The position numbers and the translations under genes are program-made. The notes beneath the pieces were generated by a model. It was not told the origin of the DNA. It saw nothing but the letters and a program-made list of their open reading frames with translations, and searched no databases. From positions 37,501-101,500 of the forward strand of contig NZ_LDJX01000004.1 in assembly GCF_001306415.1 (NCBI RefSeq): DNA of 64,000 nt. Reading direction: 5' to 3'. The stretch comes from Croceitalea dokdonensis DOKDO 023 (GTDB lineage: Bacteria; Bacteroidota; Bacteroidia; Flavobacteriales; Flavobacteriaceae). Shown here one piece after another: positions 1 through 64,000 of the stretch; the stretch's first letter is position 1, and each line of letters opens with the position of its first letter.

Positions 1-110
1 CGTTGTCTGTCGTACGTTGACAGCTCCACCATCAACCATCAACCAAGAACCAACAACTAGTTTGTCCCAACTTCCAGAATTTCCTTCAATATTCCAATCA
101 ATGAACGTCG

Positions 111-302
111 TAGTCCCGGGCAGACCCCCTTCGGCTACCCCCAGGACAGGCTTCCCGCCATGCCTTTCGACCTGTAGTCCCGGGCAGACTCCCTTCGGCT
201 ACGATCAGGACAGGCTTCTCGCCATGCCTTTCGACCTGTAGTCTCAGGCAGACTCCCTTCGGCTACGCTCAGGACAGGCTTCTCGCCATGCCTTTCGACC
301 TG
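111..302. repeat. Three tandem 64-bp repeats carrying copies of the tRNA-Ile 3' end
   Basis: Three head-to-tail units lie at 111-174, 175-238 and 239-302 and run directly into the tRNA-Ile gene at 303. Each unit begins with about 17 bases that match the 3' end of the tRNA (T-arm 3' side plus acceptor strand). The third copy is identical to the tRNA and the first two differ at two positions (tagtcccggg versus tagtctcagg). The other 47 bases of each unit contain TTCGGCTAC, CAGGACAGGCTTC and CATGCCTTTCGACCTG and are nearly identical between units. From memory, sequences like CTTCGGCTACGCTCAGGAC occur as dispersed repeats in flavobacterial genomes; I could not check this. There is no convincing coding content. 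Confidence 0.85.
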
Positions 303-376
303 TAGTCTCAGGCAGACTCGAACTGCCGACCTCTACATTATCAGTGTAGCGCTCTAACCAGCTGAGCTATGAGACT
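303..376 (-). tRNA. tRNA-Ile (GAT anticodon), rRNA-operon spacer
   Basis: On the minus strand the gene reads AGTCTCATAGCTCAGCTGG onwards. It forms a full cloverleaf: acceptor AGTCTCA pairs with TGAGACT, the anticodon arm CTACA-CTGATAA-TGTAG presents GAT, and the T-arm contains GTTCGAG. The discriminator is A and CCA is not encoded. It lies downstream of 16S in the same direction, the usual place for tRNA-Ile in a 16S-tRNA-23S operon. The tRNA-Ala that usually follows is not seen in the first 110 bases, so it is either left of the window or missing. Confidence 0.95.
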
Positions 377-406
377 GTAAATCCCAATCAACCTCCCGTG
401 CACAGC

Positions 407-442
407 GCCCAGCTGGCTGGGCCCTGCCTGCCGGTAGGCAGG
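407..442. repeat. Two consecutive short hairpins in the 16S-tRNA spacer
   Basis: The first hairpin has arms GCCCAG (407-412) and CTGGGC (417-422). The second has arms CCTGCCT (423-429) and AGGCAGG (436-442). The second closely resembles the palindrome at 11342-11361, so it looks like a dispersed palindromic repeat. It is followed at 443-453 by TATGAGACTGT, an 11-base copy of the sequence around the tRNA-Ile 5' end (368-378). A role in rRNA processing is possible, but a repeat insertion is equally likely. Confidence 0.6.
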
Positions 443-564
443 TATGAGACTGTCTTGGCCTGTTTACAACAGTACAATATCTTTAACAACATATCGATAG
501 ACAACATAAAAGAGCTCGAACCACCTTTCCCCCAAAGAACAGGGCCAATCTGGCACATCGTCTC

Positions 565-2090
<1,526 letters not shown>

Positions 2091-2279
2091 TTGATCTTTA
2101 AATATCTCGCGATACCACGACCAACCCTTTTAAAGCCCCTTGACGTCAAAATGGTTCTTTTCTCTCTTTTACGCTGTCTATTACAATATGTATATGAACT
2201 TCTTTATTCTTCCCGGACTGACCCAAAATCCCTACGATTTCCCGTCCGTCCATCGCCCTGCTCATCTGCAAAGCGGGTG

Positions 2280-2312
2280 CAAATATAGATACTCTTTTTT
2301 AATTCCTGCAAA
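2280..2312 (-). promoter_or_regulatory. rRNA operon promoter
   Basis: On the minus strand TTTG (2309-2312) is followed after 21 bases by TATATTTG (2280-2287). This matches the Bacteroidota sigma-A consensus TTTG/TTG, about 19-21 bases, TAnnTTTG. It lies about 190 bases upstream of the 16S 5' end, leaving room for the usual rRNA leader. Confidence 0.75.
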
Positions 2313-2481
2313 CCTTTTTGAAAAAAAAATCAAAAAATTAGCAGTTACCTCACAATCAACTTTTTACAGTTGAACATTCCAAAAAATCAGGATAAACAAG
2401 TTACTTCTTTTTTTATAACCTACCAAATCAACGATGAAAATTGTATTTCAGCATAACCTTACTAAAATGACAAAACCCACC

Positions 2482-2511
2482 TTGTAACATTCACGCAACC
2501 TCTTATCTTTG
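2482..2511 (+). promoter_or_regulatory. Promoter of thrS-infC-rpmI-rplT
   Basis: TTG (2482-2484) is followed after 19 bases by TATCTTTG (2504-2511), a match to the Bacteroidota consensus. The predicted transcript starts near 2516, about 30 bases before the thrS ATG. This rules out an in-frame TTG at 2509 as the start codon because it lies inside the -7 element. Confidence 0.75.
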
Positions 2512-2544
2512 CCCCTCATTTATTTCATAGATAAGGAAAAAGGC

Positions 2545-4485
2545 ATGATAAACATTACATTACCGGACGGCGCAGTTAAACAGGTACCTTCTGGGACTTC
2601 CGTATTGGCCGTAGCCAAAACCATTAGCGAGGGTCTGGCAAGGAACATTATTTCTGCGAAATTTAACGATACAACCGTAGAGACCTCCACCACATTAAAT
2701 ACAGACGGCAGCCTTACCTTATATACATGGAACAATGACGAGGGAAAAAAAGCATTCTGGCACTCTACCTCACACGTGGTTGCCCAGGCTTTGGAGGAAC
2801 TTTACCCAGGCATCAAATTAACCATTGGCCCTGCCATTGAAAATGGCTTTTACTACGACGTTGACTTTGGTAACCACTCCATATCGGAAAAAGATTTTCC
2901 CGCCATAGAAAAAAAAGCCTTGGAAATAGCCCGTGGCAAACATGATTTTACCATGCGAGAGGTCTCTAAATCCGATGCGCTTTCTTTATATAAAAAACAA
3001 AACAATCCCTATAAGGTGGAACTTATAGAAAATCTAAAGGATGGGGAAATCACCTTTTGCGACCATAGCACTTTCACCGATCTCTGCCGCGGTGGCCACA
3101 TTCCCAATACAGGTATCATTAAAGCCATTAAAATATTAAGTGTTGCCGGTGCATACTGGCGAGGCGACGAAAACAACAAACAGTTAACCCGAGTCTATGG
3201 TATTTCCTTTCCCAAACAAAAAGAGCTTACCGCTTACCTTGAACTGTTAGAGGAGGCCAAAAAACGTGATCATCGTAAATTGGGACGGGAACTTGAACTA
3301 TTTACCTTTTCCCAGAAAGTAGGCCAAGGCCTGCCATTATGGCTACCAAAAGGGGCTGCCCTCAGGGAAAGGTTAGAAGATTTTTTGAAAAAGGCGCAGA
3401 AAAAGGCAGGCTATGAAATGGTGGTGACGCCCCATATTGGCCAAAAGGAGCTTTACGTGACTTCTGGTCACTATGCCAAATATGGTGAAGATAGCTTTCA
3501 GCCTATAAAAACCCCTAAAGAAGACGAGGAATTTTTGTTAAAGCCAATGAACTGCCCCCATCATTGTGAGATTTATAACACCAGCCCTTTCAGCTACAAA
3601 GATTTACCTAAACGATATGCTGAGTTTGGCACAGTTTACAGATATGAACAAAGTGGGGAACTTCATGGACTCACAAGGGTTAGAGGTTTTACACAGGACG
3701 ATGCCCACATTTTTTGCACCCCCGATCAGCTGAACGATGAATTTAAAAACGTTATCGACCTATCCCTTTATGTGTTGGGTTCGCTGGGTTTTGAAAACTT
3801 TACCGCACAAGTATCGGTCAGGGACTTAAACAAGCCGGAAAAATATATTGGTTCCGTGGAGAATTGGGAAAAAGCAGAACAGGCAATTATCAACGCCGCT
3901 GAGCAAAAAGGGTTAAACTTTGTTGTTGAACCCGGTGAGGCCGCTTTCTATGGCCCTAAGTTAGATTTCATGGTCAAAGATGCCCTCGGACGCAATTGGC
4001 AGCTAGGCACCATCCAGGTAGACTACAACCTGCCAGAACGATTTGACCTTACCTATAAAGGTAGTGACAACGAGCTTCACAGGCCGGTAATGATTCATCG
4101 AGCACCCTTTGGTAGCATGGAACGTTTTGTGGCATTATTATTGGAGCATACTGGTGGCAACTTTCCTTTATGGTTAATACCCCAGCAGGCTATTGTATTG
4201 CCTGTCAGCGAGAAACATGAAAAATATGCTGAAAAAGTTTTGAAATCATTGGAAAATCACGAAATTCGCGCGCTCATTGATAATAGGAACGAAACCGTAG
4301 GGAAGAAAATCAGGGAGGCGGAATTAAATAAAATTCCATTTATGCTAGTGGTTGGCGAGCAAGAAGAAGAAGCCAACACCATAGCAGTTAGAAGGCATGG
4401 AGGCGAAGACTTTGGAAGTATTACAGTTAACGCTTTTTCTGACTTGATTTCAAAAGAAATAAGTAGTACCTTAAAGTCGTTCTAA
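2545..4485 (+). CDS. thrS: Threonyl-tRNA synthetase
   Basis: This class II aminoacyl-tRNA synthetase charges tRNA-Thr in the cytoplasm. It is 646 residues, close to the 642 of E. coli. Domains in order are an N-terminal TGS domain, the SAD editing domain with HSTSH and CRGGH motifs, the catalytic core with zinc ligand Cys in [10 protein letters not shown], motif 2 around [12 protein letters not shown], motif 3 [10 protein letters not shown], and a C-terminal anticodon-binding domain. The ATG at 2545 is chosen because it begins MINITLPDG, as expected for the TGS domain, and follows an A/G-rich ribosome-binding stretch. It is the first gene of the thrS-infC-rpmI-rplT operon. Confidence 0.97.
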
Positions 4486-4515
4486 AAATAGAAGTTTAAT
4501 TAAAATATATTAGTC

Positions 4516-5073
4516 ATAGCAATACGTAGAAGATTTAGACCCCAACCGCGAAGGGAAAACAAAAATCCCCATAATATCAATGAACGCATTCTTGCCCCTG
4601 AGGTAAGATTGGTTGGAGACAATGTTGAAGTTGGGGTATACCCCATAAGAAAGGCCTTGGACAAGGCTGAGGAAATTGGTTTGGACTTGGTGGAGATTTC
4701 GCCAAAAGCCAAACCGCCGGTATGTAAAATTATCGATTATAAAAAGTTTCTTTACGAGCAAAAGAAACGGGAAAAAGCGATGAAGGCAAAAGCCTCGAAA
4801 GTAGTTGTCAAGGAAATAAGGTTTGGACCGCAGACAGATGACCATGATTACGATTTTAAAAAGAGGCATGCCGAAAAGTTTTTAAAAGAAGGGGCCAAGT
4901 TAAAGGCTTACGTGTTCTTTAAAGGACGTTCCATAGTGTACAAAGACCAAGGAGAGATTTTGTTGTTAAAGTTGGCCTCGGAATTGGAAGATATAGGTAA
5001 AGTAGAGCAAATGCCAAAATTGGAAGGTAAACGTATGACCATGTTTATTGCTCCAAAGGCTAGTAAAAAGTAA
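4516..5073 (+). CDS. infC: Translation initiation factor IF-3, apparent AUA start
   Basis: IF-3 binds the 30S subunit, prevents premature 50S joining and rejects non-canonical start codons. The conserved body includes [32 protein letters not shown] and the C-terminal domain ending in APKASKK. The conserved N-terminal segment ([15 protein letters not shown]) is encoded upstream of the first TTG at 4609, so a TTG start would truncate the protein. In that frame the last stop is at 4501-4503 and there is no ATG, GTG or TTG before 4609. AUA at 4516 gives [16 protein letters not shown] and 185 residues; AUA codons at 4507 or 4522 are alternatives. E. coli infC starts at AUU for autoregulation, so a similar device is inferred here. 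Confidence 0.9.
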
Positions 5074-5116
5074 GTGGGATACCGGGAAATACCGGAAATA
5101 AATATAAATAGGAAAT

Positions 5117-5314
5117 ATGCCTAAAATGAAAACGAAATCCAGTGCCAAAAAGCGGTTTAAGCTCACAGGTAGTGGTAAAATTAAGAGAAAGCACGCTTTT
5201 AAGAGTCACATCTTGACAAAAAAGTCAAAAAAGCGTAAACTAAAGTTAACACACTCAACCCTTGTGCACGAGGCAGATGTTAACAGTATTAAAGAACAAT
5301 TACGGTTAAAGTAA
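5117..5314 (+). CDS. rpmI: 50S ribosomal protein L35
   Basis: The protein is a 65-residue, highly basic component of the large ribosomal subunit. It shows the L35 pattern [20 protein letters not shown] followed by a KRKHAFKSH stretch. It lies 43 bases after infC and before rplT, the classic infC-rpmI-rplT order. The ATG at 5117 is the only sensible start. In other bacteria this operon is controlled by L20 binding its own mRNA. The 124-base gap before rplT could host such a site, though I see no clear match. Confidence 0.97.
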
Positions 5315-5438
5315 GCGTTCATAGGTAATTAAATAGTAACCCTGGAGTTGGGCGAACATTTAAGCGGTATAAGGTATACTAGTTTAAATTTCATAAAGAG
5401 TCTTCATACAGACCGCCTGCTACAAAAATTTTAAAATT

Positions 5439-5783
5439 ATGCCAAGATCAGTAAATGCAGTTGCTTCTAGAGCTAGGAGAAAAAAAGTGATGAAGCAAGC
5501 AAAAGGCTACTTTGGAAGACGTAAAAACGTATGGACGGTAGCCAAAAATGCGGTAGAAAAAGCGATGTTATACGCATACCGCGATAGAAGAAACAAAAAA
5601 AGAACGTTTAGAGCCCTATGGATAACACGTATTAATGCAGGAGCAAGAATGCACGGCATGTCTTATTCCCAATTTATGGGCAAAGTAAAAGCAAATGATA
5701 TTGAATTAAACCGAAAGGTACTGGCAGACTTAGCCATGAACCACCCAGATGCGTTTAAGGCAATCGTTGAAAAAGTAAAGTAA
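5439..5783 (+). CDS. rplT: 50S ribosomal protein L20
   Basis: L20 is an early-assembly protein that binds 23S rRNA. The 114 residues match the family in length and sequence: [30 protein letters not shown], and a C-terminal [15 protein letters not shown] region. The gene ends the thrS operon and is followed by a strong terminator. The start at 5439 is preceded by an A/T-rich stretch with no strong Shine-Dalgarno, normal for this phylum. Confidence 0.97.
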
Positions 5784-5807
5784 ACGTTTAAAATAAATCC
5801 CACTGTT

Positions 5808-5836
5808 AAAACCCGCTAAATAGCGGGTTTTTTGTT
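5808..5836 (+). terminator. Terminator of the thrS operon
   Basis: A perfect 10-bp stem AAACCCGCTA / TAGCGGGTTT with an AA loop is followed by a run of T. It lies 25 bases after the rplT stop codon. Confidence 0.9.
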
Positions 5837-5903
5837 TCCAATTCTCAAGTCACCGTGCTTTTTGACCGGATGTTAAAGGTGATGAACTTGAGCTTTACCA
5901 ACA

Positions 5904-6326
5904 CTACGTACCAAAAACGGTAATCACCAGTTTCCGCCCATGGGCATTGTTCCGGTGCTCCCCTAGATAAATGCCCTGCCATATCCCTAAATTTAGCTTT
6001 CCGTTGGTAATGGGAATCTGAACGGAAGCGCCCATCAATGAAGCCTTAATATGGGCTGGCATGTCATCTGCCCCTTCATAATCATGTTTGTAATAAGGCA
6101 TATTTTCCGGCACCATTTGGTTGATATGGGATTCAAAATCCATACGGACAGTAGGGTCTGCATTCTCATTGATGGTAAGACTGGCCGATGTATGTTTGAG
6201 AAACAACTGCAAAAACCCCATTCTTATCTCCGCAATTTCTGCCATCTCTTTAAGAACAAGCGGTGTGATTAAATGAAATCCCCGAGAAAATGCCGGCAAC
6301 CGTATTTCGCGCTGATGAAACTCCAT
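5904..6326 (-). CDS. yjbQ: YjbQ-family (UPF0047) protein
   Basis: This 140-residue protein belongs to the YjbQ/UPF0047 family, small trimeric proteins reported to have weak thiamine-phosphate synthase activity; the physiological role is unclear. Family hallmarks are visible: HTSASLTINENADP near residues 44-57, HIKASLMGASV near 92-102, and GIWQGIYLGEHR near the C-terminus. The conserved His and Glu residues of the presumed metal site are present. The gene stands alone on the minus strand, convergent with the thrS operon and divergent from the HAD gene. The ATG at 6326 matches the usual family start. Confidence 0.9.
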   Translation of the reverse strand: MEFHQREIRLPAFSRGFHLITPLVLKEMAEIAEIRMGFLQLFLKHTSASLTINENADPTVRMDFESHINQMVPENMPYYKHDYEGADDMPAHIKASLMGASVQIPITNGKLNLGIWQGIYLGEHRNNAHGRKLVITVFGT

Positions 6327-6371
6327 ATCTTTTATTGATTTACCTTTTACAATATTACTAATTTCTTAATG

Positions 6372-6399
6372 TTGGCCTACCCGCTTTATTCTACCTTTG
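6372..6399 (+). promoter_or_regulatory. Promoter of the HAD phosphatase gene
   Basis: TTG (6372-6374), a 17-base spacer and TACCTTTG (6392-6399) fit the Bacteroidota consensus. The ATG at 6416 is only 16 bases past the -7 element, giving a very short 5' leader. Confidence 0.55.
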
Positions 6400-6415
6400 T
6401 TGTTTATTGATAGCT

Positions 6416-7213
6416 ATGGACTTATCCAAAATTAAAATGGTGGTCACCGATATGGATGGCACCTTACTGAACAGCCAACATGAGGTAAGCAATAGATTTT
6501 TTGAACTGTTCCAAGCCTTAAAAGAAAAGAACATCCTTTTTGTTGCAGCAAGTGGAAGGCAGTATGACAGTATGGTTGCCAAGCTGGAGGCGATTAAAGA
6601 TGATATTATTTTTGTGGCCGAAAATGGTGCGCTAGTTAAAAAAAAGAACCATACCTTATGTTCAACTCCTTTGGAACACCAATACATCAAACAGGTTTTG
6701 GATTTAATCTCACCGATACCAAATGCCCATCCTGTTTTATGCGGAGCCAATACTGCCTATGTTAATGGTGCCTCCTTGGCTTTTATTGAACTGCTAAAGG
6801 AATACTACACGGCGTTTTCACCGGTTACCGACCAATATGCGGTACATGGTGAAATCATGAAGATTGCGGTGTACCACGATGAAAGTTCTGAGCGGAACAT
6901 TTATCCGCAAGTAGCCCACTTAGAGGATAAGCTAAAGGTAAAAGTATCTGGTGCCCATTGGATAGATATTTCACACCCGGACGCACACAAAGGACACGCC
7001 TTGGCTAAGTTGATGCAAACATATGGTGTTGGTTCGCATGAATTGCTCGTTTTTGGTGACTACAACAATGATTTGGAGATGTTAGAACTTGCACAATTTA
7101 GTGTAGCGATGGAAAACGCACATCAAAATGTAAAAAAAACAGCGAAGTACCACACCACCTCAAATGATGACCTTGGCGTTGAGCGCGTCTTAGAAAAACT
7201 TTTACGGTCGTAG
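6416..7213 (+). CDS. Cof-type HAD superfamily phosphatase
   Basis: This is a 265-residue haloacid dehalogenase-superfamily hydrolase of the Cof/IIB type, which dephosphorylates sugar phosphates, nucleotides or cofactors. Motif I DMDGT carries the nucleophilic Asp12 and acid/base Asp14. Motif II is VAASGR, and the C-terminal motif IV is GDYNNDLEML, which binds Mg. A cap domain lies between motifs II and III, as in Cof and YidA. The substrate cannot be read from the sequence. The ATG at 6416 is chosen over an in-frame TTG at 6407 because it lies properly downstream of the promoter. It converges with the next gene. Confidence 0.9.
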   Translation: MDLSKIKMVVTDMDGTLLNSQHEVSNRFFELFQALKEKNILFVAASGRQYDSMVAKLEAIKDDIIFVAENGALVKKKNHTLCSTPLEHQYIKQVLDLISPIPNAHPVLCGANTAYVNGASLAFIELLKEYYTAFSPVTDQYAVHGEIMKIAVYHDESSERNIYPQVAHLEDKLKVKVSGAHWIDISHPDAHKGHALAKLMQTYGVGSHELLVFGDYNNDLEMLELAQFSVAMENAHQNVKKTAKYHTTSNDDLGVERVLEKLLRS

Positions 7214-7235
7214 GCCATGCCTACTTGGCGCATTT

Positions 7236-8519
7236 TTACGTCTTCTGCTTTTTCTTTTTAGCGGCGGGAAATAGCACATTATTCAAAATTAGCCGATATC
7301 CGGGAGAGGTGGGGTGGAGTTCCAACTCGGTCTTTGGATCACCTACCCTATGCTGGTAATCTTCCGGATCATGGCCGCCATAAAACGTAAAGAACCCCTT
7401 TCCTTTTATCCCATGTATATATCTTGCCTCTCCGTTAATTTTACACTCCCCCAAGACCATCACAGTAGGTTTTACCTCATCCCTTGTAAAGGAGGTAGTC
7501 TGTCCCATAAAACCTTTTACCAATGCGGTGTGGTTTTGGGTGAGCATGGTAGGCACTGGATCCCATTTTGCAGAAAACTCCATCAAGGAAAAATAATCCG
7601 ATTCTTTGGGCACCTTTCTTTTGGCCGTCATATCAATGGAGGAAAACTCGTATCGTAGCGGATTACGTTCCAAAATAAAATCTTGAAATGCAAAGGTTCT
7701 GGAAAAGTCTAATTGTGATTGATAGTTGGCTTGCGAAGCATCACCATCAAACATGGGCTCGCAAATATCCACCCCTTTTGCGGCCAAGGCAATATCAAAA
7801 CTATCCGTTGCGGAACACATGGCAAACATAAAACCGCCCCCAATCACATACCTACGTATTTTCTCTGCAACGGCACCTTTTTGCTCGGACACCTTATCGT
7901 AACCTAGTTTGGTGGCACGTTCTTCTGCCAATCTTTTCCCTTCTATATACCATGGTGCCGCCCTGTAGGCGCCGTAGAATTTTCCATACTGCCCGGTAAA
8001 GTCCTCGTGGTGCAGATGCAGCCAGTCATACAAAGCAAGCTTATCATCCAAGACCTCTTCATCATAAATGGTAACGTACGGAATTTCAGCATAGGTCAAC
8101 ACCATGGTTACGGCATCATCCCAGGGTTGATTATCCTTTGGGGAGTAAACGGCAATCTTGGGCGCTTTTTCCAAAATAACGGACTCTTGGTTCATTGCAG
8201 GGCTACTGATGCCGTCCAAAACTGCATTGGCTTGGGCATCTGACAACACCTCAAAGGAAACACCTCTAATTTGGCACTCTTTGCGCACCGCCTCGCCATC
8301 TGGCAATAAAAAGGAACCACCCCTATAATTTAACAACCATTGAACCTTTTGCTGTTTGCTTAGCATCCAATAGGTAATGCCGTAGGCCTTTAGGTGGTTT
8401 TTTTGTGATTCCGCATCCATGGGTATCAGAATCACCGATGCCCTTGCGGATAAAGAGGAACAAAGAAAAACGACCAAAAGTGCGAGTAGCGGCTTTAGTC
8501 TTCTAGAACGGCACATCAT
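7236..8519 (-). CDS. Exported protein of unknown function, often labelled asparagine synthetase B in flavobacteria
   Basis: The 427-residue protein starts with a basic stretch and a hydrophobic signal peptide (LKPLLALLVVFLCSSLSA), so it is predicted to leave the cytoplasm. From memory, close homologues in Flavobacteriaceae carry the name asparagine synthetase B, but I see neither the N-terminal catalytic Cys nor the SGGxDS pyrophosphate loop of that enzyme. Visible features are IAVYSPKDNQPWDD followed by an acidic YDEEVLDD stretch, GGGFMFAMCSATD, and a C-terminal GFFTFYGGHDPEDY. These suggest a class I amidotransferase/ThuA-like fold, which is inference only. Start ATGs at 8519 or 8516 overlap the end of dnaB by 14-17 bases, so the two are probably translationally coupled. 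The C-terminus ends in a lysine-rich tail. Confidence 0.75.
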   Translation of the reverse strand: MMCRSRRLKPLLALLVVFLCSSLSARASVILIPMDAESQKNHLKAYGITYWMLSKQQKVQWLLNYRGGSFLLPDGEAVRKECQIRGVSFEVLSDAQANAVLDGISSPAMNQESVILEKAPKIAVYSPKDNQPWDDAVTMVLTYAEIPYVTIYDEEVLDDKLALYDWLHLHHEDFTGQYGKFYGAYRAAPWYIEGKRLAEERATKLGYDKVSEQKGAVAEKIRRYVIGGGFMFAMCSATDSFDIALAAKGVDICEPMFDGDASQANYQSQLDFSRTFAFQDFILERNPLRYEFSSIDMTAKRKVPKESDYFSLMEFSAKWDPVPTMLTQNHTALVKGFMGQTTSFTRDEVKPTVMVLGECKINGEARYIHGIKGKGFFTFYGGHDPEDYQHRVGDPKTELELHPTSPGYRLILNNVLFPAAKKKKQKT

Positions 8520-10044
8520 CGTCCGTTTCTTCGGTATTGAAGGAACTACCAAAGGCTTCATCCGTATTGGGCAGGTTTGGGGTCGCGAATGGATTTTCAT
8601 CATTATCGTTCATCTTAGACTGAAATTCAAAAGGAGAATCAAAGTCATCTAAGTTATCAAACTTACCTAGATTACCGATGAACTTTAACCTAATATTCTC
8701 AAGCCCACCATTACGGTGTTTGGCCACGATAAACTCTGCCTGACCTTGGGTAGGCGTGCGTTCCTCATCATCCCATTCGTCAATTTTATAATACTCCGGC
8801 CTGTAAATAAAAGATACAATGTCCGCATCTTGTTCTATGGCCCCGGACTCCCTTAAATCCGATAATATAGGCCGTTTGCTGCCCCCACGGGTCTCAACCG
8901 CCCGGGAAAGTTGGGACAAAGCTATAACAGGTACGTTCAACTCCTTGGCAAGGGCTTTTAAATTTCTGGAAATGGTAGAAATTTCCTGTTCCCTATTCCC
9001 GCCTTTTTGGCTCCCCCCGGCCGTCATCAACTGTAAATAATCTATGATGATCATCTTAATGCCATGCTGGGATGCCAGACGTCTCGCCTTTGCCCTTAGA
9101 TCAAAAATGGAAAGTGAAGGAGTATCATCTATGAACAATGGGGCCTTTTCCAGTGTTTTTACTTTTACGTTCAGCTGTTCCCATTCGTGTTTCTCCAAAC
9201 GGCCCGTGCGCAGCTTCTCCGAAGAGAGGCCGGTCTCTGAAGAAATTAAACGCGTAATGAGCTGTACAGAGGACATTTCCAGGGAAAAAAAGGCGACGGG
9301 AATTTCTGAATTTACGGCGATATTCCTCGCCATGGAAAGCGTTAAGGCCGTTTTACCCATACCGGGCCTGGCAGCAACAATGACCAAATCACTGGGTTGC
9401 CAGCCAGAGGTTAATTTATCTAGCTTATCAAAACCAGAAGGGATACCGCTCAACCCTTCTTTGTTGGCAATTTCCTCGATACGTTTTTTAGCTTGTATCA
9501 CCAAATTCTGCGCAGTTTCGGCAGAGCGTTTTAAATTGCCCTGGGTCACCTCGTACAATTTGGCTTCTGCGTTATCCAATAAATCAAATACATCGGTTCC
9601 CTCATTGTAGGCATCTTCAATAATTTCATTGGAAATTTTGATTAGGCTACGCTGAATGTACTTCTGTAGAATGATTCTGGCATGGAATTCAATATGCGCG
9701 GAAGATGCTACCTTTTGCGTGAGTTTAATGAGGTAAAAGTCCCCTCCCACAGCATCTAACTTGCCATCTTTCTTTAATTGGGATGAAACGGTTAATAAGT
9801 CTACCGGTTCTGAAGTTTCAAATAATTTGAAAATGGCCTCATAAATAAATCGATGCGCCTCTTTATAGAATGCGTCTGGATGTAAGATATCTATTACTTC
9901 ATCCACACCTTTCTTGTCTATCATCATCGCACCCAACACAACCTCCTCTAAATCAACAGCTTGAGGTGGTATTTTACCACGTTCCAAATTGATAATGGTA
10001 GATTTATCAATTTTACGTCCAATGATTGGGTTAGGATTTTCCAT
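8503..10044 (-). CDS. dnaB: Replicative DNA helicase DnaB
   Basis: DnaB is the hexameric ring helicase that unwinds DNA at the replication fork. The 513-residue protein has the N-terminal primase-interaction domain (AVDLEEVVLGAMMID), a linker, and a RecA-like domain with Walker A ARPGMGKTAL near residues 225-234, Walker B IIIDYLQLM, and the DnaB motif SRAVETRGGSKRPILSDLRE. The ATG at 10044 is preferred to an in-frame TTG six codons upstream. A near-consensus -7 element, TACTTTCG, lies just upstream on the minus strand. The acidic tail ends DDDVPF. The secreted-protein gene overlaps its 3' end. Confidence 0.96.
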   Translation of the reverse strand: MENPNPIIGRKIDKSTIINLERGKIPPQAVDLEEVVLGAMMIDKKGVDEVIDILHPDAFYKEAHRFIYEAIFKLFETSEPVDLLTVSSQLKKDGKLDAVGGDFYLIKLTQKVASSAHIEFHARIILQKYIQRSLIKISNEIIEDAYNEGTDVFDLLDNAEAKLYEVTQGNLKRSAETAQNLVIQAKKRIEEIANKEGLSGIPSGFDKLDKLTSGWQPSDLVIVAARPGMGKTALTLSMARNIAVNSEIPVAFFSLEMSSVQLITRLISSETGLSSEKLRTGRLEKHEWEQLNVKVKTLEKAPLFIDDTPSLSIFDLRAKARRLASQHGIKMIIIDYLQLMTAGGSQKGGNREQEISTISRNLKALAKELNVPVIALSQLSRAVETRGGSKRPILSDLRESGAIEQDADIVSFIYRPEYYKIDEWDDEERTPTQGQAEFIVAKHRNGGLENIRLKFIGNLGKFDNLDDFDSPFEFQSKMNDNDENPFATPNLPNTDEAFGSSFNTEETDDDVPF

Positions 10045-10212
10045 GGTTGCGAAAGTATGCAATTAACCTATAATTAACCTTTTTTTTACGTTGGCTGATG
10101 TTCACAGGACTTCAACAAAATTACTGTTGATAACTTCAAAAATCTGTTAACAACCTAATAATTGGGAATAAGAAATTTTGTTGGCCGGAGCAATGAAACG
10201 AATACAAGTGGG

Positions 10213-11166
10213 TTAGCCATTAAAAACGCCCATGGCAGCATACTTATCCATCCGCTGGTTCACCAACTCTTTTGGTGATAACTTTTGCAGTACCTCATAA
10301 TGTGAGGCAATTTTATTTTTGACCGTTTCAAACGTTTTTTTCCTATTGGTATGTGCCCCTCCCAAAGGTTCGCGGACGATTTCATCAATGAGTTTAAGTT
10401 TTTTCATATCGGGGGCGGTAAGTTTCAATGCTTCGGCGGCCTGTTCCTTATACTCCCAACTACGCCATAAAATAGAGGAACATGACTCTGGTGATATTAC
10501 GGAATACCAAGTGTTTTCCAACATCAGCACCTTATCGCCCACGCCAATGCCCAAAGCACCACCGGAAGCTCCTTCGCCAATAATGACCACGATTATGGGC
10601 ACTTTTAAGCGGGTCATCTCCAAAATATTTCTTGCAATGGCCTCTCCCTGTCCACGTTCTTCTGCTTCTATACCTGGGTAAGCTCCTGGCGTATCTATGA
10701 GACAAACCACTGGAATACCAAATTTTTCCGCAGATTTCATTAAGCGAAGTGCTTTCCGGTACCCTTCTGGATTGGCCATTCCAAAATTACGGTACTGTCT
10801 TGTTTTGGTGTTGTAACCTTTTTGCTGGCCAATAAACATATAACTCTGATCGCCTATTTTACCCAATCCGCCAATCATGGCCTTATCATCCCCCACAGTG
10901 CGATCGCCGTGCAGCTCCAAAAACGTATCTCCACAAATGGCATTGATGTAGTCCATGGTGTAGGGTCTATTAGGATGTCTGGACAATTGAACCCGCTGCC
11001 AAGCAGTAAGGTTCTTATAAATGTCTTTCTTGGTTTCCGCTAATTTCTTTTCAATCTGCTGGCAAGTTTCGGTAACGTCAACTTCACTTTCCTTACCTAT
11101 TATCTGGCATTTTTGTAGCTGCTCTTCAAGCTCTTTAATGGGAAGTTCAAATTCCAAATATTCCAT
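10213..11166 (-). CDS. accA: Acetyl-CoA carboxylase carboxyltransferase subunit alpha
   Basis: AccA pairs with AccD to transfer the carboxyl group from carboxybiotin to acetyl-CoA, forming malonyl-CoA for fatty-acid synthesis. The 317 residues match the family length. An N-terminal coiled-coil-like segment ([16 protein letters not shown]) precedes the crotonase-fold core, with [24 protein letters not shown] and [16 protein letters not shown], the oxyanion-hole glycines. The ATG at 11166 gives [10 protein letters not shown]. The gene is monocistronic on the minus strand, with a long non-coding stretch upstream. Confidence 0.97.
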
Positions 11167-11219
11167 AATTGTCTTTGTAGTGGTAAGCGTTGGCTGCTTA
11201 ACGTGGTTTTATTTCTACG

Positions 11220-11256
11220 CAAATATAGAACTTTGACCGTATTAGTTTTTGACAAA
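11220..11256 (-). promoter_or_regulatory. Probable accA promoter
   Basis: On the minus strand TATATTTG (11220-11227) is a perfect -7 element about 54 bases upstream of the accA ATG. The nearest TTTG (11253-11256) is 25 bases away, longer than the usual spacing, so the -33 assignment is uncertain. Confidence 0.45.
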
Positions 11257-11341
11257 AACGGTTAACTTTTGCCCCCGGTGAATTTTGAAAAATTCTGTCC
11301 GTTTGGGTGAATTATCTTATGTTAAGGAGAAATATTAGGTA

Positions 11342-11361
11342 CCTGCCTGCGGACAGGCAGG
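11342..11361. repeat. Palindromic dispersed repeat in the gene-free region 11167-11683
   Basis: CCTGCCTG and CAGGCAGG form an 8-bp perfect stem around a CGGA loop. The same CCTGCCT/AGGCAGG core occurs at 423-442. The surrounding stretch from 11167 to 11683 (517 bases between the accA start and the permease stop) holds no credible open reading frame. Apart from the accA promoter and this palindrome, I recognise nothing in it. Confidence 0.6.
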
Positions 11362-11683
11362 CCTAGTATCAAAAATTTGAGCATGGAAAACGTTCACGAT
11401 ACTATTTTTAATTCCTCAAAATCACTGTAGCCAACATTTTGTTGTTTACGCTGGTCATGCTTAATGACAAGTTATTTATTGAAGGCCAGTAAAGTTTGTG
11501 GACTACTTCTTAGGATTGCCCAATGAGCTTTTTCCCCAAATTTGGCAACGGAACACCACGTTGTCTTGCCCTAAACTTTAAGGAAATTGGAATGTCTTAA
11601 AATATGCAGACCAGATTTTGACTCAAAAGGGTATCCTGGAATAGCATAAAAGGTGCGTGCAGGAAGCAATACCAGTGATGGTT

Positions 11684-12766
11684 CTACCTTTTAGCTTTTT
11701 GCAATAAGAATATACCCACCACACCAAATATGAGATTGGGCAATAGCACGGCCAATAACGGGGAAAACCCAGACTGTTCTGCCAAGGTTCCAAAAACCTT
11801 ATCAAAGAAGATATAGATAAAAGCCACCCCAATACCAAAAGCAAGGTTTACGCCCATCCCCCCCCTACGCTTCACAGAGGAAACGGCCACGGCTATGATT
11901 GTAAGTACAAATGCGGCAATGGGCAAAGCCCAACGCTTATACTTTACCAATACATAGGTATTGATGTTGGCAGCTCCTTTTTTCTTTTGGTCCGCTATAA
12001 ACGCATCCAACTCAAAGAGGTTTTTGGTGTCCGCTATGTAAGAAACTGGTGTAAGATCATCTATCTGAAAGGTAAAAAGGGTATCCAAATTACGTTTGCG
12101 TTGGATATACTCATTTCCTTCCCTTATATATCTTTTGGTGTACGAGGTTAGTCTATAGGTACTATCTTTTTCTATCCAACGAATATTTTGGGCAGAAATC
12201 TTAAAATCGAGTTGGTCATTTTCTGTAAATCTTTCATAGGTAAAGTCATACCCTATTTGCCTATTGGGGTCAAAATTTTTTACATAAATAAAATCCGTAT
12301 CATTTAATTGGTTAAAGATGTTACTGGTCTGCTGCAAGTCCCTACCTTTTTTAAAATAGGTATACTCAAACTTATTAAAGCCTATGCTAGCGTTGGGCAC
12401 AATAAACATGCCCATGACGAATATAAAAATGGCCACCAGCCCCGCACCAATAAAATAAGGCCTAAGGAAGCGATTGTAAGAAACTCCGGAACTTAAAATG
12501 GCTACAATTTCCGTGTTGCTCGCCAATTTTGAGGTAAAAAAAATGATGGATAAAAACAAAAAGATAGGCAGCAATAGATTGCCAATGACCAAGGTAAAAT
12601 TACCATAATAGGCTATGACTTCTGCCAAAGGAGCTTCATTGTCAATGATTTTTCCAATTTTCTCCGCAAGATTGGCCATGATACCTATAGGGACAAATAA
12701 CAGCAACATCCCCAAAAAGGTAATGAGGTAGCGTTTTAAAATGTATTTATCCAGGATGGTGAGCAT
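11684..12766 (-). CDS. LptF/LptG-family permease (YjgP/YjgQ)
   Basis: This is a 360-residue inner-membrane protein of the family that, with LptB, extracts lipopolysaccharide and pushes it through the periplasmic Lpt bridge. The N-terminus MLTILDKYILKRYLITFLG is typical. Membrane segments lie near residues 15-33, 55-75 and 100-122, followed by a large periplasmic domain and three C-terminal membrane segments. Sequence alone does not separate LptF from LptG. Its ATG overlaps the tgt stop codon in a TAATG junction, so the two are translationally coupled. Confidence 0.9.
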   Translation of the reverse strand: MLTILDKYILKRYLITFLGMLLLFVPIGIMANLAEKIGKIIDNEAPLAEVIAYYGNFTLVIGNLLLPIFLFLSIIFFTSKLASNTEIVAILSSGVSYNRFLRPYFIGAGLVAIFIFVMGMFIVPNASIGFNKFEYTYFKKGRDLQQTSNIFNQLNDTDFIYVKNFDPNRQIGYDFTYERFTENDQLDFKISAQNIRWIEKDSTYRLTSYTKRYIREGNEYIQRKRNLDTLFTFQIDDLTPVSYIADTKNLFELDAFIADQKKKGAANINTYVLVKYKRWALPIAAFVLTIIAVAVSSVKRRGGMGVNLAFGIGVAFIYIFFDKVFGTLAEQSGFSPLLAVLLPNLIFGVVGIFLLQKAKR

Positions 12767-13896
12767 TACAACCGTTTATCCATTTGTTTGACCATGTTAT
12801 CCTTCCAACTTCTAAAATCACCGGCCAAAATATGTTCCCTTGCCTGCCGAGTAAGCCAAAGATAAAAACCTAGGTTGTGAATGGTGGCAATTTGTTTGCC
12901 TAGATATTCATTGGCGGCAAAAAGATGGCGCAGATAAGCTTTGGAATATTCTTTATCTACCCAAGTGATGCCCATATCATCCAAAGGGGAGAAATCATCC
13001 TCCCATTTTTTGTTTTTAATGTTGATGGTTCCTTCTGCGGTAAAAAGCATACCATTCCTAGCGTTTCTGGTAGGCATCACACAATCGAACATATCTACCC
13101 CTAAGGCAATATTTTCCAAAATATTGATGGGCGTCCCCACTCCCATTAAATACCGAGGTTTGTCCTCTGGTAAAATATCACAGACAATCTCACTCATGGC
13201 ATAGAGCTCCTCCGCTGGCTCGCCAACGGATAAGCCGCCAATGGCATTGCCCACGGCGCCTGCCTCGGCAATATATTCCGCCGATTGTTTGCGCAAATCT
13301 TTATAGGTAGATCCCTGCACAATGGGAAAAAAGGCCTGACCATACCCATATTTTACCGGAACTTTTTCCAAATGTGAAATACAGCGGTCTAACCAACGGT
13401 GTGTCATGTGCATGGAGTTTTTCGCGTACCCGTAATCACAGGGGTACGGGGTACACTCATCAAAGGCCATAATGATATCCGCACCAATGGTACGTTGTAC
13501 CTCCATCACACTTTCTGGTGAAAAAAAGTGACTGGAACCATCTATGTGGGACTTAAAATTCACCCCCTCCTCCTTTATTTTTCTGGTACCTGAAAGGGAA
13601 TATACTTGATATCCGCCACTATCCGTAAGGATATTCCTGTCCCAGCCCATGAATTTGTGCAAACCACCGGCACGTTCCAAAATATCCATGCCGGGACGCA
13701 AGTACAAATGGTAGGTGTTTCCTAAAATAATATCCGGGTTGATATCTTCACGCAATTCCCGCTGATGCACACCCTTTACGGTGGCCACGGTCCCAACGGG
13801 CATAAAAATTGGAGTCTCAATCTTGCCGTGGTCTGTAGTTATCTCCCCGGCCCGGGCGCTACTATTGGGGTCTTTTTGTAAAAGGGAATACTTCAA
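12766..13896 (-). CDS. tgt: tRNA-guanine transglycosylase (queuine tRNA-ribosyltransferase)
   Basis: Tgt swaps guanine 34 for preQ1 in tRNAs with GUN anticodons, a step in queuosine synthesis. It is 376 residues with the expected catalytic motifs: TDSGGYQVYSL with base Asp92, GLSVGEP, and GVDMFDCVMPTRNARNG (266-282) with the nucleophilic Asp. The zinc site is unusual. Where E. coli has C-x-C-x2-C, this protein has Gly309-x-Thr311-x2-Asp314, and only the fourth ligand His340 (TIHNL) remains, so three of four ligands are missing. The flanking residues align without gaps. The rest of the enzyme looks intact, so it is probably active with a zinc-free or altered C-terminal subdomain. Confidence 0.95.
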   Translation of the reverse strand: MKYSLLQKDPNSSARAGEITTDHGKIETPIFMPVGTVATVKGVHQRELREDINPDIILGNTYHLYLRPGMDILERAGGLHKFMGWDRNILTDSGGYQVYSLSGTRKIKEEGVNFKSHIDGSSHFFSPESVMEVQRTIGADIIMAFDECTPYPCDYGYAKNSMHMTHRWLDRCISHLEKVPVKYGYGQAFFPIVQGSTYKDLRKQSAEYIAEAGAVGNAIGGLSVGEPAEELYAMSEIVCDILPEDKPRYLMGVGTPINILENIALGVDMFDCVMPTRNARNGMLFTAEGTINIKNKKWEDDFSPLDDMGITWVDKEYSKAYLRHLFAANEYLGKQIATIHNLGFYLWLTRQAREHILAGDFRSWKDNMVKQMDKRL

Positions 13897-13913
13897 TGCT
13901 ATACTTTAATGGG

Positions 13914-13921
13914 CAAAGATA
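13914..13921 (-). promoter_or_regulatory. -7 element upstream of tgt
   Basis: TATCTTTG on the minus strand lies 17 bases before the tgt ATG and matches TAnnTTTG perfectly. No TTG is seen at the right distance. The stretch 13922-14238 beyond it contains no open reading frame that I can support. It holds only a weak inverted pair CCATGGG/CCCATGG near 13980-14020. Confidence 0.5.
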
Positions 13922-14238
13922 GTCAACTCCCTTTCACCGCTACCTTAAGAAAAAAATAAAGTTGGGAACAGAAAAACATCCATGGGTCCACCGCGGAAAC
14001 TACTTAGCCCATGGCGGCGTAAATGTTGCAAGACATAAAGAAATTACTAGAAAAAGGAAAGAAAACAACAACCCTCTGGCTTACATGTAGGCTAAGTAAA
14101 TTCAGTTACTCCCACTAAATTGCCCAATTGCGCTATTGGAATCATGGGTAACTTGGCTTTATTCCTTACTTTAAAATACGTCTAAAACCAAAACGCGGGT
14201 ACACAACAGGCAATTTTTTGTTGAAAATTACCATTAAG

Positions 14239-14270
14239 TTTGCTTTAGCTGCCCAATGCGGTTATTTTTG
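14239..14270 (+). promoter_or_regulatory. Promoter of the split transketolase genes
   Basis: TTTG (14239-14242), 20 bases, then TATTTTTG (14263-14270) match the consensus fully. The 5' leader would be about 110 bases before the ATG at 14384; I recognise no known riboswitch in it. Confidence 0.75.
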
Positions 14271-14383
14271 GCTCCGTACAAATGTCGTAGAAAAAGGGAA
14301 TCTGCTGTTGGCATATTTTCTTTTAAAACGATGATAGCATCAACAAACCTATAGTTCCCTTTTACGGGAAAAACAAAACGAAC

Positions 14384-15229
14384 ATGGCAAATACCCAAGA
14401 ATTACAAGATTTGGTCACCCAAGTTAGGCGTGACATCCTTAGAATGGTACATAAGGTAAATTCTGGTCACCCCGGGGGCTCCCTAGGGTGTACGGAGTTT
14501 TTTGTTGCACTTTACAACGAAGTGATGGAACTCAAGGAAGGTTTTGATATGGATGGTAATGATGAAGACCTCTTTTTCCTCTCTAACGGCCATATTTCAC
14601 CAGTGTTTTATAGCGTACTGGCACGCCGGGGATATTTCCCCATCGAAGAATTGAACACCTTTAGATTAATTAATAGCAGATTGCAAGGACATCCTACCAC
14701 GCATGAAGGCTTACCAGGGGTCCGTATCGCTTCCGGCTCTTTGGGTCAGGGATTATCCGTTGCCATTGGTGCTGCACTGGCGAAAAAATTAAACGGTGAC
14801 AGCCACCTCATCTATAGCCTACATGGTGATGGCGAACTACAGGAAGGCCAAAACTGGGAGGCTATTATGTACGCTGCCGGGAATAAGGTAGATAACCTGA
14901 TTGCCACCATTGACAGAAATGGCCAGCAGATAGATGGCGCCACGGAAGAGGTATTGCCACTAGGGGATATCGCAGAGAAGTTTAAGGTGTTTGGCTGGGA
15001 CGTTTTGGAAATTAGCAATGGAAACGACTTAGAACAAGTTATATCCGGGATGAAAGAGGCCAAAAGCAGAACAGGTAAGGGAAAACCCGTCTGTGTGGTA
15101 ATGACCACCGTCATGGGCAATGGGGTGGACTTTATGATGCATACCCATGCATGGCACGGAAAGGCACCCAATGATGAACAACTGGCAAATGCACTAGGAC
15201 AAAATCCAGAAACCTTAGGGGACTATTAA
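14384..15229 (+). CDS. Transketolase, N-terminal (thiamine-diphosphate) subunit
   Basis: The 281-residue protein is the first half of a split transketolase, which moves two-carbon units between sugar phosphates in the pentose phosphate pathway. It carries the TPP-binding domain: HKVNSGHPGGSLG near residues 23-35, GSLGQGLSVAIGAALA, and the GDGELQEGQNWEA diphosphate/Mg motif followed by ATIDRNGQQIDG. The pyrimidine-binding and C-terminal domains are on the next gene, 83 bases downstream. Split transketolases are common in Bacteroidota and archaea, so this is not a frameshift. The two products should form a heterotetramer. Confidence 0.93.
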   Translation: MANTQELQDLVTQVRRDILRMVHKVNSGHPGGSLGCTEFFVALYNEVMELKEGFDMDGNDEDLFFLSNGHISPVFYSVLARRGYFPIEELNTFRLINSRLQGHPTTHEGLPGVRIASGSLGQGLSVAIGAALAKKLNGDSHLIYSLHGDGELQEGQNWEAIMYAAGNKVDNLIATIDRNGQQIDGATEEVLPLGDIAEKFKVFGWDVLEISNGNDLEQVISGMKEAKSRTGKGKPVCVVMTTVMGNGVDFMMHTHAWHGKAPNDEQLANALGQNPETLGDY

Positions 15230-15312
15230 AATCCCGTTAAAGGGAACACCGCCAAGAGACAAGAAACAAAAACTAAAGTAACACCCTTTTTTACAAGGAA
15301 TACCAAAGGCTT

Positions 15313-16266
15313 ATGACAACGTATATAGATCAAGGAAAAAATGATACCCGAAGCGGCTATGGCGCCGGAATGACGGAACTAGGTAGAACCAATCCCAATG
15401 TGGTGGCACTCTGTGCAGATTTGGTCGGTTCATTGAAAATACAAACTTTTATCGATGAAAACCCTGACCGCTTTTTTCAAGTAGGTATTGCAGAGGCGAA
15501 TATGATGGGGATTGCAGCGGGCTTAACCATTGGTGGTAAAATCCCTTTTACGGGAACATTTGCCAACTTTTCTACGGGACGTGTGTATGATCAAATACGC
15601 CAATCCATAGCCTACTCCGATAAAAACGTAAAAATTTGCGCCTCGCATGCTGGGATTACCTTGGGGGAAGACGGCGCTACACATCAAATCCTGGAAGATA
15701 TTGGCCTCATGAAAATGTTACCAGGGATGACTGTCATTAATCCCTGCGATTACAACCAGACCAAGGCGGCAACCCTTGCCATTGCAGAACGCCACGGCCC
15801 GGTTTATTTACGTTTTGGACGTCCCAAAGTCGCCAATTTTACCCCTGCCGACCAAAAATTTGAAATTGGGAAAGCCCTAATGCTCAGTGAAGGCACGGAC
15901 GTTACTATCATTGCTACGGGCCATTTGGTATGGCAAGCGCTCCTAGCGGCAGAAACCTTGGAAAACCAAGGGATACGTTGTGAAGTGATCAACATCCATA
16001 CCATTAAGCCTTTGGATGAGAAAGCTGTTTTGGACTCTGTAAAGAAAACAGGCTGTGTTGTAACTGCGGAAGAACACAACTTTTTAGGAGGTTTAGGGGA
16101 AAGCGTCGCCAGAACCCTTGCCCAACATTTACCAACTCCACAAGAATTTGTGGCCACCCAAGATACCTTTGGTGAAAGTGGCACCCCAGAACAGTTGATG
16201 GACAAGTACGGCTTAAACAATAAAGCCATAGAGGCTGCCGTTTTAAAAGTGATGCAGCGAAAGTAA
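15313..16266 (+). CDS. Transketolase, C-terminal subunit
   Basis: The 317 residues cover the pyrimidine-binding and C-terminal domains of transketolase. Visible motifs are TRSGYGAGMTELG, QVGIAEANMMGIAAGLTIGG with the catalytic Glu in GIAEANM, and CASHAGITLGEDGATHQ. The C-terminal domain ends with EEHNFLGGLGESVA and FGESGTPEQLMDKYGL. Together with the preceding gene it makes one full transketolase/DXS-like enzyme. The pyrimidine domain has the DGATHQ sequence of transketolases, and no DXS-specific insertion is seen. The ATG at 15313 follows an A-rich spacer. Confidence 0.93.
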   Translation: MTTYIDQGKNDTRSGYGAGMTELGRTNPNVVALCADLVGSLKIQTFIDENPDRFFQVGIAEANMMGIAAGLTIGGKIPFTGTFANFSTGRVYDQIRQSIAYSDKNVKICASHAGITLGEDGATHQILEDIGLMKMLPGMTVINPCDYNQTKAATLAIAERHGPVYLRFGRPKVANFTPADQKFEIGKALMLSEGTDVTIIATGHLVWQALLAAETLENQGIRCEVINIHTIKPLDEKAVLDSVKKTGCVVTAEEHNFLGGLGESVARTLAQHLPTPQEFVATQDTFGESGTPEQLMDKYGLNNKAIEAAVLKVMQRK

Positions 16267-16323
16267 CTTTTTGGTATCGTTTTTGGCACCTCTGCTCATC
16301 ATAACGCTTAAACGAGACATATT

Positions 16324-16908
16324 ATGAGAAAAACACTTCTAATTCTAGTTGTGGCACTGGTAAGTACTACAGCTTTTTCACAGGCAGGTTCAGGATTTGG
16401 TTTTAAGGGGGGATTGAACTACAGTGGCAATGGCGATTATTTTAATTCCGTAGCAGATGCCTTTGAGAACCCGGACAGAAACGCTGGATTCCATTTTGGG
16501 ATTTACGGTAAATTGGGCAACAAAATATACTTGCGCCCAGAACTGGTTTACACCAATACCTCCTCCGGTTACGAACAGGGCGACCTTAAAATCCAAAAAC
16601 TTGACGTACCCGTTTTAGTGGGCATCAAGGTTGTTGGGCCTTTGCATGTTTTTGCCGGGCCAGCTTTTCAGTACATTTTGGATACAGAATTTGATGGCGT
16701 AAGTATTGGTGATATTGAGAATGATTTCTCCGTAGGTGCCAATCTAGGTATTGGTGTCAACCTGGGAAAATTTGGTATTGACCTTAGGTATGAACGTGGC
16801 TTTACGGAAAATGAGCTGAATTTTATCAATTCCAATATCGTAAACGTGAACGACCGTGTGGACACTAGACCAGATCAGCTAATCCTAAGTCTGTCCTTAC
16901 AGCTATAA
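16324..16908 (+). CDS. Outer-membrane beta-barrel protein
   Basis: The 194-residue protein has a clear signal peptide (MRKTLLILVVALVSTTAFSQ, cleavage after AFSQ). Alternating amphipathic strands rich in Gly and aromatic residues follow, for example GFGFKGGLNYSG, VGIKVVGPLHVFAGPAFQYIL and LSLSLQL at the C-terminus. This is the profile of PorT-like/OmpA-type small barrels of Bacteroidota. No enzymatic motif is present. It is 57 bases after the transketolase gene and may be read from the same transcript. It ends just before a strong terminator. Confidence 0.8.
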   Translation: MRKTLLILVVALVSTTAFSQAGSGFGFKGGLNYSGNGDYFNSVADAFENPDRNAGFHFGIYGKLGNKIYLRPELVYTNTSSGYEQGDLKIQKLDVPVLVGIKVVGPLHVFAGPAFQYILDTEFDGVSIGDIENDFSVGANLGIGVNLGKFGIDLRYERGFTENELNFINSNIVNVNDRVDTRPDQLILSLSLQL

Positions 16909-16914
16909 AAAATT

Positions 16915-16939
16915 AAAGCCCCGCTTGGGGCTTTTTTTT
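16915..16939 (+). terminator. Terminator, probably bidirectional
   Basis: The stem AAAGCCCC / GGGGCTTT with a GCTT loop is followed by a T run on the plus strand and flanked by an A-rich run on the other side. It separates the convergent barrel and FKBP-lipoprotein genes; the latter's stop codon (16938-16940) touches it. Confidence 0.88.
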
Positions 16940-17882
16940 AACCATTATCTGGGTCTAAATAATCTGGCACCCCGTCCCCGTCCGTGTCTGGATAAGGAAT
17001 AATAATAGTACCGGTTTCATCCGTGATTTCATCCCGTGTAAAAATACCGTCATTGTCATCATCTACGTCAATATAATCTGCGGCGTTATCGCCATCAGTA
17101 TCATCGTTTAGCAAATTGCGGTCATTATTCCTGTCTTCTTCAATACTGGGGATTCCATCCCTATCATGATCTACCACGGTTTGCGCAAATAGATTGATAT
17201 TAAAAATCAAAGGCGCATAAGCGTCACCAGGAACAGAACTAATAAAGTAACCCAAACCAGATGGCATAAAGATAACTCCGGAGCCAAAACCTTGTACCGT
17301 AAAGGTACCATTATCGTTCTCCTGAAATCCTGCTCCTGCTCTAAACCTTGTGATACCTTCTTGCAAGCCTCTAACCTCTCCCTGTTGTCCTGGGGTTGCT
17401 TGTAAATTTAGCCATACGGCCGTACCCAGATTACTCTCAAAAATCTCACCTGTTAAGCGTGAGGCTTCATAACTGACATATACCGAGTCTGCCACGGATG
17501 GTCTTACCCCTTCTCCCTGCTCAGCTACCAAATAGTACAACTTATGGGGAATATCATTTTCTTCAACATCCAAACCAAAGGTAGATGAGGAAACATTGAT
17601 AAGGGTATCCCGCACCTGTTGTATCAATGGAATCTTATCAGCATTTTCTCCGGCTATCGGCGCTATTCTTACTCTAAAATCAAAATCTGGGCTTGGGTTT
17701 AAAAACTCCTCATAATTATAGAAATGCGTTTCAAGATACTCCCGTATTGCGGCATCATCCTCTACAGTAACTTCACTAAGCAATCTAGGCGGCACCACCT
17801 CTCCAGGAATGAGCGATTCATCATCATCGCCACAAGAAATTAGTAGTAGTGCCAAACACCAAAAAAGCGCAACATTCTTCAT
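16938..17882 (-). CDS. Lipoprotein with FKBP-type PPIase domain and Ca-binding-like Asp-rich tail
   Basis: The 314-residue protein begins with a lipoprotein signal (ALLLISCGDDD, lipidated Cys17). The middle part resembles an FKBP-type peptidyl-prolyl isomerase: VADSVYVSYEASRLTGEIFES, then GLQEGITRFRAGAGF and VIFMPSGLGY. The last 80 residues hold several Asp-rich units (DHDRDGIPSIEED, DTDGDNAADYIDVDDDNDG, DTDGDGVPDYLDPDNG) like thrombospondin type 3 calcium-binding repeats. It is probably anchored in the outer membrane, where it may fold exported proteins; whether the isomerase is active is not certain. It is transcribed alone, divergent from the S4 gene. Confidence 0.85.
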   Translation of the reverse strand: MKNVALFWCLALLLISCGDDDESLIPGEVVPPRLLSEVTVEDDAAIREYLETHFYNYEEFLNPSPDFDFRVRIAPIAGENADKIPLIQQVRDTLINVSSSTFGLDVEENDIPHKLYYLVAEQGEGVRPSVADSVYVSYEASRLTGEIFESNLGTAVWLNLQATPGQQGEVRGLQEGITRFRAGAGFQENDNGTFTVQGFGSGVIFMPSGLGYFISSVPGDAYAPLIFNINLFAQTVVDHDRDGIPSIEEDRNNDRNLLNDDTDGDNAADYIDVDDDNDGIFTRDEITDETGTIIIPYPDTDGDGVPDYLDPDNG

Positions 17883-17963
17883 GTAATTTGTTTGATATAC
17901 AAGGCTGCAAGATACAATTTTCGCCTATTTTTGACCATACCTTAACAAAGATTTGCAGTTGCT

Positions 17964-18344
17964 ATGCGTATTGATAAGTATTTATGGTGTACGCGCTATT
18001 ACAAAACCAGAAACATGGCCACCAATGCCTGCAAAAAAGGGCATATAAAAGTCAACGGCCAGGCGGTAAAACCTTCACGGGAGGTATATCCCATGGATGT
18101 GATCCAACTTAGAAAAAACCAAATTAACCATCAGCTTACCGTTTTGGATATTCCGGATAGTAGGGTTGGTGCAAAACTGGTGGATATCTATAGAAAGGAC
18201 ACTACTCCCAAAGAGGCCTTTGAGAACCAAGAACTATTAAAATACAGCAAAGACTATTATCGCAAAAAGGGCACTGGGAGGCCCACCAAAAAGGATAGAC
18301 GGGATATTGAGGGTTATGTGGACGAATCTGAACAAGAGAGCTAA
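17964..18344 (+). CDS. S4-domain RNA-binding protein, Hsp15-like
   Basis: This is a small basic protein of 126 residues. It starts with an S4 RNA-binding domain, MRIDKYLWCTRYYKTRNMA, followed by KKGHIKVNGQAVKPSREV, the HslR/Hsp15 pattern. Hsp15 in E. coli rescues stalled 50S subunits still carrying peptidyl-tRNA; the same job is plausible here. The C-terminus is charged (KKGTGRPTKKDRRDIEGY). A TATTTTTG -7 element at 17926-17933 precedes it by 30 bases, but no -33 box is well placed. The stretch 18345-18516 after it shows nothing I recognise. Confidence 0.88.
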   Translation: MRIDKYLWCTRYYKTRNMATNACKKGHIKVNGQAVKPSREVYPMDVIQLRKNQINHQLTVLDIPDSRVGAKLVDIYRKDTTPKEAFENQELLKYSKDYYRKKGTGRPTKKDRRDIEGYVDESEQES

Positions 18345-18516
18345 AATCCAACCTTGTCCGCTATTGTTACCTAAAACATTGTAGACTAGGTGCCAGCTAC
18401 CAACCAATACCTATTGCCTTTTAAGTATCCAAGTGAGCAGGGTATTGCATTTAGCCAGACGTTTCCATTGCCATATCCAAATCCCAGCGTATTCCTTTAT
18501 CCTAGTTCCCAAAACT

Positions 18517-18552
18517 TTTGCGAGCTTTGGCTATGGAGATTAACTAACTTTG
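18517..18552 (+). promoter_or_regulatory. Promoter of the phosphoribosyltransferase gene
   Basis: TAACTTTG (18545-18552) is a consensus -7 element 15 bases before the ATG at 18568. TTTG at 18517-18520 lies 24 bases upstream and another TTTG at 18526-18529 lies 15 bases upstream; neither spacing is ideal. The implied leader is only about 10 bases. Confidence 0.5.
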
Positions 18553-18567
18553 TAAAAAAGATGATTC

Positions 18568-19065
18568 ATGGACAACAAAATCCTTGACCACGATAACATA
18601 CAATTTAAGACCAGGCGTATTGCCTATCAAATCCTTGAGGCCAACATTGATGAACAGGAGCTGGTCATTGCCGGAATTGAAGGAGGAGGACTACAATTTG
18701 CAAAAAAAATCAACACGGTTCTCAGGGCCATCAGCGATATCCATATTGTGCTCTGCAAGGTATACATGGATAAAAAGAACCCTTTGGAAAGTGGAGTGAC
18801 CACCTCACTGGATGCCGCTGCTTATGAAAATAAATCCGTTGTGTTGGTAGATGATGTCCTCAATTCTGGCACCACACTTATTTATGGGGTCAACCATTTT
18901 TTAAAATCGCCCTTAAAACAATTAAAAACCGCAGTGTTGGTCAATAGGAACCATAAAAAATATCCTGTTAAGGCAGACTATAAAGGGATTTCTTTGTCCA
19001 CCTCATTACACGAACATGTACGTGTTAGTTTTGAATCCAAAAACAATGGTGTTTTTTTAGACTAA
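18568..19065 (+). CDS. Type I phosphoribosyltransferase, PyrR-like
   Basis: The 165-residue protein has the PRPP-binding loop SVVLVDDVLNSGTTLIYGV (residues about 90-108), an early AGIEGGGLQFAKK phosphate loop and the usual Rossmann-like layout of type I PRTases. Length and motifs resemble PyrR/uracil PRTase, but the base specificity cannot be told from the sequence and an RNA-binding PyrR role is not shown. It ends convergently with aroK, overlapping it by 9 bases. The ATG at 18568 fits the promoter. Confidence 0.85.
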   Translation: MDNKILDHDNIQFKTRRIAYQILEANIDEQELVIAGIEGGGLQFAKKINTVLRAISDIHIVLCKVYMDKKNPLESGVTTSLDAAAYENKSVVLVDDVLNSGTTLIYGVNHFLKSPLKQLKTAVLVNRNHKKYPVKADYKGISLSTSLHEHVRVSFESKNNGVFLD

Positions 19066-19584
19066 GAAAGATGCTATCTCTTCTACCAACGCTTCAACAG
19101 ACTTGTCCGCAACATTAACGGTATGTAATGCTCGTTGATAAAAGGGAGCGCGTTCAAATAAGTGTTTCCCTATAAATTCTGGCAAATCTCCCTCTTTTAT
19201 GCCTTTTATCAAGGGTCTGGTATCCCTTTGCCCCTCTAAACGCAATACGAGTTCCGTAAGGGTCATTTTTAAATAAATAGAAGTCCCGGCCTTTTGTAAT
19301 ACATCTGCCATATTGTTGGCATAACAGGGAGTACCACCCCCAAGGGCAAGTACAAAAGATGCTTCTAAATCCAAGACTTGATTTAAATAATAAGCTTCTT
19401 TTTTTCTAAAATACAGTTCGCCCTTTTCATGGAATAGTTGCGATATGGTCTTTCCCTCCTTTTCTTGGATAACACCGTCCAAATCCTTAAAAGGGATATT
19501 CAGTTTTTGGGCCAATGCATCTCCAACTGTAGATTTTCCACTACCCATATATCCTAAAAGCACTACTTTCAAGTCTTTAGCCAT
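19057..19584 (-). CDS. aroK: Shikimate kinase
   Basis: AroK phosphorylates shikimate at O3 in aromatic amino acid synthesis. The 175-residue protein has Walker A GYMGSGKST (11-19), the shikimate-binding Asp in FKDLDGVIQEKEGKTI, the Arg in YFRKKEA, the ALGGGTP motif near residue 80-86 and the lid Arg in RDTRPLI. Length is standard. A -7-like TAAATTTG (19603-19610, minus strand) lies 18 bases upstream. It is convergent with the PRTase gene and divergent from tRNA-Lys. Confidence 0.95.
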   Translation of the reverse strand: MAKDLKVVLLGYMGSGKSTVGDALAQKLNIPFKDLDGVIQEKEGKTISQLFHEKGELYFRKKEAYYLNQVLDLEASFVLALGGGTPCYANNMADVLQKAGTSIYLKMTLTELVLRLEGQRDTRPLIKGIKEGDLPEFIGKHLFERAPFYQRALHTVNVADKSVEALVEEIASFLV

Positions 19585-19623
19585 AGCCTATTTTTAAAAA
19601 GGCAAATTTATTATTAAATCCTC

Positions 19624-19653
19624 TTGATAAATAAATAAATGCTTTTATATTTG
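19624..19653 (+). promoter_or_regulatory. Promoter of tRNA-Lys
   Basis: TTG (19624-19626), 19 bases, TATATTTG (19646-19653): a full match to the Bacteroidota consensus, 38 bases before the mature tRNA. Confidence 0.75.
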
Positions 19654-19691
19654 CACCCGCTTAGCGAGATATTAATTGCTCGTTTTGTTTG

Positions 19692-19764
19692 GACCTGATA
19701 GCTCAGTTGGTAGAGCATCTCCCTTTTAAGGAGAGGGTCCTGGGTTCGAGCCCCAGTCAGGTCA
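19692..19764 (+). tRNA. tRNA-Lys (TTT anticodon)
   Basis: The cloverleaf is complete: acceptor GACCTGA/TCAGGTC, D-arm GCTC...GAGC, anticodon arm TCTCC-CTTTTAA-GGAGA presenting TTT, and T-arm GTTCGAGCC. The discriminator is A and CCA is not encoded. It is a single gene with its own promoter and terminator. Confidence 0.97.
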
Positions 19765-19768
19765 CTTT

Positions 19769-19804
19769 AAACCTTCAAAATTGTAATGATTTTGGAGGTT
19801 TTTT
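19769..19804 (+). terminator. Terminator after tRNA-Lys
   Basis: AAACCTTCAAAA pairs with TTTTGGAGGTTT around a TGTAATGA-type loop, followed by a T run, 5 bases after the tRNA. Confidence 0.85.
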
Positions 19805-19953
19805 AGTTACTGGCCAAAACAATAATTCCCTCTTGGATTAGCGTTGTAAAACATCAGAGCTTATGCCTCACGGAAAACGGGGTATACCACCACAGGATTA
19901 TAGTTTACTTTTACAGCATCAAATAAACGATAGGAAGTTATTTAATCCAACGT

Positions 19954-21843
19954 ATGCCGTTGATGCGCTACATACCATGTGTTTTACTGCTTATGATATT
20001 TTCTGGTCGCAGCCATGCCCAGGATCAACTCACATTCCGCGCTTTTGGACAGGCACCCAAGACCATAAAGGATTCGCTTTACATAGCCTATAAAGAGGCG
20101 AACAAGGAAGAAGATAAATTTAGATTAGCCCAAATTATTGGGCAAACGCACCTGGCCCAGGGAGATGTAGATTCCGCCTTGCATTACGCAAAACTCAGCA
20201 GCGACCATGTAGGCACATCCGTCTTAAAAAAAATAAACTATCAGCTACTACTTGGTAAGGCAAAATTGGAAAAAGGCTTGGTCAATGATAGCCAAAAAGC
20301 GTTTTTAGATGGACTTGCTGCATTATCGACCCAGACCAAAGAGGAAAAAAGGCTTAAAAACTGGCTTCAGTTGGGTTTGTCACGCACCTATTTATCACTT
20401 GGGGAATATACTAAAGCAGTTCCCGTTCTGGACCGCCTATCTACCAACCCCAATGATACTATTGCATCCAAAGCACTTTATTACAAAGCCTATCTCGCTT
20501 CCAAGGACAAGGACACCAACAAAGCCAAATCTTACTTGGAAAGAGCAAGCCTGCTGGTTGCGGAGGAGGACTTACCTAAGTTTAAAATGCAAGTACAGCT
20601 AAAATTGGCCCAGATTGCCCAAGGTGATGGCGAGACCGAAACCGCTTTTAATATCTATGAGTACCTGATCAATACTAGTTTAACCTACCACTTTTACGAT
20701 ATTTATACGGAAAGTGTACTGGGATATGGGCAAATGTACAGAGATCTTAAACAGTATGATGCCGCCCAAATGACCTTGTCCATAGCCTACGCCAATTCAT
20801 TGCAATGGAACAGAATGGAACTCCAAAGAGACATCATTAACAGCCTACGCCGAACCTATGCGGAAAATGGCGATTATGAAAACGCCTATAATTTGATGAC
20901 CCAGCACGTGTCCATAACCAACCAAATACTGGAACAGCAAAATAGCGATGCCGTTAAGGAATTGGAGGTAAAATACCAAACCTTACAAAAGGAAAATCAA
21001 ATATTAGCGCTCAAAGAATCCCAGATAGAAAAACAGAATGAAATAGATCGGCAAAAAACCATTAAAAAAGCATTCCTATATGGCTTCTTGGCGTTGTTAA
21101 TACCCATTATCGCACTTTTGGTGGTCTACTATCAAAAACTACAGGCACAAAGCCAACTCAACCAAAAACAACAACAGTTAAATGCCCAAGAAATATCCAC
21201 CATGTTAAACGAACAGGAACTAGCCTTGGCCAAAACGTCCTTAAATGCCCAGCAAGAAGAGCGTTCACGCATTGCAAAACAGCTGCATGATAGTATTGGG
21301 GGCAATCTGGCAGGGATAAAGCTACAATTAAGCCATAGTGTGGAAAATGGCAAGGCAGCCAAAGATCTTTTACACCAAGTAGACGAAACCTATGAACTGG
21401 TGCGTGATATTTCACATAACTTAACACCCAAGAAATTCAACACCAATAATTATACGGTTTTGATTCAACACTATTTGGACAACATTAGGATAAATTCAGA
21501 TTGCGCTATTACCTTCTCTGCACATCCAGAGTCTGACATCAACCATTTGGAACAAGGCATCAAAATAGAACTCTATCAAATCATACAAGAATTAATGACC
21601 AATTGCCTAAAACATGCCCAGGCCAAAAATGTTGCCATACATCTTAACAAAATCCATGGTAGTTTACAACTTATTTTTGAGGATGATGGTATTGGTTTTG
21701 ACACCAAAAGCGCGAAAGCAGGCATTGGACTAAAAAATTTAAGAGAGAGGACAAAGGCAAACCACGGAGAACTCCACATTGATAGTTCATTGGGCAGGGG
21801 AACCGTGATCAGTTTAGAAATCCCATTAGATACAACCCTATGA
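19954..21843 (+). CDS. TPR-containing sensor histidine kinase, NarX/HisKA_3 type
   Basis: The 629-residue protein has a signal peptide (residues 1-22), a periplasmic region of TPR-like helices (about 40-330), a coiled coil (330-370), one membrane segment near 373-393, a second coiled coil, then the HisKA_3 box ERSRIAKQLHDSIGG with phospho-His445. The HATPase domain follows, with ELMTNCLKHAQAKN, DDGIGFD, and GIGLKNLRER. It senses an unknown signal and passes phosphate to the regulator whose ATG overlaps its stop (ATGA). ATGs at 19954 and 19963 are both possible; the first gives a better signal peptide. The ligand cannot be inferred. Confidence 0.93.
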   Translation: MPLMRYIPCVLLLMIFSGRSHAQDQLTFRAFGQAPKTIKDSLYIAYKEANKEEDKFRLAQIIGQTHLAQGDVDSALHYAKLSSDHVGTSVLKKINYQLLLGKAKLEKGLVNDSQKAFLDGLAALSTQTKEEKRLKNWLQLGLSRTYLSLGEYTKAVPVLDRLSTNPNDTIASKALYYKAYLASKDKDTNKAKSYLERASLLVAEEDLPKFKMQVQLKLAQIAQGDGETETAFNIYEYLINTSLTYHFYDIYTESVLGYGQMYRDLKQYDAAQMTLSIAYANSLQWNRMELQRDIINSLRRTYAENGDYENAYNLMTQHVSITNQILEQQNSDAVKELEVKYQTLQKENQILALKESQIEKQNEIDRQKTIKKAFLYGFLALLIPIIALLVVYYQKLQAQSQLNQKQQQLNAQEISTMLNEQELALAKTSLNAQQEERSRIAKQLHDSIGGNLAGIKLQLSHSVENGKAAKDLLHQVDETYELVRDISHNLTPKKFNTNNYTVLIQHYLDNIRINSDCAITFSAHPESDINHLEQGIKIELYQIIQELMTNCLKHAQAKNVAIHLNKIHGSLQLIFEDDGIGFDTKSAKAGIGLKNLRERTKANHGELHIDSSLGRGTVISLEIPLDTTL

Positions 21844-22490
21844 AATCATACAAAATCATTATTGCGGACGATCACAAAATGTTCTTGGACGGACTTTTGA
21901 GCATCTTAAAAGGCAAACCGGAATACACCATAATCTTAACGGCCAACACCGGAAAAAACATAGCTAAGTATTTGGACATCAATAACGCCGACGAACCAGT
22001 TGATTTGGTGATTACCGATGTTAATATGCCCGATATGAACGGGATTGAACTCAACAAGCACATTAAAACCTACCATAAAAAAGTAAAGACCTTGGTGGTT
22101 AGTATGTTACATGATGCACAAACCATACAAACCTTGACCCAAGACCAGGTAGATGGGTATGTGCCAAAAAATGCTGAAAAAGAAGAACTGTTAAAAGCGA
22201 TTGAAAGCATTTTAAACGGAGACAAATATTTTTCACAATCCATAAAGGACGTGTACCTCAAAGGGATGTTCAGTAATGAGCAGAACTTGATGAACTCACT
22301 TTCTAAGCGGGAACGGGAGGTTCTAAAACTCATTGCGCAAGAATTGACCACGCAGGAAATTGCCGACGAACTTTTCTTGAGCAAACATACCATAGAAAGC
22401 TACAGGAAAAACCTAATTTCAAAATTAGAGGTCAGAAACCTCGCCGGGCTTACCAAATATGCCATAAAAATGGGATTGGTGGAGGATTGA
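21840..22490 (+). CDS. NarL/LuxR-family response regulator
   Basis: This is a 216-residue DNA-binding regulator. The receiver domain has acidic pair Asp10-Asp11, phospho-acceptor Asp60 in VITDVNMPDMNG, and the Lys in VPKNAEKEEL. The C-terminal LuxR-type helix-turn-helix reads LSKREREVLKLIAQ, TTQEIADELFLSKHTIE, then YRKNLISKLEVRN. It overlaps the kinase gene by 4 bases and is surely its cognate partner. No target operon is evident nearby; the two envelope genes downstream are separated by a terminator. Confidence 0.96.
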   Translation: MKSYKIIIADDHKMFLDGLLSILKGKPEYTIILTANTGKNIAKYLDINNADEPVDLVITDVNMPDMNGIELNKHIKTYHKKVKTLVVSMLHDAQTIQTLTQDQVDGYVPKNAEKEELLKAIESILNGDKYFSQSIKDVYLKGMFSNEQNLMNSLSKREREVLKLIAQELTTQEIADELFLSKHTIESYRKNLISKLEVRNLAGLTKYAIKMGLVED

Positions 22491-22512
22491 CCCCATGTAC
22501 CCTCACAGCCAC

Positions 22513-22546
22513 AAAAAACCTCCCTGAATACAGGGAGGTTTTTTTT
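22513..22546 (+). terminator. Terminator of the two-component operon
   Basis: A perfect 14-bp stem AAAAAACCTCCCTG / CAGGGAGGTTTTTT with an AATA loop ends in a T run, 23 bases after the regulator stop. Confidence 0.92.
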
Positions 22547-22620
22547 ACGGTATACAGGGCTTGTTATGGGCCATCCTTATACGAAGTTTGTAGGGTAATA
22601 TTAACCTAAAAAATAGAATT

Positions 22621-23046
22621 ATGATTTACGGAATTACCTTAGTGCTTTTAAGTATTCTTGCAGTACCATCCTTGTTGCTATCCAAAAAACCAAATGCCAA
22701 AGAACTTCTGGAAAAAATTGAACCCTACCAAGGCTGGATAGGACTTATTTTCTGTATATGGGGTGTTTGGGGAATTATTTCCAGTATTTTAAACCTAGGC
22801 TGGTTAACCTCTGCCCCCATTTGGTGGGCCACGTTATTGGCTGGAAGCATTGTCCAGGCCGGACTTGGCTTTATGTTGGGCTTTGGCACCATTAACAAGC
22901 TGGTTATTGGCTCTAACGTGCAAGCGCAGGAAAAAGCAGCGGAACTCAGGGAAAAGATTGCCCCAAAACAAGGAAAATTGGGCCTTTTTGGACTATTCTT
23001 GGGCGTTTGGGTCATTGTTGCCTCCTTTCTTTTTACCGTAGCCTAA
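22621..23046 (+). CDS. Small membrane protein with an internal duplication
   Basis: The family is not recognised. The 141 residues contain about four membrane segments (near 3-20, 38-58, 66-90 and 118-140). The protein looks built from two similar halves: [20 protein letters not shown] and [20 protein letters not shown], each followed by VW-x-I-x-x-S. No catalytic residues or signal peptidase site are visible. It is followed after 21 bases by the SIMPL-like gene, so both may form one transcript. The ATG at 22621 begins a typical hydrophobic N-terminus. Confidence 0.7.
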
Positions 23047-23067
23047 AAACTTATAAACAGCAGCCTT

Positions 23068-23688
23068 ATGCAAACTAAACATCATTCCATCCTTTTATTG
23101 GGTATTTTCACGCTTCTCCTTAGCATGAGCAGCTTTGGTCAACAAGAAACTTTCAAAAGCCTTAAGGTTACGGGCAATACCTTGGTTAAGCGCAGCATTA
23201 CCCAGTACAGGGCAAAAATCACGCTTAATTTAGACCAGGCATACTATTCCAATCCGGAGTGCCAGAACATTGCCGACCTCAAAGCGATTTATTTTGAGAA
23301 ACTAAAGGCCCAAGGGTTTGATATAAGTGGACTGGTGGAAAATGAAATGGAGGCTTCCTATTACGGTTACCTAAAAGGCGGAACAAGTTTTACCTACGAA
23401 ACTGCGGACAAAGAGGAATTGGCCTTGCTTTCCAAGGTGCGCATGAACGGAGTGACCACCACCTATTTTTTTAAGTATGAAATTACGGACCAACAACAAG
23501 ATCAATACCGTAAAGAGGCATTTAAAGATGCAGTTAAAAACGCGGAAAAGTTGGCAAAGATAGCGTCGATTGAGATTGGGGACATCATTTCCATATCTGA
23601 ATTTAAGGTCCAAAAGTATATTTGGTCCACCTATGACATGGGTCATGAAGAATATGCATCGGTACAATTGGGCTTTTTAATCAAATAA
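23068..23688 (+). CDS. SIMPL/YggE-like periplasmic protein
   Basis: The 206-residue exported protein has signal peptide MQTKHHSILLLGIFTLLLSM ending near SFGQ. It then carries a domain resembling the SIMPL (DUF541, YggE) family: an early KVTGNTLVKRSITQYRAKIT strand and a late helix FKDAVKNAEKLAKIASIEIG followed by DIISISE. YggE-like proteins are linked to oxidative-stress tolerance, but no biochemical role is settled. Context gives no further clue. Confidence 0.7.
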   Translation: MQTKHHSILLLGIFTLLLSMSSFGQQETFKSLKVTGNTLVKRSITQYRAKITLNLDQAYYSNPECQNIADLKAIYFEKLKAQGFDISGLVENEMEASYYGYLKGGTSFTYETADKEELALLSKVRMNGVTTTYFFKYEITDQQQDQYRKEAFKDAVKNAEKLAKIASIEIGDIISISEFKVQKYIWSTYDMGHEEYASVQLGFLIK

Positions 23689-23812
23689 TAAAACCATTTT
23701 AGAGTTGGTTAGTTGGTTGCCAATCTGGAATCCCATGGATTTTCAGGTTGGCTTTTGTTGGTGTGGGTCATCAAAAAAAGGCGGTGCCAAGTGTGATGTA
23801 AAGGAATTTGAT

Positions 23813-23820
23813 TATTTTTG
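23813..23820 (+). promoter_or_regulatory. -7 element of tRNA-Leu
   Basis: TATTTTTG is a consensus -7 element, 12 bases before the tRNA 5' end. No TTG sits at the normal -33 distance. Confidence 0.5.
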
Positions 23821-23832
23821 CTGCCGCTAAAA

Positions 23833-23919
23833 GCCCACGTGGTGGAATTGGTAGACACGCTACCTTGAGGGGGTAGTGTTCGTAAGGACGTGCTGGTTCG
23901 ACTCCAGTCGTGGGCACCA
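23833..23919 (+). tRNA. tRNA-Leu (GAG anticodon)
   Basis: The gene has acceptor GCCCACG/CGTGGGC, an anticodon loop TTGAGGG within a CTACC stem presenting GAG, the long variable arm expected for leucine tRNA (GTGTTCGTAAGGACGTGC), and GGTTCGACTCC in the T-arm. CCA is encoded at 23917-23919, unlike the other two tRNAs here. Confidence 0.96.
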
Positions 23920-23921
23920 GA

Positions 23922-23955
23922 AACCTTCTATCATCAGATAGAAGGTTTTTTTTTT
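23922..23955 (+). terminator. Terminator after tRNA-Leu
   Basis: An 11-bp perfect stem AACCTTCTATC / GATAGAAGGTT is followed by ten or more T, immediately after the tRNA CCA end. Confidence 0.9.
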
Positions 23956-23988
23956 GCCTTTTTTTAACTTATTTCCCATTCTTTAAAT

Positions 23989-24041
23989 TTTAACGGTTGC
24001 TTATCACGTTGATACGTATTAAATTGTAAATTTGTTTAACG
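23989..24041 (+). promoter_or_regulatory. Promoter and candidate operator of the carotenoid operon
   Basis: TAAATTTG (24027-24034) is a consensus -7 element 22 bases before the MerR-type ATG. TTG at 24009-24011 is the nearest -33 box, with a short 15-base spacer. MerR-type activators often work on misspaced promoters, though usually with spacers that are too long. The 8-bp palindrome ATACGTAT (24012-24019) sits between the boxes, and two direct copies of TTTAACG (23989-23995 and 24035-24041) flank the promoter. Binding of the adjacent regulator here is inference. Confidence 0.45.
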
Positions 24042-24055
24042 ATTTATTTAAAATA

Positions 24056-24958
24056 ATGAACAACGTTAAGAAATTATTCAGTATTCGGGATATGGAGAAC
24101 CTATCCGGAATAAAGGCCCATACCATAAGAATCTGGGAAAAAAGGTATAATCTCTTCACGCCAGAACGCACGTCCACCAACATAAGAACCTACAGCTTAA
24201 AGAGCCTCCAAAAGCTGCTCAATATCACTTTACTTTACCACAACGGTTATAAAATTTCTAAAATTGCAAAGTTGCCGGAGAGTGAAATCCCTGTTTTGGT
24301 AAGGGAAATCGTGGCTAAGAACAGTGAAAAGAGCCATGCTATCAATGCCTTTAAACTGTCCATGATCAACTTTGATCAAAATTTGTTCTTTAATACCTAT
24401 AATAGTCTCTTGGCAGAGCGTTCTTTTCGGGATATTTTTAATGAGGTCTTCATTCCGCTTTTAAATGAACTGGGGCTGCTTTGGCAAACAGACACCATTA
24501 GTCCTTCCCACGAGCATTTCATCACCAACCTAATCAAACAGAAAATTTACATCAACACGGAAAAACTACAGATTTTGGAACCTTCTAGAAAGGATAAAGT
24601 CTTTGTGTTGTTCCTTCCAGAAAATGAAATACACGAATTGGGTCTTCTTTACCTCAATTATGAAATTATTTTAAAGGGATATAAATCCATCTACCTTGGC
24701 CAAACAATGCCAATAGATGATATGGTAGATTTGTTAAAGTATTACGACAATCTGCACTTTGTATCCTACTTTACGGTATCCCCTAACAAAGATGAAATAG
24801 ACAAGTATATTCAACGCTTCACCAAAAGCCTGAACGAAACAGGAAAATCCAAACTCTGGATTTTAGGGCACCAGGTACAGCATATTTCGCAAGATTCATT
24901 GCCAGATACGGTAAGTACGTTTAATTCCATAGAAAAATTGACCAGCCATATTGGTTAA
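24056..24958 (+). CDS. MerR-family regulator with CarH/LitR-type B12-binding region
   Basis: The 300-residue protein has an N-terminal MerR winged helix (FSIRDMENLSGIKAHTIRIW, then EKRYNLFTPERTSTNIRTYS), a helical middle domain, and a C-terminal cobalamin-binding-like Rossmann domain. Both CarH signatures are visible: W-x9-E-H (Trp143, Glu153, His154) in the helical cap, and E-x-H-x-x-G (Glu191 to Gly196, His193 being the candidate axial ligand) in the B12 domain. In CarH-type photoreceptors these residues hold adenosylcobalamin and light releases repression of carotenoid genes. Placement 14 bases before crtI fits that role. The ATG at 24056 is preferred to the in-frame TTG at 24032, which overlaps the -7 element. 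Confidence 0.88.
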   Translation: MNNVKKLFSIRDMENLSGIKAHTIRIWEKRYNLFTPERTSTNIRTYSLKSLQKLLNITLLYHNGYKISKIAKLPESEIPVLVREIVAKNSEKSHAINAFKLSMINFDQNLFFNTYNSLLAERSFRDIFNEVFIPLLNELGLLWQTDTISPSHEHFITNLIKQKIYINTEKLQILEPSRKDKVFVLFLPENEIHELGLLYLNYEIILKGYKSIYLGQTMPIDDMVDLLKYYDNLHFVSYFTVSPNKDEIDKYIQRFTKSLNETGKSKLWILGHQVQHISQDSLPDTVSTFNSIEKLTSHIG

Positions 24959-24972
24959 GCGCCTAATACTTT

Positions 24973-26430
24973 ATGAAAAATATTGTCATCATTGGTTCCG
25001 GTTTCTCGTCATTGTCCGCTGCTTGCTATTTGGCAAAAGCGGGCCATAACGTATCCATCTATGAAAAAAATTCTACCATAGGCGGCCGCTGCAGGCAGTT
25101 CCAAAAAGACGGTTTTACTTTTGATATAGGGCCAAGTTGGTACTGGATGCCGGATATTTTTGAAAAATTCTTTAATGACTTTGGGAAAAAAACTTCAGAT
25201 TTCTACCAACTGGATAAACTAGACCCAGCCTACAAAATATTTTTTGCGGATGATGTCATCACCATTGGGGACAGCATGGAAAAGATTTGTACAGAATTTG
25301 AGCGTATAGAGTTGGGCAGCGGAAAACACCTAAGGAATTTTATAGGGAAGGCCCAAGAAAATTATGATATTGCCATTAATAAAATAGTTTTACGCCCAGG
25401 ACTTTCCCCCCTGGAACTGGTAACCAAGGAGACCGTCTTGCGGGTAGACCAATTTTTTAAATCCATTAGCCAAGAGGTAAGGAAACGTTTTGACAATCCC
25501 AAATTAATTTCAACTTTGGAGTTCCCCGTGCTTTTTCTTGGCGCCAAACCAAGCAAGACCCCCTCTTTTTACAGTTTTATGAACTTTGCTGATTTTGGAT
25601 TGGGCACTTGGCATCCTAAGGGCGGGATGTATGAAATTATTAAGGCGATGAAAAAGGTTGCCGAAATGGAAGGGGTCTCCATCCATGTAAATTCCCCAGT
25701 TGAAAAAATAGAGGTGGGCAACGGTAAGGCCAAAGGAATCCAAGTGGCCGGTAAATTCGTGCCAGCGGACGTTATCATCAGCGGAGCGGACTACCACCAC
25801 TCCGAAACCTTGTTGGACCAACAATATCGTCAATACTCAGAAAGCTACTGGGCCAAAAAGACCTACGCACCCTCTTCCTTACTGTTTTACGTAGGGTTTA
25901 ACAAGAGATTGGACAACGTGGAGCACCATAACCTTTTCTTTGATACCGATTTTGAAAAACATGCTGAGGAAATATATGACAATCCCATTTGGCCAACGGA
26001 CCCTTTATTCTATGCCAATTTTCCATCGGTGACAGATGCGAGCATGGCACCAAAAGGCTGTGAGACCGGTTTCTTTTTAATTCCGATAGCACCAGATTTG
26101 GAAGATACCAAAGTCCTAAGGAAACAATATTTTGATTTGATTATAGACCGATTGGAGTTAAGAACGGGGCAAAAGGTAAAGGATAGTATTTTGTTTAACG
26201 AGAGTTTCTGTGTGAATGATTTTGTTGAGGCGTACAACTCTTACAAGGGAAATGCCTACGGGATGGCCAATACCCTATCACAAACCGCCTTTTTAAGGCC
26301 AAGTCTAAAAAGTAAGAAAGTTCAAGATTTGTATTTCACCGGCCAGTTGACCGTGCCAGGTCCCGGTGTACCGCCTTCCCTAATTTCGGGGAAGTTGGTC
26401 TCTGAACTGATTATTAAAAAACACGCTTAA
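24973..26430 (+). CDS. crtI: Phytoene desaturase
   Basis: CrtI uses FAD to desaturate phytoene to lycopene. The 485-residue protein begins with the dinucleotide-binding motif VIIGSGFSSLSAACYLAKAG and the YEKNSTIGGRCRQF adenine-binding stretch. It has the conserved FDIGPSWYWMPD substrate segment and the C-terminal FTGQLTVPGPGVPPSLISGK signature of carotenoid desaturases. It is the first biosynthetic gene of the operon; crtB starts 1 base after its stop. Of the two desaturase paralogues here, this one carries the GPGVPP motif typical of phytoene desaturases. Confidence 0.93.
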   Translation: MKNIVIIGSGFSSLSAACYLAKAGHNVSIYEKNSTIGGRCRQFQKDGFTFDIGPSWYWMPDIFEKFFNDFGKKTSDFYQLDKLDPAYKIFFADDVITIGDSMEKICTEFERIELGSGKHLRNFIGKAQENYDIAINKIVLRPGLSPLELVTKETVLRVDQFFKSISQEVRKRFDNPKLISTLEFPVLFLGAKPSKTPSFYSFMNFADFGLGTWHPKGGMYEIIKAMKKVAEMEGVSIHVNSPVEKIEVGNGKAKGIQVAGKFVPADVIISGADYHHSETLLDQQYRQYSESYWAKKTYAPSSLLFYVGFNKRLDNVEHHNLFFDTDFEKHAEEIYDNPIWPTDPLFYANFPSVTDASMAPKGCETGFFLIPIAPDLEDTKVLRKQYFDLIIDRLELRTGQKVKDSILFNESFCVNDFVEAYNSYKGNAYGMANTLSQTAFLRPSLKSKKVQDLYFTGQLTVPGPGVPPSLISGKLVSELIIKKHA

Positions 26431-26431
26431 A

Positions 26432-27271
26432 ATGAAAACAATTTTTGACACGGTATCCTACAGCTGCAGTAAAACCGTTACGGAATCTTACAGCACCTCA
26501 TTTTCATTAGCCACCAAAATGCTAGGGTCCAGCATTAGGCCAGACATTTACAATATTTATGGGTTTGTACGTTTTGCTGACGAGATTGTGGACACTTTTC
26601 ATGAATATGACAAGGAAGTCTTGTTCAATGATTTTGAAAAAGACCTACATTACGCAATTGCCCATAAAATTAGTTTGAATCCTATTTTAAACTCCTTTCA
26701 ACACACCTACCACAAATACGACATTCCATTTGAGCTGGTAGCGGCCTTTATGAAAAGTATGCGAATGGATTTGGTCAAAAAAAAGTATACTACCACAGCA
26801 GAATACAAGGAATACATCTATGGTTCCGCAGATGTTGTGGGTCTCATGTGCCTTTGCGTTTTTGTCCAGGGAGATAAAAAGAAGTACGACTCCCTAAAAG
26901 AATCTGCAATGGCTTTAGGTTCTGCTTTTCAAAAAGTGAATTTCCTAAGGGACCTTAAAGCAGACTTTGAAGACTTGGAGCGCACTTATTTTCCCAACAC
27001 CAACTTATTGGAGTTGGACGAGGCTTCCAAAAAACGTATCGTTGATGAAATAAAAGCGGATTTTGCCATGGGGCTCTCGGGTATTGAACATCTTCCCCCA
27101 GAGGCCAAATTTGGAGTATACACTGCTTATAAATACTACTATAAACTGCTAGAAAAACTCCAAAAAACACCTCCTTTGGAAATAAAAAATACGCGTATTC
27201 GTGTTCCGAATTATCAAAAATTCGGACTTTTGGCAAAATCATATGTGAATTACAAATTACAATTGGTATAA
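26432..27271 (+). CDS. crtB: Phytoene synthase
   Basis: CrtB condenses two geranylgeranyl diphosphates head to head into phytoene, the first committed carotenoid step. The 279-residue protein shows both Asp-rich Mg/diphosphate motifs: VRFADEIVD near residues 46-54 and NFLRDLKADFEDLERTYFP near 170-188. The N-terminal SKTVTESYSTSFSLATKML is also characteristic. It is sandwiched between crtI (1 base gap) and crtZ (4 base gap), so tight co-translation is likely. Confidence 0.95.
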   Translation: MKTIFDTVSYSCSKTVTESYSTSFSLATKMLGSSIRPDIYNIYGFVRFADEIVDTFHEYDKEVLFNDFEKDLHYAIAHKISLNPILNSFQHTYHKYDIPFELVAAFMKSMRMDLVKKKYTTTAEYKEYIYGSADVVGLMCLCVFVQGDKKKYDSLKESAMALGSAFQKVNFLRDLKADFEDLERTYFPNTNLLELDEASKKRIVDEIKADFAMGLSGIEHLPPEAKFGVYTAYKYYYKLLEKLQKTPPLEIKNTRIRVPNYQKFGLLAKSYVNYKLQLV

Positions 27272-27275
27272 CCTT

Positions 27276-29194
<1,919 letters not shown>

Positions 29195-29199
29195 CCTTT

Positions 29200-29835
29200 A
29201 TGCCAAAAATCCAAAGCCAATACCTAGCCATTTTTGTGATTTGGCTTTTTCATATCTCAGGCATGATCGGGATTAGCTTTGGGGATAGCGAATGGTTCAT
29301 TGGCAAATCTGCATTGAACCTTACTGTGAGCCTTTTGATTTTTCTATTGATGTTTCCTGTTAATTCCCTAAAAAAATGGTTGCTTTTTGCCGTTTTCTTT
29401 TTTGTGGGGATGTTCTCTGAGTGGCTAGGGGTTAACTACGGATTGCTCTTTGGAGATTATACCTATGGCAGTAATTTAGGCCCTAAAATTGATGGTGTGC
29501 CCCTAATTATTGGGGCCTTTTGGGGCATACTCACTTTTATAACGGCCGAAGTTGCATCTCTACTTGGTTTAAAAAACTGGCCAAAAATCTTTACAGCTGC
29601 CCTACTCATGGTAGGTCTTGATTTTTTAATGGAAAAGAATGCCCCGGTATTTGATTTTTGGGAGTTTGAAGGCCCAGTTCCCATTGACAATTATATTGCC
29701 TGGTTTCTAATTGGTCTGTTCTTACAGATTATTTTACATTATGCCAAGGCAGGTGGGAACAGACTTATGTCTTCCCATCTTTACTTGGCACAGCTTGTCT
29801 TTTTCCTCTTTTTTTACGTGACGGCGATTATCTAA
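29200..29835 (+). CDS. cruF: CruF-like carotenoid 1',2'-hydratase
   Basis: The 211-residue membrane protein of the CruF/DUF422 family has six or seven membrane segments. Family motifs are GVNYGLLFGDYTYGSNLG, KIDGVPLIIGAFWG and LLMVGLDFLMEKNAP. CruF proteins hydrate the psi end of monocyclic carotenoids to give a 1'-hydroxyl. The gene starts 5 bases after crtD and ends the plus-strand operon, overlapping the convergent crtA by 4 bases. It is not a lycopene cyclase: no CrtY or CrtYcd motif is seen. Confidence 0.8.
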   Translation: MPKIQSQYLAIFVIWLFHISGMIGISFGDSEWFIGKSALNLTVSLLIFLLMFPVNSLKKWLLFAVFFFVGMFSEWLGVNYGLLFGDYTYGSNLGPKIDGVPLIIGAFWGILTFITAEVASLLGLKNWPKIFTAALLMVGLDFLMEKNAPVFDFWEFEGPVPIDNYIAWFLIGLFLQIILHYAKAGGNRLMSSHLYLAQLVFFLFFYVTAII

Positions 29836-30530
29836 GTAAACTTTAAAGGATTTTTACGATCCCAACTTCCAATGGTTTTATAGGGTTGAAATCGTGAAAA
29901 AAGTTCTTCTGAATACCAACCTAGTTCCCTAGTCATCCCAATGGCCTTTGCATGACCTTTTGTCTGGTAGGCAAAGGCGTTAAGGGCATCTAAATTGCTC
30001 CATAAACTAAAGGTCGCCATATTTTTTAATGGCACCTCACCTACCCCCTTGGTAAACAATAGCCCATCATTTTCCTTTAAATGCTGTCTAGACTTAGGCA
30101 CAAAACGCCAAAATTTCCATAAGAACTTAGGCTTAATGGTGGCTCTGGTAATAACGGCGTAATAGGGAATATCAGTTAAAGCATCACTCTTTTTAAATGG
30201 GTTGGCACCACCCCATTTGCCCCTTGCCATAATGTTTCTTAAATAAACACAATAATGCTCCGTTGCCTTTTTTCTATAGGTATTAAAAATTTTCGCTTCC
30301 TCAAAAAAAGCATCGGCTTTGGCTTGATTTTCCCAAATTTGTAAAATGGCATATGTAGAAAAATCTGGCCTAGGATCAAACCCTTCCTTGCCGGTCCCTA
30401 GGAGCTTATACATTTCTTGTCCTTCAACTTTGGCAAAATGCTTATGGGCAAATTGCATCATTCCAAATGCCCAGAACTTACTGGCAAGATTGCCAAATCT
30501 AAAAAAGGTAAGCGTGGATACCTGTGACAT
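29832..30530 (-). CDS. crtA: CrtA-like (spheroidene monooxygenase family) carotenoid 2-hydroxylase
   Basis: The 232-residue protein resembles the CrtA family: LTFFRFGNLASKFWAFGMM, YKLLGTGKEGFDPRPDFS, YAVITRATIKP, GVGEVPLKNMATFSLW and GMTRELGWYSEELFSRF. CrtA homologues oxygenate C-2 of acyclic carotenoid ends; in flavobacteria such a gene is expected to turn saproxanthin into myxol. It overlaps cruF convergently by 4 bases and starts 3 bases after the thioredoxin-like gene, forming its own minus-strand operon. It may therefore be regulated apart from the main crt genes. Confidence 0.8.
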   Translation of the reverse strand: MSQVSTLTFFRFGNLASKFWAFGMMQFAHKHFAKVEGQEMYKLLGTGKEGFDPRPDFSTYAILQIWENQAKADAFFEEAKIFNTYRKKATEHYCVYLRNIMARGKWGGANPFKKSDALTDIPYYAVITRATIKPKFLWKFWRFVPKSRQHLKENDGLLFTKGVGEVPLKNMATFSLWSNLDALNAFAYQTKGHAKAIGMTRELGWYSEELFSRFQPYKTIGSWDRKNPLKFT

Positions 30531-30533
30531 GAC

Positions 30534-31097
30534 CTATTCTTCTATAAGGGAATCTAGAACCTCAATGACTTTGCTATGGGTCCAATCCGCTATACCATTT
30601 TGCTCAATGACTATGGTTCCGTCTTTATCCAGCACATAAGAATACGGTGGCTTTTCAGGAACTTCCACAGCAGATTTGTCCCCAATGATTAAATAAGTCA
30701 CGGGGAAGGTAAATTCATGCTTTTCCATGAACTCCTCTACCGGTGGCCTATTTTCATTGGTTATAATGTAGAAATCCATCTTCCCTTTATAACGATTGTA
30801 TAAATCTTGGATGCTTGCCAACTCCGCTTCACTGGGCAGTCTCCAAGAAGCCCAAAAATTAATGAACACCACCCTACCTTTGGATTTTTCAAAATTGAAA
30901 AAACTCCAGTCCTTATCTTTTAAACGCCAATTGTAATCTGTTACCTGCCTACGCTCGTCTTCCTCCACCACGTATGGGGCATAAGAGAAAATTCTATTGA
31001 GCAATAACTTACCGTAGTGTCCTACGGGCGTAACAAAAAAAGATAAAATAAAAAGAATGACGGCAATAGTAACTACGGTATTCTTCTTTACGGCCAT
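30534..31097 (-). CDS. Membrane-anchored TlpA-like thioredoxin-fold protein without active-site cysteines
   Basis: The 187-residue protein has one N-terminal membrane segment (about 8-27) and then a TlpA/ResA-like thioredoxin fold: GRVVFINFWASWRLPSEAEL followed by IQDLYNRYKGKMDFYIITNE, and TFPVTYLI with the cis-Pro. In redox-active relatives the WxxWCxxC site holds two cysteines. Here it reads W85-Arg86-Leu-Pro-Ser89, and the whole protein lacks Cys. So it cannot act as a thiol oxidoreductase; binding or chaperone roles remain possible. It lies directly upstream of crtA on the same strand, 3 bases apart. Confidence 0.85.
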   Translation of the reverse strand: MAVKKNTVVTIAVILFILSFFVTPVGHYGKLLLNRIFSYAPYVVEEDERRQVTDYNWRLKDKDWSFFNFEKSKGRVVFINFWASWRLPSEAELASIQDLYNRYKGKMDFYIITNENRPPVEEFMEKHEFTFPVTYLIIGDKSAVEVPEKPPYSYVLDKDGTIVIEQNGIADWTHSKVIEVLDSLIEE

Positions 31098-31119
31098 TTA
31101 TATGGTGTTATAATGAAAA

Positions 31120-31217
31120 GAGAGTGCCTTAAAAGTAAGTTACCTATCTAAAATATGCCTAGCCAGTTTTATGCTAATACTTAACCGGGCCGTATAGATT
31201 CCTTTTAAAACACTCTC
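31120..31217. repeat. Inverted repeat between aconitase and the TlpA-like gene
   Basis: Arms GAGAGTGCCTTAAAAG (31120-31135) and CTTTTAAAACACTCTC (31202-31217) are complementary at 14 of 16 positions and enclose 66 bases. No flanking target duplication is seen. It could be a miniature element remnant, or a structure in the aconitase-to-TlpA intergenic region (31098-31237). No promoter consensus for the TlpA-like gene is evident here. Confidence 0.55.
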
Positions 31218-31237
31218 CTATAGTTATTCTAACGCAT

Positions 31238-33508
31238 TTAGGCGTTTTCCTTTTTGATTACATTCAAAGCCGAACCCTCTTTAAACCAGTTAATTTGTGA
31301 GGCATTGTAGGTATGGTTGGCAATGATGGTATCCTTGGAACCATCTGCATGCACCACCTCAAGCGTTAAGGGCTTTCCTGGTGAGAACGAAGCAATATCC
31401 ACAAAGTTAAAGGTGTCATCCTCCTGTATTAAATCATAATCTGCCTCATTGGCAAACGTTAACCCAAGCATTCCCTGCTTTTTTAGATTGGTCTCATGTA
31501 TACGTGCAAAAGATTTCACTAGAACCGCGGCAACACCTAAATGTCTAGGTTGCATAGCTGCATGTTCACGGGAGGAACCTTCCCCATAATTATGGTCACC
31601 CACAACTATAGACCGTATCCCTTTGGCTTTGTAGGCCCTTTGGGTATCTGGAACACCACCATATTCCCCGGTCAACTGATTTTTTACAAAATTTGTTTTC
31701 TTGTTGAATGCGTTTACCGCACCAATAAGGGTATTGTTGGCAATATTATCCAAATGCCCACGGTACCTTAACCAGGGCCCCGCCATAGAGATATGATCTG
31801 TGGTGCACTTGCCAAACGCTTTTATCAACAGTTTTACGCCCTGTAGTTCTTCCGGTTGTATAGGAACAAACGGATCTAACAACTGTAGCCGTTCCGAGGT
31901 ACCCGAGACTACCACTTGAACGCCACTTCCATCTTCCATAGGTGCAACATATCCGGCATCTTCCACGGCAAAACCTTCTGGTGGCAACTCATAACCTCTT
32001 GGCTCATCCAAAACTACTTCCTCCCCGTCTTCATTGATCAACTTATCCGTTAAGGGATTAAAATCCAACCGGCCAGAAATAGCAATTGCCGTCACCAATT
32101 CTGGAGAACCTACAAAAGCAAGGGTATTGGGGTTACCATCCGCGCGTTTGGCAAAATTCCGATTAAAAGAATGTACAATGGTATTTCTGGGTCCATTGGC
32201 CGCATTGTCGCCGTAACGGTCCCACATACCTATACATGGCCCACAGGCATTGGCAAACACGGTGGCACCCACGTTGTTAAACGTATCAATAAAACCATCA
32301 CGTTCAATGGTGTACCGTACCTGCTCCGAGCCAGGGGTAATGGTAAATTGTGATTTCATCTTCAGGTTTTTCTCCGAGACCTGTTTTGCCAAGGAGGCTG
32401 CCCTAGAAATATCTTCATAAGAAGAATTGGTACAGGAACCAATTAATCCTACCTGCACATTTAGCGGCCAATCATTCTCCTTTGCAGCTTCACTCATTTT
32501 TGAAATTGGAGTGGCCAAATCTGGGGTAAACGGTCCGTTTAGATGGGGCTCCAAGGTATCCAAATCTATCTCAATGACTTGGTCAAAATATTTTTCTGGG
32601 TTTTCATACACCTCAGGGTCTGCAGTTAAATGTTCCTTGGCACTTAGGGCGGCATCGGCCACATCCTCACGATCTGTTGCACGCAAGTACCTGTCCATGG
32701 ATTCATCATAACCAAAAGTAGAGGTGGTGGCACCTACCTCAGCACCCATATTACAGATGGTTCCTTTCCCTGTGCAGGACATAGAGATGGCACCTTCTCC
32801 AAAATACTCCACTATGGCACCGGTTCCACCTTTAACGGTCAAAATATCAGCAACTTTAAGAATGACATCCTTGGGCGCAGTCCAGCCAGATAATTTTCCG
32901 GTAAGTTTAACACCTATTAGCTTGGGAAACTTAAGTTCCCATGGCATACCCGCCATAACATCAACCGCATCTGCCCCACCTACACCTATGGCAACCATTC
33001 CCAAACCACCTGCATTAACGGTGTGGGAATCCGTACCAATCATCATTCCTCCCGGAAATGCATAATTTTCCAGAACCACTTGGTGAATAATTCCCGCGCC
33101 GGGTTTCCAAAAACCAATCCCGTATTTATTGGAAACGGACTCTAGAAAGTCAAAAACCTCATTGCTGGTTTCATTCGCTCTTTTTAAATCTGCGGACGCT
33201 CCTACCTTAGCTTGTATAAGATGATCACAATGTACCGTTGTTGGTACGGCCACCTTTGGCTTACCAGCATGCATAAACTGCAGAAGTGCCATTTGTGCGG
33301 TTGCATCTTGGCACGCAACCCGATCAGGGGCAAAATCAACATAATCCTTGCCACGGACAAACACTTTATCCGGATTGCCATCCCATAGATGTGAATATAA
33401 AATCTTCTCCGATAACGTAAGTGGATTGCCAACCAACTCCCTAGCCTTGCCTACCCGTTCTCCCATGGTAGCATAGACCTGTTTAATCATGTCAATATCA
33501 AATGCCAT
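31238..33508 (-). CDS. acnA: Aconitate hydratase
   Basis: Aconitase interconverts citrate and isocitrate in the TCA cycle. The 756-residue protein is of the mitochondrial-like type: cluster cysteines appear in [13 protein letters not shown] and [12 protein letters not shown], with [14 protein letters not shown] earlier and the swivel domain motifs [14 protein letters not shown] and [17 protein letters not shown]. The start at 33508 gives [12 protein letters not shown]. It is followed, after the inverted repeat, by the TlpA-like and crtA genes on the same strand. The 235 bases upstream (33509-33743) hold no gene and no clear promoter. Confidence 0.96.
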
Positions 33509-33743
33509 TCTACAAGTTTTATTTACGGTTATAAAATGCTAAAAATACAAAAATGAAATGGGCTAAAAAATAGAAGTATCCGCAATATCCCTACTTTTTC
33601 GATGGAAAGGGCCCATGGATCCTTATGGCCATGAAATAAGGGAATACATCTAAGACCATCACTTAAAATCTTAGAGGAGCAATAGCACAGATTGCTTGAG
33701 CTAGTGTTCAGCTTTATACGGCGTTTAGGTGAAGAATTGCGGA

Positions 33744-34697
33744 TTAAAGCAACTCTTGTATCAGTTGATCTTCTGTAATCCCTTCAGCTTCGGCCTTATA
33801 ATTCTTTAAGATTCGATGTCTTAGAATTCCCTTGGCAACTGCTTTCACGTTTTCGATATCTGGAGAAAACTTACCGTGGATTGCAGCATGTGCCTTTGCC
33901 GCCAACACCAAGTTTTGTGAAGCTCTTGGACCCGCACCCCAGTCAATATAGGTTTTTACATATTCTGACGCCCCATCTAAATTTGGTCTGGTCTTATTGA
34001 CCAATCTTACCGTATAGTCTACCACATTGTCCGGCACCGGTATTTTCCTGATAAGTTCCTGGACATCGTTGATGCCATCTGCGCTAAAAAGGGTGTTTAG
34101 ATTAATGGTTGCATTGGAGGTGGTTGCCTTTACAATGGAAATTTCTTCTTCCACTGTGGGATACATTAGTTTAATGGCAAACATAAAGCGATCCAACTGC
34201 GCCTCTGGCAGCGGATAAGTACCTTCCTGTTCGATAGGGTTTTGAGTGGCCAGCACAAAATAGGGTTTTTCCAGTTTGTGTTGCTGGCCCGCTATGGTTA
34301 CCGCACGTTCCTGCATCGCCTCCAGTAAGGCGGCCTGGGTCTTTGGTGGCGTACGGTTAATCTCATCTGCCAATACAATGTTTGCAAAAATAGGACCTTT
34401 GATGAACTTAAAATTCCGGTTTTGGTCCAAAACCTCACTGCCCAAGATATCGCTAGGCATTAAGTCCGGGGTAAATTGGATGCGCTTAAAATCCAACCCC
34501 AAGGTTTGCGCAATGGTATTGACCATTAACGTTTTTGCCAAGCCAGGCACCCCTATCAAGAGGGAATGGCCACCCGTGTAAATAGAAATCAATATCTGTT
34601 CAACCACCTCTTGCTGGCCAACAATTACTTTGGCAATTTCTGCTTTGAGGGCTTGGTGTTTTTCAACAAGATTTTGTACTGCGGCAACGTCTGACAT
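33744..34697 (-). CDS. MoxR-type AAA+ ATPase
   Basis: The 317-residue ATPase of the MoxR family has Walker A GVPGLAKT (about 59-66), Walker B IVLADEINRTPPKTQ, sensor LATQNPIEQEGTYPLPEAQL and a C-terminal lid domain. MoxR proteins act as chaperones for metal-cofactor insertion or protein complexes, usually with VWA-domain partners. No VWA gene is adjacent on this side. It lies 1 base after the SurA-like gene, so it is the last gene of a three-gene operon with two isomerase-like proteins. Confidence 0.93.
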   Translation of the reverse strand: MSDVAAVQNLVEKHQALKAEIAKVIVGQQEVVEQILISIYTGGHSLLIGVPGLAKTLMVNTIAQTLGLDFKRIQFTPDLMPSDILGSEVLDQNRNFKFIKGPIFANIVLADEINRTPPKTQAALLEAMQERAVTIAGQQHKLEKPYFVLATQNPIEQEGTYPLPEAQLDRFMFAIKLMYPTVEEEISIVKATTSNATINLNTLFSADGINDVQELIRKIPVPDNVVDYTVRLVNKTRPNLDGASEYVKTYIDWGAGPRASQNLVLAAKAHAAIHGKFSPDIENVKAVAKGILRHRILKNYKAEAEGITEDQLIQELL

Positions 34698-34698
34698 T

Positions 34699-36126
34699 TT
34701 AATTCTTTACCCAATTATTTGCAAAATTGCAATCCTTATTTTCATTGCTTACTTGGATGTAAACATCCGCTATCTTTTCCTTCATCCATTTTTGGATGGC
34801 CTTGAATTGCTTGTCACGTAAGGCCAACTCTTGGATTTTAATATAATCACGTGCAAAATCTGCCTTATGTTCGTCATAGCGATTGGTAATCTGCATGATT
34901 TTAAATTTTGGTGGTCCGCCCCTTGGGTCTTCCTCTTTTACTGGTCTGGAGATTTCACCGTCCTTGAGTTCCCTAACTTGGTTATATAAGGTTGGGTCCA
35001 TATTGGTCAGCTCAAACTTGGAGTCAAAATTTACCGGATTACGTAAAAGTCCGCCATCAAACTTTGTTTCTTTTTCATCAGAGAAATTTAGGGCAGCATC
35101 CGCAAAGGTATACTTACCTTCCATAATATGTTTTCTAATGGTATCCAATTCCTGGGATGCTTTTAACATCGCTTCCTCAGAAACTTCTGGAATCATCAGG
35201 ATATGTCGCAAATCCACTTCCTGCCCCCTAATTTTTTCCACTTTCATGAGGTGGTAGCCAAACATAGTCTCAAATGGTTCTGACACTTCCCCTTCACGGA
35301 GACTAAAGGCAACGTCCTTAAACTCTTTTACATATCCACTGTTTTTGGTAACCCCCGTATACAGGCCCCCACGTGGTTTTGAACCTGGATCCTGTGAGTA
35401 CAATATGGCCTTAACGTTAAAACTTGCACCATCTTCTTCTACATCTTGTTTTATACCATTTAAACGGTCTATTACTTTTTGCTTCTCCTCTTCCGTGGGC
35501 TGTGGCGATTTAACTATTTGTGAAATCTCTAGCTCGGCGCCAAACACGGGGCGTTCTTCCTCTGGGATATTATAAAAAAACTGGCGCACCTCTTCTGGTG
35601 TCACCTGTATTTCCTCCACGATTTTAGCTTGCATTTTTTGGGAGAGCATTTGTAACTTGTTAATTTCAAAAAGTTCTGCTTTAAAACTTTCCAAATCTGG
35701 CTTTTTGTAATATTTCAACATTTTTTCAATACTGCCTATCCGGCCCGCCAATTGTTGGATCTGACCGTCACTAGTGGCATTCACCTGATCATCAGACACC
35801 AACAAACTGTCTTGTACCGCTTGGTGGGCGTAAAGCCTATCTTCCATAAGTTTTCCTAAAATTTGGCAGTTTGTGATATCCTCGGTGGCGCCGCCTTGTG
35901 ATTTGATATCGATAAGCGTTTTATCGATATCAGAATCTAGGATTACATAATCCCCGATAACTGCGGCAATGCCATCAATTTTAACCCTTTCTTTTTTAGC
36001 GGTGGTATCCATCACCGCTACCTGCGCTGTTTCTTCATTCTGTATATTGGACTGCGCTTCTTGGGCCGCAATACTTATTGTCATGAAACTCGCAAAAAGT
36101 AACATCCCTCTTTTACCTCTCTTCAT
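34699..36126 (-). CDS. SurA-like periplasmic peptidyl-prolyl isomerase
   Basis: The 475-residue exported protein has a signal peptide (GMLLFASFMTISIAAQ), a SurA N-terminal-like helical region (DGIAAVIGDYVILDSDID near 40-60), and two PpiC/parvulin domains, one around GGLYTGVTKNSGYVKEFKD and one around LRHILMIPEVSEEA to GGLLRNPVNF. This is the layout of SurA, which escorts outer-membrane proteins across the periplasm. The ATG at 36126 overlaps the upstream gene by 14 bases; an in-frame TTG at 36135 is less likely. Confidence 0.92.
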   Translation of the reverse strand: MKRGKRGMLLFASFMTISIAAQEAQSNIQNEETAQVAVMDTTAKKERVKIDGIAAVIGDYVILDSDIDKTLIDIKSQGGATEDITNCQILGKLMEDRLYAHQAVQDSLLVSDDQVNATSDGQIQQLAGRIGSIEKMLKYYKKPDLESFKAELFEINKLQMLSQKMQAKIVEEIQVTPEEVRQFFYNIPEEERPVFGAELEISQIVKSPQPTEEEKQKVIDRLNGIKQDVEEDGASFNVKAILYSQDPGSKPRGGLYTGVTKNSGYVKEFKDVAFSLREGEVSEPFETMFGYHLMKVEKIRGQEVDLRHILMIPEVSEEAMLKASQELDTIRKHIMEGKYTFADAALNFSDEKETKFDGGLLRNPVNFDSKFELTNMDPTLYNQVRELKDGEISRPVKEEDPRGGPPKFKIMQITNRYDEHKADFARDYIKIQELALRDKQFKAIQKWMKEKIADVYIQVSNENKDCNFANNWVKN

Positions 36127-36991
36127 AAATTTCAAATTCGTTAGATTTTATGGCTTCGTCAATAATTTCCGTTTCCAACTTTTTAATGTAGGAAAGTCTT
36201 CGGCTGTTAATTATGATGCGTTTGATTTCTGGCAGGCTATAGTCAAATGGAGCAATGTCATTTACCTCAAGAACGTTATGTACTTTGCCCAAATATACCC
36301 CTAAAGAGTCCTGCAATTCAAAAAATTGTGATTTCTTAAGATAACGGTCTTGGTTGCTTTGCGTTATAGCTGGTGCCTCCAACATCAATTCTTTGGCACT
36401 TACCCATGCGGAATCCTTTAAATGGATTTTCTTAAACTGTACTGCTATGGAATCCAAATAACTTCTATCCTCCTCCTTAAGGTTGCGCAGTCTTTGTACA
36501 ATTTCATTTTTATTCAAAAACTGATTTGGCAGCACCACAAAGCGAAGTTGCACCAGTTTCTCGTTAAGTTTAAAATTATCTTTATTGTCGTCATAAAACC
36601 TGCGCAGCTCGGTGGTTGTCATTGCTGTATCATTAGCAGCAAGGACCAAAGCTTCCAAATATGCCCTTGTATACAATTCTGTGCGGTAATCTTCTACCAA
36701 TTGATCAAACTTTCTCAACTTATCTTCCGGTAAGTTGATTTTTGATTTGGACAGAAGTAGTTGTTTTGAAGCCCAATTGTTGATAAAGTTAACGGTAAAG
36801 GCGGCACTGTCCTGAGGGGACAATCCGTCGGCCAAATAGGGTTTTAGCTCATCCGGGTATAGGTAAGCCTCGCCTACCCTTGCCAATGGCGCAACCTCTT
36901 TAACATCCTTTATAAAAGAGTCACAGCTCCAAATAAAAAGCACTAGGCCCAATAGCAAGGGAATTACCCGCGTTACGCTTCTCAATTGCAT
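36113..36991 (-). CDS. SurA/PPIase-related lipoprotein
   Basis: The 292-residue protein has a lipoprotein signal with lipobox LFIWSCDSF. It then has a long helical region like the chaperone arm of SurA (LSPQDSAAFTVNFINNWASK, RKFDQLVEDYRTELYTRAYL) and no clear catalytic parvulin domain. It probably helps the downstream SurA-like protein, whose gene it overlaps. The ATG at 36991 is preferred over a start at 37099 because that extension would run through the promoter and encode an unlikely Cys-rich segment (CCSGCPRKRNCYFC). Confidence 0.8.
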   Translation of the reverse strand: MQLRSVTRVIPLLLGLVLFIWSCDSFIKDVKEVAPLARVGEAYLYPDELKPYLADGLSPQDSAAFTVNFINNWASKQLLLSKSKINLPEDKLRKFDQLVEDYRTELYTRAYLEALVLAANDTAMTTTELRRFYDDNKDNFKLNEKLVQLRFVVLPNQFLNKNEIVQRLRNLKEEDRSYLDSIAVQFKKIHLKDSAWVSAKELMLEAPAITQSNQDRYLKKSQFFELQDSLGVYLGKVHNVLEVNDIAPFDYSLPEIKRIIINSRRLSYIKKLETEIIDEAIKSNEFEIYEER

Positions 36992-36995
36992 CGCA

Positions 36996-37025
36996 CAAAA
37001 ATAACAATTACGTTTTCTTGGACAA
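36996..37025 (-). promoter_or_regulatory. Promoter of the PPIase-MoxR operon
   Basis: On the minus strand TTG (37023-37025), 19 bases, TATTTTTG (36996-37003): a full consensus. The ATG at 36991 lies only 4 bases past the -7 element, so the mRNA would be leaderless or nearly so. Confidence 0.7.
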
Positions 37026-37126
37026 CCGCTACAACAATTGATTAACACTTTGATGATGGTTGTTGATGGATAATCCCTCTTGTTTGTTAATTTAGTCACC
37101 TAGGAACAGTAACAAAAGTCTATCCT

Positions 37127-37381
37127 ATGAACAAGGTATTGGAAAGAAAGATAAAATTGATTTGGGACTTTAAGGGACCAGCAGCGGCAAAAACTGCGGC
37201 CCACTATGATATTCATTTACAGGAATACATTGCCAATGAAGAATTGAAGTATGATATTACCGGACACCTTGACATAAGTGATATGCACAGTATCACCTAT
37301 ATGGTGGTGGCGGAATTTGAGATGATTCAGGCACGTGACGACCTTAAACCCCATAGGGGCGAAGTTTATGAGGATGAGTAA
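37127..37381 (+). CDS. Conserved small hypothetical protein
   Basis: I do not recognise a named family. The 84 residues are soluble, with an N-terminal basic/amphipathic helix (NKVLERKIKLIWDFKGPAAA) and an acidic C-terminus (GEVYEDE). There is no signal peptide and no Cys. It stands alone on the plus strand between divergent and downstream genes. From memory, similar short proteins occur in many Flavobacteriaceae. Coding potential is supported by a good A-rich context before the ATG and a protein-like composition. Confidence 0.7.
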   Translation: MNKVLERKIKLIWDFKGPAAAKTAAHYDIHLQEYIANEELKYDITGHLDISDMHSITYMVVAEFEMIQARDDLKPHRGEVYEDE

Positions 37382-37450
37382 AGTACCAATCCCCACATTA
37401 GCAGCAAAACAATTAAAATAGAACGTATTTTATCCCATAAATCCAACCCT

Positions 37451-38584
37451 ATGCAATCACAACCTATCCGCTACCTACTTTGTTGTTTAGTTTTATTTGG
37501 ATGTGGCAAATCCATGGAAAAAAACCTTTTGGACCAAGCCTTGGCCTCTAGCCACGAGAATATAAGGAGGGTAATGGACAGTGTTGCGGATTATGAGGTG
37601 CAAATTCGCTATACCCAAATTCACAGGCAACATGATAGCGTAGCGTTTACCACCTATGATTTTCAGGTAAACGACAGCACCTATTTTTACCCGGCCAGCA
37701 CTGTAAAATTTCCCGCTGCCGTTGCCGCCTTGGAAAAACTGAACGAAGTGGATTCACTTACGATACATACAGAGTTTTTCATTGCTGGCGATTCTGTTAA
37801 AACAAGCTTTGGGAGGGCAATTCAAGAAATTTTTGCGGTGAGCGACAACGCTGCCAACAACAGATTGGTAGAATTTTTAGGCCAGGACGACCTTAACCGC
37901 AGAATGAAAAATAGGAGGGTTGCCCCCATACGGGTTAGCCATAGGCTTTCCACGGATAACGCTGACAACCCTACCACAAAACCGCTGGTTATCTATGTGA
38001 ACGACAGCACCACAACTACCTCTAAGGCCATTATCAACCAAGAAACCACTCCCCTATCATTGCAAAAGGTAAGAAAAGGGATAGGATTTTATGCCGGTGA
38101 CTCCCTTTATGAGGAACCCTTTGACTTTAGCCTAAAAAATTACTTTCCCATTAGTGCACAGCATGAGTTATTAAAACGGGTTATTTTCCCGGGGAAATTC
38201 CCAGAAAGCGAACAATTTAACCTAAGTGAGCACCAGAAAGACTTCCTTTTGGATGCTATGCATACCTTACCAAGAAACACAGGTTATGACGGACAGGAAT
38301 ACTATGATGGCTATGGTAAATTCTTTATGTATGGTGACACCAAAAATAACATTCCAGAACATATTAAAATTTACAACAAGGTAGGTTATGCCTATGGAAC
38401 GCTAACAGACTGTGCCTACATTAAAGATGAAAAATATGGTGTTGAGTTTATGCTCACCGCCACGATTCTTGTAAACAAAGATGGTGTCTTTAATGACGAC
38501 AAGTATGAGTACGATGACATCGGCATTCCATTTTTGGCCCAGCTAGGACGCGAATTATATCAACTGGAGCTAGGCCGGAAATAA
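37451..38584 (+). CDS. Class A beta-lactamase-like serine hydrolase, lipoprotein
   Basis: The 377-residue protein has a lipobox (LVLFGCGKS). It carries the three active-site motifs of class A penicillin-recognising enzymes: S83-T-V-K86 (PASTVKFP), S131-D-N133 (VSDNAANNRL), and K-V-G in IYNKVGYAYG near the end, in place of the usual KTG. The Glu166 equivalent of true beta-lactamases is not obvious. It is larger than resistance enzymes (about 290), so a cell-wall or peptide-related hydrolase is as likely as resistance. It is probably attached to a membrane. Confidence 0.85.
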   Translation: MQSQPIRYLLCCLVLFGCGKSMEKNLLDQALASSHENIRRVMDSVADYEVQIRYTQIHRQHDSVAFTTYDFQVNDSTYFYPASTVKFPAAVAALEKLNEVDSLTIHTEFFIAGDSVKTSFGRAIQEIFAVSDNAANNRLVEFLGQDDLNRRMKNRRVAPIRVSHRLSTDNADNPTTKPLVIYVNDSTTTTSKAIINQETTPLSLQKVRKGIGFYAGDSLYEEPFDFSLKNYFPISAQHELLKRVIFPGKFPESEQFNLSEHQKDFLLDAMHTLPRNTGYDGQEYYDGYGKFFMYGDTKNNIPEHIKIYNKVGYAYGTLTDCAYIKDEKYGVEFMLTATILVNKDGVFNDDKYEYDDIGIPFLAQLGRELYQLELGRK

Positions 38585-38642
38585 GGTTACACCGTCACCT
38601 TTAAAAGCAAGTTTTAAGCGTATTTGACACACCAATGCCCCG

Positions 38643-40259
38643 CTAAGCCACCTCAATAAATGCATTTCTGGGAGGTTCATTGGATAGCAGTACCTCATCA
38701 AAATCGACGCCTTCAATAGGTTCAAGGGCTTGTTTGTTGGCGTCCCATTCTATCTTTTTTCCCAATTTGTATGAAATACCTGCCATGTGGGCCGAAATGG
38801 CCTCCTCAAATCCCTCCTTGATACCACAGCTCACCTTGCCACCATTCTTGATAGTGTCTAACCACTCCCGCATATGTAAAAAGGTAGAATCTACCCTTTT
38901 ACCGTTAACATAGGTCCACATTAAGCCCTTGTCCGCAAAATATTGGGAGGTAGCCGATGATACCGCATCTGGATGATTAATGGCCGGATCATACTGGTAG
39001 ATCGGTATACGTGGATTCATTTTACCAGTATCCAAAAGCGTTTTGTATTTGGAGGAGGCCTGATCTGGCCAAATGGTCAGACGGTTGCCCAGTTCCATGC
39101 TGGCATCATGACCCATAAGTAGGGTTGGACGATTAAAGCTATTACCTAATGTGGCGCTATAGCAAAACGTCATTCCCCTTTCTTTTTTGTCTCGTTGTGA
39201 ACTTCCCAAATAAAAGTCAGGGAATTCCATGTTTACCTGCAGTACGTCTGGCACATTACGCCCATCATTATGGGTGTAAACCCCACCTGAAGCCATCACC
39301 GAGGCCGGTATGCCCATGTTGAGCACACAATTTAAGCGGTCGTAATCATGGGTCAGTAGATCACCGGACAAACCGGAGCCGTAGGCCCACCATTTACGCC
39401 ATCTAAAAAAATGGTTGGCATTGAACGGCACCTTGGGAGCATTCCCCAAAAACTGCTCCCAGTTGATATTGTTCTCATTGGCATGATTCAAAATCTCATA
39501 GTTCCAGGCCCCATTATCATCATTTCTATTAGTACTTGTCTGTATCAAGGATATATGGCCCAAAGTGCCTTTCTTGATGATATCCTCGGCAGTTTTAAAG
39601 CTCAAGGTTTGCCGGTGTTGGTGCCCAACGGCAAAAACCGCATCCGAATTCAGGGCAGCATCCCTAAGATCATAGGTCTCCTGCACATTATGTGTCATAG
39701 GCTTTTCTACGTAGACGTGCACCCCATGGTTTAGGGCCTCAATGGCCATAGGGGCGTGCCAATGATCAGGGGTTGCAATGACCACAGCATCAATTTCACC
39801 GCTTTGGATCATTTCGCTATAATCTGCGTACCGCCTAATTGTATTATCTACAGAGGCAAAAGATTCTAGGGCCTTGTTTGCCCTAAAGTCAAAAATATCG
39901 CAGACCCCCGCCATGTGTACATTTAATCTTTCTTGGTTGTAAAAATCTTCCAGCACTTTATTGCTTGGATTTTCCTGAACTTCCAATTCCATGGATTTAA
40001 TCCAATCTTTGGTGGCAAAACCCAGGGCACGGCAAAGCTGCTCCCCCCGTATGCCAAACCCGATGATGCCCACACGGATAGGTGTTCCACCGATGCCCTG
40101 AAAAGTGTTGGGTAATGACGGTTGTATATCCAATGTCTCTAAAATTTCAGAACGTTCCTTCCTTTGCCCTACGGTTTTGGCGGCACCGGCCCACCAGACA
40201 GCTCCCAAGATTGGTAATCCCCCCAACCCTTTTAATAAATCCCTACGTGTCCAATTCAT
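38643..40259 (-). CDS. Gfo/Idh/MocA-family oxidoreductase with Tat signal
   Basis: The 538-residue protein begins with a twin-arginine signal (NWTRRDLLKGLGG), so it is exported folded with its NAD(P) cofactor. The Rossmann motif is RVGIIGFGIRG near residues 62-72, and the family motif AIEALNHGVHVYVEKPMTHN carries the Lys of EKP. Such proteins in Bacteroidota process sugars or glycosides in the periplasm; the substrate is unknown. It overlaps the DoxX-like gene by 4 bases (ATGA), so both form an operon. Confidence 0.9.
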   Translation of the reverse strand: MNWTRRDLLKGLGGLPILGAVWWAGAAKTVGQRKERSEILETLDIQPSLPNTFQGIGGTPIRVGIIGFGIRGEQLCRALGFATKDWIKSMELEVQENPSNKVLEDFYNQERLNVHMAGVCDIFDFRANKALESFASVDNTIRRYADYSEMIQSGEIDAVVIATPDHWHAPMAIEALNHGVHVYVEKPMTHNVQETYDLRDAALNSDAVFAVGHQHRQTLSFKTAEDIIKKGTLGHISLIQTSTNRNDDNGAWNYEILNHANENNINWEQFLGNAPKVPFNANHFFRWRKWWAYGSGLSGDLLTHDYDRLNCVLNMGIPASVMASGGVYTHNDGRNVPDVLQVNMEFPDFYLGSSQRDKKERGMTFCYSATLGNSFNRPTLLMGHDASMELGNRLTIWPDQASSKYKTLLDTGKMNPRIPIYQYDPAINHPDAVSSATSQYFADKGLMWTYVNGKRVDSTFLHMREWLDTIKNGGKVSCGIKEGFEEAISAHMAGISYKLGKKIEWDANKQALEPIEGVDFDEVLLSNEPPRNAFIEVA

Positions 40260-40744
40260 GATAATTTCTTTTTAATCTGTGGATATTTTGTTAAGGCCTG
40301 TATTCCAAAAACATGTCCCGTAGGAAATTGCAGCAATACCATACATGCTACCATTTCAATGAGGTTCTTATTAACAAACCAATAATTTCCCTCCACGTTG
40401 ATCTGGGCCAATCCTGGAAAAGGCGGATGTGCTAGATAATATAGGGCCAATAAGCCAATACCGACAAGAGCTCCCGCACGTTCAAAAACCCCCAATAACA
40501 AGGTAACACCAACAAAAATTAATGCGGCCATGTTCATGGCATCCACCATACTTACTACAGAATCTGCCAGCATTAAATTAAAAACAGGTTTAAAAGGTCC
40601 CTGTGCTGAGGCAAGATAACCGTAGGCCGTCCATTCCGGGTTATACAGTTTTACGATGCCTTCGTACAAAAAATGCCAACCAATCAATACCCGCAACACT
40701 ATCACCGTGTATGTCTTGCTACTTTTCTTGTCTTTCATAACCAT
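40256..40744 (-). CDS. DoxX-family membrane protein
   Basis: The 162-residue integral membrane protein has the DoxX-like opening VLRVLIGWHFLYEGIVKLYN and about four membrane segments. DoxX proteins are small quinol-oxidase-like subunits with varied or unknown roles. Its coupling to the Tat-exported oxidoreductase suggests it could pass electrons from that enzyme to the quinone pool, which is inference. ATGs at 40744 and 40738 are both possible. Confidence 0.82.
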   Translation of the reverse strand: MVMKDKKSSKTYTVIVLRVLIGWHFLYEGIVKLYNPEWTAYGYLASAQGPFKPVFNLMLADSVVSMVDAMNMAALIFVGVTLLLGVFERAGALVGIGLLALYYLAHPPFPGLAQINVEGNYWFVNKNLIEMVACMVLLQFPTGHVFGIQALTKYPQIKKKLS

Positions 40745-40900
40745 TAATTAATTGTTAGGGCCATCCTATAGCCATCCCTTACTTAAATCTAAAGTTAGGT
40801 AAGTGTAGTATGCAGAAAAATGACTTTCATCAGCTTTTTTAGAGTGACCCCATTAAATTACATGTGTCTTATTCTTCATAAACATCTAATCTTTAACATC

Positions 40901-41599
40901 ATGAAAAAATTTATTGCGGAATTTATTGGCACATTATGGCTTGTCTTTGGCGGTTGCGGCAGTGCCATACTAGCAGCGGCATTTCCTGAACTTGGCATTG
41001 GGTTCGTAGGGGTTTCTTTGGCATTTGGCCTTACGGTAGTTACCATGGCCTATGCCATCGGGCATATTTCTGGATGTCACCTAAATCCTGCGGTATCTAT
41101 TGGCTTGGCAGTGGCCGGTAGGTTTGATAAAAAGGAACTATTCCCTTACATCATTTCACAACTCATGGGCGCTATTGCAGGTGCCGCCTTAATTTATATT
41201 GTTGCTAGTGGCAAAGCTGGTTTTGAACTGGGTGGCTTTGCGGCCAATGGCTTTGGCGAGCACTCCCCCGGTGGTTATAATATGGTATCTGCTTTTGTGA
41301 TAGAACTGGTACTCACCTTTGTTTTTCTTTTTGTCATACTTGGAGCCACCCATTCCAAGGCTCCAGCAAATATGGCAGGGCTTAGCATTGGCCTCGCGTT
41401 GGCACTTATCCACCTGATCAGCATACCCGTCACCAATACCTCCGTTAATCCTGCTAGAAGTACCAGTCAAGCCCTTTTTGCCGATGGCTCCTGGGCCATT
41501 CCCCAATTGTGGTTATTCTGGGTAGCCCCAATATTAGGTGCTATTTTGGCTGGTGTTGTTTACTCCCTGTTGTCACCAGAGAAAGAACAAGGCGCATAG
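40901..41599 (+). CDS. aqpZ: Aquaporin Z
   Basis: This is a water channel of the MIP family, 232 residues with six membrane helices. The two half-helix motifs HLNPAVS and SVNPARS are intact. The narrow-pore residues expected of a water channel rather than a glycerol facilitator appear to be present: [17 protein letters not shown] places His in helix 5. The ATG at 40901 starts [20 protein letters not shown], the classical start. The frame is open further upstream to 40820, but that extension does not look like protein of this family. Confidence 0.95.
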
Positions 41600-41639
41600 C
41601 CTAAGCTTAGCACTGGCCCTAATGAAAATACGAGGTACT

Positions 41640-41676
41640 AGGCGTAGGGACCAATCGGTCTTTGCGCCTATTTTTT
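41640..41676 (+). terminator. Probable terminator after aqpZ
   Basis: AGGCG pairs with CGCCT, with an inner GGACC/GGTCT helix (one G-T pair), followed by a run of six T. The stem has internal mismatches, so it is weaker than the other terminators. Confidence 0.55.
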
Positions 41677-42982
41677 AAACCGAAACAGGAACGCCATATA
41701 AATCAAAATCTGCCGCCTCTACAATCTTTAAATTCGTAAAATCACCAATTTTTACATAGTGTTCGGTAGCATCTACCAGCACCTCATTATCCACGTCCGG
41801 AGAGTCAAATTCGGTCCTGCCAACAAAATAGTTCCCTTCTTTTCTGTCAATGATGCATCTGTAGGTACGTCCTATATGCTTTTGGTTTAGTTCCCATGAT
41901 ATCTGGGACTGCACTTCCATAATTTCATTGGCACGCTGCTGCTTCACTTCTTCCGGAACATCATCCACCAGCTGATACGCATGGGTATTTTCCTCATGGC
42001 TGTAGGTAAAACATCCCAAACGCTCAAATCGCATCTCCGTTACCCAATTTTTAAGCGTCTGGAAATCTTCTTCAGTTTCTCCTGGATACCCCACAATAAG
42101 GGTGGTTCTGATGGCCATTTGAGGTACAGCCGTCCTAAAGTCTTGTAATAATTTGGTGGTTTTGGCCTTGGTAGTACCCCTGCGCATACTTTTTAAAATA
42201 GGGTCGGCTATATGTTGTAAGGGGATATCAATATAATTGCACACCTTGGGCTCTTTCTTCATTACCTCTAAAACGTCCATGGGAAAACCGGTAGGGAAGG
42301 CATAGTGCAACCTGATCCAAGCTATTCCATCAACAGCTACCAACTTAGTAAGCAATTCCGCTAAGTTTCTCTTTTTGTAGAGATCTAAGCCATAATAGGT
42401 AAGGTCTTGGGCTATTAAAATTAATTCCTTAACTCCCTTGGCGGCCAATTTTTCTGCCTCTTCTACCAATTCCTCCATAGGCTTGCTCCTGTGCTTGCCA
42501 CGCATAAGGGGTATGGCACAAAAGGAACAAGGCCTATCGCAGCCCTCTGCAATTTTAAGATAGGCGTAGTTTTTAGGAGTGGTCGTTAGCCGCTCACCAA
42601 TTAATTCATGTTTGTAATCTGCCCCTAGGGCCTTTAATAAATTGGGTAGGTCACTCGTTCCAAAATAAGCGTCCACATCAGGGATTTCCGCCTGCAAATC
42701 TGGTTTATATCGCTCACTTAGACATCCGGTAACAAAAACCTTATCCACACTACCTTCTTCCTTTTTTTGCACATATTCTAAAATGGTATTGACGCTTTCT
42801 TCCTTGGCGTTGGCAATAAACCCACACGTATTGATCACTACCACGTTACCTTCCTCCTCATGAACCACCTCTTTGTCATTGGCCCTTAATTGCCCCATCA
42901 ACACCTCAGAATCGTATACATTCTTACTGCAACCCAAGGTTACTACGTTGATTTTGTTTTTTTTAAGTGATTTTGTCCGCAT
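41675..42982 (-). CDS. rimO: Ribosomal protein S12 methylthiotransferase RimO
   Basis: RimO is a radical-SAM enzyme that adds a methylthio group to an Asp of ribosomal protein S12. The 435-residue protein has the N-terminal UPF0004 domain (VVTLGCSKNVYDSEVLMGQL), the radical SAM cluster motif CDRPCSFCAIPLMRG, and a C-terminal TRAM domain (GRTYRCIIDRKEGNYFVGR). The ATG at 42982 is chosen because the upstream frame extension to 43078 would be unlike the family. TATTTTTG (43000-43007, minus strand), a consensus -7 element, lies 17 bases upstream. Confidence 0.95.
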   Translation of the reverse strand: MRTKSLKKNKINVVTLGCSKNVYDSEVLMGQLRANDKEVVHEEEGNVVVINTCGFIANAKEESVNTILEYVQKKEEGSVDKVFVTGCLSERYKPDLQAEIPDVDAYFGTSDLPNLLKALGADYKHELIGERLTTTPKNYAYLKIAEGCDRPCSFCAIPLMRGKHRSKPMEELVEEAEKLAAKGVKELILIAQDLTYYGLDLYKKRNLAELLTKLVAVDGIAWIRLHYAFPTGFPMDVLEVMKKEPKVCNYIDIPLQHIADPILKSMRRGTTKAKTTKLLQDFRTAVPQMAIRTTLIVGYPGETEEDFQTLKNWVTEMRFERLGCFTYSHEENTHAYQLVDDVPEEVKQQRANEIMEVQSQISWELNQKHIGRTYRCIIDRKEGNYFVGRTEFDSPDVDNEVLVDATEHYVKIGDFTNLKIVEAADFDLYGVPVSV

Positions 42983-42999
42983 ATTTTTTTTCTGGAAGG

Positions 43000-43007
43000 C
43001 AAAAATA
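43000..43007 (-). promoter_or_regulatory. -7 element of rimO
   Basis: TATTTTTG on the minus strand matches the consensus and supports the ATG at 42982. The only nearby TTG is 12 bases away, too close for a -33 box. Confidence 0.45.
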
Positions 43008-43104
43008 CAACACCGTTTGCAATTGGTCGATTTTACTGCATAATTCTTTAATTTCTGCGTTAAACCATTCATAGTCAAACAAGTCTAACGTTAAAGCCAG
43101 TTTT

Positions 43105-44235
43105 ATGAACCGAATTTTGCTACCATGGCTATGTACTGTTGGTTTTATATTGTTTTCATGCAGTACCCAAGATTCAGGTACAACTCCGGAGTCAAATCCC
43201 GATTTTGACGATACTGAGGAAATTGCTGAGGAGGAAATGCAAAACGAACTTTATTTTCCACCTACAGGAACTGAAGACTGGGAAACCATTGCCCCCGAAA
43301 CCTTGGGTTGGAATTTGGAAAACATGGAGCCACTTCTGGAATTTCTAGAAGAAAAGGACACCAAGGCCTTTATTATCCTAAAAGATGGGAAAATCGCAAT
43401 GGAAAACTACTTTGGCACCACTACGGCCAATAGCAATCAAACCTGGAATTCAGCAGGAAAAACCCTCATTTCCATGACTATAGGAATTGCTCAAGCAGAG
43501 CTTTTTCTATCGATCACTGAACCCAGTTCCACTTACCTGGGGAATGGCTGGTCTACCCTATCGCCAGCACAGGAAAACGCTATTAGCATACGTAACCACC
43601 TAACGATGACCACAGGGTTGGACTATACCGTGGAAAACAATTTCTGTACCGATAGGGAATGTTTTGATTATCTAAACAGCCCTGGAGACTTTTGGTTTTA
43701 CCATCAAGGGGCGTTTACGCTGCTAGAAAACATAATTACCAATGCCGTGGGAACGGATTTTGAAACCTATTTCAACGAAAAAATAAAAGAAAAGATTGGC
43801 ATGCAGGGTTCATTTGTAAAATTGGGATTTAGCAATTTTTACTTCAGCAACGCAAGAAGTATGGCTAAATATGGCCTTTTACATTTGTCAAAGGGCATTT
43901 GGGACGGCGTTCCGATATTGTCAGATACCAATTACTTTGATGAAATGACCACTAGTTCGCAACCACTAAATCCATCATACGGTTACCTGTATTGGTTAAA
44001 TGGTAAGGACACCTACAGAATTCCGGACTCTGAAGCATTGTATCCCGGTAAATTAATTCCAAGTGCCCCCAATGATATGTATGCTGGGTTGGGAGGCAAT
44101 GATCAAAAACTTTATATCGTTCCAAGTTTGAACATGGTAATTGTTAGAATGGGAAACGATGCAAGTGATACTAATCTAGGTCCATCAAGTTTTGATGATG
44201 AACTCTGGCAAAGAATAAACTTATTAATTCAATAA
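43105..44235 (+). CDS. Class C beta-lactamase-like serine hydrolase, lipoprotein (copy 1, YxQ variant)
   Basis: The 376-residue lipoprotein (lipobox ILFSCST) belongs to the class C/esterase EstB-like serine hydrolases. The S-x-x-K motif is S116-A-G-K119. The second motif, normally Y-x-N, reads Y199-H-Q201, so the conserved Asn is replaced by Gln. The protein is a tandem paralogue of the next gene, 9 bases downstream; both share GTEDWE/ESAEWE, DTKAFIILKDGKIA and NPSYGY-x-x-WLNGKD. It is probably surface or periplasmic. The substrate is unknown (esters, D-amino acid peptides or lactams). Confidence 0.85.
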   Translation: MNRILLPWLCTVGFILFSCSTQDSGTTPESNPDFDDTEEIAEEEMQNELYFPPTGTEDWETIAPETLGWNLENMEPLLEFLEEKDTKAFIILKDGKIAMENYFGTTTANSNQTWNSAGKTLISMTIGIAQAELFLSITEPSSTYLGNGWSTLSPAQENAISIRNHLTMTTGLDYTVENNFCTDRECFDYLNSPGDFWFYHQGAFTLLENIITNAVGTDFETYFNEKIKEKIGMQGSFVKLGFSNFYFSNARSMAKYGLLHLSKGIWDGVPILSDTNYFDEMTTSSQPLNPSYGYLYWLNGKDTYRIPDSEALYPGKLIPSAPNDMYAGLGGNDQKLYIVPSLNMVIVRMGNDASDTNLGPSSFDDELWQRINLLIQ

Positions 44236-44244
44236 ACCCTAATT

Positions 44245-45336
44245 ATGAAAACCTACGATGCCATACTGTTTTGCTTTCTATTTTTTTGTCTAGGTTGTTC
44301 ATCAGAAACAGATGATAACCAAAACCCAGAGGAAGAACAAACTGAAACTAACCTTTATTTTCCACCAAACGAATCTGCTGAATGGGAAAATAGCAGTCCC
44401 GCTTCCTTGGGATGGGACGGTTCCCAAGAAGAAAATCTTAGGGAGTTTTTAGACCAAAATGACACCAAGGCTTTTATCATCTTAAAAGATGGAAAAATCG
44501 CCGTGGAGTGGTACTTTGATGACCACACCCAAAACACAAGTTGGTATTGGGCCTCTGCCGGTAAAACCTTGACGGCCTTTACCGTGGGTTTGGCGCAAGA
44601 GGAAAATCTCTTGGATATTGATGACAGCACATCGAGCTATTTAGACGCGGGTTGGACCTCCCTAAGCCCGGAAAAAGAAGATTTAATTACCATAAAGCAC
44701 CAACTGAACATGACAACGGGCATGGATGACACGCAGGGCGATTGTAAAGACCCGGAATGTCTTACCTATGTTGCCGATGCCGGAACCAGATGGTCTTACC
44801 ATAATGCTCCATATACGTTGTTACAGGATGTGGTTGCCAACGCAGCCTCCCAAGAATGGTCTGCCTTTTTTAACACCAATCTACGGGACAGGATTGGAAT
44901 GGACGGTTTTTGGTTCTCTACAAACGATTTAAATAACGTCTTTTTCTCAACGGCCCGTAGTATGGCCAGATTTGGTCTACTTAACCTAAACGGAGGTATT
45001 TGGAACGGTAATACCATCTTGGCGGATACAGATTACTTTAGGGATATGAAGACTACCTCGCAGGAGCTTAACCCTTCTTACGGCTATTTATGGTGGTTAA
45101 ACGGAAAAGATGGTTACCGTTTACCACAGACCCAAATCCCTTTTAACGGCTCCATGATTCCCAATGCCCCAAACGACATGTATTCTGGCTTGGGCAAAAA
45201 CGACCAAAAATTATACGTATGCCCAGGTGACGGTATTGTCATCGTACGTATGGGCAACGATTCCGGTGAAGGATTGGCTGCAGCCTCCAGTTTTGATAAT
45301 CAATTATGGGAATATATAAACGCTTACATTAATTAA
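44245..45336 (+). CDS. Class C beta-lactamase-like serine hydrolase, lipoprotein (copy 2)
   Basis: The 363-residue lipoprotein (lipobox CLGCSS) is the paralogue of the preceding gene. It retains S104-A-G-K107 and the canonical Y185-H-N187 (WSYHNAPYTLLQ). An acidic linker (DDNQNPEEEQTETN) follows the lipid anchor, which is a spacer like those of flavobacterial surface lipoproteins. It probably shares a transcript with copy 1. Its end overlaps the convergent amidase gene by 8 bases. Confidence 0.87.
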   Translation: MKTYDAILFCFLFFCLGCSSETDDNQNPEEEQTETNLYFPPNESAEWENSSPASLGWDGSQEENLREFLDQNDTKAFIILKDGKIAVEWYFDDHTQNTSWYWASAGKTLTAFTVGLAQEENLLDIDDSTSSYLDAGWTSLSPEKEDLITIKHQLNMTTGMDDTQGDCKDPECLTYVADAGTRWSYHNAPYTLLQDVVANAASQEWSAFFNTNLRDRIGMDGFWFSTNDLNNVFFSTARSMARFGLLNLNGGIWNGNTILADTDYFRDMKTTSQELNPSYGYLWWLNGKDGYRLPQTQIPFNGSMIPNAPNDMYSGLGKNDQKLYVCPGDGIVIVRMGNDSGEGLAAASSFDNQLWEYINAYIN

Positions 45337-47053
45337 GATAAGCCTCTGGCAGCCTTCTAGCTTGTGTCAGGGCCTCAAAGGCCGCACCCATTTCATAGAG
45401 TTTGCCCTCCTGGTACTGCTTGGCAATAAAAGTAAGACCTACAGGCTCTCCGCTGGGCCGGTAACCCATAGGTATGGTAAGTGCGGGATATTCAGCTACA
45501 GCGGCGGCTCCCGCATCATAATTGTTAATGGACAAAACAGCATCCAACTGGTATTGGTTAAAAGCGCTGTTAAAGTAAGATCTTCCATTTTTTTGTAGCC
45601 TATTTTTAATCGATACCAACTCGGTTGCCGTTGTGGAGTCATTCAAAATACCTTGAAACCTAACCTGTCCATACGGGATACGAACTAAACTATCCGCCAG
45701 ATTAAAAGCAACTAAATCCTCTATATCGGTTACTTGCACCCCATCTTTATTCTTTACATGTTCCTCCAAATATTGTGGAAGATCGTTTTTCATGTCGATA
45801 TTTAAAATAGATAAAAAGCCATTAAAATCCACTTCTGGTGGTTCAAAAGTGATAATGATACCTCCAGCGTCCCTAATCTGTTCGATAGTTGCCTTATAAA
45901 GGCTATCATTTTCCATATAATTTTTAAAAGCCCCAAAGCGCTTCCCTTTTAGCGATGCCGCATCGGAAAGGTACCATTGCCCTTCCCAATTGGCCTGAAC
46001 GGATTTTGTATCCTTTTCGTCAAAACCACGCATGGCATCCAATAAAATACCATTATCAATTACGTTTTTGGTCATGGGCCCGGGAGTATCCAAGGTGCTG
46101 GAAATTGGCACAATACCCGTCCGGCTCAATAGCCCTATGGTAGGCTTCATACCCACTATGGAATTCTGGCTGGATGGGGATAAAATAGAACCTGATGTCT
46201 CTGTACCAACAGCGGCAACTGCATAATTGGCGGCAACGGAAGTTCCGCTGCCCGCACTGGAGCCACCAGTATCAAACAAGCGCCTGCCATAAGGATTCAA
46301 GGTTTGGCCACCAACAGCACTTTGTCCATTGGGACAGTCGCATAAAAAATTCGCCCACTCACTCAGGTTTACCTTCCCTAGGATTAAAGCTCCCTTTTCC
46401 CTTAACCGTTCTACGATGAAGGCATCATCAGTTTCATTTTCCAATAGCGCCACCGCTCCGGCAGTAGTATTCATGGGTGCGGCACCAATGTTGTCCTTCA
46501 ATAAAATGGGCATTCCATAAATGGGATGTTTTTCCGTTGCATTGGCATCCAACCCACGAGCCTCTTCCAAGATGTTTGGGTTCAGTGCTATAATGGTGTT
46601 CAAGGTGGTTTCATTAGGCAGCTCAAAACTGTAGATACGATACAAGTAAAACAACACCAGTTGTTCATAGGTAAAGGCTCCAGCCGTAATATGCTCTTGA
46701 ATGGTAGGAATGTCCTGTTCCAATACCAAAGGTTTCATTCTATGGTAAGCCTCCTCTGGGAATTGGGCAACTTCGCTGTATAATGGTCTAAAAACATTGT
46801 TCTTATCTAGAACCTTGGACTGTATGAATGTATAACGCATTCTTGGCTTTTCATGTGCAGCGTTGGCTGCCACTTCCAGGGAATCGTTATATGGCACCCA
46901 TAACGGTTTTATTTGTTTGGATTCAGCATTTGGCAGCTGCGATTCCGAGTTGACGTTGGAATCTTTGGTTGGCCCGTCCATTTTACAGGAGGAGCTCAAG
47001 GAAATCAACACCGCAAGGAGACTATATGCCAAGAAACTAAAAACGTTTTTCAT
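45329..47053 (-). CDS. Amidase signature-family enzyme, lipoprotein
   Basis: The 574-residue amidase has a lipoprotein signal (LISLSSSCKMD). It carries the Ser-cisSer-Lys triad: the Lys in MPILLKDNIG, and the Gly/Ser-rich signature DTGGSSAGSGTSVAANYAVA and ETSGSILSPSSQNS. Amidase-signature enzymes hydrolyse C-N bonds of varied amides. The lipid anchor places this one in the envelope, so it does not act as GatA. The ATG at 47053 is preferred because it starts the signal peptide (MKNVFSFLAYSLLAV). Confidence 0.9.
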   Translation of the reverse strand: MKNVFSFLAYSLLAVLISLSSSCKMDGPTKDSNVNSESQLPNAESKQIKPLWVPYNDSLEVAANAAHEKPRMRYTFIQSKVLDKNNVFRPLYSEVAQFPEEAYHRMKPLVLEQDIPTIQEHITAGAFTYEQLVLFYLYRIYSFELPNETTLNTIIALNPNILEEARGLDANATEKHPIYGMPILLKDNIGAAPMNTTAGAVALLENETDDAFIVERLREKGALILGKVNLSEWANFLCDCPNGQSAVGGQTLNPYGRRLFDTGGSSAGSGTSVAANYAVAAVGTETSGSILSPSSQNSIVGMKPTIGLLSRTGIVPISSTLDTPGPMTKNVIDNGILLDAMRGFDEKDTKSVQANWEGQWYLSDAASLKGKRFGAFKNYMENDSLYKATIEQIRDAGGIIITFEPPEVDFNGFLSILNIDMKNDLPQYLEEHVKNKDGVQVTDIEDLVAFNLADSLVRIPYGQVRFQGILNDSTTATELVSIKNRLQKNGRSYFNSAFNQYQLDAVLSINNYDAGAAAVAEYPALTIPMGYRPSGEPVGLTFIAKQYQEGKLYEMGAAFEALTQARRLPEAYLN

Positions 47054-47126
47054 AAGCTTTCTTTTAGTACGCATTAAAAATACTATTTTCTGCCTGTCAT
47101 GGCTTACCAAGGTCACTTTACCGTAC

Positions 47127-47993
47127 CTACTTTTTAGGTAACAACCCCTGCCATCTAGAGATATTTTGTTGGTTCATTCGTACAAATTCGTCTTTTTTTA
47201 AGCTATTGGCAAGTTCCAGGGATTTTTGGGCAGATTGGATAGCATCCGCATAGTTGCCCAAATCTGCCTCTAGCAAGCTTTTTACCCGATGAAAATAGTA
47301 GGTATCTCCACCCAGTTCCAAAGCTTTCCGCAAATAAGTCAAGGCCTGCCTTAAATCCATTCCCTGTTCTTGGAGGTAGCGTCCGGCTTCATAATAGGTC
47401 TGTGCCGTTGGGTGGGCTGCAAGCTGTTTTGCTATCTCCATTTCCATTGCTGCACGGGTATCCACTGTAATGGGAATAGTGATTTTTGTGCGCTCCCACA
47501 CTAAATTTAAATTGGCGCTGTTATGGGTAATGGAGTCGAAGGCAATTAAAAAAGTTTCCTGGTGGTAAGGCAGCTTTTCCGCTTCTATGCTCACGCGAAA
47601 GGCGTCCTCCGCAGGGGAATATTCTGTCCTACCATCACCCCAATGACCCGTATTGGTATGGAAGGCTATTTCCCATTCTTTCTCTTGCGGGAAGGCATAG
47701 AGTGCGTAGGTGCCCTTGGGGAGGACATGACCCAATACCATAATATCCGTAGCCATCGTAATTTTAGTACTTTCATTAGCCCCAACGCGCCATATACGCC
47801 CGTACGGCACCAATGCGCCCATTACCTTTCTACCTTTGGCAGACGGTCTAGAATAGTCTATTTTAATTTTGGAAAGCCCTATTTCCTGGACTACTTGTGA
47901 GGATGGGCTCGCTTTTGGATGTACGATTTGGGCAATGGAAGGAGTTGTGAGAAACCAAAAAATACTCCAGACAACCCCTTTGTTGACATTCAT
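47127..47993 (-). CDS. DUF2911 protein with TPR-like C-terminus
   Basis: The 288-residue exported protein has a signal peptide ending near SIAQ and a DUF2911 domain with typical segments KIDYSRPSAKGRKVMGALVP, YGRIWRVGANESTKI and LPKGTYALYAFPQ. It ends with a TPR-like helical part (YLQEQGMDLRQALTYLRKAL, NYADAIQSAQKSLELA). The function of DUF2911 is unknown; these proteins are frequent in the Bacteroidota envelope. It lies 5 bases after ftsY on the same strand, so it may be read from the ftsY transcript. Confidence 0.85.
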   Translation of the reverse strand: MNVNKGVVWSIFWFLTTPSIAQIVHPKASPSSQVVQEIGLSKIKIDYSRPSAKGRKVMGALVPYGRIWRVGANESTKITMATDIMVLGHVLPKGTYALYAFPQEKEWEIAFHTNTGHWGDGRTEYSPAEDAFRVSIEAEKLPYHQETFLIAFDSITHNSANLNLVWERTKITIPITVDTRAAMEMEIAKQLAAHPTAQTYYEAGRYLQEQGMDLRQALTYLRKALELGGDTYYFHRVKSLLEADLGNYADAIQSAQKSLELANSLKKDEFVRMNQQNISRWQGLLPKK

Positions 47994-47998
47994 TTGAT

Positions 47999-48955
47999 TT
48001 AAAGCTTAAAAAAGGAATCCACAAATTCATATTTATTAAATACCTGCAGGTCATCAATTCCCTCACCTACGCCGATATATTTGACAGGTATCCGAAACTG
48101 GTCCGAAATTCCGATGACCACCCCGCCTTTGGCCGTGCCATCCAATTTTGTGACCGCTAGGGAGGTTACATCCGTAGCCTTGGTAAATTGTTTGGCCTGT
48201 TCAAAAGCGTTCTGGCCAGTACTGCCGTCCAACACCAATAAGACGTCATGAGGGGCATCTGCAACCACCTTCTGCATTACCCGCTTTACTTTGGCAAGCT
48301 CGTTCATTAAGTTCACCTTATTATGTAACCTGCCAGCCGTATCAATAAGCACCACATCCGCATCATCTGCAACGGCAAAGTTTAAGGTATCAAAAGCCAC
48401 GGATGCCGGGTCACTTCCCATTTTTTGTTTTATAATAGGTACATCTACCCTTTCTGCCCAAACCTGTAACTGATCTATGGCAGCGGCCCTAAAGGTGTCA
48501 CCTGCCCCTAGCACCACTTTAAGCCCCTTGCTTTTAAATTGTTTGGCAAGCTTACCTATGGTAGTCGTTTTTCCCACACCGTTTACCCCTACAACCATAA
48601 TAACATAGGGTTTTTTTCCCGTAGGGATGGATATTTCCCGATCTTCTCCCAAATGGGTTTCTGAAAGTAGCCCCGCAATCTCCTCCCGAAGGATTTGATT
48701 GAGTTCATCTGTTCCCAAATATTTGTCCTTGGCAACCCGGGCTTCAATACGATCAATGATTTTTAGCGTTGTATCCACGCCCACATCACAGCTGACCAAG
48801 ACTTCTTCTAGGTTATCTAAAACCTCATCATCCACCTTGGATTTCCCGGCAACGGCCTTACTTAATTTACCAAAAAATGTAGATTTGGATTTTTCCAGAC
48901 CTTTATCCAAGGTCTCTTTTTTATCTTTTGAGAATATTCTTTTAAAAACACTCAT
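47999..48955 (-). CDS. ftsY: Signal recognition particle receptor FtsY
   Basis: FtsY is the SRP receptor GTPase that docks translating ribosomes at the membrane. The 318-residue protein has a short basic/acidic N-terminus, the helical N domain, and a G domain with GVNGVGKTTTIGKLA (123-137), DTAGR, and TKLDGTAKGG. The long acidic A domain of E. coli FtsY is absent, as usual in this phylum. A consensus -7 element TATCTTTG (48976-48983) lies 20 bases upstream, so it has its own promoter despite following DUF4295. Confidence 0.96.
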   Translation of the reverse strand: MSVFKRIFSKDKKETLDKGLEKSKSTFFGKLSKAVAGKSKVDDEVLDNLEEVLVSCDVGVDTTLKIIDRIEARVAKDKYLGTDELNQILREEIAGLLSETHLGEDREISIPTGKKPYVIMVVGVNGVGKTTTIGKLAKQFKSKGLKVVLGAGDTFRAAAIDQLQVWAERVDVPIIKQKMGSDPASVAFDTLNFAVADDADVVLIDTAGRLHNKVNLMNELAKVKRVMQKVVADAPHDVLLVLDGSTGQNAFEQAKQFTKATDVTSLAVTKLDGTAKGGVVIGISDQFRIPVKYIGVGEGIDDLQVFNKYEFVDSFFKL

Positions 48956-48975
48956 GTGATTTACGTGTTAGTATC

Positions 48976-48983
48976 CAAAGATA
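48976..48983 (-). promoter_or_regulatory. -7 element of ftsY
   Basis: TATCTTTG on the minus strand matches the consensus and sits between the DUF4295 terminator and the ftsY ATG. No clear TTG is found at -33. Confidence 0.5.
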
Positions 48984-49005
48984 GGAAAGTCAGTTTAGTT
49001 ACTTC

Positions 49006-49034
49006 CATAAAAAAAGCCGCTTTCCAGCGGCTTT
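49006..49034 (-). terminator. Terminator of rpmB-rpmG-DUF4295
   Basis: The perfect 9-bp stem AAAGCCGCT / AGCGGCTTT with a TTCC loop is followed on the minus strand by a T run. Confidence 0.88.
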
Positions 49035-49058
49035 CCTATATCTGATAAATAGATGTAA

Positions 49059-49211
49059 TTACTTTTTGGATAACCAATCGTTTACCAATTCTGGCGACAT
49101 TACCTGCTCTACAAAGGTATATGCCCCAGTCTTTGGGGATTTTACCATCTTAATGGCTTTGGTCAATCTTTTAGAACTTCCTTGGAGGGTTGCTACGGTC
49201 TTTTTTGCCAT
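49059..49211 (-). CDS. DUF4295-family small protein
   Basis: This 50-residue basic protein begins MAKKTVATLQGSSKRLTKAI and ends SPELVNDWLSKK. It belongs to a small Bacteroidota-specific family (DUF4295) that is consistently next to rpmG and ftsY. Its size, charge (many Lys) and place directly after L28 and L33 suggest a ribosome-associated role, which is inference. It is 32 bases after rpmG and is followed by a terminator. The ATG at 49211 is preceded by an A-rich sequence. Confidence 0.88.
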   Translation of the reverse strand: MAKKTVATLQGSSKRLTKAIKMVKSPKTGAYTFVEQVMSPELVNDWLSKK

Positions 49212-49243
49212 GGCTTATTTTTTTGCTTTCGTCTGGGCGAAAA

Positions 49244-49426
49244 TTATTTGATTTCTTTATGAACGGTCATACGCTTAAGGATGGGATTGAATTTCTTGAT
49301 TTCCAACCTGTCCGGCGTATTCTTTTTGTTTTTTGTGGTAATATACCTTGAAGTTCCTGGCATACCAGAGGTCTTATGCTCTGTACACTCTAATATTACC
49401 TGAACCCTATTGCCTTTCTTTGCCAT
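49244..49426 (-). CDS. rpmG: 50S ribosomal protein L33
   Basis: The 60-residue protein has the L33 pattern [37 protein letters not shown] and [11 protein letters not shown]. Only one Cys is present and the paired zinc cysteines of the C+ form are missing, so this is a zinc-free L33. It lies 15 bases after rpmB. Confidence 0.96.
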
Positions 49427-49441
49427 TTTCTACAAATTCTA

Positions 49442-49678
49442 TTATTTCACAAAACCTTTGGCTTTGGCATCTTTCAACGCCTCAGAGATTCCTTTTTTGT
49501 TGATTACCTTAATCCCTTTGGACGATACATTAAGGGTAACCCACTTGTCTTCCTCAGGAATGTAAAATTTCTTTTTGGAAATGTTTACATCGAATCTGCG
49601 CTTCGTTTTGTTGATGGAGAAGGACACGTTGTTTCCAAACATTACCTTTTTTCCTGTAATTTCACATACTTTGGACAT
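49442..49678 (-). CDS. rpmB: 50S ribosomal protein L28
   Basis: The 78-residue protein has the L28 core MSKVCEITGKKVMFGNNVSF, TKRRFDVNISKKKFY and WVTLNVSSKGIKVI. It begins the rpmB-rpmG-DUF4295 operon on the minus strand and has a consensus promoter upstream. Only one N-terminal Cys is present, so the zinc-binding form of L28 is not indicated. Confidence 0.97.
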   Translation of the reverse strand: MSKVCEITGKKVMFGNNVSFSINKTKRRFDVNISKKKFYIPEEDKWVTLNVSSKGIKVINKKGISEALKDAKAKGFVK

Positions 49679-49711
49679 CTCTCTACCTTTTGAGTGATTT
49701 TATTGAGGCTG

Positions 49712-49742
49712 CAAATTTAGTTATTTCTATTAGACGCACAAA
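49712..49742 (-). promoter_or_regulatory. Promoter of rpmB-rpmG-DUF4295
   Basis: On the minus strand TTTG (49739-49742), 19 bases, TAAATTTG (49712-49719): a full consensus 33 bases upstream of the rpmB ATG. Confidence 0.72.
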
Positions 49743-49750
49743 AATAACCA

Positions 49751-50998
49751 TCAAAATTTTAGAATTTCTTTTTGTAGCAGTTCAAATGCCTTGTTGACCG
49801 ACTTTTGTACAATGCGCTCCCGGTGATTTCCCATCACAAATTGTTGCGCAAAGCTACCTGATGGCGTGCATACGCCTATATACACCGTGCCAACGGGGGT
49901 ATCTGCATCTCCCTTGCTTGGACCGGCGTTTCCCGTAGTTGCGATAGCAAAATCAGTGTCCAATAAAATTCTTACCCGTTCTGCCATCGCAATGGCCACA
50001 GCTTCACTCACCACGCTATGTTTCTCAATTAAAGCTACAGGAATGCCCAACACTTTAATTTTGGTTTCCGTAGCATAGGCAACCATGGAACCTTTAAAAT
50101 ATTTGGAAGCACCGGGTAATGCGGTTATCTGTTGTGCGATCTTACCTCCCGTAAAACTTTCGGCCGTGGCCAAAGTTTGTTTTTTATCAATCAACAACTT
50201 GGCGATTTGGGCTTCAATGCTTTCGTCTCCTTCTTCCCCATAAATTATTTCCCCTATTAACGGATACAACTTTTTTACCTCATTATTGATTCTTCTTTGA
50301 AGATCATTTTTATCCCTTCCCTTCGCAGAAAGCCTCAATCGTACCCTTCCTAAACTGGGCAAATAGGCCAGTTTAATATCCTGTGGCAAGGCGTTTTCCC
50401 AAACCTCTATACGCTCCGCTATGGCACTTTCACCCAACCCGTATGTCATTATGGTCTTATGGATAATGTAGGGGCGTTCAAATTTTTCAATAATTTTAGG
50501 AATGACGTGGTGCTGCATTAACGCCTTCATCTCAAACGGGACCCCGGGAAGGGAAATAAAGACCGTTCCCGCTTTTTCCATCCACATGCCTGGGGCAGTT
50601 CCAAAATCGTTCTTTAGTATGGTTGCCTTAGTGGGAACCAAGGCCTGTTGGCGATTCATATCTGAGATAGGGGTGGAAATGTACTTTTTAAAGAGCATTT
50701 CAATATGCGCCAAAACCATAGGGTCTTGTTGAAGGGTATCCCCAAAATAGGTACATAAGGTATGCTTGGTAACATCATCTTTGGTAGGTCCAAGTCCGCC
50801 AGTAATAATTACCACTTGCGATCTTCGATTTGCATCTTCCAATGCCTGTAAAATATGGGTGGCCTCATCTTGTACCGAGGTGATCTGATACACGGATACG
50901 CCGTTTTTGTTCAATATTTTGGAAATAAAGGCAGAATTGGTATCTACTATCTGGCCAATAAGAATTTCATCTCCAATGGTTATTATCTCTGCTTGCAT
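49751..50998 (-). CDS. cinA: CinA-family nicotinamide-nucleotide amidase
   Basis: The 415-residue two-domain protein has an N-terminal MoCF/COG1058 domain (IITIGDEILIGQIVDTNSAF, VVIITGGLGPTKDDVTKH) and a C-terminal PncC-type amidase domain (TLATAESFTGGKIAQQITAL, AIATTGNAGPSKGDADTPVG). PncC recycles NMN to nicotinate mononucleotide; the N-terminal domain is an ADP-ribose pyrophosphatase in some CinA proteins. The catalytic Ser/Thr-rich motif AESFTGG is intact. It is monocistronic, 40 bases upstream of the rpmB promoter. Confidence 0.95.
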   Translation of the reverse strand: MQAEIITIGDEILIGQIVDTNSAFISKILNKNGVSVYQITSVQDEATHILQALEDANRRSQVVIITGGLGPTKDDVTKHTLCTYFGDTLQQDPMVLAHIEMLFKKYISTPISDMNRQQALVPTKATILKNDFGTAPGMWMEKAGTVFISLPGVPFEMKALMQHHVIPKIIEKFERPYIIHKTIMTYGLGESAIAERIEVWENALPQDIKLAYLPSLGRVRLRLSAKGRDKNDLQRRINNEVKKLYPLIGEIIYGEEGDESIEAQIAKLLIDKKQTLATAESFTGGKIAQQITALPGASKYFKGSMVAYATETKIKVLGIPVALIEKHSVVSEAVAIAMAERVRILLDTDFAIATTGNAGPSKGDADTPVGTVYIGVCTPSGSFAQQFVMGNHRERIVQKSVNKAFELLQKEILKF

Positions 50999-51061
50999 TT
51001 AAGGCGTTTACGGTTGGGCCATCGTTGGGCTAAAAAAGTGAGTAATGGAATTTGAAGGAGC

Positions 51062-51400
51062 TTAAAGCGAAAAGTCTTTACGTAATTCAGAAATCACTTG
51101 TTGGATATCTGTTTTCAACAGGGGAAAACGCACCTCTATTTCTTTAAAATTGCCTTTAGATTTTCCCAATGTCTCAATTTCCAGGGCATTGGCCCTAGTT
51201 TGCTCCATTCCCAAAAGATCTACATTGGGTTTGATTTTGTGAGCCATTTTATAGGCCTGGTCATAATCCTTCGCAGCAATAGCTTCTTCCAAAGACTTGA
51301 GGTCTTCTGGCACTTCCTCTAAAAAAACGGATACCACGGAGACGATAAAATCTTCGTCTCCCTCAGCCATTTCCTTTATTTTATCAAGATTGTAGATCAT
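51062..51400 (-). CDS. Stand-alone Hpt phosphotransfer protein
   Basis: The 112-residue, all-helical protein carries an Hpt domain with phospho-His54 in the motif AHKIKPNVDLLGM. Hpt proteins pass phosphate between receiver domains in multistep phosphorelays. No hybrid kinase or response regulator is adjacent, so its partners are encoded elsewhere. Its ATG overlaps the stop of the upstream FAH-family gene by one base, so it is co-transcribed with it. Confidence 0.88.
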   Translation of the reverse strand: MIYNLDKIKEMAEGDEDFIVSVVSVFLEEVPEDLKSLEEAIAAKDYDQAYKMAHKIKPNVDLLGMEQTRANALEIETLGKSKGNFKEIEVRFPLLKTDIQQVISELRKDFSL

Positions 51401-52011
51401 TATTTTATGTGCACGGAAAAGTTTTGTTCGCCTTCTAATTTACCCTCAAGGTAGTCATTTGTAATTACTCTTCCAACTCCTGCAGGCGTACCCGTAAACA
51501 AAATATCCCCCTTTTTAAGAGTAAAGAAGGTTGAAACGTAAGAAATTAGCTCGTCTATCTTCCACAGCATGAGGCTAGTACGTGCATTCTGGACAATTTC
51601 CCCATTCTTTAACAAGGAAAACCCCAAATCATTCAAATCTGTATACCTTTCCTTGGATTCCCACCTACCGATAACGGCAGCGCCATCAAAACCTTTTGCT
51701 TTTTCCCACGGTAGTCCCTTCGCTTTTAGTTTGGATTGCAAATCCCTTGCCGTAAAGTCTATCCCCAAACCAATTTCATCATAATATTTATGCGCAAATT
51801 CCTTCGCTATGTGTTTCCCTACTTTTTTAATTTTTACGAGTACCTCAACCTCATAGTGCACATCATCCGTAAACTCCGGAATATAAAAATCTTGCTCCTT
51901 AGGTAAAACGGCAGAATCTGGCTTTATAAAAACCACAGGTTCTGTGGGCCTTTCGTTATCCAACTCACTAATATGGTCGGCATAGTTTCTGCCAATACAA
52001 ATCAATTTCAT
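51400..52011 (-). CDS. Fumarylacetoacetate hydrolase-family protein
   Basis: The 203-residue enzyme of the FAH/YcgM family opens with LICIGRNYADHISELDNERP, then VVFIKPDSAVLP, and carries the metal-binding acidic pattern HYEVEVLVKI and a GIDFTARDLQ stretch. FTGTPAGVGRV is the C-terminal signature. Relatives cleave or decarboxylate diketo acids such as oxaloacetate, acylpyruvates or hydroxylated homoprotocatechuate products; the substrate cannot be fixed here. It overlaps the Hpt gene by one base. Confidence 0.92.
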   Translation of the reverse strand: MKLICIGRNYADHISELDNERPTEPVVFIKPDSAVLPKEQDFYIPEFTDDVHYEVEVLVKIKKVGKHIAKEFAHKYYDEIGLGIDFTARDLQSKLKAKGLPWEKAKGFDGAAVIGRWESKERYTDLNDLGFSLLKNGEIVQNARTSLMLWKIDELISYVSTFFTLKKGDILFTGTPAGVGRVITNDYLEGKLEGEQNFSVHIK

Positions 52012-52032
52012 TTACTTTCTGTTTTTTTATCA

Positions 52033-52944
52033 TCAATGTTCTGTGATTTTCACGGAAACGGCTGGGATAAGGTGTTGACCCTGAATTTTAGACCTAACCT
52101 CAAAATCTTGCCATTGGCCCATTCCGTATACCATCACCTTTAAATTGGAGTTTTTGGAATACACCCCTCCAAAGGTTGGTGCAAACCGATCCTCTAATTT
52201 GCTTTTCTGGGTCACTTGGTCCTTTTCACTTTTGGGATACCAATTGTAAGGCACAAACAACCATTCCAAACCCACAAACATTCCTTGTCTAGGTATTTGA
52301 AGTTGAAGCCCTGTCAAATCTATCGTGGTATACGATTGCCCCTTTACAGCTTCCAAGACCAAACTTTTTTGTATTAAATCTTTAGAAGGTTTTTTTGTTG
52401 TTGCATCCACTCCAAAAAAACGCAGCCTAAACTTTGCCCTATCCCTTTTGAAATAGGGATTATCCCTAAAAAAAATATTGACTTTTTCCACCTTTTTTTT
52501 ACTCGCTCCTATGTTGGGGAAGTAAAGGGCAACTATCCATGGTGTAGAGGAGGAATTAAAACCACTGCTGATCCCTCTGCTCAAAATTGGGTTCAAAACT
52601 TTTGAGGCACCATAATCTTTGCTAATGACCACCTCGTTTAATTCAAAAACATCTTCTGTCATAAGCAGACGCCTTACCTTGTAAAGCTGGGCTGCGTTAA
52701 CTATGGTGTCCTTGTAACCAAGGGAAGATATGTGAATTTCACCCTCTAGTAAAGATTTGGAAATTTCAATGGAAAACTCCCCTGTTTCACCGGTGGAAGT
52801 ACCTTTAAGCGTACCTAAAAAACTCAGGTTTACATAGGGTAATGGGACTTTGGTTTTTGCATCCAGCACTGTACCCTCAAAATCAACATTCTGTGCAGAT
52901 CCGGCAGACGCCAATAGGAAAAACAGTAACGGAACTAGTTTCAA
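52033..52944 (-). CDS. Exported protein with carboxypeptidase-like regulatory domain
   Basis: The 303-residue protein has a signal peptide (MKLVPLLFFLLASAGSAQ) followed by a CarboxypepD_reg-like beta-sandwich: VDFEGTVLDAKTKVPLPYVN, TSTGETGEFSIEI and ISSLGYKDTIV. This domain is the usual N-terminal module of TonB-dependent receptors and surface proteins in Bacteroidota, but no TonB-dependent barrel follows. The rest is beta-rich and unassigned. It overlaps the exonuclease gene by 4 bases (ATGA). Confidence 0.82.
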   Translation of the reverse strand: MKLVPLLFFLLASAGSAQNVDFEGTVLDAKTKVPLPYVNLSFLGTLKGTSTGETGEFSIEISKSLLEGEIHISSLGYKDTIVNAAQLYKVRRLLMTEDVFELNEVVISKDYGASKVLNPILSRGISSGFNSSSTPWIVALYFPNIGASKKKVEKVNIFFRDNPYFKRDRAKFRLRFFGVDATTKKPSKDLIQKSLVLEAVKGQSYTTIDLTGLQLQIPRQGMFVGLEWLFVPYNWYPKSEKDQVTQKSKLEDRFAPTFGGVYSKNSNLKVMVYGMGQWQDFEVRSKIQGQHLIPAVSVKITEH

Positions 52945-53717
52945 GATAACTTGTTGTTAAGTTTGCTCAATTTAAGCTGTGTCAACACTTTTTTGGTGTA
53001 TAAGGGAAAATCTGCATTTAAAATCCATCCAAAATAACCAGGTTCTTTTTCCATGACCTCATCTACCGTTTTACCCTTATGTTTCCCAAAGGCAAAGATA
53101 GGCTCCCCTTCCTTGTTGACCCCAATAAAGCCAGCAAAATCCAATGATTGTTTTCTTGTGGTAAACTCAGCGAGTTTTTTAACGTTGTTCTCCAGCTCTG
53201 GATACCTATCCAATTGTGACAACAGCACCTCATAAGTGGCCATGGTATCTGCTTCTGCACTATGGGCATCTTCCAAGTTTTTATCACAATAAAACTTGTA
53301 GGCGGCCCCAAGGGTGCGCTTCTCCATCTTATGAAAAATAGTCTGGACGTCTACGGAGACCATATGCTTCATGTCAAAATCCACATCGGCTCGCAACATT
53401 TCCTCGGCTAACAAGGGAATATCAAATCGGTCAGAATTAAAGCCTGCTAAATCACTATCCTTAATCATTCCATAAATCTCCTTGGACAGCTCTTTAAACG
53501 TTGGTTCATTGGCCACGCGTTCATCAGAAATTCCATGAACGGCCACCACTTCTTTGGGAATGGGCATTTCTGGATTTACCAACCAAGTTTTGCTCTCTTT
53601 ATTTCCATTGGGGAATATCTTTAAAATAGAAATTTCCACAATCCTGTCTTTGGCCACATTGGTACCGGTTGTTTCCAAATCAAAAAAACAAATGGGCTTG
53701 GTGAGTTGTAAATTCAT
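52941..53717 (-). CDS. DnaQ-like 3'-5' exonuclease
   Basis: The 258-residue DEDDh-family exonuclease has Exo I FDLETTGTNVAKDRIVEI, Exo II AGFNSDRFDIPLLAEEML, and Exo III DAHSAEADTMATYEVL. It could be a polymerase proofreading subunit or a stand-alone repair nuclease. A C-terminal region (FGKHKGKTVDEVMEKEPGYF) resembles a small exonuclease-associated domain found in flavobacterial homologues. It is followed by the overlapping exported-protein gene. Confidence 0.93.
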   Translation of the reverse strand: MNLQLTKPICFFDLETTGTNVAKDRIVEISILKIFPNGNKESKTWLVNPEMPIPKEVVAVHGISDERVANEPTFKELSKEIYGMIKDSDLAGFNSDRFDIPLLAEEMLRADVDFDMKHMVSVDVQTIFHKMEKRTLGAAYKFYCDKNLEDAHSAEADTMATYEVLLSQLDRYPELENNVKKLAEFTTRKQSLDFAGFIGVNKEGEPIFAFGKHKGKTVDEVMEKEPGYFGWILNADFPLYTKKVLTQLKLSKLNNKLS

Positions 53718-53891
53718 GAAACAGCAATTAGGTATTTATGACAATATTAGGGTATAACAAAACAAAACTTACTGTTTGCTATCGGCATACACCAGAGGCA
53801 ATCTCATCAAGTAAGCTTTCCCAAACAATAGTATAGTTCTTTAACTATGGGGTAAAAGTAGAAAAGTAAAGCGTAAAAGTTCCTTAAACCG

Positions 53892-55280
53892 TTAGATTTC
53901 TCTATTCATGTCCCATTCTTCTAAATACTGTGCTATGGTTTTAATGAACATTCCCCCTAACGCACCATTGACCACCCTATGGTCATAACTGTGGGAAAGA
54001 AACATTTTACTGCGAACCCCAATAAAATCACCTTCCGGAGTTTCTATGACCGCGGGCATTTTCCGGATAGCCCCCAAAGCCAAGATACCAACTTGTGGTT
54101 GGTTAATGATTGGGGTCCCAAATACACTTCCAAAGGTGCCCACATTGGTCACGGTATATGTACCATCCTTAATTTCATCTGGTTTTAAGGCATTGTTTCT
54201 TGCCCTAGTGGCCAAATCGTTAACCGCTTTGGCCATGCCCACCATATTCAATTGGTCGGCATTTTTAATTACGGGAACTATTAAATTCCCGTCAGGCAAT
54301 GCAGCGGCCATACCAATGTTGATATTCTTCTTTTTGATGACCTTATCCCCCTGCAGGGAAATATTAATCATCGGATGCTTTTTTAATGCCACCGCAACGG
54401 CTTCCAAAAAAATAGGGGTAAAGGTCAGTTTTTCCCCTTCACGGGACTCAAAAGATTGCTTTATCTTATTGCGCCAATTGACCAAATTGGTAACATCTAC
54501 CTCAATAAAGCTTTGCACGTGTGCAGAGGTAGAGACACTTTCTATCATATGATGGGCAATAAGTTTGCCCATTCTTGACAATGGAATTACCTCATCTCCT
54601 TGGGCTACCGAAAGGTTGACAGGATTCTGCTGTGGTTCCTTCTTGGGTTCCATCGGTTTTTCCGTTAGCACACTTGTATCCGAGGCGGTACCTGCAACTT
54701 GTTTTGGGACCTCGGGAACTTTAGCTTTCTCCTGTTGGGTATCCATTTTGCTGGCAACGTAGCCTAAAATATCATTTTTGGTTACCCTACCTTCATTTCC
54801 AGTACCAGGTATGGTGTCCAACTCTTCCAAGCTTATTCCTTCTTTTTGTGCAATATTCTTCACCAAAGGGGAATAAAAGCGTTTTGCTTCTGAAAACTCT
54901 TGTTTTAGGCCAGTAGTGCGCTCTCTTACAGCGGCTACTTCCTTTTCCAAAACGGCCACTGCCGGTGCCGCCTCGGCTTCCGTAATGTTTTCTACAGCAT
55001 TATCTGCGCTATCTGATTGGGAAGTATCAGTGGTTTCCCCTTCTATCTCAATCACTGCGACTACCTCCCCTACCTTAATAACGTCATCAACTTGAAATCG
55101 TCTTTCAACCAACGTACCTTCTACCTCACTCGGAACCTCTGAATCTACCTTATCGGTGGCAATTTCAAATACGGCCTCGTCCAAATCTATGGTATCTCCA
55201 ACCTCCTTTAACCAAGTTGTCAGCGTCGCTTCTGCAACGCTTTCTCCCATTTGCGGTAATTTTAATTCAAACTTTGACAT
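53892..55280 (-). CDS. Lipoyl-bearing 2-oxo acid dehydrogenase E2 (acyltransferase)
   Basis: This is the acyltransferase core of a 2-oxo acid dehydrogenase complex. The 462 residues contain a lipoyl domain with Lys44 in EIATDKVDSEVPS, an Ala/Glu-rich linker, a peripheral-subunit-binding domain (SPLVKNIAQKEGISLEELDT) and the catalytic domain ending SHSYDHRVVNGALGG with the His-x3-Asp-Gly-like active site. One lipoyl domain and the sequence around the catalytic centre suggest a branched-chain or 2-oxoglutarate type. No E1 or E3 gene is adjacent. A -7 element TATTTTTG (55318-55325) lies 38 bases upstream. Confidence 0.92.
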   Translation of the reverse strand: MSKFELKLPQMGESVAEATLTTWLKEVGDTIDLDEAVFEIATDKVDSEVPSEVEGTLVERRFQVDDVIKVGEVVAVIEIEGETTDTSQSDSADNAVENITEAEAAPAVAVLEKEVAAVRERTTGLKQEFSEAKRFYSPLVKNIAQKEGISLEELDTIPGTGNEGRVTKNDILGYVASKMDTQQEKAKVPEVPKQVAGTASDTSVLTEKPMEPKKEPQQNPVNLSVAQGDEVIPLSRMGKLIAHHMIESVSTSAHVQSFIEVDVTNLVNWRNKIKQSFESREGEKLTFTPIFLEAVAVALKKHPMINISLQGDKVIKKKNINIGMAAALPDGNLIVPVIKNADQLNMVGMAKAVNDLATRARNNALKPDEIKDGTYTVTNVGTFGSVFGTPIINQPQVGILALGAIRKMPAVIETPEGDFIGVRSKMFLSHSYDHRVVNGALGGMFIKTIAQYLEEWDMNREI

Positions 55281-55317
55281 ATTCTTAATTAACGTGTCTT
55301 TTGTAGGTAATATTTTG

Positions 55318-55325
55318 CAAAAATA
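55318..55325 (-). promoter_or_regulatory. -7 element of the E2 gene
   Basis: TATTTTTG on the minus strand matches the consensus. No TTG lies at the proper distance upstream. Confidence 0.45.
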
Positions 55326-55362
55326 CTATAAAAATGAGCGTATCGTTAAATTTAACGCAACT

Positions 55363-55983
55363 TTAGTTTGCCTTCATGGAGTTCTCAAATGGAACCCTGT
55401 TTAAAATACTGCGACCTAAAGTAATTTCATCCGCATATTCCAATTCGTCACCAACGGATATCCCCCTTGCTATGGTAGAGGTAACGATATCCAAACCATC
55501 TAATTGTTTGTAGATGTAGAAATTGGTGGTATCGCCCTCCATCGTGGAGCTAAGCGCAAAAATTAGCTCCCGCACCTTTCCGTCCTTTACTTTTTGCACC
55601 AAGGCGCCAATATTCAAATCTTGTGGCCCTACCCCATCCATTGGCGAAATTTTACCTCCGAGCACATGGTACAAGCCTTGATATTGTGAGGTGTTTTCTA
55701 TGGCCATTACATCCCGGATGTCCTCCACCACACAAATCAGACCTTCATCACGTTTTGGGTTGGCACAGATTTCGCAGACGGTACTGTCCGAAATATTAAA
55801 ACAGCTTTTACAATAGGCAATCTCTGTCCTTAACTTTATCAGCGCGTCTGCAAGTGCCACGGTTTGCTGCTCTGGTTGTTTTAACAGGTGTAGTGCCAAG
55901 CGCAGCGCCGTGCGCTTTCCAATACCTGGAAGTTGTGATATTTCATAAACTGCGTTCGCCAAAAGTTTTGAAGCATATTCCAT
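55363..55983 (-). CDS. recR: Recombination protein RecR
   Basis: RecR works with RecF and RecO in loading RecA at gaps. The 206-residue protein has the helix-hairpin-helix ([18 protein letters not shown]), the Cys4 zinc finger [16 protein letters not shown], and a Toprim domain ([13 protein letters not shown]). Length and order match the family. It is divergent from the symporter gene, with 79 bases between the start codons. Confidence 0.97.
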
Positions 55984-56062
55984 AGTACCATTTAACCCCG
56001 TAAAATTACAATTTTCATTTCATCAATCATCTTCTTTGTATCTTTCCGTTTAAAATTGGAAC

Positions 56063-57547
56063 ATGACCGCCACGCAGATTTTACTATTGATTGTAGGCTA
56101 TTTTTTAGTATTGCTGCTGATTTCCTATTTAACGGGCAAAAACGACTCCAATGTGGATTTTTTTAAAGCTGGAAAGCAGTCTCCATGGTACCTCGTTGCC
56201 TTTGGCATGGTTGGGGCCTCCCTTTCCGGGGTTACCTTTATATCAGTGCCCGGTTGGGTAGAGGATTCCAAATTTGCCTACTTTCAGGTGGTGCTTGGCT
56301 ATTTGGTAGGGTATTTTGTAGTGGCTTTTGTATTGTTGCCCATTTACTACAAACTCAACCTTACCTCTATTTACGAGTATTTGCGGTCTAGGTTTGGAAC
56401 AGTAAGCCATAAAACTGGGGCCTTTTTCTTTTTTGTCTCCCGGGTGTTGGGCGCTGCCTTCCGTTTGTATTTAGTGGCCATTGTATTGCAACAATTTGTG
56501 TTTGATGCTTTTGGTATCCCTTTTGAAATTACGGTAATCATTTCCATTGCCCTAATCTGGGTATATACCAACCGCGGGGGAATCAAAACCATTGTTTGGA
56601 CAGACACCCTACAAACTGCTTTTATGATTGCGGCGGTAATCTTATCCATCATTCTTATCAACCAAGAATTGGATTGGAGCTTCTCGGAGTTTTTAGCTTC
56701 GGACGCACTAAAAGAATACAGTACCGTTTTTTATACCGATGATTTCCTTGCCAGAAACCATTTTATAAAATCCTTTGTGGGCGGCATGTTTGTTACCATT
56801 TGTATGACGGGCCTTGACCAAGATATGATGCAAAAAAACCTGACTTGCAAAAACCTAAGGGACGCTCAAAAAAATATGGTTTCCTTCAGTTTTGTGCTGG
56901 TCGTCGTCACCTTATTGTTTATGCTGCTTGGAGCCCTACTCTTTATGTACGCCAAAAAGAACGATATCAACATTCCATTGATGGATGGCCAGACCAAAAC
57001 CGACCTTCTGTTCCCAGAAATTGCCCTTAACAGCGGTTTGGGACTTGGGCTTTCCGTTACCTTTATGTTGGGGCTTATTGCAGCTGCGTACAGCAGTGCG
57101 GATAGTGCCTTAACCTCCCTTACCACATCCTTTTGTGTAGATTTCCTCAATCTGGAAAAAAGAGAGGCCAAAGCTCAAAAACGCATTAGAAAACAGACCC
57201 ATATTTGGATGAGCATTGCCTTGGTACTTGTAATCATTGCCTTTAAATATATCCTTAACAGTAATGTAATAGACAGTTTATTGACCGTGGCGGGCTACAC
57301 TTACGGTCCGTTATTGGGTCTTTTTGCCTTTGGCATCTTTACCAAGCATCAAATCCATGATAAGTGGGTTTGGTTGGTGAGCGTATTGTCCGTCATCACC
57401 ATTGCCCTTATTGCGGGTGTAGACAAAGCGTATTTGGGCGGTTATGTACTGGGGTATGAACTACTGCCTTTAAATGGGCTTCTGACCTTTTTTGGACTAT
57501 GGTTAATTAAAAGAAGAGCACCGAATGTGGAAACCGAAACTACCTAA
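56063..57547 (+). CDS. Sodium/solute symporter (SSS family)
   Basis: The 494-residue protein has about 13 membrane segments. It shows SSS-family signatures: the N-terminal [29 protein letters not shown]-like ([11 protein letters not shown]) in helix 2, and the [17 protein letters not shown] stretch that contributes Na+-binding residues. It likely takes up a sugar or sugar acid with sodium. It heads an operon with two hydrolases and a hexosaminidase; the next start codon (57549) lies 1 base after its stop, so the substrate may be the product of those enzymes. Confidence 0.92.
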
Positions 57548-57548
57548 G

Positions 57549-58430
57549 ATGAAGCTATTTTTCACCTTAATTCTATGCGTGTGCTCTGCTGTCCTAGCGT
57601 CGCAACAAGTGATAGAACTGCCCCATGAACCCATAGAGGGCGTAACTTGGATACATAAGGAAAAAAGCTACTACTCAGACATTTGGCAAACCGATGTGGT
57701 CACCAATGTCTCTAATCCAAGCATGCAGGTTTTCCAACCAGAAGCCTCCATCCGCACGGGTACGGCAGTGATTATTGCCCCTGGTGGCGCACTTTATGCC
57801 CACAGTATCAATAGTGAAGGAAATTGGGTGGCAGAATGGTTGGTAAAAAAAGGCATTACGGCATTTGTTTTAAAGTATCGTTTGGTTCCGACGGGCAAGG
57901 ACGGTGTAGCGGAAATTTCCAAGATTTGGGCAGAACATCCAGAAAAGATGGAAGCCCAGGTAGCCAAAATACTTCCTTTTTCTGTGCAGGACGGGCTAAA
58001 TGCCGTGGCTCATGTTCGAGAAAATGCCGACTTATATGATATACAACCAGATAAAATAGGATTTATGGGATTCTCGGCCGGCGGCGCGGTTACCATGGGG
58101 GTGTCTTACCGTTATAACGCCACTAACAGACCGGATTTTATAGTCCCTATTTATACCTGGACTAGCGCCCTTCCAGTACAACCCATTAAATCCAACGCCC
58201 CTCCTGCTTTAATTATCTGCGCCACGGATGACCCCTTGGGGCTTGCCAAGGGCAGTATCGCTATTTACAATTCCTATCTTAAGATGGAGAAAACCGTGGG
58301 GTTACATATGTATGCCAAAGGTGGACATGGTTTTGGAATGCGAAAGCAAAACCTGCCCGCCGATAGCTGGATAGAACGCTTTTATGAGTGGGCCGTGGCC
58401 GAATCATTGATTAAAACGTCTCTAAAATGA
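57549..58430 (+). CDS. Exported alpha/beta-hydrolase (acetyl-xylan-esterase-like)
   Basis: The 293-residue protein has a signal peptide (MKLFFTLILCVCSAVLASQQ). It has the alpha/beta-hydrolase nucleophile elbow GFSAGGAVT, an oxyanion segment IIAPGGALYAHS, a late Asp in CATDDPLGLAKGS and catalytic His in GGHGFGM. The layout matches BD-FAE/acetyl esterase-like enzymes that deacylate carbohydrates. The ATG at 57549 is used because the in-frame TTG/other upstream codons lie inside the symporter gene. The next gene overlaps it by 4 bases. Confidence 0.88.
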   Translation: MKLFFTLILCVCSAVLASQQVIELPHEPIEGVTWIHKEKSYYSDIWQTDVVTNVSNPSMQVFQPEASIRTGTAVIIAPGGALYAHSINSEGNWVAEWLVKKGITAFVLKYRLVPTGKDGVAEISKIWAEHPEKMEAQVAKILPFSVQDGLNAVAHVRENADLYDIQPDKIGFMGFSAGGAVTMGVSYRYNATNRPDFIVPIYTWTSALPVQPIKSNAPPALIICATDDPLGLAKGSIAIYNSYLKMEKTVGLHMYAKGGHGFGMRKQNLPADSWIERFYEWAVAESLIKTSLK

Positions 58431-59068
58431 AAAATTACCTCTTCCTTTTTTTATTCGGATTTATAACTTGTGGTACAGCCCAAAGTCCTTTTCAGGAAGA
58501 AGTGGAGGCCCTAGTCGCAAAAAACGATTCGTTATGGGATGCAAACAGGGAAACCATTTTGTTTACCGGAAGTAGTAGCATCCGTTTTTGGAAAGATCTC
58601 CAGCAACGCTTTCCCCAGCACCAAATCCTGAATTCCGGTTTTGGTGGCTCCCAAACCCATGACTTACTATATCACCTAGAACCGCTGGTCTTAAAATATC
58701 GGCCTAAAAAAGTTTTTATTTATGAAGGGGATAATGACATAGCCGCCATGAAAAGACCCAAAGAAATCATTGCCACAGGGCAAAAGGTCATCACCAATAT
58801 CCATACCCTGTTACCAGATACGCAAATTGTATGGATTTCTGCCAAACCCAGTATTGCCAGATGGAAATGGAAAAGGCGCTACAAAAGATTGAATCGTAAA
58901 TTTCAGAAACTAGCGTCCAAAAACCCAAAGCTACAGTTTGCAGATGTTTGGAACGTCATGCTAGAAGGGAGACGGGTGCGTAGGGATATTTTTATTGAGG
59001 ATGGCCTACACATGAATAGTAAGGGCTACCAACTATGGTACCAACAGATAAAACCATTTATCCCTTAG
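58427..59068 (+). CDS. Exported SGNH/GDSL-family hydrolase
   Basis: The 213-residue protein has a signal peptide ending near GTAQ. Block I reads FTGSSSIRFW with nucleophilic Ser49 or Ser50, block II has the Gly in NSGFGGSQTHDLL, block III has EGDNDI, and block V has DGLHMNSKGY with the Asp-x-x-His pair. SGNH enzymes are carbohydrate esterases or lipases. Given the hexosaminidase downstream, deacetylation or deacylation of a sugar is plausible. It overlaps the esterase-like gene by 4 bases and is followed by an 85-base gap. Confidence 0.9.
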   Translation: MKNYLFLFLFGFITCGTAQSPFQEEVEALVAKNDSLWDANRETILFTGSSSIRFWKDLQQRFPQHQILNSGFGGSQTHDLLYHLEPLVLKYRPKKVFIYEGDNDIAAMKRPKEIIATGQKVITNIHTLLPDTQIVWISAKPSIARWKWKRRYKRLNRKFQKLASKNPKLQFADVWNVMLEGRRVRRDIFIEDGLHMNSKGYQLWYQQIKPFIP

Positions 59069-59153
59069 ACTGGAGAGCCATTTTTTGGAATCATAAGATT
59101 CATTAGTAAAGTTTAGAACGTTTAATTTTTAGAATATCCAAAATTACCAACCC

Positions 59154-60761
59154 ATGACACGAGGATTAACCTGGACCAAAGGCAGCATGGCCACAACCCT
59201 AATTTTGTTTTTTCTTACTGCTTGTCAGCACCCCAAGCCTGAGCTCCAATTACCCAAAACAGATTTGGCCAAAGCGCCAATAATCCCCATTCCCAAAAAG
59301 ATAACACCCACCCACTCCGCGTTTGCACTAGACCAATACACTGGTATTTACACCTCATCCACTGAAAGTGGTATAGAGGGCGTGGCCAACTATTTGTCAG
59401 AAAAGATTTCTGAAAAAACAGGACTTCGCTTGGCAGTGAATGATACCCAAGAAGAAACCTTGGAACGTATGATTTTCATCAACCAAAGTGATGAACTGGC
59501 GGTAGACTCACCAGAAGGCTACCAACTTTATATTTCAAAGGATACCATAATCCTAAACGCCAAGACCAACGAGGGTGCTTTTAGGGGCGTACAAACCTTA
59601 CGCCAGGTTATTCCTGAAAAAAGTAATGATACCCTGAACGCACAACCTATTTGGCCCGTACCCACAGGAAAGATTTTGGATGAACCTAATTTTAAATACC
59701 GTGGCATTATGTTGGACGTGGCGCGGCATTTCTTTAGTGTAGAGGAGGTGAAAAAATTTATTGATGTTTTAGCGTATTACAAAATTAACACACTTCACCT
59801 TCATCTAACGGACGACCAAGGATGGCGCATTGAAATTAAATCCTGGCCAAAACTTACCGAGGTTGGCGGTAAAACAGAGGTAGGTGGTGGAGCTAGCGGT
59901 TTTTACACACAAGCAGATTATACCACTCTGGTGCAATATGCCGCGAAGCACCATATGACCATAGTACCAGAGGTTGATATGCCCGGACATACCAATACCG
60001 CTTCCCTATCTTATCCTATTTTAAATGGAAACGGAAAGCCCCTTAAACCCTATACTGGCACCAGGGTAGGCTTTAGCACCTTTGACACCGGAAAAGATAC
60101 CGTTTATAGCTTTATTGATGATGTGGTCCGTGAAATCTCAGCGCTTACTCCCGGCCCGTATTTCCATATTGGTGGTGACGAAAGCCTTGTTACCAAGAAA
60201 AAGGACTACAATTACTTTGTGGAGCGGGTTGAAAAAATTGTTCAAAAACATGGCAAGCGAATGATAGGTTGGGATGAGGTGGCCAATGCAAGGGTTGACT
60301 CCACATCCATTGCCCAGTTCTGGTCAAGCACCAAAAATGCAAAAACCGCCACGATAAAAGGGATGCAAATAATCATGTCACCTGCAAAAAAGGCCTATTT
60401 GGATATGAAATACGATTCACTATCCAAGCATGGGCTTACTTGGGCCGCTTACATTCCCGTGGACACTGCCTACCGTTGGTCGCCAGAGTATTATGAAGGA
60501 ATTGACCCGTCTTCCATTTTAGGTATTGAGGCCCCTTTGTGGTCAGAAACCATAAGCAATTCCGCAGAACTGGAATATTTGGCCTTTCCCAGGGCCATTG
60601 GGTACTCGGAGTTGGGCTGGTCTGCCCAGGAAGTTAGGAATTGGGACGGGTATAAGGCCAGGCTTGCCAAACAAGCTCCTTTTCTGGAACGGATGAAGGT
60701 CAACTACTACCCATCAGCGTTAATTCCATGGGATACAACTACTATCATTGAAAAAGACTAG
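59154..60761 (+). CDS. GH20 beta-N-acetylhexosaminidase, lipoprotein
   Basis: The 535-residue enzyme of glycoside hydrolase family 20 has a lipoprotein signal (ILFFLTACQH, Cys24). It has an N-terminal GH20b-type domain and the catalytic barrel with HLHLTDDQGWRIEIK, PEVDMPGHT, and the Asp342-Glu343 pair in HIGGDE, where Glu is the acid/base of substrate-assisted catalysis. A C-terminal WxxE-like segment (GIEAPLWSETI) is present. It releases terminal GlcNAc/GalNAc from chitin- or glycan-derived oligomers at the cell surface. It is probably in the symporter operon. Confidence 0.95.
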   Translation: MTRGLTWTKGSMATTLILFFLTACQHPKPELQLPKTDLAKAPIIPIPKKITPTHSAFALDQYTGIYTSSTESGIEGVANYLSEKISEKTGLRLAVNDTQEETLERMIFINQSDELAVDSPEGYQLYISKDTIILNAKTNEGAFRGVQTLRQVIPEKSNDTLNAQPIWPVPTGKILDEPNFKYRGIMLDVARHFFSVEEVKKFIDVLAYYKINTLHLHLTDDQGWRIEIKSWPKLTEVGGKTEVGGGASGFYTQADYTTLVQYAAKHHMTIVPEVDMPGHTNTASLSYPILNGNGKPLKPYTGTRVGFSTFDTGKDTVYSFIDDVVREISALTPGPYFHIGGDESLVTKKKDYNYFVERVEKIVQKHGKRMIGWDEVANARVDSTSIAQFWSSTKNAKTATIKGMQIIMSPAKKAYLDMKYDSLSKHGLTWAAYIPVDTAYRWSPEYYEGIDPSSILGIEAPLWSETISNSAELEYLAFPRAIGYSELGWSAQEVRNWDGYKARLAKQAPFLERMKVNYYPSALIPWDTTTIIEKD

Positions 60762-61133
60762 TCTAATTGGTTTTTTTAAATTGAAAGCCCGGTAGAATTT
60801 TCATGTCTTTGGATTACAGAATTGGATTCAAGGGATGCTTAGTCCAAATTTAGGTTGTCCTCCTTTCCACACCGTTTTGCTTCCGCTGTTTGGCCTTTTT
60901 CTAATCCATTATAATAATGAAAGGATAGGACCTAAAGGTATTGCCCCCTTTATCCATATGACTGTCTGCTCCCAATCTTCTATTGCGATAAGCGACTTTA
61001 TTGTTATACGTTTATTTCAAATATACCTTTGCAGTTTATTCCTTATGATTTGCAAGCTAGGCTTGAAACAAACAAATTAAACAAATCGTCCACTTAGCTC
61101 ATATAAACCGCACACCATAATTGGACAACCTCA
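60762..61133. other. Gene-free stretch
   Basis: The 372 bases between the hexosaminidase stop and the amidohydrolase stop hold no gene I can support. An 81-codon frame at 60835-61080 on the plus strand has no ribosome-binding or family signal and an unlikely composition. There is a T run just after the hexosaminidase gene but no convincing stem. Confidence 0.6.
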
Positions 61134-64000
61134 CTACTTTATCCCTGGCAAACCCTCTGGTTTTTTGGTCTGCCATCTAAATTCACCGGCCTCTTTCTGC
61201 TCTGGCCAAATCTCGTTTAGGGTATCGGCCTCGTAAATCTTTCCGTTCTTGATCACATGGCTAAGGGTATTGGTGTTTCTGAGATCTTCTAAGGGATTTT
61301 TGTCCAAAACTAGGATATCTGCCACTTTGCCGGCTTCCAAGCTCCCTAAGTCACCATCCAGTCCAATGGCCTCTGCCCCAATGATGGTGGCAATGCGCAG
61401 GGCATCATGGGGCTCCATTCCAGCACTTGCCACGCTCCAAAGCTCCCAATGAAAACCAAGGCCTTGCAATTGCCCATGGCTACCAATGCCTGCGATACCA
61501 TTGGCCTCTACCAACGCTTTCATAAAGGCAGCGTGTTTTTTAAAAACATGCTCTTCCTCCATAAACCAGCCCGGCCTTCTTCTTGACTTTCTAGCCAAAT
61601 CACTATAGGGGGTAAAGTGCTGCAATTTTTCATCTCCCCAAACATCTTCCCGTGAATAATAGTAATTTTCTGCCCAAGGCCCTCCGTAGGATACCAATAA
61701 TGTGGGGGTTACCGCCATTTGTGATGTGGCCACGGCGTGTAGCACATCCTTATAAATAGGGTAAATGGGAAAAGAATGTTCATGCCCGGGATAGCCGTCC
61801 AGCAATTGGGTCATGTTTAATTTAAAGTCAAGGCCACCTTCTGTGGTCGGCATCAATTTTAGCTCCTTGCATGCTTCAATGACCCATTGCCGCTGTTGGC
61901 GATTGCCCACTAAGTACATTTTTATGGTTTTGGTATCAAAATAATTACTGTACTGTTTAAGCACCTCTTTGGTCTGCTCAAGACTGGTAAGTTGGTAGAA
62001 CCAAAAGCCCAACCCAGGACCGGTGCTATAGATTCTAGGGCCTTTTAACTGCCCAGATTCCACCATATCCGAATAGGTGAGCACGTCCGTGGTTCCCGTC
62101 TGTGGATCTCTGGTGGTGGTAACTCCGTAGGCCAAGTTTGCCGTATAAGACCACACTTGATTTTTATGGATGCCCCAAGCGGGCCGCATATGGGCATGGG
62201 TATCCACAAAGCCTGGAATAATGGTCTTACCGCTGACATCAATTACCTTTGTTTCCTTTGATACCAGTATGCTGCCAGAAATGCCCAATTGTTTAATGCG
62301 GTTATTGTGTATCCAAATATCCCCTTTTTCAATAATTTCCTTACCTGCCATGGTAATCAACCGTGCCCCTTTGAGCAATACATCCCCTTTGGGAATATCC
62401 TTTAGGTAAGGTACTTTTATGGCTAGTTCTGTGGCCCTAAAGGCATTTTCGTTATCCTTTATATCTTTCTCTTTTTTTGTTTTTGTGGAATCTGGTTGTT
62501 CCTTTTCTTTTTCCACTGCCTTTTCCTTACTTTTTGCAGCGGCCAGACTATCCCTGAATTTTTGACCCGCTTCCAAATCGTAACTGAAATAGCTTGCCCC
62601 CAATGACCAGTGAATCTGCTTGCCATTTGAAGACCAAACCGGAAACTCCCCACCCATGATTGTTAGTTTAACCGCTGGAAAAGCCGCTTTTTCCGCCTTT
62701 GCCAGTGAGATGGTAGGGGTTTGTCCATACTTGGGAATGATTACTTGATAAATGTCATTATTGATTTTGGCCAAGGCCGATGTTCCGTCCGGGGCTATGC
62801 GTATCTCTTCGGGTTCTGAGGAGGAATCGTTGGGCTCTTCATTGCCTTTTGGGCTTGATAGGATGTCATGACCCCCAAAGGCATCATGAAAAATATCTTG
62901 GGAGCCAAAGGTAACAATGCCCTTTAGCTTTAGGTGCTCTTTTTGGTCAGAGCCGTCCCAACGGATGGAAAGCAAGCCCCTATCAGCTTCAAAAAGGTAG
63001 ATTCTGTCATCTACTTTTGTAAAATGGGGTCGTGTCCTCCCCTTGGCCTTATCAATGAACTGTACGGGTCCGCCATTGGCATTTACCCATACCAAATCCT
63101 CGGCCGTACGGCCAGATAACGGTCCCACTAAATCTTGGAATACCTGGGCACTACCGCGAAGAAAGGCAATACGGTCTTTTTGGTAAGACCATTCCGGATA
63201 GGTATAAATTCCCTTGGACTCCGTTAATTTTGTGATGCGCTGCGCTCCGGTAACATTCACTTTGTATACATGGCCACCATCGGTCTCCCAAGTCGTAAAT
63301 ACAATCTGCTTTCCATCTGGTGACCATGAGGGGTGCGCTTCTATAAAATTGTTTTTGGTGAGTCTTTTGGGCGTGCCGTTGGGGTAATCCATTACGTAAA
63401 GACGGTTTAATGCGGTAAAAGCCAATTTGGAACCATCAGGAGATGGTTTGGCATTTCTTATCTGGGTGGCAAAGGCTTCCGGTGCATCGGTAATAGGGTA
63501 TTTAAAGGCCAAACGAGGCCCCAAATCAAGATTTACATCTACAGAAAATGGAATTTCCGTGGCTACCTTCTCCGCAACGGATATGCGGTGTATTTTACCC
63601 CCGTAGGATACAATGAGCTCTTTGCTGTCCGGGGTAAAGGCCATGGCGGGCAATACCCCCAAAGGCGCAATGGACTCTTGTTCGTCCCGCTGCACGGGGT
63701 ACGCCAACCAAGCTTCATCTCCCGTAATTAGGTTTCTTAGCACTAAGCCCGTTTCGGCCTCATAACGGGTGCCGTACACCAGCCACTTACCGTCCGGCGA
63801 TAAGGTTGGGGTAAATGCAGACCCATATTTTGAGGTAATAGTGGCCAAGTCCGCATCCTCCATATCGTAGGTGGCAATTTGGTATTGGGGCAACTGGGCA
63901 TTATAGTTCCAAGCACCGTTTCGCTGTGAGAAGTAAAGCAGCTTTCCGTCCGCGGAGAAAGCAGGGTCTATTAACTTAATATTCTTGGGTTCAATAACCA
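61134..64000 (-). CDS. TolB-propeller amidohydrolase, partial (5' end outside the window)
   Basis: The frame is open to the right edge of the window, so the N-terminus is missing; the segment seen covers more than 950 residues. The N-terminal half contains repeated TolB/WD40-like propeller blades (SPDGKWLVYGTRYE, SPDGSKLAFTALNRLYVMDY, SPDGKQIVFTTWE). A Glu/Lys-rich linker follows (KEKAVEKEKEQPDSTKTKKE). The C-terminal half is an amidohydrolase: GFVDTHAHMRP carries the HxH metal ligands, then GLDGDLGSLEAGKVADILVL. Such fused proteins are exported in Bacteroidota and thought to hydrolyse peptides or cyclic amides; the exact substrate is unknown. Confidence 0.92.
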   Translation of the reverse strand, partial: VIEPKNIKLIDPAFSADGKLLYFSQRNGAWNYNAQLPQYQIATYDMEDADLATITSKYGSAFTPTLSPDGKWLVYGTRYEAETGLVLRNLITGDEAWLAYPVQRDEQESIAPLGVLPAMAFTPDSKELIVSYGGKIHRISVAEKVATEIPFSVDVNLDLGPRLAFKYPITDAPEAFATQIRNAKPSPDGSKLAFTALNRLYVMDYPNGTPKRLTKNNFIEAHPSWSPDGKQIVFTTWETDGGHVYKVNVTGAQRITKLTESKGIYTYPEWSYQKDRIAFLRGSAQVFQDLVGPLSGRTAEDLVWVNANGGPVQFIDKAKGRTRPHFTKVDDRIYLFEADRGLLSIRWDGSDQKEHLKLKGIVTFGSQDIFHDAFGGHDILSSPKGNEEPNDSSSEPEEIRIAPDGTSALAKINNDIYQVIIPKYGQTPTISLAKAEKAAFPAVKLTIMGGEFPVWSSNGKQIHWSLGASYFSYDLEAGQKFRDSLAAAKSKEKAVEKEKEQPDSTKTKKEKDIKDNENAFRATELAIKVPYLKDIPKGDVLLKGARLITMAGKEIIEKGDIWIHNNRIKQLGISGSILVSKETKVIDVSGKTIIPGFVDTHAHMRPAWGIHKNQVWSYTANLAYGVTTTRDPQTGTTDVLTYSDMVESGQLKGPRIYSTGPGLGFWFYQLTSLEQTKEVLKQYSNYFDTKTIKMYLVGNRQQRQWVIEACKELKLMPTTEGGLDFKLNMTQLLDGYPGHEHSFPIYPIYKDVLHAVATSQMAVTPTLLVSYGGPWAENYYYSREDVWGDEKLQHFTPYSDLARKSRRRPGWFMEEEHVFKKHAAFMKALVEANGIAGIGSHGQLQGLGFHWELWSVASAGMEPHDALRIATIIGAEAIGLDGDLGSLEAGKVADILVLDKNPLEDLRNTNTLSHVIKNGKIYEADTLNEIWPEQKEAGEFRWQTKKPEGLPGIK

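Follow-up and report, generated by a model that had tools for sequence, protein, structure and literature searches.

The presence of a MerR-type gene directly in front of the carotenoid genes of the marine bacterium Croceitalea dokdonensis DOKDO 023 (GCF_001306415.1) raises the question of whether its product could be a vitamin B12-based light sensor and, if so, which genes it may control. We analysed a stretch of 64,000 nucleotides (contig NZ_LDJX01000004.1, positions 37,501 to 101,500, forward strand), hereafter the window, in which positions are numbered from the first letter. The initial annotation had proposed that the protein keeps both signatures of the B12 photoreceptor CarH, W-x9-E-H and E-x-H-x-x-G, and that its position at the head of the crt operon supports light-controlled pigment synthesis. 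The features of the locus are as follows.

23833..23919 (+), tRNA-Leu (gag), identified by ARAGORN, followed by a terminator-like stem at 23919-23950 that separates it from the crt operon
24027..24034 (+), -7 promoter element TAAATTTG (Bacteroidetes TAnnTTTG), 29 bp before the ATG
24032..24063 (+), predicted operator, inverted repeat TTGTTTA (24032-24038) - N18 - TGAACAA (24057-24063), half-site starts 25 bp apart, overlapping the -7 box, start site and start codon
24056..24958 (+), CarH/LitR-like regulator of 300 amino acids, with a MerR DNA-binding domain (residues 8-73), a four-helix B12 cap (97-165) and a Rossmann domain (about 178-299)
24482..24517 (+), W143-x9-E153-H154 motif (adenosyl cap), with Gln144 (24485-24487) in place of His132 of Thermus thermophilus CarH (TtCarH)
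24626..24643 (+), E191-x-H193-x-x-G196, with the predicted lower axial cobalt ligand H193 (24632-24634)
24973..26430 (+), crtI-type phytoene desaturase/3,4-desaturase, 14 bp after the regulator (NF058655 CrtID, 717.6 bits, cut-off 640)
26432..27271 (+), crtB-like phytoene synthase (NCBIfam CrtB/HpnD-type matches below cut-off)
27276..27725 (+), crtZ-like carotene hydroxylase, without a model match and assigned by inference from its histidine motifs and position, as in Nonlabens (PMC11855829)
27725..29194 (+), crtD 3,4-desaturase (NF042421, 809 bits, cut-off 500)
29200..29835 (+), cruF-like carotenoid hydratase, last gene of the operon (PF04240, E 2e-24)
29832..30530 (-), CrtA-like gene (NF045923, 216 bits, below its cut-off of 300), overlapping the end of cruF on the opposite strand and thus outside the regulator's operon, although in Nonlabens a CrtA-OH gene belongs to the same cluster (PMC11855829)

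To test whether the two motifs are real, we first examined the reading frame and found that it is a clean ORF from ATG to TAA; an alternative TTG start at 24032 lies within the -7 box and operator and is not credible. The codons of W143 (TGG, 24482-24484), E153-H154 (GAGCAT, 24512-24517) and H193 (CAC, 24632-24634) were read back from the sequence. A phmmer search aligned these residues to W131, E141/H142 and H177 of TtCarH, the best PDB match (3WHP/5C8D, E about 5e-12), and an independent MAFFT alignment with a T. thermophilus carH gene agreed. A profile of 98 relatives, which includes one T. thermophilus row, matched TtCarH at E 4e-45. Importantly, in 150 Bacteroidota homologues G140, W143, E153, E191, H193 and G215 are invariant and H154 is present in 94%, and all five key residues fall among the 20 most conserved of 221 effector-domain columns (hypergeometric p 4e-6). 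In domain searches we detected MerR (PF13411, 48.1 bits, cut-off 21.6) and the B12 cap (PF02607) but not the Rossmann model PF02310, which matches only 10 of the 98 relatives. However, an AlphaFold2 model built from 94 Bacteroidota rows, with a mean pLDDT of 91.8, shows a winged helix, a four-helix bundle and a five-stranded Rossmann domain, and its first 12 Foldseek hits are full-length TtCarH (18% identity in the structural alignment), followed by CtMerR of Chloracidobacterium, which ranks below TtCarH by E-value, and the TtCarH B12 domain (TM about 0.7-0.84 on the target). Thus, the motifs are real, and by sequence and predicted fold they lie in the B12 pocket.

We next asked how widely this arrangement is kept. 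A homologue is present in 121 of 150 sampled Flavobacteriaceae genera and in other families of the order and class, and the regulator is immediately 5' of crtI on the same strand in 122 of 154 loci. The crt-linked Flavobacteriaceae proteins group together (71-row group, 100/100), and Nonlabens spongiae has the same gene order starting with a 'MerR' gene (PMC11855829). In other Bacteroidia families, an ECF-type sigma factor gene (PF04542/PF08281) sits between the CarH-like regulator and crtI (loci L215:4074-4586 and L211:3810-4313), recalling what appears to be the litR-litS arrangement of Streptomyces, while in our window no sigma gene is present and the regulator abuts crtI. MliR of Bizionia (PMC9478572), which we considered as an ortholog, lacks an effector domain and was rejected.

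Despite this similarity, the protein departs from TtCarH in several respects. His132, which in TtCarH becomes the upper ligand in the light, is Gln144 here and Gln in 126 of 150 homologues, and R176 and D201, which form the head-to-tail salt bridge of TtCarH (PMC8221060), are I192 and T217. Of the second published CarH signature, ExHx2G-x41-SxV/T-x22-27-GG (PMC8156234), only the ExHx2G part is kept (E191-I-H193-E-L-G196), and the remainder, which covers the nucleotide-tail motif, is degenerate and reads x40-SYF-x31-LG. Of the signature GxxW, EH, GxxH, GxxxP proposed for light-responsive B12 domains (PMC11796333), GxxH reads NEIH, with N in 115 and G in 23 of 150 homologues. The NCBIfam CarH equivalog NF052513, though the best-scoring NCBIfam model, gave 65.1 bits against a cut-off of 400. 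These differences bar filing the protein as CarH proper, but they do not bar the same mode of action, since the photocobilin SasPcob, which lacks a MerR domain and has a bilin domain, has Gln at the 132 position and still becomes a monomer in the light with water-ligated cobalt (PMC11796333, PMC10979010), and CarH of Cystobacter, an AdoCbl-dependent dark repressor of carotenoid genes from a different phylum, may act as a dimer (PMC9304148). CtMerR, also a light-responsive AdoCbl domain protein without the bis-His light state, has Arg at that position. Our main reservation is that TtCarH H132A dissociates poorly in light (PMC10442372).

A B12 photoreceptor would require adenosylcobalamin (AdoCbl), and we therefore searched the host genome for its supply. 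We found a PduO-type adenosyltransferase but no CobA/BtuR, methylmalonyl-CoA mutases, and one cobalamin riboswitch beside a BtuB-like receptor gene and a periplasmic-binding-protein/FecCD pair, whereas CobS was not found. The host therefore looks like a B12 importer that makes AdoCbl. PduO was found in 59 of 60 tested genomes with a homologue of the regulator and in 15 of 20 without (Fisher p 0.003), although genome size and completeness confound this association; one genome (1.7 Mb, 99% complete) has the regulator with intact motifs but no PduO-type adenosyltransferase.

To find the DNA site that the regulator may recognise, we examined its upstream region. The TAnnTTTG element, which matches the consensus generally accepted for Bacteroidetes promoters, lies at exactly -29 in 79 of 121 related upstream regions and is followed by TTTAAC in most relatives, and TANNTTTGTTTAAC occurs once in the genome, here. 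Spacing spectra of TnnACA and TTTAA words showed no excess at 11 bp, so that the 11-bp direct repeats of TtCarH do not carry over. In other Bacteroidia families, the sigma/crtI promoters, in which the repeat lies in front of the sigma gene, carry TTTTGTTTAA...TTAAACAAAA with half-site starts 25 bp apart (15 of 22 loci, 0.3 expected). TAnnTTTGTTTAA, which in regions ending at +3 could be read as only an extended -7 box, proved upon extension of the Flavobacteriaceae regions into the coding sequence to be the left half of an inverted repeat, TTGTTTA-N18-TRAACAA, whose right half is ATGAACAA and overlaps ATG-AAC-AA. This repeat recurs within one mismatch in 100 of 121 crtI-adjacent loci (1.1 expected) and in 42 of 58 loci below 70% identity (0.6 expected), with the left half at -24 in 76, and the site at 24032-24063 is the only exact hit in the window. 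Moreover, a second paralogue clade of about 30% identity near crt genes, in one locus next to a fasciclin gene, has variant half-sites of the TTTGTC[AC]AA/TTAGACAA type at the same 24-25-bp spacing (25 bp in 8 of 10, 0.17 expected). The shared core TnnACA is that of known CarH operators, which in Cystobacter and other myxobacteria are plastic and consist of tandem 11-bp repeats (PMC9304148); the arrangement here differs. Because the predicted operator covers the -7 box and start codon, repression is the simplest reading.

Having obtained a readable pattern, we searched for it elsewhere. The exact pattern occurs 12 times in the 3.88-Mb host genome, its reversed control 0 times, and 0.28 occurrences were expected from base composition. 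Neighbouring genes are the crt operon; cryptochrome-DASH with a divergent FAD monooxygenase; msrA-folE, with the start codon inside the site; a second folE plus glutathione peroxidase (GPx); PrxQ peroxiredoxin divergent from nth; mevalonate kinase-UbiA prenyltransferase; fasciclin; htpG with a divergent tetR; a TonB receptor; and an 82-aa ORF. Two sites lie inside ORFs and may be chance. In relatives, the site stands between blh and proteorhodopsin in one genome (G056), and one-mismatch sites stand at the fasciclin and cryDASH/monooxygenase orthologues, while three other regulon homologues found in G056 (an acyl-CoA dehydrogenase, a distant prxQ match and a folE) had none. A second proteorhodopsin on an independent contig (IMGVR_UViG_3300046323_000337, 71% identity) has the exact site with the -7 box placed as in the regulator promoter; this contig, the only one that a search for more proteorhodopsin promoters among viral contigs gave, is listed as viral but is probably host DNA or a host-derived stretch, and carries what seems to be a thymidylate-synthase-like ORF next to the flavobacterial-type proteorhodopsin gene. 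A genome without a homologue of the regulator had 0 sites in 400 kb at 30.6% GC, which is only a weak test as about 1.2 would be expected at host density. The gene set resembles the light regulon of Pseudomonas class II LitR (PplR/PmlR2), which includes PhrB, FolE and CryB (PMC9758184), and this resemblance is the main reason to prefer light over B12 status as the signal. Class II LitR keeps only the four-helix part, is thought not to bind B12 and works with short LOV proteins, while the protein studied here keeps the whole B12 domain in its model.

Taken together, the comparative evidence supports the interpretation in the initial annotation, which had noted neither the operator nor the wider regulon, and we consider it fairly likely that the protein is the crt-linked member of a Bacteroidota branch of CarH/LitR and a candidate AdoCbl photoreceptor that works like CarH. 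By this inference, AdoCbl would be held in the dark between the four-helix cap (W143, E153, H154) and the Rossmann domain, with H193 as the lower cobalt ligand, and the holo-protein, most likely a two-fold dimer or a pair of dimers, would bind the inverted repeat and block transcription of its own gene and of crtI-crtB-crtZ-crtD-cruF. Green or blue light would break the Co-C bond and release the adenosyl group, and with Gln at the His132 position a water-ligated rather than bis-His Co(III) state is expected, and the CarH light-state mechanism via His132 does not carry over; the dimer would then loosen and the operon be derepressed. The same protein probably controls about ten other promoters and, in rhodopsin-bearing relatives, blh and proteorhodopsin. 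It is about as likely as not that marine Flavobacteriia use a B12-based photoreceptor whose geometry differs from that of CarH (no His132, no known head-to-tail salt bridge, inverted-repeat operator) as a global light regulator, linking B12 supply to carotenoids, DNA-damage and oxidative protection, and proteorhodopsin/retinal synthesis.

We also weighed other readings of these data. As the host has no CobS and appears to import B12, AdoCbl varies with supply, and in the absence of a light measurement the protein might repress crt merely according to cobalamin status; we consider this unlikely, since the other operator sites are at photolyase/cryptochrome, folE and peroxidase genes and not at B12-dependent pathways, the adenosyl-capping W and E found in light-responsive domains are invariant, and light-induced carotenoid and rhodopsin expression is reported in related flavobacteria (PMC7064467, PMC4831467). 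It is similarly doubtful, although there are no binding data and the regulon includes general antioxidant and chaperone genes, that the repeat is bound by a different regulator, for example an oxidative-stress factor, with this protein controlling only crt or acting as a classical MerR activator. Against this, the repeat is tied to the regulator's own promoter family-wide, its half-sites change with the paralogue clade while the spacing stays, its core is that of CarH operators, and the protein is the only homologue in the host genome; moreover, the site covers the -7 box and start codon, whereas MerR activator sites typically lie between -35 and -10.

Least likely, in our view, is a B12-independent repressor resembling Myxococcus CarA, in which the B12 fold is a relic and an anti-repressor or another cue is in control. 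The missing PF02310 match and the loss of GG would fit this, as would one Flavobacteriaceae clade with EH changed to ER or ES, and truncated relatives of about 220 aa in small marine Flavobacteriales genomes, some of which also have a full-length copy, with MerR and four-helix parts but no Rossmann domain, resembling class II LitR. However, CarA lacks the Wx9EH motif (PMC8156234), whereas W, E, E and H are invariant in the 150 homologues, the Rossmann fold is modelled with high confidence, and presence of the regulator is associated with the adenosyltransferase, with the confounding noted above. Loss of B12 use in the ER/ES clade, which keeps W, E and H193, was not supported, since all nine such genomes still have PduO and the inverted repeat is kept on the regulator or crtI side; the light chemistry of this clade may differ.

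Light induction of flavobacterial rhodopsin and carotenoid genes is already known from Nonlabens YIK11, reported without a regulator (PMC4831467), and from Chryseobacterium lacus, whose authors found no car or lit genes and proposed an unknown regulator (PMC7064467). In the literature searched, which left out most subscription papers so that priority cannot be claimed with certainty, no paper found describes a B12 photoreceptor in Bacteroidota; what appears new here is the inverted-repeat operator and the predicted light regulon, including proteorhodopsin in relatives. This predicts that light control of photoprotection and proteorhodopsin in B12-importing marine bacteria needs scavenged vitamin B12. 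A published survey that started from IPR006158 (B12-binding) proteins and a GxxH motif (PMC11796333) would probably miss most of these proteins, given the few PF02310 matches and the frequent N in place of G. As for TtCarH, it shares with the present protein the linkage to carotenoid and photolyase genes. Finally, Persicobacter and Spirosoma relatives have lost the EH and lower-His motifs, yet Persicobacter still shows a TTGTTTA/TAAACAA repeat with a 26-bp period upstream.
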